Part shown: positions 1-64,000 of the stretch, one piece after another
Layout of the letters: every line of letters starts with the position of its first letter
How positions within the stretch are numbered: the first letter of the stretch is position 1
NCBI GenBank assembly: GCA_019750095.1
Contig: JAIEOW010000153.1
Location: forward strand, 1 to 64,000
Direction of reading: 5' to 3'
DNA from: Phycisphaerales bacterium
GTDB taxonomy: Bacteria; Planctomycetota; Phycisphaerae; Phycisphaerales; UBA1924
Length of the DNA: 64,000 bases
The notes under the pieces: model-generated
What the model was told of the DNA's origin: nothing
What the model saw: only the letters and a program-made list of their open reading frames with translations
Databases searched by the model: none
Made by a program: the position numbers and the translations under genes

Positions 1-69
1 GGGGCTGGGGGTGGGTGGTCCCTCCGGGGCGGGGGTCTCGAGGCGGTCTACCCACTGGGGTGAGTGCAC

Positions 70-90
70 GGGGGGTGGGGTGGGGGGTGG
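70..90 (+). other. G-quadruplex-type G-tract
   Basis: Three G-runs of 6, 4 and 6 bases followed by GG are separated by single T residues. This is the arrangement expected of a very stable G-quadruplex on the + strand. Further G-runs lie at 1-42. The tract is about 70 bases upstream of the tRNA-Leu gene. Whether it acts on tRNA transcription or is just low-complexity sequence cannot be told here. Confidence 0.5.
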
Positions 91-158
91 CATCGCAGCT
101 CGGACACCATCGCACGACAATGGGTTGATCTCAGCGGAATCGATAGCATTCAAGACAC

Positions 159-243
159 GGCCCCGTGGCGGAACGGCAGACGCAGCGGACTTAAAATCCG
201 CGATCTCGCAAGAGATGTGTGGGTTCAACTCCCACCGGGGCCA
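159..243 (+). tRNA. tRNA-Leu (anticodon UAA)
   Basis: The sequence folds as an 85-base class II tRNA. The 7-bp acceptor stem pairs GGCCCCG (159-165) with CGGGGCC (236-242), and A243 is the discriminator base. The anticodon stem pairs GCGGA with TCCGC around the loop CTTAAAA, giving anticodon TAA. The T arm is GTGGG-TTCAACT-CCCAC, and a long variable arm is present as expected for leucine. No CCA is encoded. The 3' end overlaps the end of the opposite-strand gene psuG by 19 bases. Confidence 0.97.
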
Positions 244-1127
244 TTGCCGGAATGCTGGGCGATCGCTGCGGCGAGCTGGGCGGCGAGGGTTGCGTTACTC
301 ACCACCAACTCGATGTTCGCCGCGAGCGTCGCGCCGCCCGAGAGTTCGTGCAGCATGCCGAGCAGCGCGGGCGTGGCGTCGCGCGCGCCGGCCTGTTGCA
401 CGCGCGGGCTCTGCTCGGCTTGGCTCAGCCAGCGTCGCCAATCCGCGAGATTTAACTCATGCTCAACGGGGATCGGGTTGCAGATCAGCACGCCGCGATT
501 GGTGCGGGCGAGTTCGCGGCGGACAAAGCGGGCCATCTCGCTGGGCTCGTCGAATCGCGCATCGACTGGGCCGACGCCCGGATCTGGCGCTTCGCGGAGA
601 TAGAACGCGGGGAATGCGTCGGTCTGATAGCCGATGACGGGCACGCCGAGTGTCTCCAGCAGCTCGCGCGTGGCGGCGATGTCGAGGATCGACTTGCATC
701 CGCTGCAGACGACGGCCACCGGAAAGCGCGTGAGCGCGATCAGGTCGGCTGAGATGTCGTTCTGCGCCGGCGGGCGGTGCACGCCGCCGATGCCGCCGGT
801 GGCAAACACGCTCACGCCCGCGCCCGCGGCGAGCTCCATGGTGGTGCTGACGGTCGTGGCACCGTGCTCGGCGCGCGACATGATCACGCCGAGGTTGGCG
901 GTGTTGACCTTCTGCACCCGCCCGGCGTTCAGCAGTGCGTCGAGTTGCTGGTCGCCCAGACCGACGATTGGCCGACCACTGAGCACGCCGACGAGCGCGG
1001 GCTCGGCACCTTGGGCCCGGACGACGGTGGCAAGACGATGGGCCAGGTCGCGGGCACTCGGTCGGGGTACGCCATGAAGCAGCAGCGTGGTTTCCAGGGC
1101 CACGCGAGCGCGGGCAGAGGTGGTCAT
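225..1127 (-). CDS. psuG: Pseudouridine-5'-phosphate glycosidase
   Basis: PsuG reversibly splits pseudouridine 5'-phosphate into uracil and ribose 5-phosphate, usually for salvage of modified nucleosides. The 300-residue protein matches the family along its length. It has the N-terminal ALETTLLLHG segment holding the catalytic Glu, the ATGGIGGVHR loop, and CSGCKSILDI carrying the lysine that forms the Schiff base with ribose. The C-terminal NPIPVEHEL segment is also typical. No pseudouridine kinase gene (psuK) is adjacent. The stop codon lies inside the T loop of the convergent tRNA-Leu gene, so the last codons share sequence with the tRNA. Confidence 0.95.
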   Translation of the reverse strand: MTTSARARVALETTLLLHGVPRPSARDLAHRLATVVRAQGAEPALVGVLSGRPIVGLGDQQLDALLNAGRVQKVNTANLGVIMSRAEHGATTVSTTMELAAGAGVSVFATGGIGGVHRPPAQNDISADLIALTRFPVAVVCSGCKSILDIAATRELLETLGVPVIGYQTDAFPAFYLREAPDPGVGPVDARFDEPSEMARFVRRELARTNRGVLICNPIPVEHELNLADWRRWLSQAEQSPRVQQAGARDATPALLGMLHELSGGATLAANIELVVSNATLAAQLAAAIAQHSGNGPGGS

Positions 1128-1351
1128 GCGTGCATTGTGGGCTTGTCGACCGAGAAAGCCCAGCGTGGGCGGGATTGATCATGGAAACGCTGCAATTGCC
1201 GAGGTCTCGTACCCGATCCGAAGCCGAATCATGTTGAAGCCCGAGTGAGAAGCGACTAACGTCTTCGCACGGCCGAACGGAGTCGGGCTTGGGGAAATGG
1301 GGGCGTGGTCACCTTTGGGTGATCTTCGAGCAGGCCCCCGGAGACAGTGCA

Positions 1352-2116
1352 ATGGCCACTTCATCGATGTCGCGCAGCGCTCCCCGTCGTGCGCGAGCGA
1401 CCACCACCCCGACTGGCCCGACGCTTTTGCCGCCGTTGAACATCGCGGCGTGGATCGCGGAGCACCGCGACAAGCTGAAGCCGCCGGTGGGCAACCGGTG
1501 CATCTTTGACGATGGCGATTTCATCGTGATGGCGGTGGGCGGGCCGAACCATCGCAAGGACTTTCACATCAACCCGACCGACGAGCTGTTCTATCAGCTC
1601 GAAGGCGACGTGGTGGTGCGGATCATCGATGCGCACGGGCAGGTGCGGGATATTCCGATTCGCCAGGGAGAGATGTTCATGCTCCCGGCCAACGTGCCGC
1701 ACTCGCCGCAGCGCGGCGCGGGCACGGTGGGCCTGGTGATTGAGCGTCGCCGACCCGCGGGTGAGGATGACGGCTTGCGGTTCTATTGCGACCGCTGCGG
1801 CGAGGTGGTGTTCGAAGAGCGCTTTGAGCTCAAGGACATCGCTGTGCAACTCAAGGGCGTGATGGAGCAGTTCTGGTCTGATGCCACGCTGCGGACGTGC
1901 ATGCAGTGCGGGCAGATCGTGCAGCCGCCGACGGCTGGAGCGCAGTCGCCTTCCAAGGACATGGCGTTTCCCACGGCGGTGCCCATCGGCACGCCTTCGT
2001 CGTCAACCACCCGCGAGGCCAAGCCCGCGCCCAGCAAGGCGGGAAGCAAGGCCAAGCCCGCGATCGTCGGCAAGGCGCCGATGCGAGCGAGCATCGATCC
2101 GCGTCGACGCAAGTGA
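1352..2116 (+). CDS. nbaC: 3-Hydroxyanthranilate 3,4-dioxygenase
   Basis: This cupin Fe(II) dioxygenase opens the ring of 3-hydroxyanthranilate, which then cyclises to quinolinate for NAD synthesis or is degraded. Metal ligands fit the family pattern: His in DFHINP, Glu in TDELFYQLEGD and a later His in NVPHSPQR. The C terminus has two CxxC knuckles (CDRCG and CMQCG) forming the rubredoxin-like iron site of the bacterial enzymes. ATG at 1352 is chosen for a GGAG 8 bases upstream. The tail after about residue 195 is low-complexity Ala/Pro/Lys/Ser. trpB follows on the opposite strand, a tryptophan-metabolism neighbour but not in one operon. Confidence 0.93.
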   Translation: MATSSMSRSAPRRARATTTPTGPTLLPPLNIAAWIAEHRDKLKPPVGNRCIFDDGDFIVMAVGGPNHRKDFHINPTDELFYQLEGDVVVRIIDAHGQVRDIPIRQGEMFMLPANVPHSPQRGAGTVGLVIERRRPAGEDDGLRFYCDRCGEVVFEERFELKDIAVQLKGVMEQFWSDATLRTCMQCGQIVQPPTAGAQSPSKDMAFPTAVPIGTPSSSTTREAKPAPSKAGSKAKPAIVGKAPMRASIDPRRRK

Positions 2117-2120
2117 TGGC

Positions 2121-3359
2121 TCAGTGGGGGAGCGCGAGCAGCCGCGTGGCTTCGTCGACATCTTTGTCGCCACGGCCCGAGAGGTTGACCATGACGTGTT
2201 GGTCGCGAGGCATGTCCGCCGCGAGCTTGACGGCCGCGCTGATGGCGTGCGAGGTTTCCAGGGCTGGGATGATGCCCTCGTTGCGGGCCAGCAGCGTGAA
2301 GGCCTCGAGTGCGCCCGAGTCATTGGCGGCGATATAGCTCACGCGGCCGGTGTCTTTCCAATAGCTGTGCTCCGGCCCGACGCCCGGATAGTCGAGCCCT
2401 GCAGAGCAAGAGTGCACGTCGGCGGTCTGGCCTGCCGGGTCTTGCAGGACGTAGCTCAGCGAGCCGTGCAGCACGCCGGGGGTGCCGAAACTGAGCGGGG
2501 CGGCGTGGTCCCCGGGTTTGTTCGATCGCCCGCCGGCTTCGACGCCGATGAGCTTGACGCTGGCATCGTCGACGAAGGGATAAAAGATTCCCGCGGCGTT
2601 GGAGCCGCCGCCGACACAGGCGACGACGGCGTCGGGCAAGCGACCGATGGATTGCAGGGACTGGGCACGGGCTTCGCGCCCGATGACGGATTGAAAGTCG
2701 CGCACGATCATCGGGAAGGGGTGCGGGCCGACAACCGAGCCGATGATGTAGTGGGTGTGATCAACGGAGCCCATCCAGTCGCGCATCGCTTCGTTGGTGG
2801 CGTCCTTGAGCGTGCGCGAGCCGGAGTTGACCTCAACCACGCGTGCGCCCATGAGACGCATCCGCACAACGTTCAGCCGCTGACGGCGGACGTCCTCTGA
2901 GCCCATGTAGACATCGCATGACAACCCGAAGTGTGCCGCGGCGGTGGCGCTGGCCACGCCGTGCTGCCCCGCGCCGGTCTCGGCGATGATGCGCTTCTTG
3001 CCCATGCGGAGCGTGAGCAGGGCCTGGCCGAGCGTGTTGTTGATCTTGTGCGCCCCGGTGTGGGCGAGGTCTTCGCGCTTGAGCCAGATCGTCGCGCCGG
3101 CGGCAGGGCTCTTGGCGATGGAGCGCACGTGGCTGGTGAGCCGACTGGCGAGATACAGCGGCGTGGGCCTGCCGACGTAGGTGCGCTGCAGCAGCTCCAG
3201 CTCGGCCCAGAACTTTGGGTCATTGCGCACCGAGTCATAGACATCACAGAGCTGGGCGAGCGCGAGCGAGAGCGTCTCGGGAACGTATGACCCGCCGAAG
3301 ACGCCGAAGCGGCCTTGCGGGGTGGGGACGGCAGAGAGTGGTGCGGGCACAGAAGACAT
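2121..3359 (-). CDS. trpB: Tryptophan synthase beta chain
   Basis: TrpB condenses indole with serine to give tryptophan, using PLP, normally in an alpha2beta2 complex with TrpA. The protein (412 residues) starts with the family signature [15 protein letters not shown]. It carries the PLP lysine in HTGAHKINN, the ETGAGQHG loop, the glycine-rich phosphate cup GGGSNAAG and the GRGDKD segment near the C terminus. ATG at 3359 places the family N terminus correctly; longer reading frames upstream add unrelated residues. trpA and other trp genes are not in the window, so the operon is split here. The gene ends 4 bases from the convergent dioxygenase gene. Confidence 0.97.
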
Positions 3360-3411
3360 GTTTGGAGTGTACGAATGAACGCGGGTTGTCAAGATCGACC
3401 AGTTGGGGGCA

Positions 3412-4881
3412 TCAGTTGACCGCAGCGTGCCAGCTCTTGCCATCGCGGATCACCCGCCGATACAGCGTGTCCCGCTCGATCGGCCTGAACCCTGCATCCC
3501 GACAGGCCTTCTGCAAGCTCCAGACGCTGACTTCCTGATGGGTGCTGGCGTTTCCGACCTTGGTGATGTCGTACCAGACGACGGTGCCGTCGATGTCGTC
3601 GGCCCCACACTGCAGCATGAGCTGGCTCATGGGCAGGGTCTGCATGATCCAGAACGCCTTGGTGTGCGGGAAGTTGTCGAGCATGAGGCGAGCGATGGCG
3701 AGTGTTCGGAGGTTCTCCAGCCCGCCGGGGCCGGGCAGGTGCTCGAGCTCGGAGCCGTCGGGGAAGAAGGGGAGGGGGATGATGGTCTGGAAGTAGCCGG
3801 TGGTCTGAGCAGGAACGGCATTCGGCACTCGGGATTCGGCATTCGCGAAGGCGATGTGCTCGGGTAGTGGGGTGCCGGGCCGCGTCAGCGTGATTTCCGG
3901 GACATCGTCGCCCTCGTCGCCGGAGTACCCCAAGTGTCCTGGTTCTGGATCGTGGTTCGGGCGAATGCCGGTTGCCGAATGCCGAATGCCGCGGTATCCC
4001 AGCCCCATCAACGCCCGGTCTTGTGCCCTGCGCAGCATGTCCATGTGCACGAGCCGATCCTCGCGGCGTTCGATGTGCCCGTACAGCAGCGTGGCGTTGG
4101 TGTTCAGCCCAAGCTCGTGAGCGACGCGATGGACGTCGAGCCAGACATCGGATCGGATCTTGCCCTTGTACGCCTCGTCGTGGACGCGGTCGTCAAAGAC
4201 CTCGGCCCCGCCGCCGGGAAGCGAGCCCAGGCCCGCGTCCTTCAGCTTGCTCAGCACCCAGCGAATGCCCTCCTGCCGCAAGGCTCGCCCCTCGGCCCCG
4301 GGCACATTCGCGCCCTTGTAGACCTTGGCGATCTTGGCCAGATGCACCACCTCGACAGCGGTGAACGCCTTGACGTTCAGATCACTCCCGAGCGATCTCG
4401 CCTCATCTCGAATCGTTGAGCAGAGATCGGTGTAATGGCTGAACGGCAGATACGGGTGCAGCCCGCCGACGGAGTGCATCTCTGTTGCACCGCCCTCGAC
4501 CGCTTCGCGCACCTGGGCGCGGACATAGTCCATGTCTCGGGTGTACGCGTCGGCGTCGCCCTGCTTGCGGTAAAACTCGCAGAACTTGCAGGAGAGCGCG
4601 CAGACGTTGGAATAGTTCAGGTGGCGGTTGATGTTGTAGTACGCGGCGTCGCCGTGGAGCCGACGACGCACGACATCTGCAAGCGCACAGACCGACCAGA
4701 TGTCGTGCGTCTGGAAGAGCGCGCGTCCGTCATCGAGCGACAGCCGCTCACCACGCACGACTTTGTCGCGGATCGCGTCGAGCGCGGGATCGGGCTCCGG
4801 CGGCCTTTGCCCCAGCTTGGGGCCAAGATCCGATCCATGGGTCGCACGAGTCAGGAGGTTGTGCATCTGGGCGACAGACAT
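3412..4881 (-). CDS. mqnE: Aminofutalosine synthase (radical SAM), with in-frame repeat insertion
   Basis: MqnE joins a chorismate-derived enol ether (3-[(1-carboxyvinyl)oxy]benzoate) to adenosine in the futalosine route to menaquinone. The radical SAM motif is C-x3-C-x2-C in [10 protein letters not shown], near residue 100. Family segments [26 protein letters not shown] and the late [12 protein letters not shown] are present. The 489-residue protein is longer than usual because about 68 residues (roughly 293-361) are inserted just before the [10 protein letters not shown] segment. The insertion is flanked by inverted arms of heptamer repeats (see 3816-3994) and keeps the frame. ATG at 4881 is preferred over an upstream TTG at 4917. 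No other mqn genes are nearby. Confidence 0.93.
3816..3994. repeat. Inverted heptamer-repeat element inside mqnE
   Basis: The left arm (3816-3847) is a run of heptamers GGCATTC, GGCACTC, GGGATTC, GGCATTC. The right arm (3961-3994) carries their reverse complements as GCCGAAT-type heptamers. About 113 bases lie between. The arms could pair into a long imperfect stem. The block sits in frame inside mqnE where the family normally has no residues, so it looks like an acquired element tolerated in the protein. Confidence 0.8.
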
Positions 4882-5187
4882 CGGGAGAATGGTACGCCGG
4901 GGTTGGCGTGTTTTCAAAGTTTCTTGGAAGTACAGGCGTGCTCAGAATCCGAATTTGGATGTATCTGTGTATTGCCCGCTCGCCGTTTTCAACGTCCTGC
5001 GAGGCAGGTGCTTGCGAGGACGAAACTACTCGATTCTGGTCAGTTTTGGAGAGCGGGGAGAGCTTATCGCTTCTCCTTGCTCGAACACGTGATCGGCTTT
5101 GCTTCATTGCTCCTTCGCCAGCCAATGTGTACTCTTTGCCATCTGTTAGGGACAATCGATTTGCCTTTCGACCAGTGGAGTTTATCT

Positions 5188-5595
5188 TTGACTAAACCTA
5201 CAGTTCACGAAGACCGATCAAAGTTGCCGAGCGGATGGAAGTGGGCTGATTGGTCAGGTTCGTCTGCAACCAAGGCCGTTTGGAATGATCTGGAAGAGAA
5301 CGTCAGACAGGGTTTGCAGCTGCGATTTGCAGAGATAATCGTTGCCATGGCATGCGGACGTCCGCTTCCGAGGGAGAAAGTGCACTACGACAAAGGCATA
5401 GGCAAAGCGAAGCTGCGTAAGCCTAGTCCTGGCTGGAGAGGGATGTTTTTCAGAGATGGTCAAGAGCGATTCGTAACCCACGTGTTTCGCAAGGGTGATC
5501 ACGATCACGACCAGCAGATTTCCATGGCATTGAGGGCGAGAGACGAGCACCTCGCGCGGAAACAGAAGCAGACCCAGCAAAGGCCAACGCAATGA
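5188..5595 (+). CDS. Probable toxin-like partner of an XRE antitoxin
   Basis: A 135-residue protein if translation starts at TTG 5188, which has GGAG 7 bases upstream. ATG at 5125 in the same frame is the alternative. I do not recognise a specific family. A small basic protein placed just before a helix-turn-helix gene, with an ATGA stop/start overlap at 5592-5595, is the arrangement of HigB/RelE-type toxin-antitoxin pairs. Residues such as GWKWADW, RGMFFRDGQERFVTHVFRKG and many Lys/Arg/His fit an RNA-binding or nuclease role, but this is inference. Local sequence is clearly richer in A+T than its neighbours, suggesting transfer. Confidence 0.55.
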   Translation: MTKPTVHEDRSKLPSGWKWADWSGSSATKAVWNDLEENVRQGLQLRFAEIIVAMACGRPLPREKVHYDKGIGKAKLRKPSPGWRGMFFRDGQERFVTHVFRKGDHDHDQQISMALRARDEHLARKQKQTQQRPTQ

Positions 5596-6173
5596 CTCCG
5601 AGATCATTCAAGGACATACCAGAGTCCTTAGTACTGTACAACCGAGAGCGGTACAAAAGTGAACTGGCCCAATCGCTATACGATTTGATGCAGCGGCACC
5701 AAATCAATCGATCCAAACTGGCAGTGATGCTTGGGGTTAGCAAGGGGAGAGTTAGCCAGGCATTGACCGGTAGCCACAACTTCCGGGCAGAGACAATTGC
5801 CGACTGGCTCCTTGTGCTCGGCCGAGCGGCGCATGTGACGCTGGGAGTCAATGCCGAAGAAGTACGCTTTCCAAAAGACGAAGCCATCACTGCTGAAGAC
5901 GCGGCAAATCAAGTGGCATTTGCAGTGGCCGAATCCGAGCTGGCTTTCACAACCATCGAGAACATTCATGGCAAAGCAGTCCAAATCGCGCCGTGGCGCG
6001 GCATCAAAGTCACCAAGCAGTCCAGCAGGCGCGGAGCTTCAACTGGCTACAAATCCGCAACTGCCGACCGTCTCCATCGACGACGTACGAGTCGCACTGA
6101 GATCAGATACACCCTTGATGATCCTTTCGTTTTTTCAAGGAATTCCGGGAACGGAACCGGATATGCGGTTTGA
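5592..6173 (+). CDS. XRE-family helix-turn-helix protein, antitoxin-like
   Basis: The N-terminal half holds a clear helix-turn-helix: LMQRHQINRSKLAVMLGVSK followed by GRVSQALTGSHNFRAET, about residues 28-70. This is the Cro/C1 type seen in HigA antitoxins, which bind the operon promoter and neutralise the toxin. The start overlaps the upstream toxin-like gene by 4 bases (ATGA), implying translational coupling. From about residue 126 the reading frame runs under a second gene (5968-6279). The final 68 residues are Arg/Ser-rich and may not be conserved, so a frameshift or a naturally long overlap is possible. Confidence 0.75.
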   Translation: MTPRSFKDIPESLVLYNRERYKSELAQSLYDLMQRHQINRSKLAVMLGVSKGRVSQALTGSHNFRAETIADWLLVLGRAAHVTLGVNAEEVRFPKDEAITAEDAANQVAFAVAESELAFTTIENIHGKAVQIAPWRGIKVTKQSSRRGASTGYKSATADRLHRRRTSRTEIRYTLDDPFVFSRNSGNGTGYAV

Positions 6174-6279
6174 GGTCTTTCGCGGCATCGTGACCGTTGA
6201 CCACGCCAAGAAGATCGTGGATGTGTTGGCCAAACAACTGAACCACTACCCCGTCAAAGACTCAGCCGACAACTTGTAG
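5968..6279 (+). CDS. Small protein overlapping the XRE gene, possibly DUF3467-like
   Basis: This 103-residue frame starts inside the XRE gene and overlaps it by 206 bases in another frame. Its C-terminal half (PDMRFEVFRGIVTVDHAKKI, then VDVLAKQLNHYP) reads like a folded protein. It resembles the end of DUF3467 proteins, in which a HAK(K/A) helix follows a short sheet. This resemblance is from memory and weak. The protein-like tail makes this frame more credible than the Arg-rich end of the XRE frame over the same bases. It could be a third operon member or the true C terminus of a frameshifted fusion. Confidence 0.45.
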   Translation: MAKQSKSRRGAASKSPSSPAGAELQLATNPQLPTVSIDDVRVALRSDTPLMILSFFQGIPGTEPDMRFEVFRGIVTVDHAKKIVDVLAKQLNHYPVKDSADNL

Positions 6280-6339
6280 TTGCGCGGTGGCCCGGTGTAG
6301 AGAACGCATCGATGCCCCCGTCAACTGCAGTGGCTACTC

Positions 6340-8010
6340 GTGCTCGATCGGCTGAACCGCATCTTTCCATGGCCCTATCCGCACTCCATGGCGTTTGCGC
6401 CGCTTGATGCGTGGGCGCGGGTGCTTTTGGGTGCGGCGGGGGGTGGTGGGGGGGTGCCGCCTCGGTACTGGCCTCGGCTGGCGTGCGCGCTGGTGACCTC
6501 CACCGCGGCGACCGTGGTCACGCTTCCGGAGCGCGTGATTCTCGGGGCGATCCTCATGCGGCGCTATCGCGCTCGACGATCGCGATTGCGTCCGCCGCGG
6601 GCTGAGCCGAAGCTGGTCGTGGTGCTTGGGTACTTTCGCTCGGGCACGACGCACCTGCACTATCTGCTCTCGTGCGATCCGGGGTTTGTGACGCCGCGTT
6701 GGCATCAGATGCTTGCGCCGCAGGGGTTTGTCCTGTCGTGGGCACTCTTGCGGTGGGCGTTGATTCCGTTTCTCTCTGGCACTCGGCCCCAGGATGATGT
6801 TGCGTATGGGCCGGAGTATCCGGCCGAGGATGACTTTGGGGTCTGCAACTGGGCGGGTGTCGGCACGCTGCCCGGGCGAGTGGTCGTGCCCAGCGCGTGG
6901 GAGAGGTTTCGGCGGTATCAGACGCTGGAGGGTTTGACGCCGCGTGAACGCGAGCAGTTCTTGAGCGTGCAGTGGGGCATCGTTCAGAAGATGGCGATGG
7001 TGCGAGGTTGGGGAGGGGCGCGAAGCACTCGGATGGTGCTTTTGAAGAGCCCGCCGCACACAGCGAGGGTTGGGGTGCTGCGCGAGCTCTTTGGCGCGGA
7101 TGTGCGGTTCATTCACGTGCATCGCGATGCGGAGGCGGTGCTGAATTCCAACGTGGCGATGCACGATCGGCTGGGCGTGCTGATGATGCAGCCGCATCCA
7201 GGGTCCGAGGAGGTTCGGCGTCGGGTCATCGAGGAATACGACGCAACCGAGCGAGCGTTTCTGGAGCAATCACGGGATGTGCCATCGGATCGGCTGGTGC
7301 GCGTGCGGTATGAGGACCTGATCGCCGATCCGATCGACGAGATGCGCCGCGCCTATGACGGGCTCGGGCTCGAGTTTTCGCCGGAGTTTGCCGATCGGGC
7401 CGTGGCGTATCTGGAAAGTGTGCGCGGGTATCGATCGGCGAGCCAGAAGGCCGAGAGCGTCGCTGCGCCAGCATCAGTGGAGCTTGGAACTCCAGAGCTG
7501 GCGTGGATGTCGAAGGCCTTTGGGCACGACGCGCCGGCGCGACCCAAGCGTGAGCCGCGGGAACGGGCCGTTGAGCTTGGGCTGCTTGGAAAGCAGGTGA
7601 TCGCCGGCGAGCCCGCGTTGCTCAACGGCTGGACGGCCGGGCTGATCGCGATGTTCGCGGGCGTGAGCATCTGGAGCGCGGTTGCGATCGCGATGGGCGA
7701 TCGGCTCGATTGGTTGATGTGGCCACTGGGTTTGCTGATCGGGCTGTCCATTCTGCGCGGAGCGCGGCGTGGGTCTTCGGCACTGGGTCTGTGGGCGGGC
7801 ATGCTCACGCTGGTTGCGAGTGCGGCGATGGCGTATCCCCTGTCCTGGGTCTCCGACTATGCCACACGCGATCCGGTGCCGTGGGATCACGTGTGGGCGA
7901 CGACGCGGAGCAACTTTGCCGCGACCAACACGCTGGCGTGGCTGATACTTGGGGTGATGACGGCGTATCGGGCGGCAAGTCGAGTACACCTGCGGCCGCC
8001 GGGGATGTGA
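6340..8010 (+). CDS. Sulfotransferase-family protein with C-terminal membrane domain
   Basis: A 556-residue protein starting at GTG 6340. Residues about 85-105 hold the 5'-phosphosulfate-binding loop VVVLGYFRSGTTHLHYLL of PAPS-dependent sulfotransferases. A later segment (VRFIHVHRDAEAVLNSN) matches the 3'-phosphate-binding region. From about residue 430 there are roughly four hydrophobic helices (around GLIAMFAGVSIWSAVAIAM, WPLGLLIGLSI, LWAGMLTLVASAAMAYPL and TLAWLILGVMTAYRA). A soluble sulfotransferase fused to a membrane anchor suggests sulfation of a membrane or surface component. The substrate cannot be told. The stop codon abuts the convergent lspA stop with no gap. Confidence 0.85.
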   Translation: MLDRLNRIFPWPYPHSMAFAPLDAWARVLLGAAGGGGGVPPRYWPRLACALVTSTAATVVTLPERVILGAILMRRYRARRSRLRPPRAEPKLVVVLGYFRSGTTHLHYLLSCDPGFVTPRWHQMLAPQGFVLSWALLRWALIPFLSGTRPQDDVAYGPEYPAEDDFGVCNWAGVGTLPGRVVVPSAWERFRRYQTLEGLTPREREQFLSVQWGIVQKMAMVRGWGGARSTRMVLLKSPPHTARVGVLRELFGADVRFIHVHRDAEAVLNSNVAMHDRLGVLMMQPHPGSEEVRRRVIEEYDATERAFLEQSRDVPSDRLVRVRYEDLIADPIDEMRRAYDGLGLEFSPEFADRAVAYLESVRGYRSASQKAESVAAPASVELGTPELAWMSKAFGHDAPARPKREPRERAVELGLLGKQVIAGEPALLNGWTAGLIAMFAGVSIWSAVAIAMGDRLDWLMWPLGLLIGLSILRGARRGSSALGLWAGMLTLVASAAMAYPLSWVSDYATRDPVPWDHVWATTRSNFAATNTLAWLILGVMTAYRAASRVHLRPPGM

Positions 8011-8679
8011 TCAGGCTTGCGGCTTTGCCGACGCGGCCTGACGCGCACGCTCGGCCTCGGCCTTGTCGCGGCGATAGAGGTGCACGAGCAATATGCCGAT
8101 GCCGATGAGCAGGTACAAGTCGGCGAGGTTGGAGACGTACGGCCAGACCTCGTCGGTGCCCATGAATCGCCAGCCGAAGGGCCACTTCACGCCCGGCAGC
8201 GGATGGATGAAATCGCGCACGCAGGCGTGAAAGAGGCGGTCGTAGAGGTTGCCGAGACCGCCGCCGACGAGCAGGCCGATGCCGGCGTGGGCCCAGCGAT
8301 CCTGGGCAAGGGTCCACTTGGCGAACATGGCGAGGGCAAAGCCGAGTGCGATGACGGTGAAGCCGATGAAGAAACCGCGCTGCCCGGGTCCGGAACCGAA
8401 GACGGCTCCAGGGTTCAAGACGAGCTGAAAGTCCAGCACGCTGGGGATCACGGTGACGGGCTCATGCTTAGGGATGAGTTCCTGCGTGATCGCGCGCGGA
8501 TCGATGTCGCGCTTCACGCGGAGCACTTCTTCACGCACCACGGGCACCGGGGCATCGGAGACGGTGCGGAAGGCGATCTCCTTGCTTGCAAGATCGGTGG
8601 CCAGCGCAAGCACGCATGCCACGAGCAGATAGACCCAGGCCATGCGTGATCGCCAGGCGGAAGAGTGGGGCGTGGTCAT
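8011..8679 (-). CDS. lspA: Lipoprotein signal peptidase (signal peptidase II)
   Basis: LspA cleaves the signal peptide of prolipoproteins after lipid attachment to the lipobox cysteine, in the inner membrane. The 222-residue protein has the expected four membrane helices. Conserved blocks are present: VLNPGAVFG, GGLGNLYDRL with the first catalytic Asp, VRDFIH and SNLADLYLLIG with the second. The loop between helix 1 and VLNPGAVFG is longer than in E. coli LspA (about 60 residues rich in charged positions). At least three lipoproteins in this window (48071-48763, 53489-53740, 61171-61890) would be substrates. Confidence 0.96.
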   Translation of the reverse strand: MTTPHSSAWRSRMAWVYLLVACVLALATDLASKEIAFRTVSDAPVPVVREEVLRVKRDIDPRAITQELIPKHEPVTVIPSVLDFQLVLNPGAVFGSGPGQRGFFIGFTVIALGFALAMFAKWTLAQDRWAHAGIGLLVGGGLGNLYDRLFHACVRDFIHPLPGVKWPFGWRFMGTDEVWPYVSNLADLYLLIGIGILLVHLYRRDKAEAERARQAASAKPQA

Positions 8680-8738
8680 GGGCGTGGGCGGGTGATGGCG
8701 ATGGGGGTGCCGAACGTGAGGTGCGTGGCGGTGCGCGA

Positions 8739-9761
8739 TCAGTCTTCGTCGGACCCGCCCTTGGGCCCCTCACCGGCGGAGGAACTGGAGACGGTGAATC
8801 GGCGATTTTCCATCTCGCGGGCGGCCTCGATGGAGTACTTGGCCCAGGGAATCTCGGCGAGCCGCTCGGCGCTGATGCGCTTGCCGGTGGCCGGGCAGAC
8901 GCCGTAGGTTCCGTCTTCGATACGTTTCAACGCTTCGTCGATTTCCTTGATCAGGGTGCGATCGACCTGGGCCAGGTCGAGCGAGAGGGCCTGATCAAAC
9001 GCATCGGATCCCTGCTCGGCCATGTGCTGAGGAAGGTTGGAGAGCGAGCCGGAGTTGCCCAGAAGCGCTTCGCCCTCCATGTTGGCGACATCGCCCACGA
9101 GCTCGGCCCGCTTGCGGAGCAGGATCTCACGGTACTTGTCGAGCTCCTTCTTGGGGAGCTTGGCCTTGGGGTCGAGCTTGAACTCGCTGGGGATGATCTC
9201 GCCCGGGATGCCGCTGGAGGGCGGGGCCTTGGGGCCGGAGGTGATCAGCGGCTTCCACTTGCTCCCGGGCTTGAGCAGGGGCTCGGAGACGGGCATTTCC
9301 AGCTTCTTGGGCTTGGGCTTGCGCACCGGCTTGTTGCTGACGATGGTGATGCCCTTGGGCTTCTTGTCGGCGTCGGTGCCAGTGCCACCACCCGCCGAGG
9401 CCGCCGCTGGGGCAGGGACTGCGGAGGGCTTGGGCTCGATGACCTTTGCGGCTTCGGGCTTGGTGCTCTTGGCGGCTTCGGGCTTTCCCGGCTTGATTGG
9501 GGCCGCAGCGGGCTTGCCCTTGACGCTCGGTGCGGGAGCGGGCTTTACGGACTTTTCGCTCTTTGATGGAGCGGGCTTGGATGAAACAGGTTTGGTCGCG
9601 GCGGGCTTGCTGGGAACACTCTTGGCGGCTGGCTTCACGGGGCCTTTCTTGGGCGCGGACGCTTGGGGCTTTGCTGGCTTTGGGGCGGGTTTCTTCGCCG
9701 GCTTGGGCGCGGGCTTGGAAGCGGACTTGGACTTGCTCGACGGCTTGGCGGACTTTGCCAT
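8739..9761 (-). CDS. TraR/DksA-like protein with long Lys/Ala/Pro N-terminal tail
   Basis: The C-terminal 120 residues match the TraR/DksA fold: a coiled coil (KKELDKYREILLRKRAELVG), a second helix with DRTLIKEIDEALKRIEDGTY, then the finger region YGVCPATGKRISAERL and IPWAKYSIEAA. Only one of the four zinc-binding cysteines remains, so the finger probably does not bind zinc. Residues 1 to about 210 are a repetitive Ala/Lys/Pro/Ser tail like histone H1-type or nucleoid-binding tails. ATG at 9761 has AGGAAGGGA upstream. A role in transcription or chromosome binding is inferred. lspA lies just downstream on the same strand, 59 bases away. Confidence 0.88.
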   Translation of the reverse strand: MAKSAKPSSKSKSASKPAPKPAKKPAPKPAKPQASAPKKGPVKPAAKSVPSKPAATKPVSSKPAPSKSEKSVKPAPAPSVKGKPAAAPIKPGKPEAAKSTKPEAAKVIEPKPSAVPAPAAASAGGGTGTDADKKPKGITIVSNKPVRKPKPKKLEMPVSEPLLKPGSKWKPLITSGPKAPPSSGIPGEIIPSEFKLDPKAKLPKKELDKYREILLRKRAELVGDVANMEGEALLGNSGSLSNLPQHMAEQGSDAFDQALSLDLAQVDRTLIKEIDEALKRIEDGTYGVCPATGKRISAERLAEIPWAKYSIEAAREMENRRFTVSSSSAGEGPKGGSDED

Positions 9762-9966
9762 GCGTGTCCCTTCCTGTGGGGATTGGCCCCCACGAACCCC
9801 GGCCCCCAACCCACGATCACGTCCGGTTTGTGCCGATGTGTGAGACTTGATCGCGGTGCGATCCTCAACACGGCAGCACGAAACCCCCGCAAAAAAGTCG
9901 CGGAGTATACAGGAAGGGAGGGGGGGGGTCAACGACGGGCACGAGATCGACGCCCGGGGGCGTGAT

Positions 9967-10623
9967 TCAGCGCACCACCATGATCTCATCGATCGGCTTT
10001 CGTTGGATATCGGGAACGACGCAGTCGTCGGCGGGATATCCGACGGGGATCAGGAGGAACGGCCGTTCGTGCTCGGGGCGAGCGAGAACCTGGCTCAGAA
10101 ACCCCATCGGGCTGGGCGTGTGGGTCAGTGCGCTCAACCCCGCGTGATGGATCGCCGCCAGCAGCAGTCCGACGGCGATGCCGACGGATTCGTTGACGTA
10201 GTAGACCTGTTTCCCGTCGTCGGTTCTGGCGAGCTTGAAGACGACGATCAGCCATGGGGCGGTTTCGAGAAAGGGCTTGTCAGACGTCGTGTCCAGCGGG
10301 GCAAGGTCGGCGAGCCACTCAGAATTGGCCTTGCGCTCGTAGAACTCGCGCTCCTCGGCCTCGGCGGCGACGCGGATGTGCTTCTTGATCGCTGGGTCTT
10401 GCACACAGACGAATCGCCAGGGTTGCTTGTTGGCTCCGCTGGGTGCCGTGCCAGCGGCGAGGACACACGAGCGAATCGTCTCTTCAGACACCGGGCGGTC
10501 GGAGAAGAAGCGGACGCTGCGGCGGGAGTTCATCCGCACAAAGAAGTCGCGGGCGGCAGATTCGGGGGTGTGGTTTGCGGGGAGTGACGGTGGGTGAAAC
10601 GGGATGAAAGGGTGGGATGACAT
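9967..10623 (-). CDS. Nitroreductase-family FMN oxidoreductase
   Basis: A 218-residue member of the nitroreductase superfamily. The FMN phosphate-binding segment RRSVRFFSDRPV and the PSGANKQPWRFV loop are characteristic, and GYPADD near the C terminus is typical. The pattern is closest to the BluB/iodotyrosine-deiodinase branch, with many acidic and basic residues in the middle lid, but the substrate is not defined. ATG at 10623 is used. It follows hepT by 20 bases on the same strand and so may be expressed with the upstream mntA-hepT pair. Confidence 0.9.
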   Translation of the reverse strand: MSSHPFIPFHPPSLPANHTPESAARDFFVRMNSRRSVRFFSDRPVSEETIRSCVLAAGTAPSGANKQPWRFVCVQDPAIKKHIRVAAEAEEREFYERKANSEWLADLAPLDTTSDKPFLETAPWLIVVFKLARTDDGKQVYYVNESVGIAVGLLLAAIHHAGLSALTHTPSPMGFLSQVLARPEHERPFLLIPVGYPADDCVVPDIQRKPIDEIMVVR

Positions 10624-10643
10624 GCGAGTTGGATGCCAAAACC

Positions 10644-11021
10644 CTAGCCAGCGGATTCCGGCCATTCGGCAAGCGCGGCTGACATGGCAGAAATGAGCTG
10701 AGGAAGGTCGCGTTGCACGACGGTCACAAGCGGCTTCAGATCGATAAGCCAGTAGTCGTGCACCAGAATGTGTCGCATGCCGACCATTTTGGGCCAGGGC
10801 AGTTCTGGAGCACGAAGACGACCGGTATCCGAAACACGCGACGCTGCTTCGCCGATTTCTTGAACGGCATTCACCACCGCGCGTCGGAGCATTGCATCGG
10901 ACTCAAGGTCCGCAAGCTGCTTGTCCGACATGAACTCCACGGCATCTTGGGCCGCGCGCAGCATGTGGATGAAGCGATCCCGGTCGCCGAGAGACTTACG
11001 CCGGGGCTCATGGGGCGACAT
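10644..11021 (-). CDS. hepT: HepT-like ribonuclease (DUF86) toxin
   Basis: HepT proteins are HEPN-fold RNases forming a type VII toxin-antitoxin pair with an MNT nucleotidyltransferase. The 125-residue protein is all-helical in character. It carries the HEPN RNase motif R-x4-H as MRHILVHDYW, in which the Tyr is the site that the partner adenylylates in studied pairs. The start overlaps the end of mntA by 14 bases, so the two are translationally coupled. ATG at 11021 is chosen because longer N termini run into mntA. It sits between guaB/mntA and a nitroreductase gene. Confidence 0.93.
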   Translation of the reverse strand: MSPHEPRRKSLGDRDRFIHMLRAAQDAVEFMSDKQLADLESDAMLRRAVVNAVQEIGEAASRVSDTGRLRAPELPWPKMVGMRHILVHDYWLIDLKPLVTVVQRDLPQLISAMSAALAEWPESAG

Positions 11022-11313
11022 ACAGCGTCCTGGCCTGTTGCGACACGTCGAATCGATAGCGTTCCGGGAGCATGCGCGGAGTGACGAGATGCACTTCACG
11101 CCTGAAGATCTCGCGGAGTTCCATCAGCATGCCGCCCAGGTCCAAAAGCGAGAACGTCGCATTCGGCGGAAAGTCGACGAGCACATCGATATCGCTTTGA
11201 GAATCGAAGTCGGCGCGCAAAATCGACCCGAAGAGCGCCATGCGCGACGCTCCATAGCGCCGGCAGAGTTCGGCGATGCGGTCTTGGGGAATGGGGATGC
11301 CGTGTAGCATCAT
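11008..11313 (-). CDS. mntA: MntA-like nucleotidyltransferase antitoxin
   Basis: A 101-residue minimal nucleotidyltransferase. It has the GSx10DxD signature as FGSILRADFDSQSDIDVLV, near residues 29-47, that binds metal and ATP. Such proteins inactivate HepT by adding AMP to its active-site tyrosine. The gene precedes and overlaps hepT, the usual order. Two consecutive ATG codons (11313 and 11310) could start it. The gap to guaB upstream is 36 bases, so read-through from guaB is possible. Confidence 0.93.
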   Translation of the reverse strand: MMLHGIPIPQDRIAELCRRYGASRMALFGSILRADFDSQSDIDVLVDFPPNATFSLLDLGGMLMELREIFRREVHLVTPRMLPERYRFDVSQQARTLYVAP

Positions 11314-11349
11314 GGGGCAATTATAAGCCGGGAACGCCGGGTCGAGCAC

Positions 11350-12963
11350 TTACACATCGTGGCTGTAGTTCGGCGATTCCTTGGTGATCCGAATGTCGTG
11401 CGGATGGTTCTCCACGACCGTCGCGCTGGTGACCCGCACGAAGCGGGTATTGGCCCGGAACTCATCGATGGTTTTGCACCCGCAATAACCCATGCTGGCG
11501 CGGAGGCCGCCGACCATCTGGTAGACAAACTCGGCGAGCATCCCGCGATAGGGGAACAAACCCTCAACGCCCTCGGGGACAAACTTGCGTTTGCGATCGT
11601 CATTGGCGACCGCTGCTCCGGAAGCGTCTTTATGTTGGCCATAGCGGTCGGCGGCACCGGCTTCCATCGCGCCGGCAGAGCCCATGCCGCGGTAGCTCTT
11701 GTAACGCCGCCCGCCGGAAATCACGAGTTCGCCCGGAGATTCTTCGAGGCCGGCAAAGAGCGAGCCGAGCATGACGGAGCTTGCGCCCGCGGCGAGGGCT
11801 TTGGCGATGTCGCCGGATTGGCGGATGCCGCCGTCGGCGATGAGGGGCACATCACGCCCGGAGAGGGCGATGCCGTGCAAGCCGCCGAGGATCGCCGTCA
11901 TCTGCGGCACGCCGACGCCGGTGACGACACGGGTGGTGCAGATCGATCCCGGGCCGATGCCGGCCTTGATCGCATCAGCGCCCGCCTCGGCGAGGGCGCG
12001 AGCGCCCTCGGGCGTGGCGATGTTGCCGGCGATGACCTCGACGCCGTCCATACCCCACTTCTGCTTGATGGTGCGGACGGTGCGGAGAACGTTCTCAGAG
12101 TGCCCGTGGGAAGTGTCAACGACGATGACATCGGCACCGGCAGCGAGCACGGCTTCGACGCGGTCGTATTGATCTACGCCGCATGCCGCTCCGCAGCGGA
12201 GGCGTCCGCGATCATCGACGCTGGCGCGGGGAAAGTCGCCGAGGCGGTCGATGTCGCGCTGGGTGATCATTCCGGCGAGTGTGCCGTCGGCATTGGTGAG
12301 GAGGAGTTTCTCAACTTTGTTCTTGTTGAGAACACGGCTGGCCTCTTCAAGATTGGTGGTTGGCGCGGCGACGATGAGTCGCCCGTGGCTCATGACTTCG
12401 CGGATGGGCGTGGACTCATTTTCGACGAACTTCAGATCGCGGCGCGTGAGGATGCCGATGACTTTGCCCTTGGTGCGGAGCTTGCCGCTGGCGGCGGAGG
12501 CGTCATTGGTGATGGGAAAGCCGGAGACGTTGTGCTCGCGCATGAGCTTGCGGGCGAGGCCCACGGTGTCGTCGGGGCCGAGGGTGATCGGGTCGAGGAT
12601 CACGCCGTTGGCCGAACGCTTGACCTTCATGACCTCGCGGGCTTGGGCCTCGATGGGCAGGTTGCGATGGATGAACCCGATGCCGCCCTCCTGGGCGAGC
12701 GCGATGGCGAGCGCGGATTCGGTGACCGTGTCCATCGGAGCCGAGATGAGGGGAATCTTGAGCCCGATGCGCGGGGTCAGGCGTGTGGACGTGTCGGCCA
12801 TGGCCGGCATGACGTCGCTATACCGCGGGAGCAGCAGCACATCGTCGAAGGTGAACCCCTCGGCGATGATCTTCTCGGCGATGTTCGGGGCGACCGGCGG
12901 ACGGCCGAGGCCGAGCGGGGCGGAGGCGTTGGGGGGGACAATTCCGTTGGTGGCCATGCTCAT
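11350..12963 (-). CDS. guaB: Inosine-5'-monophosphate dehydrogenase
   Basis: GuaB oxidises IMP to XMP with NAD+, the committed step to guanine nucleotides. The 537-residue protein has the TIM barrel split by two CBS domains (about residues 110-245). It shows [11 protein letters not shown] at the start, SAPMDTVTE, the catalytic cysteine loop GPGSICTTR, the IADGGIR phosphate site and YRGMGS. About 25 extra N-terminal residues precede the family start. The insertion at [10 protein letters not shown] is the usual region after the CBS pair. No guaA is adjacent. The gene is followed by mntA-hepT. Confidence 0.97.
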
Positions 12964-13098
12964 TCAAGGGGAGTCAGGGCGGCAAGTCAAATCCGGAGCG
13001 GTTCGAGCGATTTGGGCGTGCGGTTCGACCTGTGACGGAATGCGGTACAGGATCATCTGACTGGATTCGGAACTCGCCTAGTGAACTTGGAGCCCACC

Positions 13099-15282
13099 AT
13101 GCCCGCGATGCCGTCCAAACCCAGTGCTGCCAGCGAACGTGGCAAAGCCGTCGCGAAGGATCCGAGCGGGGCGTTTGCGGTGCCGAGGTTCTGCTTGGAG
13201 ATGAGCGAGCCGGGGGCGCGTGAGCGGTTGATGTCGACCGAGTGGCTGTTGACCAACGGTTTGGGCGGCTTTGCGATGGGCACCGCCGCGGGCGTGATGG
13301 CGCGGCGCTATCACGCGCTGCTGAACGCGGCGACCATGCCGCCGGTCGGCCGGGTGTCGGCGCTGCAGGCGACGGTGGACACGCTGGTGATCGGGAGCGG
13401 GAGCGATGAGCGACGCGTAGATCTGAGCACGTTCGCGTTTGCGGGCGGAAATGGGGCCGTGCTGCACCCAGATGGGTTGTCGAGACTGGTTCGCTTTGAG
13501 AAAGACCTGACCTGCCGATGGACGTTTCGCGTGCGTGAGCACGGCGTAGATGTGGAAGTGGTGCGCGAGTTGGTGTTGATCGATCAGCTCAATGCGGCTC
13601 AGGTGCGATATCGAGTTGTGCCCGCAGCGGGTGCGACGAGCATTCGGCTGGAGATCCGCCCGCTGCTGGCCCTGCGCGACATGCACGGGATCATTCGGCA
13701 GAGTTGGGCCGACGCGTTTAGCGTCAGCGATGTGCCGAGCGGCGTGTGCGTGCGGCATCCGCAGTCGCCGGTGGGTGTGCACCTGATCGCTACGGGCGCG
13801 GAGGTTCGGCGCGATGCACAGTGGTGGCATCAGTTCCACTATGCGATCGACGCCGAGCGTGGTCAGGAGTGCGTGGAGGATCTCTTTTCCCCGGGCGTGT
13901 TCACGCTGAAGGTCAGTGGAACAGAGCCCGGAGTGTGCGTTGTGCAGGCGGCGATCGAACCGATTGCGATCGTGGATGCCGAGGTGTCGATCCGGCGCAA
14001 ACGCGAACGGTTGGCGATGGCGTGCGCGAGCGCGGTGAAGGGACGATCCCCCGAGGCCGTCGGCGGTGCGGGCGACTTGCCGACGATCGCGGCGCTGGTT
14101 GCTGCGGCAGATGACTTTGTGGTGAAAAAGACCACGCCCGGAGAGAGCACGGCGGACGCTGAGCAGACGTCGATCATCGCGGGATACCCATGGTTTGCCG
14201 ACTGGGGGCGCGATACCAGCATCTCTCTGCCCGGTCTGTTGATCGCGACTGGCCGACTCGATGAGGCGAGTCGGACACTGACGGCGTTTGCGAGTTGCCG
14301 TCGCAACGGGATCGTGCCCAACGTCTTCAACGACCAGACGGGTCGGCCGGAGTTCAACACGGTCGATGCATCGCTCTGGTTCATTCTCGGGTGCTGCGCC
14401 TATTTCAAGGCGTCGGGAGATCGCGCATCGTGGGATGGCAAGCTGCTGCCGGCGTGCCTGGACATCGTGGGGTGCTATCGCAAGGGAACAGACTTCAACA
14501 TCGCGATGGACCCGCAGGACAAGCTGATCACCGCGGGCACAAACGCGACCCAGCTCACATGGATGGACGCCAAGCGTGACGGCGTGGCGTTCACGCCCAG
14601 ACATGGCAAGCCGGTGGAGGTGAACGCCCTGTGGTTCGCCGCGCTGCGTGAGCTTGCGATTTCGACCCGTGGCGACGGAGCGGTGACCGCGAATCTCTCC
14701 GATCTGGCAGAGGCCGTGGGCAAGAGCTTTCGAGCGAAGTTCTGGAACGCCGAAGCCGGGTGCCTCTTCGATGTGCTGACGCCCAATGGCGACGGGGCTG
14801 GCTGGAAGGCGATCGCCGACATTCGCCCGAACCAGGTGTTTGCGGTGAGCGTGCCGCACTCGGCATTGAGCATCGAGCAGCAGCGGAGTGTGCTGAGCGT
14901 GGTGCGTGAGAAGCTGCTCACACCGTTCGGAGTCCGGACACTTGCGCCGGCGAGCCCCGGCTATCAGCCGAGGTATGAGGGCGATATGTGGTCGCGTGAT
15001 CGGGCGTATCACAACGGCACGGCGTGGCCTTGGCTGCTCGGGGCCTATGCCGAGGGCGTGCTGCGCGTCGGTGGATTCAGCGCGGCGGCACGCCGCGAAG
15101 CCCACGGCGTGCTGGAGCCGATCGTGCGCGAGATGCTGGGCCAATCGACCCGCACCGCCCATCGAGGGTGCATCGGGCAGATCGCCGAGGTGTACGACGC
15201 CGAGCCCCCGCAAAGGCCGCAGGGATGCACGGCCCAGGCGTGGAGCGTGGCAGAAGTGCTGCGCGTGATGCTGATGGTGTGA
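13099..15282 (+). CDS. Glycogen debranching enzyme (amylo-alpha-1,6-glucosidase type)
   Basis: The 727-residue protein has the layout of archaeal/bacterial glycogen debranching enzymes. The N-terminal domain begins with STEWLLTNGLGGFAMGT. The C-terminal (alpha/alpha)6 barrel carries YPWFADWGRDTSISLPGL with the catalytic Asp region, FNTVDASLWF, NATQLTWMDAK and RDRAYHNGTAWPWL. It would trim alpha-1,6 branches from stored glycogen. GTG at 13081 is possible, but ATG at 13099 has GGAG 6 bases upstream. It is a single gene, ending 3 bases from the convergent pdeM end. Confidence 0.95.
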   Translation: MPAMPSKPSAASERGKAVAKDPSGAFAVPRFCLEMSEPGARERLMSTEWLLTNGLGGFAMGTAAGVMARRYHALLNAATMPPVGRVSALQATVDTLVIGSGSDERRVDLSTFAFAGGNGAVLHPDGLSRLVRFEKDLTCRWTFRVREHGVDVEVVRELVLIDQLNAAQVRYRVVPAAGATSIRLEIRPLLALRDMHGIIRQSWADAFSVSDVPSGVCVRHPQSPVGVHLIATGAEVRRDAQWWHQFHYAIDAERGQECVEDLFSPGVFTLKVSGTEPGVCVVQAAIEPIAIVDAEVSIRRKRERLAMACASAVKGRSPEAVGGAGDLPTIAALVAAADDFVVKKTTPGESTADAEQTSIIAGYPWFADWGRDTSISLPGLLIATGRLDEASRTLTAFASCRRNGIVPNVFNDQTGRPEFNTVDASLWFILGCCAYFKASGDRASWDGKLLPACLDIVGCYRKGTDFNIAMDPQDKLITAGTNATQLTWMDAKRDGVAFTPRHGKPVEVNALWFAALRELAISTRGDGAVTANLSDLAEAVGKSFRAKFWNAEAGCLFDVLTPNGDGAGWKAIADIRPNQVFAVSVPHSALSIEQQRSVLSVVREKLLTPFGVRTLAPASPGYQPRYEGDMWSRDRAYHNGTAWPWLLGAYAEGVLRVGGFSAAARREAHGVLEPIVREMLGQSTRTAHRGCIGQIAEVYDAEPPQRPQGCTAQAWSVAEVLRVMLMV

Positions 15283-15285
15283 TGA

Positions 15286-16044
15286 TCATCCGAGGCCTGG
15301 GCGCAAGCCCGGGTACCTTCGGCGTGCGGAGGTCGGACGACTGTGGTGACTGGGTTGGTGCCCGGGCTTCGGCCCGACGGCTACTACGCAATCACCAACG
15401 ATGAACACCCGATCCGCGGGAGCGGGCGCGATGACTTTGGTGCCGGTGAACGAGCCAAACGCGGGGAATAGAGCAGCGCGTGAACCGAAGAGAAAGCACG
15501 GTGCACGCAGCGAGCGGGCGCCGCGGGTCAGCCGCACCGCCGGGTGAACGTGACCCGCGAGGACATGTTTTCCATCGGCACGCTCGATGGCCTCAGGAAA
15601 GTGCGCGAACGCGATATTGCCATCTTCGGGGTCGGCAAAGGGTTCATCGTGCACTCGAAATCGCCAGTCTTCCGGGGGATCGCCGGCGCGATCGTCGTGG
15701 TTGCCTCGGATGAGCAGGATGTCGAGCGTGGCGTGCTCGGCTCGCCACGCAGCGATGGTCTGAAAGGTGCGCGGGCAGCGCGCCGTCCGCGCGTGGAGCA
15801 GATCGCCCAGAATCACCAATCGATCGGGCGCGAACGACTGAATGGCCTGATCCAGACGGGCGAGGTCCGCGGCGGTGCACTCTTCCGGCACGGGCACGCC
15901 CGCGTGGCGAAACGCCGCGGGCTTGCCCAAATGCATGTCCGCGACCAGCAGCGTGCGCCGACGCGCCCAGTGCGCCACGCGGAGCGGCGAGAGCGTGAAC
16001 AGCTCACCTGCCCAATGGACGTCGGCGTGTTGCGGGTCGGGCAC
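15286..16044 (-). CDS. pdeM: Ligase-associated metallophosphoesterase PdeM
   Basis: Calcineurin-like phosphoesterase with all metal motifs in order: VADMHLGK, VILGDLLHAR, IRGNHDD and VLAGHVHPAV. PdeM proteins accompany an Lhr-type helicase, an ATP-dependent ligase and an exonuclease in a bacterial DNA-repair set. Here the helicase gene lies directly upstream and overlaps by about 40 bases. Start choice is uncertain: GTG 16044 gives the usual short N terminus (252 residues), while ATG 16122 also fits. The last 30 or so residues are encoded by a hairpin repeat (15291-15379) and are unlikely to be part of the fold. Confidence 0.88.
   Translation of the reverse strand: MPDPQHADVHWAGELFTLSPLRVAHWARRRTLLVADMHLGKPAAFRHAGVPVPEECTAADLARLDQAIQSFAPDRLVILGDLLHARTARCPRTFQTIAAWRAEHATLDILLIRGNHDDRAGDPPEDWRFRVHDEPFADPEDGNIAFAHFPEAIERADGKHVLAGHVHPAVRLTRGARSLRAPCFLFGSRAALFPAFGSFTGTKVIAPAPADRVFIVGDCVVAVGPKPGHQPSHHSRPTSARRRYPGLRPGLG
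15291..15379. repeat. Inverted tetraloop-hairpin pair in the pdeM 3' end
   Basis: The left arm (15291-15317) contains CTGGGC-GCAA-GCCCGGG. The right arm (15357-15379) contains CGGGC-TTCG-GCCCG. Each arm is itself a hairpin with a GNRA- or UUCG-type loop, and the two arms are inverted copies of one another. The element overlaps the last codons of pdeM and could also act as a transcript end for the convergent debranching enzyme gene. Confidence 0.75.
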
Positions 16045-18652
16045 GGGGTGAGGGCTTTCTAGAAGAAGTGGGGGAGTTTGAGGTTTGCTTCTTCGGCTTT
16101 GTGCGAGGCCTTCGGGGCACATCCCCAGTCGCCGATTGTTCGAGCTCAAGGGACATCTTGGCCACTACGTCCGACCATTTTTCCGTAGATGCCGACGTGG
16201 ACCGAAGGTGCTCGGCCCACAGCGGAAACGAGAGTGGGGTCAGCTCTTCGGGCGTGCGATTCAGGATCGTCTGCTTGGACATTCGCTCTAGCGCTGTTCG
16301 TATGCGGCCGAGTTCCAGTTGCGAATCCAGCACTTCACGTCGCGCCTGGCGCAGAAGCAGATTCTCCGGGTCAAACTCTTCGAAGACGTCGAAGAACATC
16401 TCGCTGGAGGCCTGGAGGTGGCGTCCCGGCTTGGATTGACCCGGAAATCCGGGGACGACCAGCCCGGCAACACGCGCGATGTCTCGAAACTGGCGGCGGG
16501 CCATCGACGACGAGTTCACGCACGCCATGAGATCGTCCACAAGCGCCGTCGTGGAGAGCAGTCCAGCCCACCGCTCCTGCGGTAGGTCAAGCGGATCCTG
16601 TGAGCGCAACACCAGTCCATAGTCGTTGCAGTTGGCGGTGATCGTCGCCGGGGCTTCAAGGGTGATGCGATGGGCGAGCAGAGCGCCGAGTCCCTCATGG
16701 GCCATGCGCCCCTCGAATGGAAAGATGAAGACGTTATACGCGTCGGGCGTCTGGATCGACTCGATGAGCAGTTCGTCTGGTCCGGGCAAGGTGCTCCGCC
16801 GCATCTGCAGTTCAAGGATCGGTCGCATGGCCTCCATCTCTGGACCGATGAACACGCCGCTACGAGCATCGGCGAGCTTGCCCCGCACGGCGGCCGAGAG
16901 CTGGGTCGACAAGCTGAACCGCCCGCCATCCCAGCGCGACACCACGCCGCTGCGTTTGCGCGTGCGCTGCACGAAGACGGTGTTGTCGCGCACGCGGAGA
17001 ATCTCCAGGATCTTTCCGGCAAAGACGAACCGCGCGCCGACTTCCAACCTTGAGATGAAGCCCTCTTCGACATGCCCGAGCGATCGGCCGGAGAGATACT
17101 TCACCGCGAGTGAGTTCTCACCGGTGATGGTGCCGATAGTCATGCGATGGGTGCGGGCGATGCGGTCGCTGGCAACAGTCCAGCGCGATGGGTGCTCTTT
17201 CGCGGGGGCGACCCTGGCAAAGTGCGGATACGCCGTGAGCGCCTGGCCGCCTCTTTTGACAAAGTCCATGGCCCAGTGCCAATCGATGTCGCTCAGATCG
17301 CGATACGCATAGGTTGACCGGACTTCATCACGCACCACGGCCTCATCGAAGCCCGCCGGCGCTTCTGCGCACGCGATGGTGACCAGATGCTGGGCGAGCA
17401 CGTCCAGCGGAGCGGTCTGCGGCGGGCGCGACTCGATCTGCCTCGCCTCCGCCGCTTCTCGTGCCGCGGCAAACTCCACAAGCTCAAACGCGTGCGTCGG
17501 CACACCCAAGACGCGACTGGTCGCCCCGGGTTGATGGCCGGATCGTCCCGCACGTTGCAGCAATCGAGCCACACCCTTCGGGCTGCCGAGCTGGATGACC
17601 TGATCGACGGGGGAGAAGTCCACGCCGAGATCGAGTGAGCTGGTGCAGACCACGCATCGAAGCGAGCCAGCCGCCAGCATGTTCTCGACCTTTTGGCGCA
17701 GCCCGCGATCCAGTGAACCGTGATGGATGGCGACCTGGCCGATGAGATCATCGTCGGCGGCGAGCAGGCGCCCGAACCAGATCTCGGCCTGCGAGCGGGT
17801 GTTGGTGAACAGCAGCGTTGAGCGGGCCGCGCGAATGCGCTCGATCACCACGTCAACACTTCGCGTGCCCAGGTGGCCAGCCCAAGGAAAGCGCTCAATA
17901 TCCCGCGGAATCAGCATGTGAATCTGTAGATCCTTGGCGATCTGGCCGCGGACCAGAGCGGGCGTGTGCGCAGGGCGGACGCCCAGAAGCACATCGCGGG
18001 CCTGTTCCAGATTGCCGATCGTGGCCGAGACACCCCATGTGCGGAGCGCGGGGTTCAGCGTGCGCAGGCGTGCGAGTGCGAGTTCCATCTGCACCCCGCG
18101 TTTGGTGCCGATGAGCTCGTGCCACTCATCGACGACCACGGTGCGAAGGGTGGCGAATCGTTCGCGCCATGTGGAATGCGAGAGCAGCAGCGTCAAGCTC
18201 TCGGGCGTGGTGACCATCGCCGTGGGAAGGCGGTCCTTCTGTTTCTTGCGGAGCGACTGCGACGTGTCACCGGTGCGCGATTCGATGGTCCACGGCAGCC
18301 CGAGGGCCCGAGTGGGCTCCAGCAGTGAGGCGAGCGTGTCATTCGCCAGCGCCCGCAGCGGCGTAATCCACAACACGCGTATCGGCTCGCCGTCGCCCGT
18401 GGGGCGGACGGAGCGCTTCTTGCTTCCGGCGCGCAGCGGCGCGTCGGACACTCCGCCACTGGCCTCAAGCTCGCGCAGCCGCTCGATGACGGGCCCGAGC
18501 CATGCGGCCATCGTCTTCCCCACGCCGGTTGGGGCGTTGATCAGACCGGAGCGACCGTCGAGATAGGCCTGCCACGCCTGGAGCTGAAACTCAAAGGGCG
18601 ACCAGCCGCGGGAGGCAAAGAACTGTTCGATCGCGGGGTGCACTGTGGGCAT
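16004..18652 (-). CDS. Ligase-associated Lhr-type DEXH helicase
   Basis: An 882-residue superfamily 2 helicase of the Lhr-core type that travels with pdeM. It has Walker A in NAPTGVGKT, ITPLRALAND, TTPESL, the DEWH box in VVVDEWHELIGTKRG, SATIGN, FTNTRSQAE, and motif VI in QRAGRSGHQPG. The C-terminal half contains the winged-helix and Lhr C-terminal regions. It is expected to unwind DNA with 3'-5' polarity in repair. ATG at 18652 places FFASRGWSPFEFQ at the N terminus as in the family. The partner ligase and exonuclease are not within this window. Confidence 0.94.
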   Translation of the reverse strand: MPTVHPAIEQFFASRGWSPFEFQLQAWQAYLDGRSGLINAPTGVGKTMAAWLGPVIERLRELEASGGVSDAPLRAGSKKRSVRPTGDGEPIRVLWITPLRALANDTLASLLEPTRALGLPWTIESRTGDTSQSLRKKQKDRLPTAMVTTPESLTLLLSHSTWRERFATLRTVVVDEWHELIGTKRGVQMELALARLRTLNPALRTWGVSATIGNLEQARDVLLGVRPAHTPALVRGQIAKDLQIHMLIPRDIERFPWAGHLGTRSVDVVIERIRAARSTLLFTNTRSQAEIWFGRLLAADDDLIGQVAIHHGSLDRGLRQKVENMLAAGSLRCVVCTSSLDLGVDFSPVDQVIQLGSPKGVARLLQRAGRSGHQPGATSRVLGVPTHAFELVEFAAAREAAEARQIESRPPQTAPLDVLAQHLVTIACAEAPAGFDEAVVRDEVRSTYAYRDLSDIDWHWAMDFVKRGGQALTAYPHFARVAPAKEHPSRWTVASDRIARTHRMTIGTITGENSLAVKYLSGRSLGHVEEGFISRLEVGARFVFAGKILEILRVRDNTVFVQRTRKRSGVVSRWDGGRFSLSTQLSAAVRGKLADARSGVFIGPEMEAMRPILELQMRRSTLPGPDELLIESIQTPDAYNVFIFPFEGRMAHEGLGALLAHRITLEAPATITANCNDYGLVLRSQDPLDLPQERWAGLLSTTALVDDLMACVNSSSMARRQFRDIARVAGLVVPGFPGQSKPGRHLQASSEMFFDVFEEFDPENLLLRQARREVLDSQLELGRIRTALERMSKQTILNRTPEELTPLSFPLWAEHLRSTSASTEKWSDVVAKMSLELEQSATGDVPRRPRTKPKKQTSNSPTSSRKPSPRARPATRRRPLGR

Positions 18653-18880
18653 CGTTGGAGGGCTGCGCTGAGAGCGAGACCTCGCGATACTCGGACCAAG
18701 GGAGACAACGGGATGTCTGCGGTGACCCTGTTGCGGCTGCGGGGTATGCGAGCCATGCCGGTGGTTCCAGTGCGCAAACCCGCACAGGGGGACCCTCTGT
18801 GCAGTCTGAGCACGGTTGTGTCGATCTCCGACAGGTGCGTTGAAGGAGCCATTGCCGGCGCACCAAGGGGCCCACGCCAG

Positions 18881-19297
18881 ATGACCACCGCCCAGACCAT
18901 CGTGATCGCCGACGACGAGGCACCGATTCGCCTCGTGGTGAGCGAGAAACTCCGGTCTTCCGGGTTTGTCGTGCACGAGGCGAGGGATGGTGAAGAGGCC
19001 CTGGAACTGGTCCGAAAACACCGCCCATGCTGCGTGGTGACCGACCTGCAGATGCCCTATATGAATGGGCTGGAGTTCGCGATGGCGATGAAAGCCGACG
19101 CCGCAACGGCCCAGATTCCCGTGCTGCTTCTCACGGCACGCGGACACGTGCTGACCGATGACATGCTCGCCCGCACCAGCATCCGGCGCGTGATGAGCAA
19201 ACCTTTCAGCGTTCGCGATCTGCTCGCGTATGTCCAGAACGAACTGATCCCTTCGAGCGCGCGTCCCGCGTCCCGATCATTGAGCCAAGCCGCATGA
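18881..19297 (+). CDS. Single-domain response regulator (CheY-like)
   Basis: A 138-residue receiver domain with the acidic pocket ADDEAP, the phospho-acceptor Asp in VVTDLQMP, the Thr in LLLTARG and Lys in VMSKPFS. There is no output domain. ATG at 18881 has AAGGGG about 10 bases upstream. It overlaps the next gene by 4 bases (ATGA), so it probably signals to, or with, the HD-GYP protein. It diverges from the helicase gene with a 228-base gap likely to hold both promoters. Confidence 0.94.
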   Translation: MTTAQTIVIADDEAPIRLVVSEKLRSSGFVVHEARDGEEALELVRKHRPCCVVTDLQMPYMNGLEFAMAMKADAATAQIPVLLLTARGHVLTDDMLARTSIRRVMSKPFSVRDLLAYVQNELIPSSARPASRSLSQAA

Positions 19298-20943
19298 TTC
19301 CAGCTCCGCCGCGACTATCGATCAGTGATCACCGGGGCCAGGCGATCCGGACGCTGCGCGAGCGGTGTCTGACGCTGGGCGTGGCGACGTGGAGGTGCGA
19401 TAACGCGGGTCTGATCGTCAGCGATCCGGAACAGGGTGCCCCCGTCGGGCTGCTCTGGGGTTCTCGGGCCATCGCCGGCTTGATCTCTGGTGCGGTGCGC
19501 GATGCCAACTCAGGCCCCGATGCGGGCGAGCGGCCTCGGATCGTCGAGCTGTTCACCGGATGCTGGGCGGTGCTCCTGCCCGAGCGTCGGCGGCGCGATC
19601 GCACGGGCTGGCTTGTGGGCCTTGCGCTCTCGGTCGAGGGTCTCAACGCTCGTGCGTTCGAAGAAGCATGTCTGAGCGCGGCACTTGATGTCCACGCCAT
19701 GCGCCGCGTGCTGACTCCTCACGCCCGATACACGCGGGCCTCGATGGACGCTCTTCGCGACGCCATGCTCTGGATGGTGCAGGACCTGCTGCATGTCGAG
19801 GAGAGCGACCAGACCGTAAGCGGTTTCACCCGGCAGCTCTCGGATTGCTTTGAGACGATCGATCTGCTCTACGCACTCGGTCGATCGATGAACGAACTCA
19901 CCCATCCTGGTCAGTTCGTCGAGCATCTCTGCCGCCGCGTCCGCGACACGCTGAACTTCGGTTTCGTTGGCGCGTACTTCCTTCCGGGAAGTGCCCCCGG
20001 TGCGGATGTCGATGGCGCGCTGATTGTCCAAGGCGAGACGCGCCTGCGCCCGCTGCTCGAGGCCGAGCTCAAGAACGTTCTGGCCGGGATCGACCCGGAT
20101 TCCGGTCGCGTGCTCATCAACGAACTGGGCGGCAAGCCGCTGCCCGGCGCGGGCCAGGTGTTGATGCATCCGGTGCTCCGCGCCGGTCGGCCCATCGGGT
20201 TGCTCTTCTCAGGCGACAAGCACGGCGATGACCCGCAGGTCTCCAGCTATGACATCCAGTTGATGGAAGCCGCCGCGGGATACGCCGGCGCGTTCATCGA
20301 CAACGCCGTGCTCTACGCCGAGCAGAAGGCCCTCTCGCTGGGCACGCTCGAAACCCTCTCCGCCGCGATCGACGCCAAAGACCGCTACACCTGCGGCCAT
20401 TCCCAGCGCGTCGCGCTGCTCTCCAAGCAACTCGCCCTCGCCGCGGGAATGGATGAGGATCAGGCCGAACGCGTCCGCGTGGCCGGGCTGGTGCACGACA
20501 TCGGCAAGATCGGCGTGCCCGAGAATGTCCTGACCAAGAGCGGCAAGCTGACCGACGATGAGTTCGACGCCATCAAGAAGCACCCGGAGATCGGTCACCG
20601 AATCCTCAAGGACCTTCCCCTCATGTCCGACGTGCTGCCAGGCGTGCTGCACCACCACGAGCGATGGGATGGCCGCGGCTATCCGCACAGGATCGCCGGC
20701 GAGAGCATCCCGCTTCAGGCCCGCATCATCGCACTCGCCGATACGTTCGACGCGATGAGTTCCAACCGCTCCTATCGCTCCGCAATGCCGAGGGCGCAGG
20801 TGCTGGTCGAGATCCAGAAGTGCTCGGGTGCGCAGTTCGATCCCGCGCTCGCCAAGCTCTTCATCACCCTCGACCTCAGCGAGTATGACCGCATGGTGAA
20901 CCTGCACCAGACCACAGAAAACGCTGCAGCGACGGCGGCCTGA
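19294..20943 (+). CDS. GAF-like and HD-GYP domain protein, putative cyclic-di-GMP phosphodiesterase
   Basis: A 549-residue cytosolic protein. The middle (about 185-340) resembles a GAF sensor. The last 200 residues form an HD-GYP domain with KDRYTCGHSQRV, the HD pair in LVHDIGKIGVP, HPEIGHRIL, HHERWDGRGYP and ADTFDAMSSNRSYR. These residues make up the metal site of enzymes that hydrolyse cyclic di-GMP. Coupling to the upstream receiver suggests two-component control of second-messenger levels. The downstream pilus/secretion operon on the other strand may be a target, which is inference only. Confidence 0.93.
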   Translation: MIPAPPRLSISDHRGQAIRTLRERCLTLGVATWRCDNAGLIVSDPEQGAPVGLLWGSRAIAGLISGAVRDANSGPDAGERPRIVELFTGCWAVLLPERRRRDRTGWLVGLALSVEGLNARAFEEACLSAALDVHAMRRVLTPHARYTRASMDALRDAMLWMVQDLLHVEESDQTVSGFTRQLSDCFETIDLLYALGRSMNELTHPGQFVEHLCRRVRDTLNFGFVGAYFLPGSAPGADVDGALIVQGETRLRPLLEAELKNVLAGIDPDSGRVLINELGGKPLPGAGQVLMHPVLRAGRPIGLLFSGDKHGDDPQVSSYDIQLMEAAAGYAGAFIDNAVLYAEQKALSLGTLETLSAAIDAKDRYTCGHSQRVALLSKQLALAAGMDEDQAERVRVAGLVHDIGKIGVPENVLTKSGKLTDDEFDAIKKHPEIGHRILKDLPLMSDVLPGVLHHHERWDGRGYPHRIAGESIPLQARIIALADTFDAMSSNRSYRSAMPRAQVLVEIQKCSGAQFDPALAKLFITLDLSEYDRMVNLHQTTENAAATAA

Positions 20944-20982
20944 TGCGGTCATCGCTCCAGTCGTGACATGATCGTCATAAAC

Positions 20983-22386
20983 TCAACGACCGGATACTCC
21001 GGGAAGTGTCACACCGACGCCTACGCCCGGCAGCTTGAGATCGATGTCAATCGAGGCGGCCCTTCCACCCGCGGCGGTGAGTGTTTCGGCGGTCTCCCAC
21101 CGGTAAGACCCGGCCACCGGTCGCATTGCCCGCGGCTTGGTGTACCCCGCAGGAACGCTCTGCAGGAGCGCAGGATCCGTCGCGAAGGTCGCACTCTCCT
21201 TGATCGAGATCGCCCCGTCGGCGATCAGCGTGCCGATCAGCCCGAAGTTCGACCCCACGCGCACCTCCGGCGTGCCCATGACATGAATGATCCCTCTGAC
21301 CATCGGGACATAGGCGTCATCCATGGTCTGGTCCGACGCACCCTGAAACGGCGACCAGATCGGATTGGGGTTTGCGCCCACAGCCGCCTCTTGAAACGCC
21401 GCCACCGTGTTGCTCAGCGAGACGTTTGAGGGTTGGGTCGAGCGGACGAGCAGCGCGATGCCCGAGTTTCGCGGCTGCCAGAGAATGTCCTCGGTCAGTT
21501 GCAGGCTCGAGTTCGCGCCAAGCTCCACCAGCAGCGTCGCGTCGATGCGGCATCGCCGAATCGTCAGAGTCTGCCCCGCCGGAACCGTGATCACGTACGT
21601 GCCCAGGAGATTGGGCATGCCGACCGGATTGCTCGTCGACGACAGCACGCACTTCTCAAGCGTGCCCGCCGTGAGTGAGTTGTAACTGAGCCTGATGGCC
21701 CGCGATGTCAGCGTCGTCCACGCGTCGGTCCCGGGCATCGCCGGCATCATCGAGAGTCGCGTCACCGAACCCGTAATCGTGCCCGCGCGCACGACCGATG
21801 CAAACTGAGCATCGCCATTGAGCGTCGCCCCCGGCTCAAGGATCAGCGTTCCCGCCGTCGATACCGGGCTTGATCCGGCCGACGCGTACACACCGCCCGC
21901 GATCGAGATGCCGGTCGCCGAGTGCATCGGTAGCCGAAGCACGTCCATCGGCTCGATCGCCCCGGCGACGACCTCCACGGAGCAGTAGCGTGTCGCAGTT
22001 CGATGCTTGCCCTGTGCAAACACGCGGATAGTGTCACCCGCAGCCGAGACCAGTGAACCCCCATTCGGGTCGAGTACGGTCAGCACGGCCGCAGAGTCGC
22101 CGATCGAGAGCGGCCCGACCGTCGAGCCGTGCGTGAGCGCGGATGTCCACGCCGAGTCCGTGTTGAGCGCGTTCAGGGCGATCTCGATCGCGCCGGCCGC
22201 CGCAGTCGCTGCCGAGGAACCATCTCCCGCGCTGGTGACCGACCGGAGCTGTGCTCTGGCGATCCCTGCCGCTGCGAGTCCGACGATCATCACCAGCACC
22301 GAAGCACCAAGCACCAGCACGTACACGCTCCCGCGGGCAAGGGCACGTCGCTCTCGTCGGTCGAGGTTGTGGCGGCGATGGGTCAT
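20983..22386 (-). CDS. PilX-like secreted/pilus assembly protein, last gene of the pseudopilin operon
   Basis: A 467-residue protein with one N-terminal membrane helix (YVLVLGASVLVMIVGLAAAG) after a basic stretch, and a long extracytoplasmic region rich in Ser, Thr, Gly and beta-type repeats. It lacks a GFTLxE prepilin site. Position at the end of a pseudopilin operon, and the start overlapping the preceding gene by 4 bases, suggest a minor pilus-tip or PilX/GspK-like role. Sequence identity to those families is not obvious. Confidence 0.7.
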   Translation of the reverse strand: MTHRRHNLDRRERRALARGSVYVLVLGASVLVMIVGLAAAGIARAQLRSVTSAGDGSSAATAAAGAIEIALNALNTDSAWTSALTHGSTVGPLSIGDSAAVLTVLDPNGGSLVSAAGDTIRVFAQGKHRTATRYCSVEVVAGAIEPMDVLRLPMHSATGISIAGGVYASAGSSPVSTAGTLILEPGATLNGDAQFASVVRAGTITGSVTRLSMMPAMPGTDAWTTLTSRAIRLSYNSLTAGTLEKCVLSSTSNPVGMPNLLGTYVITVPAGQTLTIRRCRIDATLLVELGANSSLQLTEDILWQPRNSGIALLVRSTQPSNVSLSNTVAAFQEAAVGANPNPIWSPFQGASDQTMDDAYVPMVRGIIHVMGTPEVRVGSNFGLIGTLIADGAISIKESATFATDPALLQSVPAGYTKPRAMRPVAGSYRWETAETLTAAGGRAASIDIDLKLPGVGVGVTLPGVSGR

Positions 22387-22997
22387 GGTGTCGGTGCGTT
22401 CAGAAGTGGTGCTTGGGTGTGCACGGTCGGCCCACCAGTCGGCGTCATCGTGATGTGCGTCAGAATCGTGTGATCCCCCGAGGTCGTCGCGGCGTCATAG
22501 AGCCCGCTTGCGCCGCGCACCGCCCAGGCTGTGTACTCGACGCCGCGCGGGCTCGTCGCAGCCACAAAGACCACCTTCAGCCCGACATCGGTGGTGCTGA
22601 TGGACATTTGGCCGGTCGCGAGGTTCACGCTCACCGTCCGCACGCTGGCCCTTCGACGCCACCCCTTGAACGTGATCCGAGAGGCCCCGATGAGTGCTTC
22701 CGCAGGCGACTCGGACAGGTTGTCATAGTCGCCGACATCGTCCAGTGTCGAGCGATCTGCCTGAGTCTCGAGCTCCTGCTTGCCATCCGGGTCGACATAC
22801 GCCTGCTGCATGATCTCCGTGAGCAGTTGCTGCGCAAGCATCTCCCCGGTCCTCTGCTCGGCGATCACGGCACGTCCTCTCGCCGCGCTCCCCGACGCGG
22901 CAAAGCCCGCGGCCAGCATCAGGCCGACGATGACGATGCACAGCGCCGACTCCACAAGTGTGAAGGCCCTGTGCCGTGTGCGAGAGCGGTTGGTCAT
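22383..22997 (-). CDS. Pseudopilin-like protein (GspI/PilV-like)
   Basis: A 204-residue protein with the class III signal RAFTLVESALCIVIVGLML starting near residue 10: basic leader, cleavage site, Glu at +5 and hydrophobic helix. The residue before the cleavage Phe is Ala instead of the usual Gly. Start and stop overlap both neighbours by 4 bases. It is presumably a minor pseudopilin of the type II secretion/type IV pilus apparatus coded upstream. Confidence 0.85.
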   Translation of the reverse strand: MTNRSRTRHRAFTLVESALCIVIVGLMLAAGFAASGSAARGRAVIAEQRTGEMLAQQLLTEIMQQAYVDPDGKQELETQADRSTLDDVGDYDNLSESPAEALIGASRITFKGWRRRASVRTVSVNLATGQMSISTTDVGLKVVFVAATSPRGVEYTAWAVRGASGLYDAATTSGDHTILTHITMTPTGGPTVHTQAPLLNAPTP

Positions 22998-24013
22998 TCC
23001 GTCACCCTCGCTCCGGGCAACCGCCTCGTGACGTTCCCTCGCAACTGCAGGCTCGTGTCGGAGTGGACCGCAAAGGTCCAGTTCGCTCCGGCATCCAGCG
23101 ATGTTGCGAGAAAACCCGAACTTGGTTGCCCCGGCTGGTTCGTCTCCACAGGAATCGCCACAACCGGCTGCGTGGATGACAGGGCGTCCACCACGACCCA
23201 GATCGACGCTCCGCCGCTGAGATCCACAGGTGGGCTCACGGCGATCGTGCCGAATGCGACTGTTGCAAATGTGTTCGGGCGAACCGAGATCTCCCCCGCC
23301 CCGGCCAGCGTTCCGGAAGTTGGTCCGCCCGGACCAGCAAGGAACAGGCGGACTCTCACGGTGCCGTTGCGCTTGCGAAGCAGCGCAACAGATACCTCGT
23401 TGATCTGTACGCTCACCACGCTCACTGGGGCCGTCCACAACTGCGCCATGATCGCATCGGTTGAGACATCAACGGTACTGGCACGGCCACTCGCGTTCGC
23501 GTTATAGTTCGCCAGCACCTGCAGCGTCCGCGTCTCGGCCTTGGGCGCTAGCTGAACTAGGTGCGAGAACTCGATGTTCGCCGCGGAATCAACGAAGACG
23601 CGGGGTGTCGCGCCATTGAACGAGCGCATCACCGGATCGCCCGATACGCCAGACCACGTGTAACCAATCTTCTCTTCCTCTGCATCACCATCGCGATCCG
23701 GAACGGTGAAGATCAGCGAAGCCGGCTTGCGTTCGATGAGGCCGGTCGCCGTCGTCAGTTCCGAACGAACAAGCTCGATCGCGCGACCCCCGGTGACCGA
23801 GCGGGCGTTGCCCTCCTTGCCAAGGTCGGCCGCACCCGCCGACAGCGTGAGCGCGGCCCCCATTCCAACCAGCAGAATGGAGACGATCGCCATCGCGAGG
23901 ATCACCTCGATAAGCGAAAAGCCGCCCGCGCGTGCGTTGTTCTCAGGGCGTCGCGACAACAACGGTTCCTCCGGATCTGTCCACGGTGATGACCCGCCTG
24001 AGCTCTCCGGCAT
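22994..24013 (-). CDS. Pseudopilin-like protein (GspJ/PilW-like)
   Basis: The prepilin signal GGFSLIEVILAMAIVSILLV is followed by a large globular region, as in GspJ/PilW minor pseudopilins. ATG at 24013 (339 residues) overlaps the upstream gene by 71 bases. TTG near 23959 would leave the short leader typical of prepilins and only a small overlap, and is at least as likely. The C-terminal half is Ser/Val/Thr-rich and beta-like. It belongs to the 21-33 kb operon. Confidence 0.85.
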   Translation of the reverse strand: MPESSGGSSPWTDPEEPLLSRRPENNARAGGFSLIEVILAMAIVSILLVGMGAALTLSAGAADLGKEGNARSVTGGRAIELVRSELTTATGLIERKPASLIFTVPDRDGDAEEEKIGYTWSGVSGDPVMRSFNGATPRVFVDSAANIEFSHLVQLAPKAETRTLQVLANYNANASGRASTVDVSTDAIMAQLWTAPVSVVSVQINEVSVALLRKRNGTVRVRLFLAGPGGPTSGTLAGAGEISVRPNTFATVAFGTIAVSPPVDLSGGASIWVVVDALSSTQPVVAIPVETNQPGQPSSGFLATSLDAGANWTFAVHSDTSLQLRGNVTRRLPGARVTE

Positions 24014-24458
24014 TCAGCGTCACACTGAGATCCTCCGTCGGCTGTCCCCACCCATCAAAGACCAGTACCGAACGACCGTCGCCGACCACGACGCTCGACA
24101 TGGTGACCCGATACGGCTCCTCCGCAAGCGCGATCGTGTAGTCCGCCGAGCGGGCTTTCAGTCCCGGTTCTCCAACGAGCACGTACGTGCTTCCCGGACG
24201 ATCAAAGCGGATCGTTCTCGCAGCTCCACTTGACATGGCACGCATCTGGATCAGCTCGAGGTCCTGCTTCAGCCGAGCCGCCGCAAGCTCCAGCCGATAC
24301 CGCGTCGCGCTCGATGAGAAGCGAAACAGAGCGATCGAGCTTCCCAGTGCGATGATCGCGAGCACCACCACCAGTTCGACCAGTGTGAAACCCGAAGAGA
24401 CAAACGCCCGAGTGCGCCAAGCAGGCGGACTCGGGCGGTGATGGTCCTTGATGCTCAT
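23943..24458 (-). CDS. Pseudopilin-like protein (GspH-like)
   Basis: A 171-residue protein. The basic leader precedes SSGFTLVELVVVLAIIALGS, a canonical prepilin cleavage site with Gly at -1 and Glu at +5. The following text (RYRLELAAARLKQDLELIQMRA) is the amphipathic region common to GspH minor pseudopilins, and the domain ends in beta strands. ATG at 24458 gives a 20-residue leader. It lies 37 bases after the major pseudopilin gene. Confidence 0.88.
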   Translation of the reverse strand: MSIKDHHRPSPPAWRTRAFVSSGFTLVELVVVLAIIALGSSIALFRFSSSATRYRLELAAARLKQDLELIQMRAMSSGAARTIRFDRPGSTYVLVGEPGLKARSADYTIALAEEPYRVTMSSVVVGDGRSVLVFDGWGQPTEDLSVTLNAGELRRVITVDRSGGTVVVATP

Positions 24459-24495
24459 ACCCAGCTCGTCGCAGCGCGAACCGAGGACAACCCGA

Positions 24496-24978
24496 TCAGT
24501 ACGTGTTGAACTTCTTCCCGGCCGTGTCGGTCTGGCTGTCGGCCACGTTGGCCCAGATCTGGCCAGTGGTCTTGTCGTACATCCATCCGCCCGCGGATCC
24601 ATCGGGCGACGTGCCCTGGGTGATCGTCACGTTGCGGCCCGCCGCCGGTCCGGCGTTCATCACCGGAATCGCACGAAGATACGGCCCATAGATGTGGGTC
24701 GCGCCGGTGCCGACCGTGCCATCGATATCCGTCTTGCTCGTCAGCTTGGTCGCAAGGTCTGCGGCGGTCGGAAACTCGCCGTTGTGCTCGCTTCCATACA
24801 GGTCGATCGCCTTGCGGAGCACCGCCAAGTTGCCCGCCAGCGTGCTCTCGTTGGCACCCGTGGCGCCGCGGCTCATCCGCGGAATCGCGATCGCCGCGAT
24901 GATCCCGATGATCACCACCACGATGACAAGTTCGATCAGGCTGAACGCGCTGCGACGAGAACGAGCGATGGCGAACAT
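24496..24978 (-). CDS. Major pseudopilin, GspG-like
   Basis: A 160-residue protein with the class III signal SAFSLIELVIVVVIIGIIAA, then the IPRMSRGA turn and a compact domain with YGSEHNGEFPT and a C-terminal GGWMYDKTTGQIWAN segment. This resembles GspG/type IV pilins of planctomycetes. The residue before the cleavage Phe is Ala, not Gly. AGGAG is well placed ahead of ATG 24978. A 148-base gap separates it from the assembly genes, room for its own promoter, as expected for the most abundant subunit. Confidence 0.9.
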   Translation of the reverse strand: MFAIARSRRSAFSLIELVIVVVIIGIIAAIAIPRMSRGATGANESTLAGNLAVLRKAIDLYGSEHNGEFPTAADLATKLTSKTDIDGTVGTGATHIYGPYLRAIPVMNAGPAAGRNVTITQGTSPDGSAGGWMYDKTTGQIWANVADSQTDTAGKKFNTY

Positions 24979-25126
24979 AATGCACTCCTGCGAGTAGATC
25001 GGTCCTGGACCGCGGCCGCTCGGCCATCCGGTCGATACTCGCTATCGAGTGGTTCGCACCCCATCTTCATCCGCCTCGCCACGGATGTGTCAAAACCAAG
25101 CCAAACAGCCACTTTCTGGCGCAGGT

Positions 25127-25720
25127 TCAGGACCGAGAATCCGCCGATGCCACTCCCTGCGTCGGCAGATCAGGATTCGTCGCCAGCGGCACCATCACCT
25201 CGCCGCCGGGCCCGGTGAACACCCCATGCAGAGCCACGCCCACGCCCTGTTCAATGCGAGTCAGCATGTACCCCGCGATCGAGCCGCCAACCTCGATCCG
25301 CTTGCCATTCACGACCGCCGACACCGGACGGCCGTCGACACCCCGAATCACCAGGCTCAGCCGCAGGTCCGGCATCACGTGTGTCGGTGAAGCCGTCGGC
25401 ACGTTCTCGGACGCGATGACGACCGCCCGTGCTGGCCGCCACACCGCGGGGATCACCATCGTCTCCTCCGCAAGCGCGTTGTCCGCAGCGCTCATTCGGG
25501 CGACGCGATCCAATCGCTCGGCGATCGTCGCCACCTTCGCATCCGGTGCCCGCTGGCTCCCGGGGCGAGAGCCGCTCGCGGCAGCCACAATCCCCGCGCT
25601 CGCCTCGAGCGCCTCGGGAGAGGGATAACCGATGACAAAACGATCCACCGCGATGGCGCTCGCTGCAAGAACGCAGACCCCGATCGCGACCCTGTGCTTG
25701 GTCGATAGACTCATGCCCAT
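25127..25720 (-). CDS. Bitopic inner-membrane protein, possibly PilP/GspC-like
   Basis: A 197-residue protein with one N-terminal membrane helix (VAIGVCVLAASAIAVDRFVIG), an Ala-rich linker and a C-terminal beta-rich domain (DLRLSLVIRGVDGRPVSAV, NGKRIEVGGSIAGYMLTRI). That layout and the place after PilM/N/O-like genes fit the PilP or GspC homology-region protein, which links the inner-membrane platform to a secretin. Direct family motifs are weak. Either ATG 25720 or ATG 25714 could start it. Confidence 0.65.
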   Translation of the reverse strand: MGMSLSTKHRVAIGVCVLAASAIAVDRFVIGYPSPEALEASAGIVAAASGSRPGSQRAPDAKVATIAERLDRVARMSAADNALAEETMVIPAVWRPARAVVIASENVPTASPTHVMPDLRLSLVIRGVDGRPVSAVVNGKRIEVGGSIAGYMLTRIEQGVGVALHGVFTGPGGEVMVPLATNPDLPTQGVASADSRS

Positions 25721-25745
25721 ATTGGGCGATTCAGCCGCGCCGCTG

Positions 25746-26342
25746 TCAAGGCTCCGATCGATTTCCTTGTGCAGGCCGGCCCGCAGAACCCTCAGGCGCG
25801 GCATACCACGCAAGGTCTAGCGTGTACGCAGCATCTTTCGGGGTCTCCGAAGGTGCCCCGAGGATCGACAACCCCACCACGGCGGTGTCTCGATACTGAT
25901 CATGCAGCGCACGCACAAACCGCGTCGCGCCCACATACGACCCTGACCCGCCGATCTTGATCGGTACCACGACCGCATGCTTCTGCGGCTGGGCTTTCTG
26001 GTGCGTCAGCATCGTGATGCTCACGCCGCACCTGTCCGCAAGCGCCGCCAGCCCCACCAGGCGCGTGTTCACCCCCGACGCGGGTTCCAGCGTGACCGCA
26101 TCGTTCAGTTGTTCCTGCAACGCACCAAGCGCGGAGCGCTCAACACGCAGCGTTGCTTCCTCTGACCGCACGCGACTCTCAAGCTCAACCAGCCCAGTCT
26201 GCTGCGGAGCGTCCCTCGCCGTCGCGATCATGGGCCAGACCACGGCACCCGCACACGCAAGTGTCATGGCGCACCCGATCGCCACACACGCGGCGTCGAT
26301 GCGGAGCGTCCCCGAACCCAGCATCTGCCGATAGCCCTTCAC
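25746..26342 (-). CDS. PilO-like assembly protein
   Basis: A 198-residue protein with one N-terminal helix (CVAIGCAMTLACAGAVVWPM), a coiled-coil stretch (ELESRVRSEEATLRVERSAL), then a ferredoxin-like domain with LVGLAALADRCGVSITML. This is the plan of PilO/GspM proteins that dimerise with PilN in the alignment complex. Start overlaps the stop of the PilN-like gene by 4 bases. Confidence 0.78.
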   Translation of the reverse strand: MKGYRQMLGSGTLRIDAACVAIGCAMTLACAGAVVWPMIATARDAPQQTGLVELESRVRSEEATLRVERSALGALQEQLNDAVTLEPASGVNTRLVGLAALADRCGVSITMLTHQKAQPQKHAVVVPIKIGGSGSYVGATRFVRALHDQYRDTAVVGLSILGAPSETPKDAAYTLDLAWYAAPEGSAGRPAQGNRSEP

Positions 26343-27013
26343 TTGCGGTCTCCTGTCTGCGTTGATGTCTCCGCCATCGCGCCGCTGAGCACGATGTCGA
26401 GCTCGAAGCGGGTTGCCGACAGATCACCCATCTTCTCGGCTCTTGTGTCACGCACCGTGGCGCCGTCAAACACGCCAAGCTGCTCCAGCCGAAGCACATA
26501 CCGATACACCCGAGCCGGAGTCGGAGAGAAACCAACCACCCGCACCGAGTACTTCTCAACCGTCGGCTTGCGTGCGGGAGTGCGGGGTGTGTCCGAGCCC
26601 GCGGGCCGAGCCGCCGGCTCTTGCTTGACCGGCAAGATCTCCACGCTCTGCAGCACCGCATCGATCTCGCCGTGCGTGCCCTCCACGCGCGATCTCGTCA
26701 GCAGTTCCAGCACGACCGACCAATCCGGATGGTGCCCCACCGCCTTTGAGGTCTCCAGCCTGCTCCGTGCTTCAGCGAGCATCGCCCGAACCTGCTCTCG
26801 GCCGCGAGCTGCGTTCTCCATGCGCCGTTCTGCGCGTGCGATGCCCGTGTGATCGACCGCAGTCGCCTCGGTGCGCGTGGGCAGTTGTCCGATCAGCGCG
26901 ACTCCCGCGGCCAGCACCGCATACGCGCGCAGCCCGCGCGCCCAGGCCGAGCGCCTCCGCGCCGCGGCCTGTTTCTGGCGAGTCTGCTGCGGAATCAGGT
27001 TCACACTCGTCAT
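26339..27013 (-). CDS. PilN-like assembly protein
   Basis: The protein opens with MTSVNLIPQQTRQKQAAARR. The short cytosolic VNLIP motif is what PilN uses to bind PilM. A membrane helix and a coiled coil follow, then a periplasmic domain with VEKYSVRVVGFSPTPARVYR. Length is 224 residues. Overlaps of 4 bases with both pilM and the PilO-like gene argue for coupled synthesis of a PilM-N-O complex. Confidence 0.82.
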   Translation of the reverse strand: MTSVNLIPQQTRQKQAAARRRSAWARGLRAYAVLAAGVALIGQLPTRTEATAVDHTGIARAERRMENAARGREQVRAMLAEARSRLETSKAVGHHPDWSVVLELLTRSRVEGTHGEIDAVLQSVEILPVKQEPAARPAGSDTPRTPARKPTVEKYSVRVVGFSPTPARVYRYVLRLEQLGVFDGATVRDTRAEKMGDLSATRFELDIVLSGAMAETSTQTGDRK

Positions 27014-28101
27014 GAGTGACCCCCCGATCCGCTGTGAAGCGCAAGCCCGAGCGCAAGCATCCCCTCCGGACCCAGCGCACGCGGCGCGACCTGCTCATCG
27101 GCCGCGCACACCTCCACCAGCCCGGGCACGCGGCATTCCACATCAAGCTGTTCGCTCACGCGCTCAGCCAGCCCCGGCATCGCCGCCGCTCCGCCGGTCA
27201 AGAGCACCCGCGGCATCGGCGCGTCAAAGCGACGCATCGCATACGACATCGACAAACGCAGTTCGCCGATCAACGCGTCTGCAAACCCCGACGCGGCGGC
27301 ACGCACGTCGGCACGCACACCCTCATCATCCGTGGTGCGACGCGCCGGATGGGCCTCCTGCCCCGTGTTCACGCCCCGGCACCCGACCGAGGTCAGCAGC
27401 ACCTCCGCGTCACCTCGATCGATCCCAAGCCGCTTCGCAAGCCCGTCGATCAGCCTCCCCACACCGCACTCGCCCAGCACACGCTCATACACCACCATCC
27501 GCCCAAGCAGCATCACCACCATCGCGCCGGAGTGCCCGATGTCGACAACACCAGACAGCTCTCCTCCCGAGCCCGACATCGGCGCCACCGCCGCGGCAAG
27601 TGCCGTGGCTGGCGCATCAATCGCCAGCACGTCCATCTGCGCAGCCTCCATCGTGTCCAGCAACGCAAACGCGTCTTCGTGTCGACAGCCCACCGCCATC
27701 GCGTGCGTGCCCTCCGCAGCACGCGCCCCACCAGGAAGCACCCACCACGAAACCTCGATCGCCCCGGGGTCGCTCTTGGTCGCGCGTGCAAGCTCCTGCC
27801 GAGCGATCTGATCCAGCGGCGCACCGCTCGACACCGGTGGCAGTTCCATCACGCCAGAAAGCAGCTTGCCCGGCGGCATGCACATCACCACCCGTTGACC
27901 CTCAAAGCCCTGCCGCCGCAGCACGCCCGCCAGCCGCGCCGCGTCCGCTGGGCCGAACTCCTCACACGCCCGAATCCGCTGAATGCTCGTCGAGTGGACG
28001 AGTTCCGGGCCTGTCGGTGCATGCCGCACCTGCACGGCCTTGATCCGCGTCGAACCCACGTCCAGACCGATCGGGCCCATCGTCACGCGTCCGAGATTCA
28101 T
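27010..28101 (-). CDS. pilM: PilM-like actin-fold ATPase
   Basis: A 363-residue actin-like cytosolic protein. It has the phosphate-1 motif IGLDVGSTRIKAVQV, a second nucleotide loop VVDIGHSGAMVVML and the adenosine motif RVLLTGGAAAMPGL, in the order seen in PilM/FtsA. It would sit on the cytosolic face and contact the PilN N terminus. It overlaps the GspF gene upstream and the PilN-like gene downstream by 4 bases each. Confidence 0.88.
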   Translation of the reverse strand: MNLGRVTMGPIGLDVGSTRIKAVQVRHAPTGPELVHSTSIQRIRACEEFGPADAARLAGVLRRQGFEGQRVVMCMPPGKLLSGVMELPPVSSGAPLDQIARQELARATKSDPGAIEVSWWVLPGGARAAEGTHAMAVGCRHEDAFALLDTMEAAQMDVLAIDAPATALAAAVAPMSGSGGELSGVVDIGHSGAMVVMLLGRMVVYERVLGECGVGRLIDGLAKRLGIDRGDAEVLLTSVGCRGVNTGQEAHPARRTTDDEGVRADVRAAASGFADALIGELRLSMSYAMRRFDAPMPRVLLTGGAAAMPGLAERVSEQLDVECRVPGLVEVCAADEQVAPRALGPEGMLALGLALHSGSGGHS

Positions 28102-29339
28102 CCCGCACCCCCGCCCGTCGCCGACGCAAGATCAAACAGCGGCAGGAACATGCTCACCGCCACAAACCCGATCAACACACCCAGCACGATCAGGATCAGC
28201 GGCTCGATCACCGACGACAGCGACTTCAGCACCACCTCGTTGTCCTCATCCAGAAAGTCCGCAACGCTCGTCAGCACCGGCCCAAGTGCACCAGATCGCT
28301 CGCCCGAACGCACCGCTTCAACAATGTTCCGATCGATCAACGGCGTGTTCTCCAGCGCGACCGACACGCTCTCCCCTTTGGTCACCCGATTCTCCACGCG
28401 ATCCAGAAGCATGCTGTACGAGCGACTCCCCGCCGCCTCGCGCGTCAGCCGAAGCGCATCCAGCAAAGGCACCCGTGCCTCCACAAGCACCCCAAGCACC
28501 CGCAGCACCCGCGCCGTGCAGAAAGACCGCACCAGCTTGCCAAAGTGCGGCAGCCGCAGCATCATCAATGCAATCGTCTCTCGCCCGCGCTCGCTCCCAA
28601 GCCACATCTTCAGCCCGACGCCCAGCGCTATCGCCACGCCCAGCGCGGCATACCAGCGTTCGCGCAGCAGATGACTCAGATCCATCAGCACCTTCGTCGT
28701 CGGTGGCAGCGGCGAGCCCAGATTCTCGAACAACCCCTCAAACCGCGGCAATACAAACAGCAGCATCGTCACCAGCACCACGCTCGCCACACTGATGAGC
28801 AGCGTCGGATACACCATGGCTCCCAGCACCATCGCCCGCGTCCGCGTCTGCTGACGCGTCAGCGCCGAAAGTCGCTTCAGCATCGCCTCAAGCTGCCCGC
28901 CGCTCTCACCCGCCGCGATCAGGCTCCGTGCCACCGCATCAAAGTACGCCGGGTGATGCTCCAGCGCGCTCGACAGCGATGTGCCCTGTTCAAGCCGCTG
29001 GCGAATGTCCGCGAGAGCGTTCTTCCACACCCCCGCCGGCACCTGCTGCTCCAGCGAGCTGATCGCGTCCACCATCGGTGTGCCCGTCGAAACCAGAATC
29101 GAAAGCTGCCGCACGAAGCCCGACATGTCCTTCAGCCGACGCGTCCGGCCACCGGCCCGACGAGCACGCACGCGCGCCGAGCCCGGCGCACGCGTCAGCT
29201 CGGCCGCCGACTCGCGAATCTCCGAGACAAACAGCCCTTGGCGACGGAGAATCTCCGTCGCCACCGTCGTGCTCTCGGCGTCGATCGCGTCGCTCACCAT
29301 CGACCCGTTGCGGTCATACGCGCGATAGGAGAGCTTCAT
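28098..29339 (-). CDS. gspF: Type II secretion / type IV pilus inner-membrane platform protein GspF
   Basis: A 413-residue GspF/PilC protein. It begins MKLSYRAYDRNG and carries two repeats of the T2SSF domain (FVRQLSILVSTGTPMVDAIS and FCTARVLRVLGVLVEARVPL), with three membrane helices, the last near LIVLGVLIGFVAVSMFLPLF. This is the platform that the GspE ATPase works on. ATG 29339 overlaps the gspE stop by 4 bases. Confidence 0.95.
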   Translation of the reverse strand: MKLSYRAYDRNGSMVSDAIDAESTTVATEILRRQGLFVSEIRESAAELTRAPGSARVRARRAGGRTRRLKDMSGFVRQLSILVSTGTPMVDAISSLEQQVPAGVWKNALADIRQRLEQGTSLSSALEHHPAYFDAVARSLIAAGESGGQLEAMLKRLSALTRQQTRTRAMVLGAMVYPTLLISVASVVLVTMLLFVLPRFEGLFENLGSPLPPTTKVLMDLSHLLRERWYAALGVAIALGVGLKMWLGSERGRETIALMMLRLPHFGKLVRSFCTARVLRVLGVLVEARVPLLDALRLTREAAGSRSYSMLLDRVENRVTKGESVSVALENTPLIDRNIVEAVRSGERSGALGPVLTSVADFLDEDNEVVLKSLSSVIEPLILIVLGVLIGFVAVSMFLPLFDLASATGGGAG

Positions 29340-31165
29340 GCCGCCTCCTTCCGCGCGCCGCTCTGCGCACCCTCATCCGCCTCGCTGTCGTTCTGCGTCA
29401 CGCGCAGCACCTCCTCCAGCGAGGTCTTCCCTTCAAGGGCCAGCAGCACGCCCTCCTGCCTCAGTGTCAACGCGCCGCTCCGCCCAAGTTGCTCTCGCAG
29501 CTCGTGCGTCGCCGACCCGTGGTGGATCATCCGCCGAAGCTGCGGCGTGATCTCCATCACCTCATACACCCCGCATCGACCCCTGAACCCGGAGTCATGG
29601 CACTGCCGACATCCCGCACCCTTGCGGAACGGCCGCCCCGCGTGCTCGGCCAGCCCCGCATCCTCCAGCACCTGCTCGGTCGGAAAATACTTCGTTGCGC
29701 AGCTCGTGCAGATCGTCCGCGCCAGCCGCTGCGCCACCGCGCCGTTGATCGCGCTCGAAAGCAGATACGGCTCGATCCCCATGTCATTCAGCCGAGCCAC
29801 CGATCCCGGTGCGTCATTCGTGTGCAGCGTCGCCAGCACCAGGTGCCCCGTGAGCGCGGCCTGCACCGCCACTCGCGCCGTCTCCTGGTCGCGAATCTCG
29901 CCGACCATGATGATGTCCGGGTCCTGCCGCAGGATCTCGCGCAGCGCGCGAGCGAACGAAAGCCCGATCTGCTCGCTCACCTGGATCTGATTCACCAGAT
30001 CCATCTGATACTCAACCGGATCTTCAACCGTCACGATGTTCGATTCCGACGAGCGCAAGAGATCCAGCGCCGAGTACAGCGTCGTCGTCTTGCCCGATCC
30101 CGTCGGGCCCGTCACCAGCGCCAGCCCGTGCTCACACTCCAGAATTCGCTTGAACGCCTGCATGGCTTCGATGCGGAAGCCCAGGTCCTCCAGCCGCACA
30201 CGAAGATTACGCTTATCAAGAATGCGCACCACGATCTTCTCGCCCAGAAGCGTCGGCATGCTCGACACACGCAGATCCACCTCCGAACCGTCGGCCACGA
30301 TCCGCACACGCCCGCCCTGCGGCAGGCGCTTCTCCGCGATATCCATCTTCCCGATCACCTTGATGCGCGACACGATCGCCGCGTGCATCCCCGGCGGCGG
30401 CCGCATCAGATCACGCAGCACCCCGTCCTTGCGAAACCGCACCCGCGTCCCCTTCTTGTCCGGCTCAATGTGAATATCGCTCGCCTTCTCCTTCACCGCC
30501 GTCAGCAGAGCCACGTTCACCAGATTGATGATCGGGCTCCCCGCGACCATCTTGTCGATGTCCGCCGCCGGCCCTTCATCCACGCTCTCGCGCTCGACAA
30601 CCTCCACGTCCTGCTCGGCAAGCTGCGTCAGAAACGCGTCGATGTCCACGTTCTCGCCCGAGTACTTCTTGATGTACTCAACGATGTTGCTCTCGATCGC
30701 CAGAACCGGCCGAACCTTCAGCCCCGTGATCTGACGCACCCGATCGATTGTCGGCAAACTCTGCGGCTCGGCCATCGCCACCGTCAGCGCATCGTGCACC
30801 TTGAACAGCGGAATCACCTTCAGCCGAATCGCCTCATCCGGGCCGATCAGCTTCAGGAGCGCCGGGTCCACCAGCCCGTGCCGCAGAATGCACCCCGGCA
30901 CCCCGAGCGTCTGCGCCAGCGCCCGCACCAGCGTCGCCGACGAGATCACTCCTTGTTCAACCAGCATCTCTCCAAGCATCCGCCCGGCCGTCCGCTGCTC
31001 TTTCAGTGCCTTGTCAAGCTGCTCTCGCGTGATCGCGCCCTGCGCCACCAGCGCATCGCCCACCCGCACCCGCTTGCCCCCACCGGTGCCGCGCGCCATC
31101 CCCTGACCCGGCGGCACGCCGTCGGGCTTCTTGTCCTGGGGGTTGTGAGACTCCGCTCCGCTCAC
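29336..31165 (-). CDS. gspE: Type II secretion / type IV pilus assembly ATPase GspE
   Basis: A 609-residue GspE/PilB ATPase. The N-terminal MshEN-like domains (RVGDALVAQGAITREQLD and GEMLVEQGVIS) precede the catalytic core with Walker A GPTGSGKTTTLYSAL, the Asp and His boxes (VEDPVEYQMDLVNQIQV and LATLHTNDAPGS) and a four-Cys zinc knuckle (CTSC and CRQC). MshEN domains often bind cyclic di-GMP, which fits the HD-GYP gene nearby. GTG 31165 is chosen: it overlaps the STAS stop (GTGA) and has GGAG about 8 bases upstream. Confidence 0.95.
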   Translation of the reverse strand: MSGAESHNPQDKKPDGVPPGQGMARGTGGGKRVRVGDALVAQGAITREQLDKALKEQRTAGRMLGEMLVEQGVISSATLVRALAQTLGVPGCILRHGLVDPALLKLIGPDEAIRLKVIPLFKVHDALTVAMAEPQSLPTIDRVRQITGLKVRPVLAIESNIVEYIKKYSGENVDIDAFLTQLAEQDVEVVERESVDEGPAADIDKMVAGSPIINLVNVALLTAVKEKASDIHIEPDKKGTRVRFRKDGVLRDLMRPPPGMHAAIVSRIKVIGKMDIAEKRLPQGGRVRIVADGSEVDLRVSSMPTLLGEKIVVRILDKRNLRVRLEDLGFRIEAMQAFKRILECEHGLALVTGPTGSGKTTTLYSALDLLRSSESNIVTVEDPVEYQMDLVNQIQVSEQIGLSFARALREILRQDPDIIMVGEIRDQETARVAVQAALTGHLVLATLHTNDAPGSVARLNDMGIEPYLLSSAINGAVAQRLARTICTSCATKYFPTEQVLEDAGLAEHAGRPFRKGAGCRQCHDSGFRGRCGVYEVMEITPQLRRMIHHGSATHELREQLGRSGALTLRQEGVLLALEGKTSLEEVLRVTQNDSEADEGAQSGARKEAA

Positions 31166-31497
31166 AAAAAGCTCCGCACTCCCGACCCAACGTCCTGATA
31201 CTGCTCGAACAACTCTGAAAGTCCCGTCAGATCCAGCACCTCGCGCAGCGTCTCGTTCGCCCCGCACACACGCAGCGACTGCCCGCTCTTTGACAGCCCA
31301 TCCGTCGCTTCCTTCAGCACCTCAAGCCCGCGGCTATCCACAAACGCAAGCTCCGTCGCATCCAGCACCAGCCGCCCAAGACTCCGATCCAGCGCCTCAG
31401 ACAGCTTCAGCTTGAAGCTCTCCGCATCGGCCCCGAGGAGCGGCCCGATCGGCTTCACCACCGTCACCGCTCCTTGTCGCTGTTCCAGAATCTCCAT
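31162..31497 (-). CDS. STAS-domain protein (anti-sigma factor antagonist type)
   Basis: A 111-residue single STAS domain. The phosphorylatable Ser of anti-anti-sigma factors is Ser55 in AFVDSRGLEVL. Such proteins switch partners depending on phosphorylation by a kinase/anti-sigma factor. No anti-sigma kinase of the RsbW type is nearby; the only adjacent kinase is a histidine kinase. ATG 31497 has GGAG 5 bases upstream; GTG 31503 is less likely. It is coupled to gspE by a GTGA overlap, suggesting a regulatory role for the secretion/pilus machine. Confidence 0.88.
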   Translation of the reverse strand: MEILEQRQGAVTVVKPIGPLLGADAESFKLKLSEALDRSLGRLVLDATELAFVDSRGLEVLKEATDGLSKSGQSLRVCGANETLREVLDLTGLSELFEQYQDVGSGVRSFL

Positions 31498-31555
31498 ACA
31501 CACTCCACAGAGTCGTCGTGTTCTCCACCCACTCCGCCACGCGTCGCTTCCACAC

Positions 31556-33424
31556 CTACGCGGCCTTTGCCGGCAGCGTCATCGTGAACGTGCTCCCCTT
31601 ATCTAGAGCCGACTCCACCGTGATGTCTCCCCCATGCAGCCGCACAACCTCGCGAGCGATCGATAGCCCAAGCCCTGTCCCCGTCACATTCTCGATCCGC
31701 CGGTCCTTGGCCCTGTAAAACCGCTCAAACACCAGCGGCTGCTCCTCTTCCTTGATCCCGATCCCGTTGTCGATCACCGCGACGCTGAACGCGCCCGGAT
31801 CGCCCGACACCCGCACCGTCACCTCGCCACCCGCGGGTGTGTACTTGATCGCGTTCCCCAGCAGGTTCTGCATCGCCATCACGATCTTGTCGCGATCGCC
31901 CTCCAGCATCGGCCACTTCGGGGGCAGGTCAAACTTCAACCGGATGTCCTTCTGCCGCGCCTGCTCCGCAAAGTCCGCGACCAGCTCGCCAAAGATCGGC
32001 TCCAGCCGCACCTCGCCACGGTTCAGCTTCAGTGTCCCGGACTCGATCTGCGCCACGCTCAGCATGTCGCTGACCATCCGCTCCATCCGCTTCACTTCCT
32101 GGCTGATCACGTTCATCGCCGAGGTCCGCTTGTTCACGTCCTGTTCCGGATCCTCCAGCAACTCGTCCACATACAGCCGAATGTTCGTCAGCGGCGTGCG
32201 CAGCTCGTGCGTCGCGCTCGCCACGAACCCATGCCGCGATTCCTCCGCCACACGCTGCTGCGTCACATCCTCGATCACGACCAGTGCCGACGCCTGATCC
32301 TCCCGTCGCATCGGCCGCACGCTGAATCGCAGCACGCTCTTGCTCTGCTCCGCGTCTCCCTCGCGTTCCAGTTCCACCACCGTCCGCCCGCGCGTCGTGC
32401 CCGTGCCGGTCTGCCCGCCCGCGATCGATCGCATCGCATCCCGAGTCTTCGCATCGCTGACAAAGTTCTCGATGCTCTTGCACACAAGTTCCTCTCGCTT
32501 GGCACGCAGGAACACCGCCGCTGCCCCGTTGGCGTATCGCACCTTCATCTGCCCGTCGATCAGCAGCAGCCCCTGCCACATCGCGTCGCACACACCGCCC
32601 AGATCTCCATCCCGCCCCCGCCGACCGGCAATCTGCTGCTCCACCCGATCTAGCGTCGAGAGTTCCTGCAGCTTCGCCCGCTCTCGCACAAGCGCGTTGA
32701 ATGCCCGCACCTCAATCCCGAGGTCCTCGCTGATGGTCAGCGCACCCGGATCGCGCTCCCCCGCATCCGCCTGCGAGAGCACCTCGCTGATCGCCCCCAG
32801 CCCGCGCAGCCGACGACGCACCGATCGATAGAACGCCATCAGTGCCACCAGCGCCGTCGCGCCGATCGCCCCGATCCCCACCTGCATCCGCCAATCCGCA
32901 AGCATCGTGATCGACGCGTTGTCTTCAAGCTCCAGCACAAGTGCCCCACGACCCGGCACCATCATCGGGGCCATCACCCTCAGCCGCGCGTCGGCCGTCT
33001 GGCTCAGCGTGACCTCGTCCACCCCCGCCGACCCAGTCCACGTGCCCGGCAGCGGCTCATACGCGTTCAAATCCGCCGGGCTCGCCTCCGCCACCACCAT
33101 CGACTGTGGCTCCGGCAGCTTGATCCGCACGCTGCGAAGCCCCTGCGCCGCCGTCGTTCCCGCAACCAGTGTCCGCAGCGTCCCAAGTTCGTTATCTGAG
33201 ATCAGCTTTTCCGCGCTCGCCGACAGCAGCATCGCCGTCGCTCGCATGGTCTGCTCACGCCCCTCGCGCCGCGTCTCGGCGTTCGTGTGCAAAGTCCACA
33301 CCCCCGCTCCGCCCACGCCCGCAAGCAACACCAGCGCAGCCCCAAGCCCAGCCCCGGCAACCAGGGTTTCTCCCCGGCCGAGCACGCTCGGCTTCCTTCC
33401 ATTCTGCGGCTTTTCCGTGCTCAC
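31556..33424 (-). CDS. Membrane-bound sensor histidine kinase
   Basis: A 622-residue kinase with two membrane helices (about residues 16-38 and 155-175) enclosing a sensor region, then a HAMP-like linker, a PAS domain (MWQGLLLIDGQMKVRYANGA), and HisKA/HATPase. The H box is ATHELRTPLTN, the N box NLLGNAIKYTP, with DNGIGI, FERFYRAKDR and GTGLGLSIA. GTG 33424 is preferred for its GGAGGT 9 bases upstream; ATG 33469 is the alternative. It leads the long operon and stops 58 bases before the STAS gene. Its partner regulator is not adjacent. Confidence 0.92.
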   Translation of the reverse strand: MSTEKPQNGRKPSVLGRGETLVAGAGLGAALVLLAGVGGAGVWTLHTNAETRREGREQTMRATAMLLSASAEKLISDNELGTLRTLVAGTTAAQGLRSVRIKLPEPQSMVVAEASPADLNAYEPLPGTWTGSAGVDEVTLSQTADARLRVMAPMMVPGRGALVLELEDNASITMLADWRMQVGIGAIGATALVALMAFYRSVRRRLRGLGAISEVLSQADAGERDPGALTISEDLGIEVRAFNALVRERAKLQELSTLDRVEQQIAGRRGRDGDLGGVCDAMWQGLLLIDGQMKVRYANGAAAVFLRAKREELVCKSIENFVSDAKTRDAMRSIAGGQTGTGTTRGRTVVELEREGDAEQSKSVLRFSVRPMRREDQASALVVIEDVTQQRVAEESRHGFVASATHELRTPLTNIRLYVDELLEDPEQDVNKRTSAMNVISQEVKRMERMVSDMLSVAQIESGTLKLNRGEVRLEPIFGELVADFAEQARQKDIRLKFDLPPKWPMLEGDRDKIVMAMQNLLGNAIKYTPAGGEVTVRVSGDPGAFSVAVIDNGIGIKEEEQPLVFERFYRAKDRRIENVTGTGLGLSIAREVVRLHGGDITVESALDKGSTFTMTLPAKAA

Positions 33425-33744
33425 GGCGCGTGTACCTCCGAGCCAGTTCGTACTGATGAGACAACGCATCGCTATCGACCCATCTTCACACCCCCCGAAG
33501 TCCGCAAACCCTGAATCTCTCAACTCAGCTTCGCGCTCTCTGGTTATGCAACCCCACCTCTGTTCCACACGCATCTCTTTGGTCCGGTAAACGCCTATGG
33601 TCTCCGAGACCAACGCACCGCTCGCGCGCCCAGCGCAGCTTCCAAGAGTGTGCTCGAAACGCGCCCGAACCCCTGGCGCATGCAACTGAGAATCTGGGCT
33701 ATTTACGCATACCGTTCCCCTGATCTTGGGAGGATCACTCACTC
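33425..33744. other. Divergent intergenic region between histidine kinase and surface protein
   Basis: No convincing gene. The region should hold the promoter of the 21-33 kb operon on the minus strand and that of the surface protein on the plus strand. GGGAGG near 33728 serves the plus-strand gene. I cannot assign promoter boxes with confidence. Confidence 0.5.
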
Positions 33745-35784
33745 ATGTTTGCACGTCCGTCCGCCATCCTTCGCGCCCTCTTTTCCGGCTCCGATCGCTC
33801 CGTCACATCCAAGCCCAAGCGCCCGCGGCAGAGTTCCGCCCACGCCTTCGGCCTCGAAGCCATGGAGTCGCGACAGCTCTTCAACTCCGATCTCGCCATC
33901 TCGTGGGATCTGGACAACTTCCGCTTCCCCGCCGTCATCGTTCCCGGTGATCGCTTCAATCCCGACGGCGGCAGCACCCGCATCGAAACCCCGCTCCTCG
34001 TTCTCAACAACGGGCCGCTCTCCGCCAACGGCACCGTCAACATCGAGTTCTACCTCTCTACCGACACCAACCTCTCCCCAGGCACCGACACCCTCCTCCG
34101 CCGATACACCGGTGAACCGCTCTTCCTCAATCGCTTCACCGGCGACCCGGACGACATCGGCGTCTTCTCCCCCGATATGCTCGTCCCCGCAGATACCGCG
34201 CCAGGAACATACTTCCTGATCGCACGGCTGGTCGCCAGCAACAACAACATCCTCGACACCAACCCCTCCAACAACATCGCCGTCTCCGCAAACGCCGTGA
34301 ACGTCCAGCGCCGCTTCGGCTCGTTCTCCGGCCGAAACAACGTCACCATGACCCTCCTTGACCCAGAGGGCACACGCGTCTCCTTCGCCATGAGCGGCGG
34401 CGGCTTCGGCGATGTCACCACTTCACCCGATGGCTTCAGCGTCACCCTCACGGGCTCCGGCAACGCCTCCATCGTCCAGGTCACCAACACCGGCGGCGAC
34501 GGCCGCTACGACTTCGTCGGCGTCGCCGTCAACGGCTCAATCGGCACCTTCAGCGCACCCAACGCTCGCCTCCGCGGGCCCCTCACCGCCACCACCGGCT
34601 TCGGCAACATCACCCTTGGCGATGTCCTCGGCCCGCGCACCATCACCGTTCCAAACACCAGCACCAGCCCATCCTTCAACTTCAACAACGTCACCAACCT
34701 CATCATCGACTCTGCCGTCGGTATCACCTCCGTCACCGCTCGCTCCTGGGACGACACCGATAGCACACGAGACATCATCGCCGCACCCTTCCTCGAAGCC
34801 CTCACGTTCATCAGCGGCAACCTCGATCTGGACCTGCGACTCTCCGGACGCTCCGGCGGCTCACTCCCCACCCTCGGCCCCGTCAACATCAATGGCGTGA
34901 TCAAACAAGCCCTCTGGCTCGTCAACGGCTCCGTCACCTCCATCAACGCCTTCGCCACCACCGTCAACTTCTTCGCCAACATCAAGGGCAACATCTCCAG
35001 CATCTCCACCGTCCAGACCCTCCGCGCCAAGATCGCTGCACGCAGCATCGGAACGATCACCTCCGGCCGAGACATCCTCGCCAGCCGCATCTACTCCGGC
35101 GCAGATCTCGGCGATGACGCCCGCTTCGGCGGCACCGGCGCCAATGCCGATACCTTCAACCCCGGCTCCATCACGTCCATCATCGTCGCCCGCAACACCG
35201 CCAACACCATCATCGGCGCCGGCTTCGACCCCGTCGATGCCGTCCCACGCAACGGCAACGATCGCATCCTCGGCGGCACCACCAGCCGCATCGGCGCCAT
35301 CACCGTCGGCAACATCTCCGGACTGCAGTCACGCTTCCTCGCCGGTGCCTATGACGGCCCGATCACCTTCGGCGGCGTCAACATCGACTGGCGATCCTCC
35401 AGCCGCTTCGAACTCTCCACCACCGGCCCACGCGTCGGCTCCTTCAGCGTGATCCGGTCCTCCACCGGCACGGGTCAGTCGGTCGCCGACATCACCATCA
35501 CCCTCGATTCGACCAGTGTCATGTCGTTCGCCAGCATCCTCACAGGCACGCTCCGCATCACCGGCCCCGGCGGCTTCGATGCCATCGCCTCGCTCACGAG
35601 CAAGTCCTTCGCCCCCAGCTCAAACAGCGCGGCCGCCACCGCCGTCTTCCGCGTCCTGCTCGCCGACACCGCCGTGATCCCGCTCCCGGGCCAGTACGAC
35701 ATCGCCATCACCACCAACACCGCCGCCGACGACCGCGGCAACTTCGCCATCCCCGGCATCTTCGGCAACTTCAATGTGGCATAA
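33745..35784 (+). CDS. Large secreted surface protein with LEPR-like N-terminal motif
   Basis: A 679-residue protein. About 40 residues in, FGLEAMESRQLF matches the spacing of the planctomycete LEPR-type sorting motif (L-E-x-x-E-x-R-x-L), with a basic Ser/Arg/Lys leader before it. The rest is rich in Gly, Ser, Thr, Asn and short beta-strand repeats, with a CARDB-like adhesive stretch at about residues 60-180 (TPLLVLNNGPLSANGTVNIE and SNNIAVSA). There is little or no Cys. It probably ends up on the cell surface. GGGAGG lies upstream of ATG 33745. It diverges from the kinase-led operon. Confidence 0.8.
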   Translation: MFARPSAILRALFSGSDRSVTSKPKRPRQSSAHAFGLEAMESRQLFNSDLAISWDLDNFRFPAVIVPGDRFNPDGGSTRIETPLLVLNNGPLSANGTVNIEFYLSTDTNLSPGTDTLLRRYTGEPLFLNRFTGDPDDIGVFSPDMLVPADTAPGTYFLIARLVASNNNILDTNPSNNIAVSANAVNVQRRFGSFSGRNNVTMTLLDPEGTRVSFAMSGGGFGDVTTSPDGFSVTLTGSGNASIVQVTNTGGDGRYDFVGVAVNGSIGTFSAPNARLRGPLTATTGFGNITLGDVLGPRTITVPNTSTSPSFNFNNVTNLIIDSAVGITSVTARSWDDTDSTRDIIAAPFLEALTFISGNLDLDLRLSGRSGGSLPTLGPVNINGVIKQALWLVNGSVTSINAFATTVNFFANIKGNISSISTVQTLRAKIAARSIGTITSGRDILASRIYSGADLGDDARFGGTGANADTFNPGSITSIIVARNTANTIIGAGFDPVDAVPRNGNDRILGGTTSRIGAITVGNISGLQSRFLAGAYDGPITFGGVNIDWRSSSRFELSTTGPRVGSFSVIRSSTGTGQSVADITITLDSTSVMSFASILTGTLRITGPGGFDAIASLTSKSFAPSSNSAAATAVFRVLLADTAVIPLPGQYDIAITTNTAADDRGNFAIPGIFGNFNVA

Positions 35785-35879
35785 TGCCCGGCAACGAAAC
35801 AAACCCGTCCCTAGGCCGTCACGAAATGGTTGCGTCCTCGTGTCCAATGACGCTTGGGATCGCTGAACAGTGGTCTTTG

Positions 35880-35907
35880 GTGGCACAGGCCTCCCGCCTG
35901 TTTCTTG
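35880..35907. repeat. GTGGCACAGG-type hairpin (single arm)
   Basis: The sequence GGTGGCACAGGC-CTCCC-GCCTG folds into a short hairpin. It closely matches the left arm of the element at 51132-51205. Here the partner arm appears to be missing. It lies in the 232-base gap downstream of the surface protein gene, where no gene is seen. Confidence 0.6.
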
Positions 35908-36016
35908 GAAACACGCACTCTACACTGGCAATACGCCGGGTCCATCACTCGTGCCGAGACCTCGCGTCATCAAGACGCCAGCTTATCGGCGACGCTGACC
36001 GGAAACTCCGTAGAAG

Positions 36017-36682
36017 TCAGTTCAACCAGTGTCGAAACTTGATCTTTGTACGATCAACGTCCGACCTCGGCGTCCCGCATTCCGGGCAGGGCAAATGCAG
36101 CGGAATGCTCTTCAGTTCGTAGGAACACGTCTCGCAACGTTGCTGACGGCTGCGACCCCACGCACGATACATCATCGCCAGGCAGGGTAAAGTCACAACA
36201 CCCGTCCATGCCGTCCAGCTCATCGCAAGTCCGAGAAAGTGCGGCCAGATTGGCACGACTCGCGCGTACTCATCGTCGCCAACGCCGCGAGGAAGAACCC
36301 ACGCGATCGGAATGCCCGCGAGAAAAGCAGGTTTCCGCAAAAAAGTCCCCGGAATCTGCGTTTGGGCATAGACCGATGAAAAACAAGGCACTGGCCATCC
36401 ATATGTTATCGCTTCGATCTCGGGCCGTGGCACGCCTTGTTGATGAGGACCTATCGCAATCGGAGTAAGCAACCCCCCGACCAATTGGGCGGCAATATCC
36501 TCGCCATGTCGCATTCCTAAGAACGCGAATATGGGTCGGGGGCTCCTTGAGAACTCAACGGCTCCCCAATGAACGACGCTACTGAGCCACGAACAAAGTA
36601 GCCCGCACAGCGGGATCAGAACCCACTTCGGTATTCGAAAGAGGCGACACATCGAGTGGCGGAAGATTCTCTTGACGAACAT
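36017..36682 (-). CDS. Membrane protein with C-terminal zinc ribbon (module copy A)
   Basis: A 221-residue protein I do not recognise by name. It has an N-terminal helix (WVLIPLCGLLCSWLSSVVHW), an extracytoplasmic stretch with YGWPVPCF, a second hydrophobic segment near LGLAMSWTAWTGVVTLPCLA, and a C-terminal zinc ribbon CETC...CPEC. The neighbour at 38893-39552 has the same plan including a GWPxxC motif, so the two are likely paralogues. It follows the secreted protein gene (36726-37781) by 43 bases that contain a perfect hairpin. ATG 36682 is used. Confidence 0.7.
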   Translation of the reverse strand: MFVKRIFRHSMCRLFRIPKWVLIPLCGLLCSWLSSVVHWGAVEFSRSPRPIFAFLGMRHGEDIAAQLVGGLLTPIAIGPHQQGVPRPEIEAITYGWPVPCFSSVYAQTQIPGTFLRKPAFLAGIPIAWVLPRGVGDDEYARVVPIWPHFLGLAMSWTAWTGVVTLPCLAMMYRAWGRSRQQRCETCSYELKSIPLHLPCPECGTPRSDVDRTKIKFRHWLN

Positions 36683-36691
36683 GTGCAAAGT

Positions 36692-36719
36692 GAGTCAGCG
36701 GCACTCCTGCCGCTGACTC
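36692..36719 (-). other. Perfect 12-bp intercistronic hairpin
   Basis: GAGTCAGCGGCA and TGCCGCTGACTC pair perfectly around a 4-base loop. On the transcribed (minus) strand the loop reads GGAG. The hairpin fills most of the 43 bases between the two genes of module copy A. No U-tract follows it, so a simple terminator is unlikely. Transcript processing, attenuation or control of translation of the second gene is possible. Confidence 0.75.
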
Positions 36720-36725
36720 TCGTGT

Positions 36726-37781
36726 CTACCACCAGGGATGAAATCCGTCGGGCCAGTGCCCGCAGGTCACCGGTCGAGTGGGATCCGCAGGAATAGGTGT
36801 AGGAACAGTGCAAAGTGGAGGCATGAATGGCGCGCCTCCAGGTGGGAGTGGGCAAGTCCAGCTTGTCGTCGCTTTGCACACCTTGACGCACTGCACGCCA
36901 AGGAAGCATGTGTCGTAGTACCAGTACCAGACCTCTTGCTTGTAGCAGACGGTGGTCGGCGTTGAACAAGACGGATCGAACGCTGGATCTTGTTCGACTC
37001 CAGGCTGCCAACGCGGCGGATTCGGCCCCCACGGCAGGTCAAGAGGCGGTCCCGGTGCCGGGATCAAGGTCCCGGGCAGACATCCCCACGGTCCACAAGG
37101 TGGCGGGGGTGGGGGTGGCGGAGGCGCGACCTGCGCACACGTTGCAAGCACTGCCGCAAACGGCTGGCTCGCCCATCCAGCTTCTACGCCCTCCTTCGCC
37201 GTCGAAGAATAAATCACCGCGTCCGACAGCGCCGTCAGAACTTCGTTCTTGCCACACGATGCCTGCTGACTCACCTTCTCGATCGGAACATCCGCCGCCT
37301 TGTAGCCGATGCCCGTCAAGAAGCTCACGGCGAGATCACGTTGCGCGGACAGCGTGATCGAGAAAAACGGGTCGTCAATCATCAGCCCGTTTGAGTACGA
37401 CTTGGGTTCGGAAGATGTGCCCGACGGAATGGTGCCAACGCCAAACATCGGGTCCCAGATGTCTTCGATCTCGAATCGACTCTTGACATACTTCACCGAC
37501 TGCAACGGATCGCCGGTCCAGGCCTTCGACTCCCACGCGCCGCCATAAACCGCAGGCGATTCGTACCAGATGGCACCGATGTTGTCGCCCACAACCGTTG
37601 AAGAGTCTCGAATCGCGAGCACGCCTTTCACCGAGGTCTGACCATTCGTCTCAACGCCGATCGGAATGAGCGTCCAGTCCTGGGCTCGAGTGCGAATCGC
37701 TGCAGGACGGGCGACTGTTTCACCGAGCGCGGAACTACAGCCCATCGCCGTGAGCATTGCGCACACAACAGACTTCCACAT
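36726..37781 (-). CDS. Secreted Cys-rich protein of unknown function (module copy A)
   Basis: A 351-residue protein with a signal peptide (MWKSVVCAMLTAMGCSSALG). The N-terminal domain (WTLIPIGVETNG, then VKGVLAIRDSSTVVGDNIGAIWYES) is shared with the protein at 39664-40569. A run of nine prolines near residue 220 leads to a C-terminal part with many Cys and Trp residues, likely disulfide-bonded. No enzyme motif is visible. It would be exported and work with the zinc-ribbon membrane protein encoded just downstream. Confidence 0.75.
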   Translation of the reverse strand: MWKSVVCAMLTAMGCSSALGETVARPAAIRTRAQDWTLIPIGVETNGQTSVKGVLAIRDSSTVVGDNIGAIWYESPAVYGGAWESKAWTGDPLQSVKYVKSRFEIEDIWDPMFGVGTIPSGTSSEPKSYSNGLMIDDPFFSITLSAQRDLAVSFLTGIGYKAADVPIEKVSQQASCGKNEVLTALSDAVIYSSTAKEGVEAGWASQPFAAVLATCAQVAPPPPPPPPPCGPWGCLPGTLIPAPGPPLDLPWGPNPPRWQPGVEQDPAFDPSCSTPTTVCYKQEVWYWYYDTCFLGVQCVKVCKATTSWTCPLPPGGAPFMPPLCTVPTPIPADPTRPVTCGHWPDGFHPWW

Positions 37782-37917
37782 AAAATCTCCTTGTTCTGAT
37801 CGTCAGCAAGACGACCCTTTGGCCGACTTTTTCAAAAGCCGACAGCAAAGTGAACAAAGAGATCAAATCGACGTCAAGTTTGGGATGATCTCGTCCACAA
37901 TGAGATCAAATCATCGA

Positions 37918-38292
37918 TTACGCCTTCGCCGGCTGCGCCTTGCTCGCCTTCACGGCCATCTCGCAGATCTGGTCAAACACCTTCGGATCGGTGATCGCCA
38001 GCTCGCTCAGCATCTTGCGGTTCAGCAGGATGCCCGCCATCTTCAAACCGTTGATGAACTGGCTATACCGGGCGTTCCGCATGCGGCAGGCCGCGGTGAT
38101 GCGGGTGATCCAAAGCCGGCGCACGTTCCGCTTCAGCCGACGGCGATCGCGAAACTGGTACACGCCCGCGCGGATGAGCGCGAACTCGGCCTTGTACTTG
38201 CTCTTGTGGCCCGAGCCGTAATGCCCGCGGGCCCGGCGAAGGATGCGCTTGCGGGCCTGCGTGCGGGCCGCGCCTTTACGAACTCGAGGCAT
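37918..38292 (-). CDS. rplT: Ribosomal protein bL20
   Basis: A 124-residue L20 beginning MPRVRKGAARTQARKRILRR and containing the YRDRRRLKR-type block (FRDRRRLKRNVRRLWITRIT) and the conserved NGLKMAGILLNRKMLSELAI end. L20 binds 23S rRNA early in 50S assembly. It follows rpmI by 150 bases on the same strand. The infC gene that normally heads this operon is not upstream; module copy B is there instead. Confidence 0.98.
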   Translation of the reverse strand: MPRVRKGAARTQARKRILRRARGHYGSGHKSKYKAEFALIRAGVYQFRDRRRLKRNVRRLWITRITAACRMRNARYSQFINGLKMAGILLNRKMLSELAITDPKVFDQICEMAVKASKAQPAKA

Positions 38293-38442
38293 GATTCAAA
38301 CTCCGTCAATGCGTCCGAGTCGGGGCGGCGGTTCAGCCGTCTTCTGGTCCCGGCGGACAGGGGGGGATGCGAGTTAAGGATAGAGAAAAACGAGGAGCGA
38401 AAAGAATGTGGAAGCGACCAATGGACTCGGGTAAACCCCGAA

Positions 38443-38769
38443 CTAGGCCTTCTTCACGCCATACTTCAGACCCGCCTTGGCGCGTTCGGCCCGGGCCTCG
38501 GCCTGTGCCGCCCGACGCTCAGTCGGGTTCGGGTTCCGCCGAAGGGCGGCCCGAGTCTGATCCCGCCCACGCAGACGACGGAACAGCAGCTTCTCCAGCC
38601 GCTTCGCCTCGGGGTTAGACATCATCTTGTCGGTTCGCAGGCGACGCAGACGCTTGCTGCTCTTGTGAGAGCGCAAGTGCTTGCCGAACGCACGGTTATG
38701 GCGAACCAGACCGGTCTTGGTGAGCCGAATCCGCTTCAGGCTCGACTTGTGGCTCTTGTTCTTGGGCAT
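38443..38769 (-). CDS. rpmI: Ribosomal protein bL35 with C-terminal extension
   Basis: The first 64 residues (MPKNKSHKSSLKRIRLTKTG, then LVRHNRAFGKHLRSHKS) are a normal L35. About 45 extra residues follow, rich in Arg, Ala and Glu, probably helical, taking the protein to 108 residues. ATG 38769 is clear from the family N terminus. Extensions of this kind are not part of bacterial L35 in general; their role here is unknown. Confidence 0.95.
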   Translation of the reverse strand: MPKNKSHKSSLKRIRLTKTGLVRHNRAFGKHLRSHKSSKRLRRLRTDKMMSNPEAKRLEKLLFRRLRGRDQTRAALRRNPNPTERRAAQAEARAERAKAGLKYGVKKA

Positions 38770-38892
38770 GACTCGAAACCTCGCCTGCTTGGTGAATACC
38801 CAGAGCACCGGTCGGGCGCAGGCGTGCCCGGAGCCGGGGGGGAAAGAGTGTAGCCTCGCGAGGTGCGATCGGCAAACTCTTTCGGTGCCCTA

Positions 38893-39552
38893 TCACTCAA
38901 GCTTTGTATCGACCCGTCCACCACATTCCGGGCAGACCATCTGTTCGGGTACTCCAACAAGGTATCCACAATCGCTGCAGCGCCCACTCAGCTTCCGCAC
39001 GATTCTATGGGTCGTGGAAAACAGTCGGTGGCCGTTGGCAAGGAGAAAAAGGACACTCCCCCAGAAAATAATATTCGCAATATAGCCGTTCCAAATCACT
39101 CTGCTACGAAGCTCATCGAGTCCATATGGAGAAGTACTCGCAACAGCACACCGCATGGGCCAGCCGACTGCCAGCTCTTTCGTATCGCGTGGATACTGCG
39201 TCGGAGGTTCATTTGCGAGTGACCATGATGGCGGACCATGCCCCGAACGACTCAGAGTCAACTCGGGTGGATTGCACGTTCCGACACCCGGAACAAACGG
39301 CAGGAGCCGGCAATATGTCACCCAAACTCTTGAATCGCAAAACCAAAACCACGCCACACTTGATTCGCTCGGCCGGAGTGAGCCATGCCCACTCGTGCCT
39401 CGCAAGGGCTTTTGCCAGGTATTGACAACCAAGAGACTGGCAACCCGAGGTGACGCGAGTCCGACAGTCGCGACAAACGCAACGCACATCAGCCAAGCGG
39501 TGACGGACTTTCGCCACTCTTGACGAAGGGCTATTGACAACTTCCGTTGCAT
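38893..39552 (-). CDS. Membrane protein with C-terminal zinc ribbon (module copy B)
   Basis: A 219-residue protein with an N-terminal helix (SVTAWLMCVAFVATVGLA), an extracytoplasmic part containing VGWPMRCAV, a second helix (YIANIIFWGSVLFLLANGH) and a C-terminal ribbon CSDCGYLVG...CPECGG. Architecture and the GWPxxC motif match the protein at 36017-36682. ATG 39552 is a reasonable start and overlaps by 22 bases the frame-corrected end of the secreted gene upstream. Longer N termini read through that gene and are rejected. Confidence 0.68.
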   Translation of the reverse strand: MQRKLSIALRQEWRKSVTAWLMCVAFVATVGLASPRVASLLVVNTWQKPLRGTSGHGSLRPSESSVAWFWFCDSRVWVTYCRLLPFVPGVGTCNPPELTLSRSGHGPPSWSLANEPPTQYPRDTKELAVGWPMRCAVASTSPYGLDELRSRVIWNGYIANIIFWGSVLFLLANGHRLFSTTHRIVRKLSGRCSDCGYLVGVPEQMVCPECGGRVDTKLE

Positions 39553-40569
39553 GGCGGTGTCCAGCTTCCATACGTACAACTCGAAGGCGACCCCGCAGTA
39601 GAAGGCGGGGGTGTCGGGCATCCACCGATAGCGCAAGCACCTGGGCAGTTTGAGGTAATAGTCTCACTGCAAGTAGATGTGCGACTCTGCGTGCATGTCC
39701 AAATCACTCCGCCGCGCGGGGGGCACACAGGTCACCGTTTGGGTCTCTGCGTAAGTCGCCGTTCTTGAAAATGTACAGTAGCAATTCGCGACACCCGTGG
39801 TGAAATCTGGCACGGCCGTGCATGGACCGGTGCTCATCCAACCCGGCATCGGTCCGATCGGCAGTTTGGGCGTTGGTGTGATGACAATCCTTGGAGTGAT
39901 GGGCCAAAGCGATCGGTGTTCGCATTGGATGTCCGTGATCGCGGCGACCAAGTACTCGCCTCCTGAAGCGGGCTGAATCTCAGCGTCAGTCATCACCGAG
40001 ATCGTGGTATCGATCGTGTTGAAGAAAAGATCAGGTGGACAATCCTGTCCTGTTCCTGTCTCACCCACCAGATTTGCAGCTGGGTAGCCGAGATTCACCA
40101 AGACTTGGAGAAGTTCCGATGCACTCGAACTGGCCTGCAGAAAGCCGGAAAGCGGATCGCTCACTAGAAGGCCGTTCCCAAAGGCCGTCGGATTGCCCGC
40201 GACTGATGCGCCTTGAAGCTGCGGCCCCAAATCGTACGGCCAGACATAGTCACCGCTGTCGTCGAGTCCGAGCGTGTTCTTTACCTTGTTGATCGCAGCA
40301 AGCCGGTCCGTGCTCTGCCACGAGTATCCCTTCCACGAGTTCGTCGACAAGTCACGCATGTACCACACCGCCACGATGTTGTTCGCGAACGTCACCGACG
40401 GATTCGCGAGCGCCAGAACGTTGTCAACGCGAGAGGGTTCGCCCAGCTCAACGATCGGGACCAGAGTCCATTCATTGTTTGCCACCGTCCAAGGCCCGAC
40501 CCGATAATCGGCACGAGCGGCGGAAGCGAGCACGCATACGCAAGTCAGCAGCATCAGGAAAAATCGCAT
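39531..40569 (-). pseudogene. Secreted Cys-rich protein, probable frameshift (module copy B)
   Basis: The first frame (39664-40569, 301 residues) has a signal peptide (MRFFLMLLTCVCVLASAARA). It aligns by eye with the secreted protein of copy A (WTLVPIVELG, VDNVLALANPSVTFANNIVA). It ends soon after a run of six C's on the coding strand (39718-39723). Dropping one C continues in a second frame to 39531 with a Cys-rich tail (GVIWTCTQSRTSTCSETITS and CPGACAIGG), matching the Cys-rich end of copy A. So the gene is either frameshifted, programmed, or carries a homopolymer sequencing error. It is preceded by 17-bp tandem repeats. Confidence 0.65.
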
Positions 40570-40577
40570 TCGGACCT

Positions 40578-40643
40578 CCCGGAAAGTTTAAATCCCGGGA
40601 AAGTGCGAATCCCGGGAAAGTGCGAATCCCGGGAAAGTGCCTC
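40578..40643. repeat. 17-bp tandem repeat just upstream of the copy B ribosome binding site
   Basis: Units of CCCGGGAAAGTGCGAAT occur at 40594-40610 and 40611-40627, flanked by a diverged 16-base unit (40578-40593) and a partial one (40628-40643). Each full unit begins with the palindrome CCCGGG. On the minus strand the last unit runs into GGGAGG, the ribosome binding site of the secreted protein gene starting at 40569. The placement suggests an operator or 5' leader structure. Confidence 0.8.
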
Positions 40644-40718
40644 CAAATGAGGGCACCGCTTTCCAAGCTAACTTGAGGTCATACCCATGTCAAGTGACAC
40701 AGCCGCGATTGTGGATAC

Positions 40719-42095
40719 TCACGGCGACAGAAACACATCCATCGCCCCCGCCGGACTCTCATTCCCCTGCAACGGCTGCGTCTGGTTCGGATTCTGGAAT
40801 CGCGCCACCGCATCCTCAAGCGCCTGCGGCAGCCAGATGTTGTCCATCTGCGTCCCGCCAGCCCCAAGACCGCCGCCCAACCCGCCCCGTGCCACCACCG
40901 GCGTGCGCAGCCAGTGCACCGAGCCGTCGTTCATCAGGGCGTTCTGCCCGCGCTGCATGTGGTTGTCGCTGCTGGCGATCGGGTTGAACCACTCGCCACG
41001 CATCGCACGCACCGTCACCGGCGAGCGATCCGCAAGCACGATCACGGTCTGCGGCTGGGTCCAGCGCGGCCGCTCTTTCGCGAACATGTTCTGATAGCTG
41101 TACGAGATCTCATCCGAGTTCGACCAATCCTCGGCGCTCGATCGGTCCTCGCTCCGGCACGCCATCGCGTTGCCCGGGCAGGCCAGATCGCTCGTCTTGG
41201 CATAGCTGGATCGCACGATCGTGAACAGGTTCGCCGAGTTGGATTCCTCACGCTTGCCGATGTTCCACCACGATCGACCCGCGGCGGAGGCCGAGGCCAT
41301 CGGGAGCATCTCGCGATAGTCGTTGGCATATGCCGCGAACCCGCGCATCGTGCCGAACATCCCCGCCTGGCAAGAGGTCGCCTGAGCCACGCCGCGCATC
41401 GCCCCGACCATCGGCGCCAGCACCGCGCCCGCGATCAGCAGGAGCGCGGCGACCGACGCCAGATCGCCCCAGCGGACCGACGGCCGCCATCGCGTGCCCT
41501 CGACGCTCTGTGCCGAGAGCTTGCGCCCGCGTTCAGAGCGCTCGATGGAGCTTTGGACAAAGGAGAGCGTGCTGGAAACCAGCGCATCGCGCTCATGCCC
41601 TGCCACGGGAAGCTCGAGCACCCGCAGCGTTTCGGCATGACGTGTCGCCCGATCACGCACGCCCCCCGGGCAACGCGACGGATCAAACCCCGCGGCCACA
41701 AGCGCTTCCAGCGCGTCTTCATCGATCGGCGAAAGGTCCTCTGTTTCCAGTTGACGCAGCCGAGCCGCCCGCACGACCGTCGCATCGATCAGTGAAGAAC
41801 TCACTGCCGGTGTCGGCCCGCACCCAAGCAACCCAAGCAACGCCACGCACCGATCAATCCGAGGTTCAGGCCGAGGCTCGGGCGCAAGCCCGGGCACGCT
41901 CTTCGCACGTCCATCCAGCGTCGTCAGTGCCTGGGCTTGCGCCCAGGCCTCGGATTGAACGTCACCAAACACCGCCTCGAGCGCCGCCTGATCCATCGCC
42001 GAAAGCTCAAACCCATGCGACTCATCGTGCCGATCGTCGGATGGGCCGTGCGTGCGGGAAGGATCATTCGGATTGGATCGATTGCTGGGGATCAT
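40719..42095 (-). CDS. Putative anti-sigma-like membrane protein with DUF1559-like ectodomain
   Basis: A 458-residue protein coded 4 bases after an ECF sigma factor. The N-terminal 220 residues are cytosolic and helical (AMDQAALEAVFGDVQSEAWA). One membrane helix follows (VAALLLIAGAVLAPMVGAM), and directly after it comes MFGTMRGFAAYANDYREMLP and a late NHMQRGQNALMNDGSVHWL. The second part resembles pseudopilin-derived DUF1559 proteins (the H...DG signature). The place and helix order suggest an anti-sigma factor with a sensing ectodomain. There is no classic zinc anti-sigma HxxxCxxC motif. Residues about 48-76 are encoded by a hairpin repeat. Confidence 0.65.
   Translation of the reverse strand: MIPSNRSNPNDPSRTHGPSDDRHDESHGFELSAMDQAALEAVFGDVQSEAWAQAQALTTLDGRAKSVPGLAPEPRPEPRIDRCVALLGLLGCGPTPAVSSSLIDATVVRAARLRQLETEDLSPIDEDALEALVAAGFDPSRCPGGVRDRATRHAETLRVLELPVAGHERDALVSSTLSFVQSSIERSERGRKLSAQSVEGTRWRPSVRWGDLASVAALLLIAGAVLAPMVGAMRGVAQATSCQAGMFGTMRGFAAYANDYREMLPMASASAAGRSWWNIGKREESNSANLFTIVRSSYAKTSDLACPGNAMACRSEDRSSAEDWSNSDEISYSYQNMFAKERPRWTQPQTVIVLADRSPVTVRAMRGEWFNPIASSDNHMQRGQNALMNDGSVHWLRTPVVARGGLGGGLGAGGTQMDNIWLPQALEDAVARFQNPNQTQPLQGNESPAGAMDVFLSP
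41868..41953. repeat. Inverted GCAA-hairpin pair inside a coding region
   Basis: The left arm (41868-41898) contains CTCGGGC-GCAA-GCCCGGG; the right arm (41926-41953) contains CTGGGC-TTGC-GCCCAG, its inverted copy. It is the same family as 15291-15379 and 45187-45290. It lies in frame in the sigma-linked membrane protein (40719-42095) and contributes about 28 residues including VPGLAPEPRPEPR. Confidence 0.78.
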
Positions 42096-42099
42096 GAAC

Positions 42100-42798
42100 T
42101 CATTCAGGGTCAGGGGGAGCGGGGGATTCAGAGTGGGAAGCGGGCTTGGGGTTCTCGGGTCCGCCGCCGTTGGCGGCTTGTTGGCTCTGGAACTTCTTGG
42201 CAAACGCCGCGACGGCGGAGTGCAATCGAGACTTGACGGTTCCCAAAGGAATATGCAATGCGTCGGCGATCTGGTTGTAGCTCATGCGCTGGAAATACGC
42301 GAGAAGAAGAATCTCTCGGAGCGACCAGGGCAACTCGTCCACGGCCCTTTGGACCTGCTGGCTGCGTTCCTCGTCGCTGAGCGCCTGATCGGGCGAAGGG
42401 ACATCCACCTCCATGAGATCGACATAGGTACGGGCACCGGAATCGGACCCGCCACCCCCGTTGCCCCCTCCTCCGGAACCCCCTCCTCCGCCCGCGATCG
42501 GGGCGGAAAGGTCGAGGGTCCGTCGGCGTGCACTTCTACGTAACGCATCCCGGGCTTTGTTCGCCGCGATCGTGAAAAGCCACGGCTTGAACCGTCGAGT
42601 CACGTCAAATGTGTCCGCCGATAAGTGAACCTGGAGAAACGTCTCCTGGAACGCATCCTCGGCCACCGCTCGGTTTCCGGACAGTCGCACCAGAAATCGA
42701 ATCAAGTCGTCGTGGTGACGGCGGACCAACTCCTCAAACGCCGAGGCGTCTCCAGAGCGATACCGCTGCACCAGTTGTTCGTCGGTAAGGGTGGGCAA
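42100..42798 (-). CDS. ECF-type RNA polymerase sigma factor
   Basis: Sigma region 2 is clear: QLVQRYRSGDASAFEELV, then FLVRLSGNRAVAEDAFQETF and FKPWLFTIAANKARDALRR. Region 4 follows (LPWSLREILLLAYFQRMSYN, QIADALHIPLGTVKSRLH). A Gly/Ser-rich linker of about 25 residues separates them. TTG 42798 gives a normal N terminus; an ATG at 42927 would add about 43 residues that look non-coding. The next gene (40719-42095) probably controls this factor. The promoter target is unknown. Confidence 0.9.
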   Translation of the reverse strand: MPTLTDEQLVQRYRSGDASAFEELVRRHHDDLIRFLVRLSGNRAVAEDAFQETFLQVHLSADTFDVTRRFKPWLFTIAANKARDALRRSARRRTLDLSAPIAGGGGGSGGGGNGGGGSDSGARTYVDLMEVDVPSPDQALSDEERSQQVQRAVDELPWSLREILLLAYFQRMSYNQIADALHIPLGTVKSRLHSAVAAFAKKFQSQQAANGGGPENPKPASHSESPAPPDPE

Positions 42799-42995
42799 TG
42801 AGAGTCCGAGAAAGGTACCAGATTCTGACCGATTCCGGATTGTCCCCGGTCTCGGGTATGTGAACAGACAGCGTACGGCACCAGTTCCACAAATGTTTGC
42901 GAGCCGGGGTGATCTCCCGTCTTCCAATGTGACCGCCAGGGCGTCCCGTCACGGCCGCCCCCCGATCGGCATCTCATCGCCTCAGGAGAATCACG

Positions 42996-43475
42996 ATGGG
43001 TGCACAAAGCTCTCAAATGACCGGATCGACCACCAGCAACACGCCACAGTGTGCGTGCGGCTTGCCCATCACCTGGCGGATCGGGTCGTGGGTGTTGCAG
43101 TTCATCGCCGCGGCGATCCTGGCGCAGACGCTGTTCTTCAAGTTCAGCGGTGCCGAGGAGCCAAAGTTCATTTTTTCCACCTTGGGTGTCGAGCCCTGGG
43201 GGCGCTGGGCCGCGGGTGTGAGTGAACTCATCGCCGTGATTCTGCTGCTCACCCCCCGAACCGTGGTCCTCGGCGCGGGTCTGGCGATCGCGGTCATGAT
43301 CGGGGCCATCGGAGCCCACCTCGGCCCGCTTGGCATCAGCGTCAAGAACGACGGCGGGCTGCTCTTTGGCTTGGCGGTCGCGGTGCTGGTTTCAGCCACG
43401 GGCGTGCTGGTCATCCGGCGAGAGAAAGTGCTGAAGATCATCCGGAACCCGCTGAGCGTGCTCAGCAACGATTGA
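42996..43475 (+). CDS. DoxX-family membrane protein
   Basis: A 159-residue protein with four hydrophobic helices (VLQFIAAAILAQTLFFKFSG, then AAGVSELIAVILLLTPRTVV, LGAGLAIAVMIGAIGAHLG, LLFGLAVAVLVSATGVLV). The KFSG in helix 1 and the GVSELIAVILLL helix are typical of DoxX-like proteins. Function in the family is poorly defined. ATG 42996 has AGGAGA 7 bases upstream. The sigma gene on the opposite strand diverges from it. Confidence 0.85.
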   Translation: MGAQSSQMTGSTTSNTPQCACGLPITWRIGSWVLQFIAAAILAQTLFFKFSGAEEPKFIFSTLGVEPWGRWAAGVSELIAVILLLTPRTVVLGAGLAIAVMIGAIGAHLGPLGISVKNDGGLLFGLAVAVLVSATGVLVIRREKVLKIIRNPLSVLSND

Positions 43476-43634
43476 TCAGAAGTCGCCGGGTTTGTGCTGG
43501 CACGCCAACAAGACCCCGCTAACATGCCCGGTTGGTTTGACTCGGGCTGGGAAAAGCCCGGGGCGAACCGTCAAACAGCCCGTTTTGGCGCGGAGGCGCT
43601 TGGGCGATTTGATCGACGCAGGAGTGGATCTCGC

Positions 43635-44798
43635 ATGCCGGTGCCTGTCAGCCAGATGTGGGCGGTCGCGAAGTACGTGATCACCCAGAAGCTCAAGGGT
43701 CGCAAGCGGTATCCATTGGTGATGCAGCTTGAGCCGCTGTTTCGCTGCAACCTCGCCTGCGCCGGCTGTGGGAAGATCCAGTATCCCGCCCACATTCTCA
43801 AGCGCCAGCTCACCCCGGAGCAGTGCTGGAAGGCCGCCGAGGAGTGCGGCACGCCGGTGGTGGCCATTCCCGGCGGCGAGCCGATGCTGCACCCGCAGAT
43901 CTCCCAGATCGTGCAGGGGCTGATCGATCGCAAGCGATACGTCTATGTCTGCACCAACGCGCTGCTGCTGAAGGAAAAGATCGAAGCCGGGTGGTTCAAG
44001 CCCAACGAGCGGCTGACCTTCAGCGTGCACATGGACGGGCAGGAAGAGCACCACGACTTTGCCGTCTGCCGCGAGGGCACGTACAAGACCGCGGTGGAAG
44101 CGATCAAGTTCGCGGTCGACCGCGGCTTCCGAGTGACCACAAACACCACGCTGTTCGAGGGTGCCGATCCGAACTCCGTCCGCGCGTTCATGGACGAGAT
44201 GATGGCCCTCGGCGTCGAGGGGTGCATGCTCTCGCCGGGATATGCCTATCCCAAAGCGCCGGACCAGAAGAGCTTCATGACCGAGCGCAAGAAGGTGACC
44301 GACTTCTTCCGCATGGTGCTGAGCAATCGAAAGCCGCACTGGCAGTTCAACGCCTCGCCGCTGTTCATGGAATACCTCATGGGCAAGCGCGACTATGAGT
44401 GCACGCCCTGGGGCTTGCCCACGTATTGCATCTTCGGGTGGCAGAAGCCCTGCTATCTGCTGCAGGATGGCTATGTCGACACCTTCAAGGAACTGATGGA
44501 GACCACCGAGTGGGAGCGCTATGGCCGCAAGAGCGGGAACACGGCGTGCCAGCAGTGCATGGTGCACTGCGGGTATGAGCCGACCGCCGTCGACCACACG
44601 TTCAGCTCACTGAGCGGATTCCTCGCGACGGCCAAGGCGACGCTCTTCAGCAGCTACAAGGACCCCGAAGCCGAGCGCATGCTGGCCCAGGAGGCGACCA
44701 AGCCGCACGGCCCGCTGGTGCAACTGGGGATCAGCGCGACGCCGAAGTCTGCGTCCGCGAAATCTGAGCGCGCGGCGAGCACCGTTGGCGCGGCGTAA
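43635..44798 (+). CDS. hpnH: Adenosyl-hopene transferase HpnH (radical SAM)
   Basis: HpnH adds 5'-deoxyadenosine to diploptene, the first step to extended hopanoids. The 387-residue protein has the radical SAM motif C-x3-C-x2-C in RCNLACAGCGKIQYP, preceded by YPLVMQLEPLF, then GGEPMLHPQI, VYVCTNALLL and FSVHMDGQ. SPLFMEYLMGKRDYECTPWG and the C-terminal Cys cluster CQQCMVHCGYEP are family features. ATG 43635 has AGGAG upstream. No squalene-hopene cyclase gene is in the window. Confidence 0.96.
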   Translation: MPVPVSQMWAVAKYVITQKLKGRKRYPLVMQLEPLFRCNLACAGCGKIQYPAHILKRQLTPEQCWKAAEECGTPVVAIPGGEPMLHPQISQIVQGLIDRKRYVYVCTNALLLKEKIEAGWFKPNERLTFSVHMDGQEEHHDFAVCREGTYKTAVEAIKFAVDRGFRVTTNTTLFEGADPNSVRAFMDEMMALGVEGCMLSPGYAYPKAPDQKSFMTERKKVTDFFRMVLSNRKPHWQFNASPLFMEYLMGKRDYECTPWGLPTYCIFGWQKPCYLLQDGYVDTFKELMETTEWERYGRKSGNTACQQCMVHCGYEPTAVDHTFSSLSGFLATAKATLFSSYKDPEAERMLAQEATKPHGPLVQLGISATPKSASAKSERAASTVGAA

Positions 44799-44812
44799 AC
44801 CGGAGTTGAGCC

Positions 44813-45178
44813 ATGCCCAAAGCACCCCAGCCGTTCGTTCTCGAATGGGCGGACTTTGACATCGAGCCCGCGGACGGGCACGTCGACGGGCCGACGCTCG
44901 ACGATGTCGAATCGATCGTGCTGCACCTTGCCGATTGCACATCCGGCTTTGTGATCCTGGGTGTCGGCGACATGACGTACGTGCAGGTCGCGATCAAGGA
45001 TCTGGACGATCCCGACGCCGGCCTGCGCGTGGAGTGGCAGGACGGCGACCTCGACAAGCACTTTGATCTTGCCGAGGAGTACATCAGCCCCGACCGGGCC
45101 GCGGCGATCTTCCGGGTGTTCTTTCAGAACCCCGGCTCAATCGCGAGCGCGGGGCCGTGGAAGCCGATGGATCTCTGA
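44813..45178 (+). CDS. Small protein, possibly Imm1-like
   Basis: A 121-residue acidic protein, 14 bases after hpnH. Features are DGPTLDDVESIVLHLADCTS near the start, a central VGDMTYVQVAIKD and DKHFDLAEEYISPDRAAAIF. This order (short helix, beta-rich core, final helix with a phenylalanine-rich end) recalls Imm1-type immunity proteins, but such proteins also occur as orphans. A function is not assigned. It may be co-transcribed with hpnH. Confidence 0.6.
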   Translation: MPKAPQPFVLEWADFDIEPADGHVDGPTLDDVESIVLHLADCTSGFVILGVGDMTYVQVAIKDLDDPDAGLRVEWQDGDLDKHFDLAEEYISPDRAAAIFRVFFQNPGSIASAGPWKPMDL

Positions 45179-45186
45179 TCCTTCAA

Positions 45187-45290
45187 TCAGAGGCATGGGC
45201 GCAAGCCCATGCACCGGCGACATGTACCCGCCCCAAACCTGCGTGAAACTCCTTGATCAAACGTGCATGGGCTTGCACCCACGCCTCTGA
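45187..45290. repeat. Inverted GCAA-hairpin pair, intergenic
   Basis: The left arm (45187-45214) contains CATGGGC-GCAA-GCCCATG. The right arm (45262-45290) is an inverted copy with loop TTGC. The flanks TCAGAGGC and GCCTCTGA also pair. The element fills the gap between convergent genes and may act as a bidirectional transcript end. Confidence 0.8.
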
Positions 45291-45298
45291 TAAAACGT

Positions 45299-45613
45299 TC
45301 ACACGATCTCGCCGACCTCGCGCGTCATCGTCACGCCCATCTGCGGCCCGAACAGCCGTTGCCCCTCGGCACGCAACGCCGGTGCATGCACCGCGACATA
45401 GGTGTCAAAGTTCTCTCGCGTCGCAAAGACATACTGCGTCATCACGCGATCGCGGCCCTGAGCATCCGGAGCGAGCGCCACGATCATCGCGGAATGGGCA
45501 CCGCCTTTAATCACCTGATCAACGTGCCCGTCTTCAAGCCACGTCACGTACTGCGCACGAAGCTCCGGCGTGGGAAGCGTGGCGATGACCATGTAGCAGA
45601 TGCGGGTGGACAT
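45299..45613 (-). CDS. DUF4286-family protein
   Basis: A 104-residue protein of the ferredoxin-like dimeric barrel type: MSTRICYMVIATLPTPELRA, YVTWLEDGHVDQVIKGGAHS, VMTQYVFATRENFDTYVAVH. The HV-x3-I and final helix fit DUF4286 as I know it. No function is established. Two blocks of short tandem repeats lie just upstream. Confidence 0.75.
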   Translation of the reverse strand: MSTRICYMVIATLPTPELRAQYVTWLEDGHVDQVIKGGAHSAMIVALAPDAQGRDRVMTQYVFATRENFDTYVAVHAPALRAEGQRLFGPQMGVTMTREVGEIV

Positions 45614-45624
45614 GGGGGGAAGAC

Positions 45625-45666
45625 GTGAAGAGAAAGCGAAGAGTGAAAAGCGAAAAGCGAAAAAAG
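45625..45666. repeat. AAAAGCG-type heptamer tandem block
   Basis: Six heptamers run without a break: GTGAAGA, GAAAGCG, AAGAGTG, AAAAGCG, AAAAGCG, AAAAAAG. The block is in the 140-base gap between a DUF4286 gene and serA, next to a second tandem block with a different unit. Confidence 0.75.
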
Positions 45667-45688
45667 AACATCCATACAATAAGACAAC

Positions 45689-45752
45689 CGCGTCACCGCG
45701 TCACCGCGTCACCGCGTCACCGCGTCATCGCGTCACCGCGTCATCGCGTCAA
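45689..45752. repeat. CGCGTCAC octamer tandem array
   Basis: Eight copies of CGCGTCAC follow one another, copies 5 and 7 reading CGCGTCAT and the last CGCGTCAA. There is no spacer, so it is a short tandem repeat and not a CRISPR array. It ends within 2 bases of the serA stop codon. Copy number is likely to vary. Confidence 0.9.
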
Positions 45753-45753
45753 C

Positions 45754-47073
45754 TCACCACAGCATCCGCACCCGAATCGTCTCTGGAATCTGCCGGATTC
45801 GCTCCAGAATCGGCTCGGCCTTCGCGGGCGCGATGTCCAGCACCACGTACCCCACGTCCTCGTTGGTCTTCAGATACTGTCCCGCGATGTTCACGCCAAG
45901 CTCCGCCATCACGCTGTTGATCCGGCTCAGCACGCCCGGCACGTTGCGGTGAAAGTGCAGAATGCGGTGATGCCGCTTCTTTGCGCCGCCACCGCCCTTC
46001 CCGCTCTCTTCGATCTCATCCTGTTCCGGCAGATCGACCTGCGGCACGTTCACCGCCCCCGTCGTTGATCCATTGTTCATGAACCGCACGAGCTTCGTCG
46101 CGACGTCCTCGGCGATCGCCGCCTGGGCCTCTTCGGTCGATCCGCCGATATGCGGCGTCAGGATCACATTCCCCAGCCCGCGGATCTCGCTCTGGAACAT
46201 CTCGCTGTTGCTCGACGGCTCGACGGGAAACACATCGAGCGCGGCTCCGGCCACCTTGCCGCTCTTCAGCCCCGCCGCGAGCGCCGCGATGTCCACGACA
46301 TTGCCCCGCGCGTTGTTGATGAGGTACGACCCTGTGCGCATCCTGGCGATCTGTTTCTCGCCGATCATGCGATCGGTCTTCTTCGTCGCCGGCACGTGCA
46401 GCGAGACCACGTCGGATTGTTCGAGCAGATCATCCAGCGTCCGCACCGGCCGCGCGTTGCCCAGGGGCAGACACGAGAGCACGTCGAAGTAGATCACCCG
46501 CATCCCCATCGCCTCGGCGAGCACGCTCACCTGCGACCCGATGCGCCCATAGCCCACGATCCCCAGCGTCCGCCCGCGCACTTCATGCGAGCCCGACGCC
46601 GACTTGTCCCACTGCCCCGCGTGCAACTGCACGCTCTTATCCAGCAGCCGACGATGCAACGCAACGATCTCCGCGATCGTCAGCTCGGCCACGCTGCGCG
46701 TGTTTGAGAACGGCGAGTTGAACACCGGCACGCCGCCCAGGCACGCCCCGCGCGTGTCCACCTGATTGGTCCCGATGCAGAAGCACCCGATGGTGAGCAG
46801 GCGCGGGCACGCGTCAAGGATCGGCTGCCGCACCAGCGTCTGCGAGCGAATGCCCAGCACATGGGCTTCTTTGGCCACCTTGATGAGCGCGTCGCCTTCG
46901 AGCGCCTTGGTCAATCGCTCGACCTTGAACCCCTCGCCCTGCAGGATCTCTGCCGCCCGCTCATGAATGTTCTCCATGAGCACGACCTTGATCTTGTTCT
47001 TCGGAAAGCTGGTCTTGAGCCCGTTGCCGGTCTCGGCCGCGGATTTGGAAGCGGAGGAAGGAGTGGGGGGCAT
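45754..47073 (-). CDS. serA: D-3-phosphoglycerate dehydrogenase
   Basis: SerA opens serine synthesis by oxidising 3-phosphoglycerate with NAD+. The 439-residue protein is of the E. coli short type, with a C-terminal ACT domain (FHRNVPGVLSRINSVMAELG). The Rossmann loop is LGIVGYGRIGSQVSVLAEA. Catalytic Arg (NNARGN), Glu (VFPVEP) and His (TPHIGGST) are present. A Gly/Lys-rich linker (SGKGGGGAKKRHH) joins the ACT domain. Serine feeds the glyA and trpB products in this window. Confidence 0.96.
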   Translation of the reverse strand: MPPTPSSASKSAAETGNGLKTSFPKNKIKVVLMENIHERAAEILQGEGFKVERLTKALEGDALIKVAKEAHVLGIRSQTLVRQPILDACPRLLTIGCFCIGTNQVDTRGACLGGVPVFNSPFSNTRSVAELTIAEIVALHRRLLDKSVQLHAGQWDKSASGSHEVRGRTLGIVGYGRIGSQVSVLAEAMGMRVIYFDVLSCLPLGNARPVRTLDDLLEQSDVVSLHVPATKKTDRMIGEKQIARMRTGSYLINNARGNVVDIAALAAGLKSGKVAGAALDVFPVEPSSNSEMFQSEIRGLGNVILTPHIGGSTEEAQAAIAEDVATKLVRFMNNGSTTGAVNVPQVDLPEQDEIEESGKGGGGAKKRHHRILHFHRNVPGVLSRINSVMAELGVNIAGQYLKTNEDVGYVVLDIAPAKAEPILERIRQIPETIRVRMLW

Positions 47074-47139
47074 GCCCGAACTTTATGGTGCCCGCTGCGC
47101 GATCGCACGCCGCCCGCCCGTGAAATCCCGTTGATTTCC

Positions 47140-48021
47140 CTACTTCGCGATCACCACCACCTGCCCGACAATCAGCCCCGCGATCACCAGCCCGATGATG
47201 ATCCGGTACACCCCAAACGGCGCGAGGCCGTGGCGATTCAGGAATCCCACCAGCCACTTCACCGCGATCCACGCGCTAATAAACGCCACCGCCATGCCGA
47301 TCAGCACCGGGAACATGCCGAGCTGTTCATAAAACGTGGGCTCGCCCTTCGCCCGGCTCTCGGCGATGTTCTTGTACCCCGTCCAGAGCGTCGCCGCCAA
47401 AAGCGTGGGCATGCCCAGGAGGAAGCTGAACTCCGCCGCCGCCGCCGGTCGCAGGCCCACGAGCATCCCACCGGTGATCGTCATCATCGAGCGGCTTGTG
47501 CCGGGCCAGAGCGAGACGATCTGCATGATCCCGATCACCAGCGCGTCCCGCGGCGTGAGGTCATCGATCCCCTTGCCCGCGCCCACACCCATCGGCGGCG
47601 GTCCCCATCGTCCGCGCAATCGCGCATCAAACAGGATCATGTACACCCCGCCCACGATCAGCGCAAAGACCACCGGCCACGCCGAGAAGAGATACGTCTC
47701 GATGCGGCTCTTCAAGAGCAACCCAAGCAGTGCCGCGGGCGTGAAGGCGATCCCGAGATTGACCAGCAGCGCAAAGCCGTTGCCATCGCGCCCGAGCAGC
47801 CCCATCACCATCTGCACAAAGCGTGACCAGTACAGCCCCAGCACCGCGAGGATCGCGCCACCCTGAATGACGATCTCAAATGCCGCGATCGCCTCGCGAT
47901 GCGAGGCCGACTTCAGCCCCAGCAACTGCGACGTGAGAATGAGATGTCCCGTCGAAGAGACCGGAAGATATTCGGTGACCCCCTCGACCAGCCCGAGGAT
48001 CACCGCATGCCACCATTCCAT
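47140..48021 (-). CDS. uppP: Undecaprenyl-diphosphatase UppP (BacA)
   Basis: UppP recycles the C55 lipid carrier by removing a phosphate from undecaprenyl diphosphate at the inner membrane. The 293-residue protein has the two active-site motifs GLVEGVTEYLPVSSTGH near the N terminus and PGTSRSMMTITGG later, plus seven to eight membrane helices. It supports cell-wall or surface glycan synthesis. It is probably a single gene, downstream of a lipoprotein gene on the same strand. Confidence 0.97.
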   Translation of the reverse strand: MEWWHAVILGLVEGVTEYLPVSSTGHLILTSQLLGLKSASHREAIAAFEIVIQGGAILAVLGLYWSRFVQMVMGLLGRDGNGFALLVNLGIAFTPAALLGLLLKSRIETYLFSAWPVVFALIVGGVYMILFDARLRGRWGPPPMGVGAGKGIDDLTPRDALVIGIMQIVSLWPGTSRSMMTITGGMLVGLRPAAAAEFSFLLGMPTLLAATLWTGYKNIAESRAKGEPTFYEQLGMFPVLIGMAVAFISAWIAVKWLVGFLNRHGLAPFGVYRIIIGLVIAGLIVGQVVVIAK

Positions 48022-48033
48022 TCAGGCCATCTC

Positions 48034-48063
48034 CCTAGTGCCTAGTGCCCAATGCCTAGTGCC
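48034..48063. repeat. CCTAGTG heptamer block
   Basis: Heptamers CCTAGTG, CCTAGTG, CCCAATG, CCTAGTG and a final CC. Read on the other strand these are GGCACTA-type units, the same family as at 62650-62750 and close to those inside mqnE. It lies in the 49-base gap before uppP. Confidence 0.85.
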
Positions 48064-48070
48064 TTCTCTC

Positions 48071-48763
48071 CTACTTCCCAAACCCCATCACCACCCGCTC
48101 CCACTCCGCATCGATCATCGCGGTCTTGTCCGCCGGCACCGTCAGACGCACAAACACGTTCTGGCTCGGCATCTTGATGATCGCGCCCCGAAACGCCGTG
48201 TTCGGCTGCTTGCCCCCGCTCATCGCTTCGTACGTTCCGGTGGCCTTATAGATGGTCACGCCCAGCCCGCCCACGCTGTGCTCGCTCACATCGCCGGTCG
48301 CCGGCTGCCCGTCGGCACCCTTGACCTGCCCGCGCCAGCGGCTCAGGTTGCTGTTCACGTCCCCGCCAGCAGTCGAAAAGTTGATCAGTGCGCCCGCCAC
48401 ATTGGGAACCGTGTACGTCGCCTTCACAAACTGATTCGGCGTCCCCGCCTTCCAGCTCTCGGGCACGTTGAACTTGAGACCGCCCACCACCAGCTCGCCC
48501 GCCTGTCCGGTCACCTGGTTTGCGGCATTTGCGGCCGCATCCTGTGCGCCCTGCATCGCCGCCGCGGCGTTTTTGCCCGCCTGGGCTGACTTACCCAGGA
48601 CCGATTGCGGGTTGCTCGCCAGATTGCCCAACGGCTGTTTGTTCCCGGCGTTTGCTGGCGGCGCAGGCGTCTTCTGGTCGCAGCCACCCAACACGAGTCC
48701 AGCCCCGATCGCGCAGGTCGCGAACACTTGCCCGATCACGTTCCATGTGCCCGTGGTCTTCAT
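48071..48763 (-). CDS. Putative lipoprotein of unknown function
   Basis: A 230-residue protein. The signal has a lipobox, LVLGGC, at about residue 28. An Ala/Asn/Gln-rich linker (NAAAAMQGAQDAAANAANQV) leads to a beta-rich C-terminal domain (LKFNVPESWKAGTPNQFVKA). No enzyme motif is visible. ATG 48763 gives the expected leader. It diverges from a TrmH-family gene, leaving 36 bases between starts. Confidence 0.8.
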   Translation of the reverse strand: MKTTGTWNVIGQVFATCAIGAGLVLGGCDQKTPAPPANAGNKQPLGNLASNPQSVLGKSAQAGKNAAAAMQGAQDAAANAANQVTGQAGELVVGGLKFNVPESWKAGTPNQFVKATYTVPNVAGALINFSTAGGDVNSNLSRWRGQVKGADGQPATGDVSEHSVGGLGVTIYKATGTYEAMSGGKQPNTAFRGAIIKMPSQNVFVRLTVPADKTAMIDAEWERVVMGFGK

Positions 48764-48799
48764 GTCCCGATGGTACACGCCAGGAGCCCCTTGAGCCCC

Positions 48800-49651
48800 A
48801 TGAATCTCGTTCGCGTGCAAGCCAGTGCCCTCGCAAGTGACCCTCGGCTGGCCCCCTACGCGAACATGCGCGACGCCGAACTCGCCCAGCGGGCCGACCC
48901 GCTCGACCCCGTGGCTCACGGGGGAGTCTTCATCGCCGAGGGCGATCTCGTTGTGCGCCGACTGATCGCGAGCCGATTTGCCTGCCAGTCCATGCTGCTG
49001 GCCGAGAATCGAGTAGAGGCCCTGCAGACCGATCTCGCTCGGCTGCCCGCTCAGACGCCGATCTTTGTCGCTGAACCCTCGGTCTTGAGTGCCATCGTCG
49101 GCTTCAACATGCACCGCGGCGTGCTCGCTATCGGGGTGCGGGGGTCCGGCCTGACGACCGCCGACCTGCTCGCCCGAACCGGCCCGATCGTTGTCCTCGA
49201 AGACTTGGTCAATCACGACAACCTGGGCGGCGTATTTCGCAACGCCGCCGCCCTCGGCGGCCCGGGCGTCAGCGTCTTGCTCAGCCCTCGCTGTGCCGAC
49301 CCGCTCTATCGCAAGTCGCTTCGGGTCTCCATGGGCGCGGTTCTGAGTGTCCCCTTCGCTCGGTCGGCATCTTGGCCCGGAGATTTGTCAAATCTTGCTC
49401 ATTCCGGCATTCAGACCTGGGCGCTCGTGCCCGCCATGGGCGCAGAGCCGATCAATCAAATCGCCCAGAATACCAAAGCTGAAAGAGTGGCCCTTGTTTT
49501 GGGGAGCGAAGGGCCTGGATTGACCCCTGAGGCGATCGCTGCGTGTCAGTGCCGAGTGACGATCCCGATGGCCAAAGCGGACACGATGATCGATTCGCTG
49601 AATGTGGCCATGGCCGCCGGCATCGCGTTACATGAAGTAGCGCGGCCATAA
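48800..49651 (+). CDS. SpoU/TrmH-family RNA 2'-O-methyltransferase
   Basis: A 283-residue SPOUT methyltransferase. The three SpoU motifs are EDLVNHDNLGGVFRNAAALG, VLGSEGPGLTPEAIAAC and TIPMAKADTMIDSLNVAMA, which form the knotted SAM site. An N-terminal extension (about 90 residues) resembles the substrate-binding domain of TrmH-like proteins. The target RNA cannot be told. AGGAG is found about 14 bases before ATG 48800. A second SPOUT protein (trmL) occurs at 52912-53478. Confidence 0.93.
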   Translation: MNLVRVQASALASDPRLAPYANMRDAELAQRADPLDPVAHGGVFIAEGDLVVRRLIASRFACQSMLLAENRVEALQTDLARLPAQTPIFVAEPSVLSAIVGFNMHRGVLAIGVRGSGLTTADLLARTGPIVVLEDLVNHDNLGGVFRNAAALGGPGVSVLLSPRCADPLYRKSLRVSMGAVLSVPFARSASWPGDLSNLAHSGIQTWALVPAMGAEPINQIAQNTKAERVALVLGSEGPGLTPEAIAACQCRVTIPMAKADTMIDSLNVAMAAGIALHEVARP

Positions 49652-49804
49652 CCCATTGGGGTGCAACGGAACATGCTTGCCGCGAACCCCGAACCCAAGT
49701 GGCCGGTACAACTGGGGTTCAGGGAAATGTCTCAGGACCGGATACAATCGAGTTGCGCGGGTCGTTCGATCGCGCGTGAACTCAAACCTTCAGGAAGGCC
49801 ATCC

Positions 49805-51118
49805 ATGACTCGTTCGGCCGTGCTGGTTCTTGCCGCTGTTCTGGGCCTTGGCACTGCATCGGTTTCGGTGTATGCCGCCGCTGCCGAGCCGCAGTTGAAG
49901 TTCCGGGGTGCCGGGGCGAATCGCGTCGCGTTGGATGCGATGCATCTGACCACATTCGATCGCGGCTTGCTCGCCAACTTGTCCGACTGGTCGGGCGAGG
50001 CGGTCAAGCCCGAGCAGCTCGACGGCAAGCCCGTGCTGATCATCACCTGGGCCGGGTGGCACAAGGTCTCCCACCCCGCCGTGCGGCGAGCGCAGGCCCT
50101 CGCTCAGAGATATAAGGACAACGGTCTGGTGGTCATCGGGGTGCACAACCCGACCGGCTTTGAAAAGGCCGCGGAGACCGCAAAGACCCTCGGAGTCACC
50201 TTCCCCTATGCGGCGGACAAAGACGGGAAGTTCCGCTCTGCGATCAAGGCAGACCAGGACCCCAACTTGTACGTGATCGATCGCGCGGGCCACTTGCGTT
50301 ATGCCCAGGTGGACACTGCGTCGCTGGACGAGGCGATCGCCCACGTCGTCGGCGAATCCGCAGAGGATGCCAAGGGGCTGCCCGAGCGACTGAAGGCGGC
50401 GGCCGCCGAGGCCGATCGTCAGAGCCGGGCTACACGTAATGCGACGGGGCTGGCGCCCGGGAACGCCGTCGAGGTCGCGGTGCCCGAGTTTGAGGATGAT
50501 GTCTACAAGAAGGCCAAGTGGCCGGTGCTGGTGGGCAAGGTCGAGAAGGACAAGATTACCGATCGCATCAACAACGACCCGCCGAAGATCAACAACTGGC
50601 CCGAAGAGCACTGGATTCCGTCGGTCCCCAACCGCGCCGGCAAGATCGCGATTGTCTACTTTGTCGATCCGCAGCTTCCCGACTCGCTGGCGATCATCCC
50701 GCACATGAATCGCATCCGCGATCGCTATCCGCGTGACGTGGTGGTGACCGGATTCATCATCAAACGCGGCGTCGGCGGCATGGACCAGAACAACCAGAAC
50801 TCCGGCGATCAGAACAAGCTCATGGAGCGCAACACGACGTTCATGCAGTCGATGCTCTCCACCCGAAGCGTCAACCACTTCCTGAACCCCTCGCAGCTCA
50901 CCGCGGAGAATCTCGAGTTCAACAACGAGACCTTCCAGGTCCGCACCAGCGCATCGCGCACCGAGTGGGGGCTTGCCGTGCTGCTCTCGACCGATCTGCG
51001 GATCCGCTGGCTCGGGAACCCGTATTCCAACGAGATGATCGGCACGCTTGAGCGGCTGTTCGAAGTCGACCCCGCTGTTGCCGCACGCCGAAAGCTCGAG
51101 GGCGGCAAAGCCCCCTAG
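49805..51118 (+). CDS. Secreted tandem thioredoxin-fold protein without active cysteines
   Basis: A 437-residue protein with a signal peptide (about residues 1-24). It contains two thioredoxin-like domains. In the first the usual WCxxC is replaced by WAGWHK (about residues 82-87); the second has no CxxC either (IVYFVDPQLPDSLAIIP). So it cannot be a disulfide oxidoreductase in the normal way. The next gene (51279-52439) is a relative with the same opening (KLQGRGVRRDALNAM versus KFRGAGANRVALDAM). AGGAAGG precedes ATG 49805. The pair may bind partners in the periplasm. Confidence 0.8.
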   Translation: MTRSAVLVLAAVLGLGTASVSVYAAAAEPQLKFRGAGANRVALDAMHLTTFDRGLLANLSDWSGEAVKPEQLDGKPVLIITWAGWHKVSHPAVRRAQALAQRYKDNGLVVIGVHNPTGFEKAAETAKTLGVTFPYAADKDGKFRSAIKADQDPNLYVIDRAGHLRYAQVDTASLDEAIAHVVGESAEDAKGLPERLKAAAAEADRQSRATRNATGLAPGNAVEVAVPEFEDDVYKKAKWPVLVGKVEKDKITDRINNDPPKINNWPEEHWIPSVPNRAGKIAIVYFVDPQLPDSLAIIPHMNRIRDRYPRDVVVTGFIIKRGVGGMDQNNQNSGDQNKLMERNTTFMQSMLSTRSVNHFLNPSQLTAENLEFNNETFQVRTSASRTEWGLAVLLSTDLRIRWLGNPYSNEMIGTLERLFEVDPAVAARRKLEGGKAP

Positions 51119-51131
51119 ACGCTTTTTTCTA

Positions 51132-51205
51132 CAGTGGCACAGGCGACCCGCCTGTGTAATGCTCATCGAGAGTGTGAGACACACAGGCCAGAGGCCTGTG
51201 CCACC
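51132..51205. repeat. Inverted GTGGCACAGGC hairpin pair between thioredoxin-fold genes
   Basis: The left arm (51132-51157) is CAGTGGCACAGGCGACCC followed by GCCTGTGT; the right arm (51181-51205) is its near-perfect inverse. Each arm also forms a small hairpin (AGGC-GACCC-GCCT). It lies in the 160-base gap between the two related genes. Confidence 0.85.
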
Positions 51206-51278
51206 AAGAAAAGGCCTTTGAGTCCGCCTCTGTTCGGTCGGAACCACCCAGTTCCCTCTGCAGTTTCAGGAGTCCTCC

Positions 51279-52439
51279 ATGCGTTCGAGCGTCCTTGCCC
51301 TTTGCACCGTGCTCATGCTCGGCTCGGCCTCTGCGCTGTTTGCCGATGATCTCTCGGTCAAGCTCCAGGGTCGCGGCGTGCGTCGCGACGCCCTGAATGC
51401 GATGACCTACAAGCCCTTCGACACGACCCTCCTGGGCAAGCTCGCCGACTACAAGGGCGGGAACGCGATCGATGAAGCCGCCATCAAGGGCAAGCCCGTG
51501 CTGCTTGTGGCATGGTCGAGCTGGTTCAAGTCCAGCCACGTCGGGCTCACCGAAGCGCAGAAGCTCATCGCCAGCAACCCCGACCTGATCGTCCTCGGCG
51601 TGCACCACCAGCGTGGCTACGACAAGGTTCAGGAAGCCCTCACCGCCACCAAGATCACCTTCCCCGTCGCCCATGACGCGTCGGGAGATGTGCTCAAGAG
51701 CATGCGTGTCGAAGGCGGCGGGCCGACGTTGTTCATCGTCGATCGCGCCGGCAACCTGCGGTTCGCCGATGTCGAGCGCGGCTCCCTCGCCGCGGCGGTC
51801 AAGATCGTGGTCGACGAGAAACCCGAAGACGCCGCCAAGGCCGAGCAGCGCGTGCAGGAGTCCATCCGTTCCAAGAGCGACGCGCCGCTCGCCGGCCCGA
51901 GCGTGAAGTCCAAGCCCGCCGACGAGGCGTACAAGAGCGCGAGCTGGCCCAAGCCCAACCGATCGGTGCAATACGCCAAGAACGTGCAGGGCAAACCGCT
52001 GCCCGTGCCCTTTGGCAAAGAGACCTGGATCACGCCAAAGCCCACGCTCGAAGGCAAGGTGATGGTGCTGGATTTCTGGGCCACCTGGTGCGGCCCGTGC
52101 ATCGCCGCCAGCCCCATGCTCGACGAGCTGCAGGGCAAGTTCAAGGACGATCTGGTCATCGTGGGTATCTCCGGCCAGGCCCGCCCGGGTCGCCCGGAGG
52201 ACGTCGGCGCGATCAAAGACTTCCTGAAGAAAAAGAAGTCCGACTATTCCCACGCGAATGATCTGGATCAGGGCGTGTACAAATCCCTCGGCATCCAGGG
52301 CATCCCGCACGTGGTCGTCCTGAGCACCGACGGCGTCGTCCGCTGGCAGGGCAACCCGCACGAAGAGACCTTCACCAAGGCCGTCGAGGGCGTGATCGAG
52401 AACGATCCGTGGGTGAAGGCCCGCAAAGCGCGGAAGTAA
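51279..52439 (+). CDS. Secreted tandem thioredoxin-fold protein, C-terminal domain active
   Basis: A 386-residue protein with a signal peptide (MRSSVLALCTVLMLGSASAL). Domain 1 has AWSSWFKSSH where WCxxC is expected and lacks cysteines. Domain 2 carries a full TlpA/ResA-type site, FWATWCGPCIAASPM with Cys271 and Cys274, and the cis-Pro in GIQGIPHVVVL. So one dead and one active domain are joined. Likely a periplasmic disulfide reductase or oxidase with a docking domain. It is the partner and paralogue of 49805-51118. Confidence 0.9.
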   Translation: MRSSVLALCTVLMLGSASALFADDLSVKLQGRGVRRDALNAMTYKPFDTTLLGKLADYKGGNAIDEAAIKGKPVLLVAWSSWFKSSHVGLTEAQKLIASNPDLIVLGVHHQRGYDKVQEALTATKITFPVAHDASGDVLKSMRVEGGGPTLFIVDRAGNLRFADVERGSLAAAVKIVVDEKPEDAAKAEQRVQESIRSKSDAPLAGPSVKSKPADEAYKSASWPKPNRSVQYAKNVQGKPLPVPFGKETWITPKPTLEGKVMVLDFWATWCGPCIAASPMLDELQGKFKDDLVIVGISGQARPGRPEDVGAIKDFLKKKKSDYSHANDLDQGVYKSLGIQGIPHVVVLSTDGVVRWQGNPHEETFTKAVEGVIENDPWVKARKARK

Positions 52440-52911
52440 GCCGTCCCATCCTTCTATATGACCGTGAATCCGAGGCCGATGGCGCAAGCCCCGGCACCAG
52501 GAGCTCACGACAACCGTGGGTCCATGTGTGTCCTGCGCTCAAGTTCATTCTTGGTACCCAAGCAGGTTCATCTACGGCATCACAGCGTGCCACCGATATG
52601 GCATCACGGCATGCCACCAACGGCGAAGCCGTCAGGGTGCATAGTCGGGGGTCGCCGCGAAAGCGGCACCCCCGCAAGCGATCCGGTGAGACTCTCGCAC
52701 CACGAACGTGGTGCAGGTCTGTCTTGAGATGCGCACCTCGCACCGCGTTTGCGGTGCAGAACTCCTGTGCACACTGCGAACCGGGGGTGCCGCTGTCGCG
52801 GCGACCGCCCGGCTATTGACCCTCAGGGCTTCGCCCGCAAAGGCCGCGCAGCGAGCCGAGGGAGCCGCCTCGACATGTTCGGGCGAATCGCTCGTCGACC
52901 GATCAACGGGA
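52440..52911. other. Repeat-rich intergenic region
   Basis: No gene is convincing over these 470 bases. The region holds a GCAA-type half element (52466-52500), two tandem copies of a GGCATCAC..TGCCACC unit (about 52577-52618), and a nested hairpin element (52646-52811). It ends at the trmL start. Confidence 0.7.
52646..52811. repeat. Nested hairpin element with GAAA loop
   Basis: The outer left arm (52646-52674) folds as CGGGGGTCGCCGC-GAAA-GCGGCACCCCCG. The outer right arm (52782-52811) is its inverted copy. Between them two further hairpins occur: GCACCAC-GAAC-GTGGTGC (52697-52714) and GCACCGC-GTTT-GCGGTGC (52740-52757), themselves inverted relatives. The nesting suggests a structured RNA or a compound repeat. 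Confidence 0.8.
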
Positions 52912-53478
52912 ATGGCGCACCGATCGACGCCTCGTCTACGCTCCGCCGTGCCCGAGCCGCTGCTGCACATCGTTCTCCATGAGCCGGAGATCCCGAACAA
53001 CACGGGCAACATCGGACGTACCTGCGTCGCCACGGGCTGCGGCTTGCACCTCATTCGTCCGCTCGGGTTCGATACCTCTGAAAAGGCCTGTCGTCGTGCG
53101 GGGCTTGACTATTGGCCTCGGCTTCGCCCGCAGGAGCACGACCACTGGTCCGCGTATCTCGCCGCGACCAGGCCGAAGCGCGAACAGATGTGGTTCTTCA
53201 CGACGAAAACCCGCCGACCGATCTGGCAGGCCGAGTTTCGCCCCGGCGACCACCTGGTCTTTGGCAAAGAGACCAAGGGCCTCCCCGATGCGATGCTCGC
53301 GGAGTATGACGATCGGATGCTGACGCTGCCCATGGCCCAGGGCGAGCGGTCGTTGAATCTGGCGACCGCCGTGTGTGCCGCGATTTATGAGGGCGTGCGC
53401 CAGATGATTGCGCGGGGCGAGGCGGGGATCGACGCCGCCGGGCGACTTGTGCCGCCCGGGGGCGACCGAGCACGATAA
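52912..53478 (+). CDS. trmL: tRNA (cytidine/uridine-34-2'-O)-methyltransferase TrmL
   Basis: TrmL methylates the wobble ribose of certain tRNA-Leu species. The 188-residue SPOUT protein has HIVLHEPEIPNNTGNIGRTC near the N terminus, LRPLGF-type RPLGFDTSEKACRRAGLDYW, FGKETKGLP and LPMAQGERSLNLATAVCAA, all characteristic. ATG 52912 or GTG 52948 may start it; the latter gives a more usual N terminus. The window also codes a tRNA-Leu(UAA), a possible substrate. Confidence 0.93.
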   Translation: MAHRSTPRLRSAVPEPLLHIVLHEPEIPNNTGNIGRTCVATGCGLHLIRPLGFDTSEKACRRAGLDYWPRLRPQEHDHWSAYLAATRPKREQMWFFTTKTRRPIWQAEFRPGDHLVFGKETKGLPDAMLAEYDDRMLTLPMAQGERSLNLATAVCAAIYEGVRQMIARGEAGIDAAGRLVPPGGDRAR

Positions 53479-53488
53479 ACTCCTGGCA

Positions 53489-53740
53489 ATGACGACTCAC
53501 CGAGCCAATCTCCGCTCCAGCCCAGTCTCAGGCATCGCGTTGTTCATCGCGGCCACAGTCGGTTGTGCGATGACGATGGGGCTGATGGGCTGCGCCAAGC
53601 CGCTGCTCTCCCCGGCCGAGGAGCGATCACAGTTCGATCGGTACGACGCGATGCGGGCGCAGCACTCGCCGCAGTACATTGAGAACGAGTACGGCCGGCG
53701 CGAGCCGAACCTTCGGGGTCGGCTGAGCCCGAAGAACTAA
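53489..53740 (+). CDS. Small putative lipoprotein
   Basis: An 83-residue protein, 10 bases after trmL. The leader (FIAATVGCAMTMGLMGCAKP) has a lipobox ending GLMGC at about residue 35. The remaining 48 residues are charged (RSQFDRYDAMRAQHSPQYIE) with no known domain. It may be co-transcribed with trmL. Similar short lipoproteins are frequent in planctomycetes. Confidence 0.68.
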   Translation: MTTHRANLRSSPVSGIALFIAATVGCAMTMGLMGCAKPLLSPAEERSQFDRYDAMRAQHSPQYIENEYGRREPNLRGRLSPKN

Positions 53741-53950
53741 ATGCGGACGTTGTGGCGGAGCGGGCGGAGACGTGGGGTGCGTCCGGATAATGCCCTGAGT
53801 GGGGTGTGGCGCGTATCAGCCATGCGGCGGGCGCGGTCTGCACGCCGGGGTTGAGCCAAAGTTGCACCGCGTGCGCGAATCATCACCAAATTTGGGAAGC
53901 CATTGCACTTCCGATGTCGATCTATATGGGGTACAGTTGAGCTTCTCTCC

Positions 53951-54652
53951 ATGCCTTCACGCTCGAGCCCCAAACGTCGTCGAAACACCACCAAGCCCGC
54001 CGAGGCGGCTCAGGGTCTGACGCGCGTCAAGGCCGTGTGGATCAGCTTCCTGGGCACTATGACGGTGCTGGGCGGCGCGTTGCTGGCGATCGACGGCAAA
54101 CCCTCGCCCCGGACCGACGGGCTGAGCTTGTCGCCTCTGGCGGCCGCCACCACTATTGGGACGGCGCGCGGCACCGACCCGCTGACCCAGACGCGTGTCG
54201 CGCTCGACAAGAGCCGCTGGCAGGCGATTGTGATCCATCACTCGGGCGCGCCCAAGGGCGACGCCGCGGGCATCGAGGCTGAGCACCAGAGCCGGAACTT
54301 CAAGGGTCTGGGCCACCACTTCATCATCGGTAACGGGTCCGGCATGGACGACGGCCAGGTGCACATCGGCTATCGCTGGCTCGATCAGCAGCCCGGCGCA
54401 CACGCGACCGGAGCCAACGGCGACTGGTACAACCAGCACGGGATCTCCATCTGCCTCGTGGGCGACGGCAACCGCCGCGGGTTCACGCAGGCCCAGCTTC
54501 AGCAGCTCCAGACGCTGGTGGAATCGCTGCGTCGCCAGTTGAACTTGCCTGCCGACCGGGTGCTGCTGCATTCGGATGTCGCGCCGGGCGTGAGCGATCC
54601 GGGCAAGCTCTTTCCGCCCGATCTGTATGGCCAGACCGCACCCCGCGGCTGA
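53951..54652 (+). CDS. PGRP-type N-acetylmuramoyl-L-alanine amidase-like protein
   Basis: A 233-residue protein with one N-terminal membrane helix (AVWISFLGTMTVLGGALLAI) and an amidase_2/PGRP domain: WQAIVIHHSGAPKG with the first zinc His, GLGHHFIIGNGSGMDDG, WYNQHGISICLVGDG, and the last ligands in LLHSDVAPGVSDPGKLFP. These cut the bond between muramic acid and L-Ala. The Lys/Asp region fits a catalytic enzyme. It suggests peptidoglycan turnover in this bacterium. ATG 53951 used. Confidence 0.9.
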   Translation: MPSRSSPKRRRNTTKPAEAAQGLTRVKAVWISFLGTMTVLGGALLAIDGKPSPRTDGLSLSPLAAATTIGTARGTDPLTQTRVALDKSRWQAIVIHHSGAPKGDAAGIEAEHQSRNFKGLGHHFIIGNGSGMDDGQVHIGYRWLDQQPGAHATGANGDWYNQHGISICLVGDGNRRGFTQAQLQQLQTLVESLRRQLNLPADRVLLHSDVAPGVSDPGKLFPPDLYGQTAPRG

Positions 54653-54984
54653 GCATTACCAACCAATCGTGGGCAATCGGTGGGTCGAAAAGATGCCGCC
54701 GGATGTTCTTTGCGCTGGGAGCAGGAACGCACAAGTGGGGAACCGACAAACCCTTGCGCGCGAGAAGCCGTGCGACAAGCATGAACATCCCATGCCCTGG
54801 CGTTGAACTTTGGCCGATCATGGCGGATACTTCTCTTCCCCCCGGAGCCCGAAGCGGGAGCGGGGGGGTGGGATTCCCAAGGATTCCCCCATCATGATCG
54901 CGCTCGCGGTCGCATGGGGCGGCTATCGTCGGCTGAACGGTCGAGATTGCCGGGGTTTGGTTCACGCTTGCTCAGGACTTCCAG
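54653..54984. other. Intergenic region, no gene seen
   Basis: This 332-base gap upstream of the kinase gene holds only short, unconvincing reading frames. Nothing recognisable was found in it. It may carry the kinase promoter; AGGA about 7 bases before GTG 54985 is its ribosome binding site. Confidence 0.5.
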
Positions 54985-56037
54985 GTGCCGCAGACCGTCT
55001 ACAAACCCGGAGACCTCGTCGAGGGATACCGAGTCATCTCGGAACTGGGTCGCGGAGCGGCGTCGATCATCTACGTGGTGCAGGACCCCAAGACCAAGCA
55101 GGTCTGGGCACTGAAGCACGTGGAGAAGGACGACGAGAAGTCGGTCCGGTTTCTGGAACAGGCCGAGCAGGAGTATGTGGTTGCCTCCAAGGTGGCCAGC
55201 TCGCACGTCCGCCGCATCGACCGGATCATCAAGAAGAAAGAAAGTCTGCTCGGCGGGCTCAGCGAGCTGTATCTGGTGATGGAACACGTCGACGGGACGA
55301 GCTGCGAGCGGCATCCGCCGGAACGGTTCGAGGATGCGCTGTACATCTTTGAACAGGTCGCCGAGGGTCTGGCGGCGATGCACGAGAAGGGCTTTGTCCA
55401 CGCGGACATGAAGCCCAACAACGTGATCGTGGACGACAAGCAGCAGGCCAAGATCATCGACCTTGGACAAAGCTGCAAGATCGGCACCGTCAAGCAGCGG
55501 ATCCAGGGCACGCCGGACTACATCGCACCCGAGCAGGTGCATCGCCGGGCGATCACGCCCAAGACCGATGTGTACAACCTGGGTGCGTCGCTGTATTGGA
55601 CGCTGACGCGGAGCTTTATTCCGACCGCGCTCGCCAAGGGCGATAGCTTGCTGGGTTCGGTGGATGACGCGCTGCTCGCCAAGCCCAAGCCGCCGAGCCA
55701 GATCAACCCGCGTGTACCGGAGATGCTCGACGCGCTGATCATGTCATGTGTCGAGGTTGATCCGGACGCTCGCCCGACGATGGATCAGGTGCACGATCGG
55801 CTGAACCTGGTGCGGAGCAAGCTGCTGGCCGAGATCGAGATGCGCAAGAGCGGGGTGATGAAGGCGCAAGGTTCTCGCGCGGGGAACAACGGCAGCCGCT
55901 CGGGGGCCGGCGGCAGCAGGGCGGGCGGGTCAAAGGGGCTGTCGGGGATCGGCGGGGTGGAAGGTTCTTCCAAGAACAAGCAGCCGCCGGAGCCGCCAAT
56001 CGATCCGGGGCCGGGGATTTCGTCGGCGGACGATTGA
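54985..56037 (+). CDS. Ser/Thr protein kinase (Hanks type)
   Basis: A 350-residue soluble kinase. Gly-loop ELGRGAASIIYVV, Lys in VWALKHVEKD, catalytic loop HADMKPNNVIVDD (HAD in place of HRD), DLG in place of DFG (IIDLGQSCKIG), and an APE region in GTPDYIAPEQVH. Catalytic Asp, Lys and Asn are in place, so it is likely active. There is no membrane helix. The C-terminal tail is Gly/Ser-rich. GTG 54985 is the start. Targets are unknown. Confidence 0.92.
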   Translation: MPQTVYKPGDLVEGYRVISELGRGAASIIYVVQDPKTKQVWALKHVEKDDEKSVRFLEQAEQEYVVASKVASSHVRRIDRIIKKKESLLGGLSELYLVMEHVDGTSCERHPPERFEDALYIFEQVAEGLAAMHEKGFVHADMKPNNVIVDDKQQAKIIDLGQSCKIGTVKQRIQGTPDYIAPEQVHRRAITPKTDVYNLGASLYWTLTRSFIPTALAKGDSLLGSVDDALLAKPKPPSQINPRVPEMLDALIMSCVEVDPDARPTMDQVHDRLNLVRSKLLAEIEMRKSGVMKAQGSRAGNNGSRSGAGGSRAGGSKGLSGIGGVEGSSKNKQPPEPPIDPGPGISSADD

Positions 56038-56040
56038 ATC

Positions 56041-56119
56041 GGGTGGCCCGCTGGTCCCCAGCGGGTCGGTGACTTTGGGTCAAGCCCGGAAGCACCCGCT
56101 GGGGACCAGCGGGCCACCC
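56041..56119. repeat. Perfect 26-bp inverted repeat of GGTGGCCCGCTGG type
   Basis: The arm at 56041-56066 and the arm at 56094-56119 are perfect reverse complements over 26 bases, with 27 bases between. Each arm is also a hairpin (CCCGCTGG-TCC-CCAGCGGG). It lies 3 bases after the kinase stop and could end its transcript or be a mobile miniature repeat. Confidence 0.92.
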
Positions 56120-56129
56120 AAGGCGATGC

Positions 56130-57098
56130 ATGGGCTCGATTCTTGAACTGGTGAACATGCGTGATGCCGGAGCGGTGGAAGCCGCGCTGGTGGAGGGTGC
56201 TCGCGCGTGCCTGGGAGTCTCGATCCGTCGCGGCTCGTGCGAGGTGGTCGAAGTGCGATCGATCGATGCCGGAACGCCCGCGGCGACGCTCATCGCCACC
56301 GGCGATCTGCACGACAATCCGTTGCACATGGCCCGGCTGGTGCGGGCCGCGGGGATTGAAGATGCGTTTGCCGCACGGTCGGCGGGCGATGACGGGCGCG
56401 AGCCCGCGCATCTGACGCTGCACGAGCTCATCCACGGCGATCGCTTGATGAACGGGCTGGATTATTCCTATCGCGTGCTGGTGCGTGCCGCGACGCTCAA
56501 GAGCATGTTCCCCGATCGCGTGCACGTGCTGCTGGCGAATCACGAACTCGCCCAGCTCACGGGAGCGCAGGTGGCCAAGGCGGGCGTGCGTTGCAACGAG
56601 GCGTTTGATGAGGCGATCGACGTGACGTTTGGCGGAAACGCCGAGCGCGTGCGGCTGGCGGTGCACGCGTTCATCCGCGCGCTGCCGCTGGGCGTGCGAT
56701 TCGATCGCTCGGCGTTCGCCAAGGACCAGGGGGACGCTGGCGACATCTTCTGCGCTCACTCTCTCCCCGCGCCCACCAATCTTCAGAGCTTTGACTGGGA
56801 GGTCCTGGAGCGCGAGCTGACCGACGATGATCTCAAACCCCGCACCGGCGCGGCCCACCAGATGACCTGGGGCCGCGGGCACGCGACAGAGCACTTTGAC
56901 CACGCCCATGAGCGGCTGGGCACGGGCCTGTTTCTGCTGGGGCATGAGCTGGCGGAAGAGGGCTGGCACGCGCCGTCGCCGAGTGCGGTGATTCTGAACT
57001 CCGACCACGAGAGGGGCGTGTACGCGCGGATCGATCTCACTCAGCCGGAGGCGGCGCAAGAGATTGGGTGGGGGTGCGTGCGGCTTGCGGATGGGTGA
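56130..57098 (+). CDS. Calcineurin-like metallophosphoesterase
   Basis: A 322-residue protein. Metal motifs: ATGDLHDNPLHM, the Asn/His pair in VLLANHELAQL, and late CAHSLPAP. The middle DGREPAHLTLHELIHGDRLM is an added segment. The fold type is clear; substrate is not. An unusual aspect is that the usual GNH reads ANH. It lies downstream of the kinase gene, separated by the inverted repeat. ATG 56130 used. Confidence 0.8.
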   Translation: MGSILELVNMRDAGAVEAALVEGARACLGVSIRRGSCEVVEVRSIDAGTPAATLIATGDLHDNPLHMARLVRAAGIEDAFAARSAGDDGREPAHLTLHELIHGDRLMNGLDYSYRVLVRAATLKSMFPDRVHVLLANHELAQLTGAQVAKAGVRCNEAFDEAIDVTFGGNAERVRLAVHAFIRALPLGVRFDRSAFAKDQGDAGDIFCAHSLPAPTNLQSFDWEVLERELTDDDLKPRTGAAHQMTWGRGHATEHFDHAHERLGTGLFLLGHELAEEGWHAPSPSAVILNSDHERGVYARIDLTQPEAAQEIGWGCVRLADG

Positions 57099-57146
57099 CA
57101 CGCGAGTTCGTGCAGCCGGAGAACGGATCGGCAATAGACCGTTTGC

Positions 57147-58052
57147 ATGGATACGGGAACGTCGATCGCCCATCCGTGCCCACGATGCGGCTATGACATG
57201 CGTGGCATGATCGCATCGTGGGGTGACCATTGCCCGGTGATCGGGCGGTGCAGCGAATGCGGGCTCGACTTTGAATGGGCGGATGTGCTGCGCCCGGAGC
57301 GCATCGCGCCGCGTTGGTCCGTTGAGCACGTGACGCGATGGCGTCTGCCGCTTGCCGTGCCGCGGACACTCTGGAGGTGTTTCGCTCCCACTCGGCTTTG
57401 GTCACAGTTGCGGCTGGAGACGCCTTTGCGCTGGCGTCGGCTGATCGTCATGGCGATTCTGCTGCTCCTCACCACGCACGCCGTGGCTGCGGGGGCGAAC
57501 ATCTGGATGAACTGGAACCGATGTCAGATGATCCGAGTCGTCGCAGGCCCGCGGGTTCAGAGTGTGAACTGGGCACAGGTCGCACACTTTGCGATGCAGC
57601 CCTACGCCCGGCTGGAAGTGATGAACGCCGTGGCGTTGCGAGGGTGGACGCTGCTGATCATGCTGTGGGGCATCCTTGCGCCTGTGCCATATGTGCTGCT
57701 GGTCGACACGATGAGGCAGTCCAAGGTGCGAGCCGGACATCTCTGGCGCGGCTGGGTCTACTTCCTGCCCATGATCGTGAGCTTTGCAGCCGTCGGCGCC
57801 GGTGTGGGAAGGCTGCTTTGGGGGCAGTTGTTTATCGATCCGGGCTCTCGATCGATCATGATCATCGGAACAGTTCTTGGCGGAGTGGCGATCTGGTGGT
57901 GGTGGTCCCGGTTTGCCAGGTTCTATCTGCGCCTTAAGGAGCCGATACTGGTCTGCAATGTCATGCTCTTCATAGCCCTTCTCGCGGCTGCATCCGCCGG
58001 GCTGCTGCTGAGCTGGGACCTGCGTGTGTTCGTCGGCTCGTTGATCTCCTGA
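57147..58052 (+). CDS. Membrane protein with N-terminal zinc ribbon
   Basis: A 301-residue protein. The N terminus holds [11 protein letters not shown] and [10 protein letters not shown], a two-CxxC ribbon widely seen in planctomycete membrane proteins. Then come five to six hydrophobic helices ([59 protein letters not shown]). The function is unknown. The two module proteins near 36 and 39 kb place the same type of ribbon at the C terminus instead. Confidence 0.75.
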
Positions 58053-58137
58053 ATCGCTCTTGGCGCGTGATTTGAACTCCAGCAACGACGGTTCGCCGCT
58101 TCGGTGCAACCGGGTGATCACCTACGCTTCCGGACCC

Positions 58138-59457
58138 ATGTCCCACGACCCCATCACCGCCGACGTCCTCGACCTGATCCGCCGCACCGATCCCGCGATC
58201 GCTGATCTGATCGCCAAAGAGGGCGATCGGCAGGAGCACACGCTGGAGCTCATCGCTAGCGAGAATCACGTCTCGCCCGCCGTCATGCATGCGATGGGCA
58301 CGTGCCTGACCAACAAGTATGCCGAGGGGTATCCGGGGGCTCGGTACTACGGCGGGTGTGAGTTTCACGATCAGATCGAATCGATCGCCATTCAGCGGGC
58401 CTGCGAACTCTTCGGGTGTAAGTTCGCGAATGTCCAGCCCCACTCGGGCGCTCAGGCCAACACCGCCGCGTTCATGGCGACGATGAACCCCGGCGACACG
58501 TTCGCGTCGCTCGTGCTGAAAGACGGCGGACACCTCTCGCACGGCATGTCGCTGAACTTTTCGGGCCGCTACCACAAGCCCGTGCACTATCCGCTGCACT
58601 ATGGCAAGGATCATCAGCATTTTGAACAGATCGATTATGACGCCGCGATGAAGGTCTGTGTCGAGCACAAGCCCAAGGTCGTCATGTGCGGCTACTCGGC
58701 GTATCCACGCATCATCGACTTCAAGAAGTTTCGCGAGATCGCCGACGCCTGCGGCGCGCTGATGATCGCCGACATCGCCCACATCGCAGGGCTTGTGGCG
58801 GCGGGCGTGCACCCGTCGCCGTTCCCGCACGCGCACGTGGTGACGACCACCACGCACAAAACCCTCCGCGGCCCACGCGGCGGGTTGATCATGACCAATG
58901 ACGAAGAGCTTGCTAAGAAGATCAACCGCAGCGTCTTCCCCGGCGTGCAGGGCGGCCCGCTGATGCACGTGATCGCGGCCAAGGCCGTGGCGTTTGGCGA
59001 GGCGCTTCGCCCAGAGTTCAAGGACTATGCGAAGAACGTGGTGGCCAACGCGAAGGCCCTCGCCGCCGCACTGACCGAGCGTGGCTGGCGCATCACCAGC
59101 GGCGGGACCGACAACCACCTGATGCTCGTCGATCTGCGCGCCAAGAACCCGGACATCACCGGTGCCGACGCCGAGACGTGGCTGGGCCGGGCGTCGATCA
59201 TCTGCAACAAGAACGGCATCCCCGAAGACCCGCGCCCGCCAAAGTTCACCAGCGGCGTGCGCCTCGGCACGCCGGCGATCACCACGCGCGGGCTTGGACG
59301 GGCCGAGATGCAGAGCGTCGCGTCGATGATCGATCGCGCGCTCACCAGCAAGGGTGACGACGCCGTGCTGAAGCAGATCGGGCGCGAGGTGCAGGCGATC
59401 TGCGCCAAGTTCCCAATGCCGAGTGCGCCGGGAATCGCGGCCCACGCCGGGCGGTAA
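58138..59457 (+). CDS. glyA: Serine hydroxymethyltransferase
   Basis: GlyA transfers the serine hydroxymethyl group to tetrahydrofolate, yielding glycine and one-carbon units. The 439-residue PLP enzyme has [42 protein letters not shown], the PLP lysine in [15 protein letters not shown] and [12 protein letters not shown] slightly longer loop occurs after [20 protein letters not shown] 58138 places the family N terminus. Downstream genes follow closely on the same strand. Confidence 0.98.
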
Positions 59458-59461
59458 ACGC

Positions 59462-60226
59462 GTGACGATCACCCTGCCCAATGCTCTTGAAGGGGCGTTC
59501 CTCACGCCAGAAGACCACGCGGCGTTCGTGCGCGTGCGCGATGGTGCGCTGGGCGGACCCATCGATGTGCGCCCGCTCGCCATGGGTGCACGGCCCGTGC
59601 GCGTGCGCTCGGCGGATGACGCCGCGTTGCTCGAACGCGTGCTCGTCGGCGGCGATCATCTCCTGCCGATCGCGCTGGATCGCCACGAGAGTGAACCAAC
59701 CGTCGCGCATCTCGGCTGTGGCCCTGGATATCTGCTCGCCCGGCTCGCGTATCAGCACCCCTCGGCACGCCTGATCGGTGTCGAACCATCGGCCGAGTGG
59801 GCGCATGCCGCACGCTTCAACATGTCCACCTTTGGCGATCGCATTACGATTGTGAACGCGAGCATGGGCGTGGCGTCGAGGCGTTGCGGAGTTCCCGGCG
59901 ACGCGATCATGCACAATCTGGAATCACTGCTGGATGACTGCGGCGTGACTATCGCCGATGCGATCATCGCGGTTCCGGAGGCGTCCGCCGCGATCATGGC
60001 AGCTCGCCCCGAGACGCTCCAACGCATCGGCCAAGCCCGTGTGCGATGCAAGGATGCAGAGTCGGCATCGGCGTGTCGAGGCGCGCTGGAGGCTGCGGAC
60101 CTCGTGTGCTCCGCCGACCAGTGGCATCCGCACGGCGTGCTCGCGTGGGCGCGATCACTGGCCGCGCTGCGAGCGCGGTTTCCACAGCCGCAGGAGGTAA
60201 TTGATCCGGGTCCGGGGCTGTGGTGA
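59462..60226 (+). CDS. Putative SAM-dependent methyltransferase
   Basis: A 254-residue protein with a Rossmann-type SAM motif, VAHLGCGPGYLLARLAYQ, followed by RLIGVEPSAEWAHAARFNMS. The C-terminal half is less clear. It sits between glyA and an FkbM-type gene, and both have a similar N-terminal region (a beta-rich segment before the SAM motif), so it may be a diverged FkbM relative. GTG 59462 lies 4 bases after the glyA stop. Substrate unknown. Confidence 0.72.
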   Translation: MTITLPNALEGAFLTPEDHAAFVRVRDGALGGPIDVRPLAMGARPVRVRSADDAALLERVLVGGDHLLPIALDRHESEPTVAHLGCGPGYLLARLAYQHPSARLIGVEPSAEWAHAARFNMSTFGDRITIVNASMGVASRRCGVPGDAIMHNLESLLDDCGVTIADAIIAVPEASAAIMAARPETLQRIGQARVRCKDAESASACRGALEAADLVCSADQWHPHGVLAWARSLAALRARFPQPQEVIDPGPGLW

Positions 60227-60319
60227 TGCCGACTTGGCGAGAGTGACTTTCAGGGGGGAAGTGCGTGCGGAGGTCCGAATCTACGAGTTCAGGCCGCAAA
60301 TCGCCGATGTGCCCACCCA

Positions 60320-61129
60320 ATGGGCGACTCACCGCTTCACACCACGCCAGTGCACGTTCGCCGATCCTGGAAGGCGATGCTGCGTGATGATGTCGAGGCC
60401 GAGCGGTTCGCCCGTGTCTGGAACGATCAGTGGTCCAATGATCAACCGTTGAGCGTCCATCCGAGAGCGGTCGGGGGTCGGGCGATCCTGATTCGGCCGC
60501 GCACGACCGATGCGCAGGTGGTGGACGACACGTTCGTCGGGTTGTATCACCTGCCGCCGATCCCGCTGGCTCCCGATGCGTGCGTGCTCGATCTCGGCGC
60601 GAACATCGGGTGCACGGCCATGCATCTTGCAACGCTCGCGCCGCGCGGCCGGGTGCTGGCGGTGGAGATGGACGGCGGCAACGCCGCGCAGGCCCGCCGA
60701 AACCTTGCCCCGTTGGGTGATCGTGTGCATGTGCTGCACGCCGCGGCGTGGGACACGGAGACGACCATCGCATACTCCGGCACCGAGGCCTGGGGCCTGC
60801 GGGTGGCGTCGCTCGGCCCAGATCCTCGGGCACCAGGGCCCCCGGAATCGTCGAAGCACCAAGAGCTTCAGGTGCGGGCGATGCCCGTGGAAGCGATGCT
60901 CGAAGAGTGCCGGATGCCGCGTGTGGATTATGCCAAGGTGGACATCGAGGGTGCGGAAGCGGTGGTGGTGACCGGCGGGGCGCGGTGGCTGGGGGCCGTG
61001 CGGATGATCAAGGTGGAGTATCACGCCCCGGCGACTCGGGAGACGATCGGTGAAGCCCTCGCTCACGCGGGTTTCGTTGTGTCAGATGACCCGCGGCATC
61101 CACGAAGCGTGGTCGGCATTCGCGTGTGA
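60320..61129 (+). CDS. FkbM-family methyltransferase
   Basis: A 269-residue protein with the FkbM pattern: VLDLGANIGCTAMHLATLAP as SAM motif I, VLAVEMDGGNAAQARRNLAP, then the conserved VDYAKVDIEGAEAVVVTGG and MIKVEYHAP. Such enzymes O-methylate sugars or small molecules. It follows the related gene at 59462-60226 after 93 bases. ATG 60320 used; the real start could be GTG 60350. Confidence 0.88.
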   Translation: MGDSPLHTTPVHVRRSWKAMLRDDVEAERFARVWNDQWSNDQPLSVHPRAVGGRAILIRPRTTDAQVVDDTFVGLYHLPPIPLAPDACVLDLGANIGCTAMHLATLAPRGRVLAVEMDGGNAAQARRNLAPLGDRVHVLHAAAWDTETTIAYSGTEAWGLRVASLGPDPRAPGPPESSKHQELQVRAMPVEAMLEECRMPRVDYAKVDIEGAEAVVVTGGARWLGAVRMIKVEYHAPATRETIGEALAHAGFVVSDDPRHPRSVVGIRV

Positions 61130-61170
61130 GCACCGCGACCATTGGCGGATCGACCCGGGCGAGTTTGCGG

Positions 61171-61890
61171 CTACTTCTTCATCGGGTCCCAAACGCTCAT
61201 CTTCAGATTCACGCCCGTCTCCTCGGACTCCATCATCATCAGGAAGTCACGCACAGACTTGCGACTCTCCTTCGCGGCTTCGGTCAGCGCTCGGCTGTAC
61301 TCCGGGAACATCGATGTCTCATCGATCTTCCACGCGCCATCTTCTTTAATGAACTGGCAGGTGTAGGTGTACGGCTTGTCGACTTTGTCCATATATCGCC
61401 GGGCACGACGCGACAAAACGCCCGCCACCTGCTGCTTCTTGTACTCCGCCTCCCACTCCGGATGGTGGATGCTCCCAACGGCCGAAGTACCCGTCACCGT
61501 GATCGCGCCCACCTTCCACCCCGAATCCGCTCCGGAATACCAGCCCTCCTTGGTGGCGAACATGACATAGTCGCGTCCGTTGAGCAACTTCAGTTGCGAT
61601 CGCTTGGCCCGCGAACGCATCCGCAATACCTCGTACATGTCGCATGGTGGCAGATTCCATACATCCTGCGCCTTCGCGTCCATGCCGATCTTCACCAGCT
61701 TGGCGTAGTGATCGAACGTCCGCTGCGTAAACACGGCGGCCACGGCCGCGCCGTTGGCGTCCATGTTGCCCTGCTGATACTGGTCATACGCCGCCCGGAT
61801 CTCGGCCTTGTCTTTCACATGTTTGTCGCATCCGGCAAGTCCCCAGACGGCTGCGACCAGCATCACGATGTAGAGAAGTCGATGGAACAT
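61171..61890 (-). CDS. Putative lipoprotein, NTF2-like
   Basis: A 239-residue protein with signal and lipobox (VAAVWGLAGC, Cys at about 21). The mature part begins DKAEIRAAYDQYQQGNMDAN and has the helix-then-beta pattern of SnoaL/NTF2-like domains, ending KEDGAWKIDETSMFPEY. Family assignment is an inference from this pattern. It would be bound to a membrane. It lies downstream of the clpP terminator on the same strand. Confidence 0.75.
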   Translation of the reverse strand: MFHRLLYIVMLVAAVWGLAGCDKHVKDKAEIRAAYDQYQQGNMDANGAAVAAVFTQRTFDHYAKLVKIGMDAKAQDVWNLPPCDMYEVLRMRSRAKRSQLKLLNGRDYVMFATKEGWYSGADSGWKVGAITVTGTSAVGSIHHPEWEAEYKKQQVAGVLSRRARRYMDKVDKPYTYTCQFIKEDGAWKIDETSMFPEYSRALTEAAKESRKSVRDFLMMMESEETGVNLKMSVWDPMKK

Positions 61891-61944
61891 CTCGGAAAGC
61901 TAACGGAAATGAGGAGCATTTCCAAGAGCTTCTGAGGGAAAACG

Positions 61945-61982
61945 CTATTAAAAATGGGCGCCTCCCTTCGGAGACGCCCATT
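61945..61982 (-). terminator. Rho-independent terminator after clpP
   Basis: AATGGGCG pairs with CGCCCATT and CTCC with GGAG, around the loop CTTC, with one C/A mismatch. On the minus strand the stem is followed by TTTTAATAG. It lies 30 bases past the stop of the clpP gene at 62013 and separates it from the lipoprotein gene. Confidence 0.88.
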
Positions 61983-62012
61983 GAGTTCAGACATGCATAT
62001 CCAGATAAGCGA

Positions 62013-62633
62013 TCAGGGGGTCTTCTCGCGCTTGGCCGTCACGGGCATGGTCTTGAGGACCTTGTCCACCAGGCCGTATTCCAGCATCTCCTTGTCGTCC
62101 AGCCACTTGTTGCGATCGCAATCGTCAGCGATCTTCTTGACGTTCTGGCCCGTGGCGTTGGCGTAAATGTGGTACAGCCGATCGCGGATGCGGAGCATCT
62201 CGCGGGCCTCGATCTCCAGGTCCGTCGCCTGGCCTTCCATCACCCCGCCGATGAGCGGCTGGTGCATCAGGTTGCGGGCGTTGCTCAGCGTGAACCGCTT
62301 GCCCTTCGCGCCCGAGCAGGCGATGAGCGAGCCCATGCTCGCGGCCTGCCCAATGACATAGGTGCAGATGTCGGGCTTGATGAAGTTCATCGTGTCGATG
62401 ATCCCCAGCCCCGCGCTGACGCTGCCGCCCGGTGAGTTCACGTACAGGTGAATGTCGAGCTGGTCGTCCTCGTTGGCGAGGAACAGGAGCTGGGCGATGA
62501 TGAGGTTGGCGATGTCGTCGTCGACCCCGCCGCCGAGAAAGATGATGCGATCCTTCAGCAGTCGCGAGTAGATGTCATACGCGCGCTCGCCGCGGCCGGA
62601 TTGCTCGATGACGATGGGAACAAGGTGGGACAT
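62013..62633 (-). CDS. clpP: ATP-dependent Clp protease proteolytic subunit (copy 1)
   Basis: ClpP degrades unfolded proteins fed by ClpX/ClpA. This 206-residue copy has a canonical triad: Ser in [10 protein letters not shown], His in NLMHQPL and Asp in the [10 protein letters not shown]-type stretch. [20 protein letters not shown] and [15 protein letters not shown] are typical. ATG 62633 used. It is downstream of a second clpP gene (62753-63340), with a 119-base gap filled by heptamer repeats. A terminator follows. Confidence 0.97.
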
Positions 62634-62649
62634 GGGGTCAATCTCAAGA

Positions 62650-62750
62650 GGCACTAGGCACTGGGCACTAGGCACTAGGAAAGTCATGAACAACTGAGCA
62701 TCCGAATACTGGTTTGCACGAGTGCCCAGTGCCTCGTGCCCAGTGCCTCG
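62650..62750. repeat. Inverted GGCACTA heptamer arms between the clpP genes
   Basis: The left arm (62650-62679) is GGCACTA, GGCACTG, GGCACTA, GGCACTA. The right arm (62721-62750) is AGTGCCC, AGTGCCT, CGTGCCC, AGTGCCT, the reverse-complement form. Forty-one bases lie between. The element fills the gap between the two clpP genes and could form a long hairpin in their shared transcript. Confidence 0.88.
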
Positions 62751-62752
62751 TC

Positions 62753-63340
62753 TTACCGTGGCAGTTCCTTCGGCAACTCGGTGACAACTTCGTCGACCAG
62801 GCCGTACTCCTTGGCTTCCATCGCGTTGAAGTACTTGTCGCGTTCCGAGTCGCGGTGGATCGTCTCTTCGCTCTGCCCGGTGTGCCTGGACAGGATGCGG
62901 ATCAGTTCCTTCTTGCTCTTGATGATCTGCTCGGCCTGGATGCGGATGTCCTCGGCCTGGCCGCCGACCCCGCCATAGGGCTGGTGGGTCATCACCTTGG
63001 CATGGGGCAGGATGTACCGCTTGCCCTTGGTGCCCGCGGCGAGCAGCACCGCCGCGCCGGAATAGGCGCGCCCAATGCAGTACGTGCTCACCGGGCTGGT
63101 GAGGAACCGCATGGTGTCATAGATCGCCAGCGTGTCATCCACGACCCCGCCCGGGCTGTTGATGTAGAAGTGGATCTCCTGGCCCCGCTTGAGGTTCTCC
63201 AGGTAGAACATCTGCATGATGAGCCGAGCGGCAGAGTTCGGGTTGATATCTCCCCAGAGGAAGATCACCCGGTTTTCGAGCAGAAGCTCGTCGATGGTCA
63301 TTTCGCGAGTGCGCTGGTAGGTCACGCCGGCGGCGGGCAT
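62753..63340 (-). CDS. clpP: ATP-dependent Clp protease proteolytic subunit (copy 2)
   Basis: A second ClpP, 195 residues: [35 protein letters not shown], His in VMTHQPYGG and the late Asp. The catalytic Ser lies in [14 protein letters not shown] instead of the usual ASMG, a change seen in ClpP2-type subunits. Two different subunits may form a mixed ClpP1P2 ring. AGGAG lies 7 bases before ATG 63340. No clpX is adjacent. Confidence 0.95.
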
Positions 63341-63734
63341 GGGGAACTCCTTGTCGGACAGGATCACATGGTCGAATCGGGCAAACACTGCGCGTCTGCT
63401 GCGAAAGAATCACCCACAACAAGGGGTATCTTCCGCATGCAGCGAGCCAGCAACCGTTCTCCGCAACCCGGAGCACACGATCGGTGACTCGATCAGAGCA
63501 AATCGGCTACCAGCATCGGGGGCATTCACCAAAGCCGCAAACGGGGTGCGGTTTCTGGGGGGCATGCCCGGCGGGGCGCAACCGACAAGTTGGCTGCCAG
63601 AAGGGCAGGCCGGGCCAGTGATGCCACAGACCGGTTCAGGCAGGGATTGACCCTCTTGAACGTGGGGCGCGGGGGGGTGGGTGCGTAGTATCGCAGCCCG
63701 GGAAACTTCAGATCAGTTCTCCCAAGGAGACTCT
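63341..63734. other. Intergenic region upstream of clpP copy 2 and the phosphoesterase
   Basis: These 394 bases separate the divergent clpP copy 2 and metallophosphoesterase genes. A short frame at 63339-63650 has no homology I recognise and is likely spurious. A G-rich run (about 63663-63680) precedes the phosphoesterase. Promoters for both genes should be here; I do not assign their boxes. Confidence 0.5.
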
Positions 63735-64000
63735 GTGCCGGTTGCCATCATCAGCGATGTCCACGCGAACGCCGAAGCCCTCAAAGTGGTGCTTGGCGAC
63801 ATTCGCGCCCGCGGCGTCGAGCGGATCATCTGTCTAGGGGACATCATCGGCTACGGTCCCGATCCCCTGGAGTGCCTGGACCTGGTCCGCAGCAACTGCG
63901 AATGGTCGCTGATGGGCAACCATGACTTCAGCGTGCTCTATGAGCCGACCAACTTCAATCCGGGGGCCGAGCAGGCGGCGTACTGGACGCGGTCGCAGTT
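63735..64000 (+). CDS. Metallophosphoesterase, partial (runs off the window)
   Basis: Starts at GTG 63735 with AAGGAG 7 bases upstream. The frame is open to the window end. The translation begins VPVAIISDVHANAEAL and continues with ICLGDIIGYGPDPLECL and MGNHDFSVL, the DxH, GDxxG and GNHD metal motifs of YfcE/diadenosine-tetraphosphatase-like phosphoesterases. The C-terminal half, which decides the subfamily, is not in view. Confidence 0.9.
   Translation, partial: MPVAIISDVHANAEALKVVLGDIRARGVERIICLGDIIGYGPDPLECLDLVRSNCEWSLMGNHDFSVLYEPTNFNPGAEQAAYWTRSQ

Follow-up and report, generated by a model that had tools for sequence, protein, structure and literature searches.

Two adjacent genes, one encoding a secreted protein and the other a membrane protein with a C-terminal zinc ribbon, constitute a previously undescribed two-gene unit that is specific to its order and patchily spread within it. 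The unit occurs twice in the window, by which we mean the whole stretch of 64,000 nucleotides analyzed here, where the two pairs flank the ribosomal genes rpmI and rplT. The pairs were gained as movable cassettes, as indicated by empty sites in a sister species, low G+C content, and mixing of families in the tree. Their position beside rpmI-rplT is accidental, and the ribosomal genes are bystanders. The unit defines a family of gene pairs for which no database has a model, and the evidence that its genes belong and move together is strong. Our tentatively favored reading, in which we place somewhat less than even confidence, is that the secreted protein serves in surface recognition or adhesion, has a membrane partner of its own, and is exchanged together with it in the form of cassettes.

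Organization, conservation, and spread of the pair

All six genes lie on the minus strand. Secreted protein A (39664..40569; 301 aa) consists of a signal peptide, a constant N-domain at approximately residues 21-167, and a variable Cys-rich C-terminus. It is followed by membrane ribbon protein A (38893..39552; 219 aa from the ATG at 39552, with an upstream TTG at 39636 as a possible alternative start), which comprises a transmembrane (TM) helix, an outer domain containing GWP, a second TM helix, and a cytoplasmic C4 ribbon, whose two-CxxC zinc-ribbon motif (CSDCGY...CPEC) lies at 38923..38979. Next come the bystanders rpmI (ribosomal protein L35; 38443..38769, named from its sequence) and rplT (ribosomal protein L20; 37918..38292). 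Secreted protein B (36726..37781; 351 aa) has the same N-domain as A and an unrelated Pro/Cys-rich C-terminus, and membrane ribbon protein B (36017..36688; 223 aa from the TTG at 36688 or 221 aa from the ATG at 36682) repeats the plan of TM helix, outer domain with GWP, TM helix, and C4 ribbon, its motif (CETCSY...CPEC) lying at 36077..36136. The intergenic gaps are short: secreted gene B ends at 36726 and ribbon gene B starts at 36688, while secreted gene A ends at 39664 and ribbon gene A starts at 39552 (or at the TTG at 39636).

This layout agrees with the initial annotation, as does the kinship it proposed for the two secreted proteins, which were 29% identical over 182 aa (BLASTP, E=1e-14) and were both recovered by one profile. 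The similarity was restricted to the N-terminal part, and the C-termini gave no alignment. The two membrane proteins likewise have in common the GWP and the C-terminal two-CxxC ribbon attributed to them, together with a TM helix on either side of the outer domain and little else; their sequence alignment was confined to the ribbon (12/27 identities, E=1e-4).

The initial annotation had further called for a test of whether the pair co-occurs away from rpmI-rplT. We defined a pair as a secreted protein matching profile A2 with a two-TM, C-terminal ribbon gene no more than 300 nt downstream on the same strand, a definition that both window pairs satisfied. Flanks were fetched for approximately 80 loci, and secreted genes were considered testable when the sequence behind them extended for 800 nt or more. 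A ribbon gene, scored when an open reading frame with the ribbon lay within 300 nt on the same strand, was present directly downstream at 57 of the 77 testable loci, as compared with 1/74 loci for the upstream position on the same strand and, on the opposite strand, 0/77 downstream and 2/74 upstream. Since the 48 ribbon motif sites in the 4.19 Mb of the own genome correspond to a chance expectation of only about 0.6% per kb and strand, these counts establish the pair as a conserved operon away from rpmI-rplT, and this co-occurrence was confirmed. No ribbon gene was detected downstream at the other 20 of the 77 loci. These exceptions included membrane proteins without a ribbon (L147, L164, L123, and L127), long proteins (L071, 806 aa; L118, 856 aa; L132, 921 aa), and pairs that escaped detection because the window or the motif was strict (L150, L156, and L159). 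Behind some pairs (L063, L129, L139, and L152), extra GWP-ribbon genes were found in tandem.

Five secreted homologs were found in the own genome (4.19 Mb, 202 contigs), namely the two in the window and one on each of contigs C162, C80, and C57. A GWP-ribbon membrane gene lies directly downstream of the C162 and C80 homologs, and the C57 homolog is followed by the start of a membrane protein, cut off where the contig ends. The C57 gene (L031 2115-3374) carries an apparent frameshift near the signal peptide, reflecting a broken gene or an assembly error. Profile searches detected homologs in 11/61 relatives and in 63/400 genomes of the order (48/262 good ones), where they were confined to two families; of 392 genomes drawn from across the phylum, five had homologs, all belonging to these same two families. 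Named records with homologs were the Phycisphaeraceae / Phycisphaerae metagenome-assembled genomes JAHBXK010000037, JAHBXL010000004, and BQMO01000005.

The secreted N-domain had no match over the cut-off in Pfam, NCBIfam, or PADLOC and none in a PDB profile search. The ribbon proteins passed no Pfam, NCBIfam, or PADLOC cut-off and gave weak generic zinc-ribbon matches below the cut-off in Pfam and NCBIfam; a PADLOC match of the ribbon to Cas12f was rejected as chance. Foldseek found no significant match in the PDB with an AlphaFold model that is weak outside the N-domain. In the library searched, no paper joined Phycisphaerae, zinc ribbon, and secreted. The absence of a characterised match, asserted in the initial annotation, therefore held in Pfam, NCBIfam, PDB, PADLOC, and Foldseek. 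Among 78 secreted members scanned with Pfam, none carried a toxin domain, two carried an AMOP domain over the cut-off (L132, E=2e-13; L073, E=5.6e-10), and three further single matches were weak. The AMOP domain stands behind the N-domain common with the window proteins, and AMOP (PF03782) over the gathering score was absent from secreted proteins A and B and from 76 of the 78 members. The AMOP-bearing bacterial proteins lie at L073 3853-5415 and L132 2503-5268. They are long versions of the secreted protein; no ribbon gene was found downstream of L132, and that of L073 is atypical. According to the literature, AMOP occurs in extracellular proteins with a part in adhesion (PMC9818725).

Insertion beside rpmI-rplT and mobility

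The sister species G002 has an rplT 97% identical to that of the window and the same outer neighbors of rpmI-rplT. Its positions 1-1330, 1500-2435, and 2552-3325 correspond to window positions 34446-35778, 37920-38840, and 40718-41494, respectively, and the stretches between these matched blocks measure approximately 170 and 117 nt in G002, as compared with 2141 and 1877 nt in the window. Insert B (35779..37919) is absent from the orthologous place in G002, and insert A (38841..40717) is absent from that in G002 and in G001, a third species of the genus, which also lacks pair A at its site. Both inserts are poor in G+C, with 56.5% for insert A and 57.9% for insert B (measured over 35785-37917) against 63.8% (sd 2.3%, windows of that size), and the GC3 of the four pair genes is 0.54-0.67 as compared with 0.77-0.87 in their neighbors. 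The other G+C-poor stretch of the window, falling to 55.7% and thus below both inserts, lies at positions 3800-5600. Boundary repeats common to the cassette copies within the own genome were not found. At the C162 copy, the pair is missing from the sister species, but changes in the other flank as well mean that this is not a clean empty site.

Two further features of this region were noted. Three exact tandem copies of AATCCCGGGAAAGTGC (period 17) are located at window positions 40591-40640, just upstream of secreted gene A; the repeat falls within the stretch absent from the sister species and was found in no other locus fetched. On the plus strand, window positions 33745-35784 encode a 679-aa secreted protein with no Pfam or NCBIfam match, whose ortholog also adjoins rplT in the sister species.

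A homolog beside rplT was found in 0/20 other genomes, and none of the other secreted loci read had rplT in its flanks. With both G002 sites empty, we rejected a functional link of the pair to rpmI-rplT. The description of the module as duplicated, given in the initial annotation, did not hold as a history. The normalised similarity between A and B was 0.19 in the N-domain, 0.04 in the C-terminus, and 0.03 in the ribbon protein, the latter two at background. In the N-domain tree, B belonged to a supported six-member group with copies from other genera (98/94) from which A was excluded. The distant similarity and the separate tree positions indicate two separate acquisitions of distant family members, and local duplication of one pair was rejected. 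Members of the two families of the order were interleaved in several supported groups of the same tree, which fits horizontal transfer.

Topology, variable C-termini, and co-divergence

In 54 of the 57 partners, one TM helix immediately precedes the ribbon and a second lies upstream of that. The 22 residues preceding the ribbon contained on average 5.2 K/R as against 0.7 D/E, which by the positive-inside rule places the ribbon in the cytoplasm. The secreted C-termini contained 6.0% Cys, as compared with 0.6% in the N-domain, and 10.5% Pro. Their cysteine number was even in 86% of cases, which, in such Cys-rich regions, suggests disulfide pairs outside the cell. In the AlphaFold2 model of secreted protein A, the N-domain forms a roughly five-stranded sheet with additional helices (pLDDT 74-86 over residues 1-90), and the C-terminus has a pLDDT below 50. 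Ribbon protein B was modeled with a TM helix at residues 21-46, a beta patch at 91-149, and a helix at 151-182, followed by the ribbon, and both protein models are of low confidence outside the N-domain and the TM helices.

The variable part of the secreted protein changes together with the partner. When N-domain similarity was held constant, the similarity of the C-termini correlated with that of the partners with a partial Mantel value of 0.42 (57 pairs), while 99.9% of 2000 permutations fell below 0.15; the corresponding value for the N-domain and the partner given the C-terminus was 0.28 (57 pairs). At an N-domain similarity of 0.74-0.75, for example, one locus pair had a C-terminal similarity of 0.55 and a partner similarity of 0.32, and another had 0.22 and approximately 0.10. 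Both regions are fast-changing, and their co-divergence may in part reflect shared time rather than contact. In HBSAPP03, two units stand in tandem and form a clean mosaic: over most of the N-half, the DNA identity between the two secreted genes is 91-99%, whereas the C-half and the whole partner gene are approximately 61-78% identical per block.

The ribbon motif CxxCxY...C(P/S)EC was unevenly distributed among the own genome and 20 relatives, with 48 sites in the own genome, 111 in G039, 0 in each of two family f5 genomes, and 2 in a family f6 genome. A tandem ribbon array without a secreted partner, comprising three GWP-ribbon genes and two other ribbon proteins, lies at L034 2416-6057 (C156), and six ribbon motifs in a row, again with the secreted partner absent, lie at G037:C2:9902-14612. 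A second, unrelated family with Cys-rich C-termini and the core ...LMDPTNGNLSGPF... was seen at L176, L180, and L200 (C103, C137, and C172), and its members are also followed by membrane proteins bearing the ribbon motif. At L174 1441-3057 (C99), the C-terminal part of an RHS-core protein immediately precedes a ribbon protein of 140 aa with two TM helices. Of the 38 RHS loci that were testable in the ribbon-bearing families, no other showed this arrangement (1/38), and ribbon proteins were therefore rejected as general partners of RHS toxins.

Possible roles and comparison with known systems

For a role in surface recognition or adhesion, gene 1 would encode a Sec-exported protein with a constant N-domain and a variable, disulfide-bonded C-terminal domain, and gene 2 a two-helix membrane protein whose outer domain varies with the C-terminus of its secreted partner and whose zinc ribbon lies in the cytoplasm. 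The C-terminal domain would act in recognition or adhesion, and its own partner would use the outer domain to hold, assemble, or recognise it, so that the two proteins would be in physical contact, while the ribbon might serve a common cytoplasmic role across pairs. Gain, loss, and recombination of the units as cassettes would then give each strain its own repertoire. We counted in favor of this reading the conserved operon, the topology, the Cys pattern, the co-divergence, the mosaic, the AMOP members, the empty sites, the low G+C content, and the mixing in the tree; counted against it were the atypical nature of the AMOP members, the 20/77 loci without a ribbon gene, the shared-time caveat on the Mantel result, the low-confidence models, and the lack of a fold match.

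Its main rival is a toxin-immunity pair, in which the C-terminus would be a secreted toxin against related strains, the N-domain would serve export, and the two-TM partner would be an immunity protein at the producer's membrane. We consider this rather unlikely, if not by far. It would account for the constant N-domain and variable C-terminus with a partner directly downstream on the same strand, for the co-divergence and the HBSAPP03 mosaic, for the extra GWP-ribbon genes in tandem, and for the cassette mobility and low G+C content; in addition, two-TM immunity proteins exist, such as Imm-CdiI and Imm17 (PMC3482391). However, 0/78 members carry a toxin domain, the C-termini look extracellular and include the AMOP members, and ribbon proteins abound in other settings (48 motif sites). 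We further marked down the toxin reading because only one of the 38 RHS loci of these genomes had a ribbon partner.

The initial annotation had suggested a surface sensor or an assembly pair, and both are possible roles. As an export or assembly pair, the membrane protein would be a dedicated chaperone or anchor that folds or places the secreted protein, with neither recognition nor conflict involved. The tight operon, the co-divergence, and the membrane topology would suit such a helper, but helpers of this kind usually stay conserved and the partner here is the fastest-changing part, nor would this role alone explain the cassette mobility; we regard it as improbable. We give still less weight to a surface sensor, with the secreted protein as the ligand-binding subunit and the membrane protein signaling inward through the ribbon. 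A TM helix does join the outer domain to the cytoplasmic ribbon, but in the loci read, no constant neighbor encoding a kinase, a sigma/anti-sigma factor, or a DNA-binding protein was noticed, and the ribbon has no known signaling partner. A surface-recognition or toxin-immunity pair fits the variable C-terminus, the co-divergence, and the mobility better than a plain sensor. Finally, a ribosome-linked pair acting as part of rpmI-rplT, favored by its position in this window only, is practically dismissed by the empty sister sites and by the other genomes and loci in which rplT is not its neighbor.

Were the pair a recognition or toxin-immunity system, it would offer a testable handle on self/non-self recognition or surface attachment in little-studied bacteria of the planctomycete group, and would provide a first role for their zinc-ribbon membrane proteins, which number dozens per genome.

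Several known groups resemble the pair in part. Other membrane proteins of the order with GWP and a CxxCGYxxx-CPECG ribbon have the same C-terminal ribbon and partly the same plan of TM helix, outer domain, TM helix, and ribbon, but they occur in many contexts and the secreted partner is absent. The AMOP-domain extracellular proteins (PF03782; MUC4, isthmin, and SUSD2) are linked to the family by the AMOP domain of two secreted members, whereas the family is not known to have an N-domain in common with isthmin or MUC4, nor was one found, and the window copies are without AMOP. Polymorphic toxin systems (PMC3482391) resemble the pair in organization, and two of their criteria are seen in the family, namely a constant N-terminal region joined to a variable C-terminal one and an adjacent cognate gene directly downstream (57/77 loci); mosaic exchange, tandem extra partner genes, and patchy spread are further likenesses. 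In contrast to those systems, the pair has no known toxin, trafficking (RHS, hemagglutinin, T6SS, and the like), or immunity domain, its partner combines two TM helices with a zinc ribbon in the cytoplasm, and its C-termini have an extracellular, disulfide-rich look. In its workings, the pair appears to resemble a polymorphic system of secreted proteins, each with its cognate partner, but since neither a toxin nor a trafficking domain was found, it falls outside the polymorphic toxin families in their defined sense. Slightly more tentatively than for surface recognition itself, we propose that it represents an order-specific polymorphic recognition or conflict system, in which a secreted, disulfide-rich effector with exchangeable C-termini would be paired with a co-diverging two-TM ribbon partner and carried on cassettes that enter intergenic sites, even those between ribosomal genes and their neighbors.
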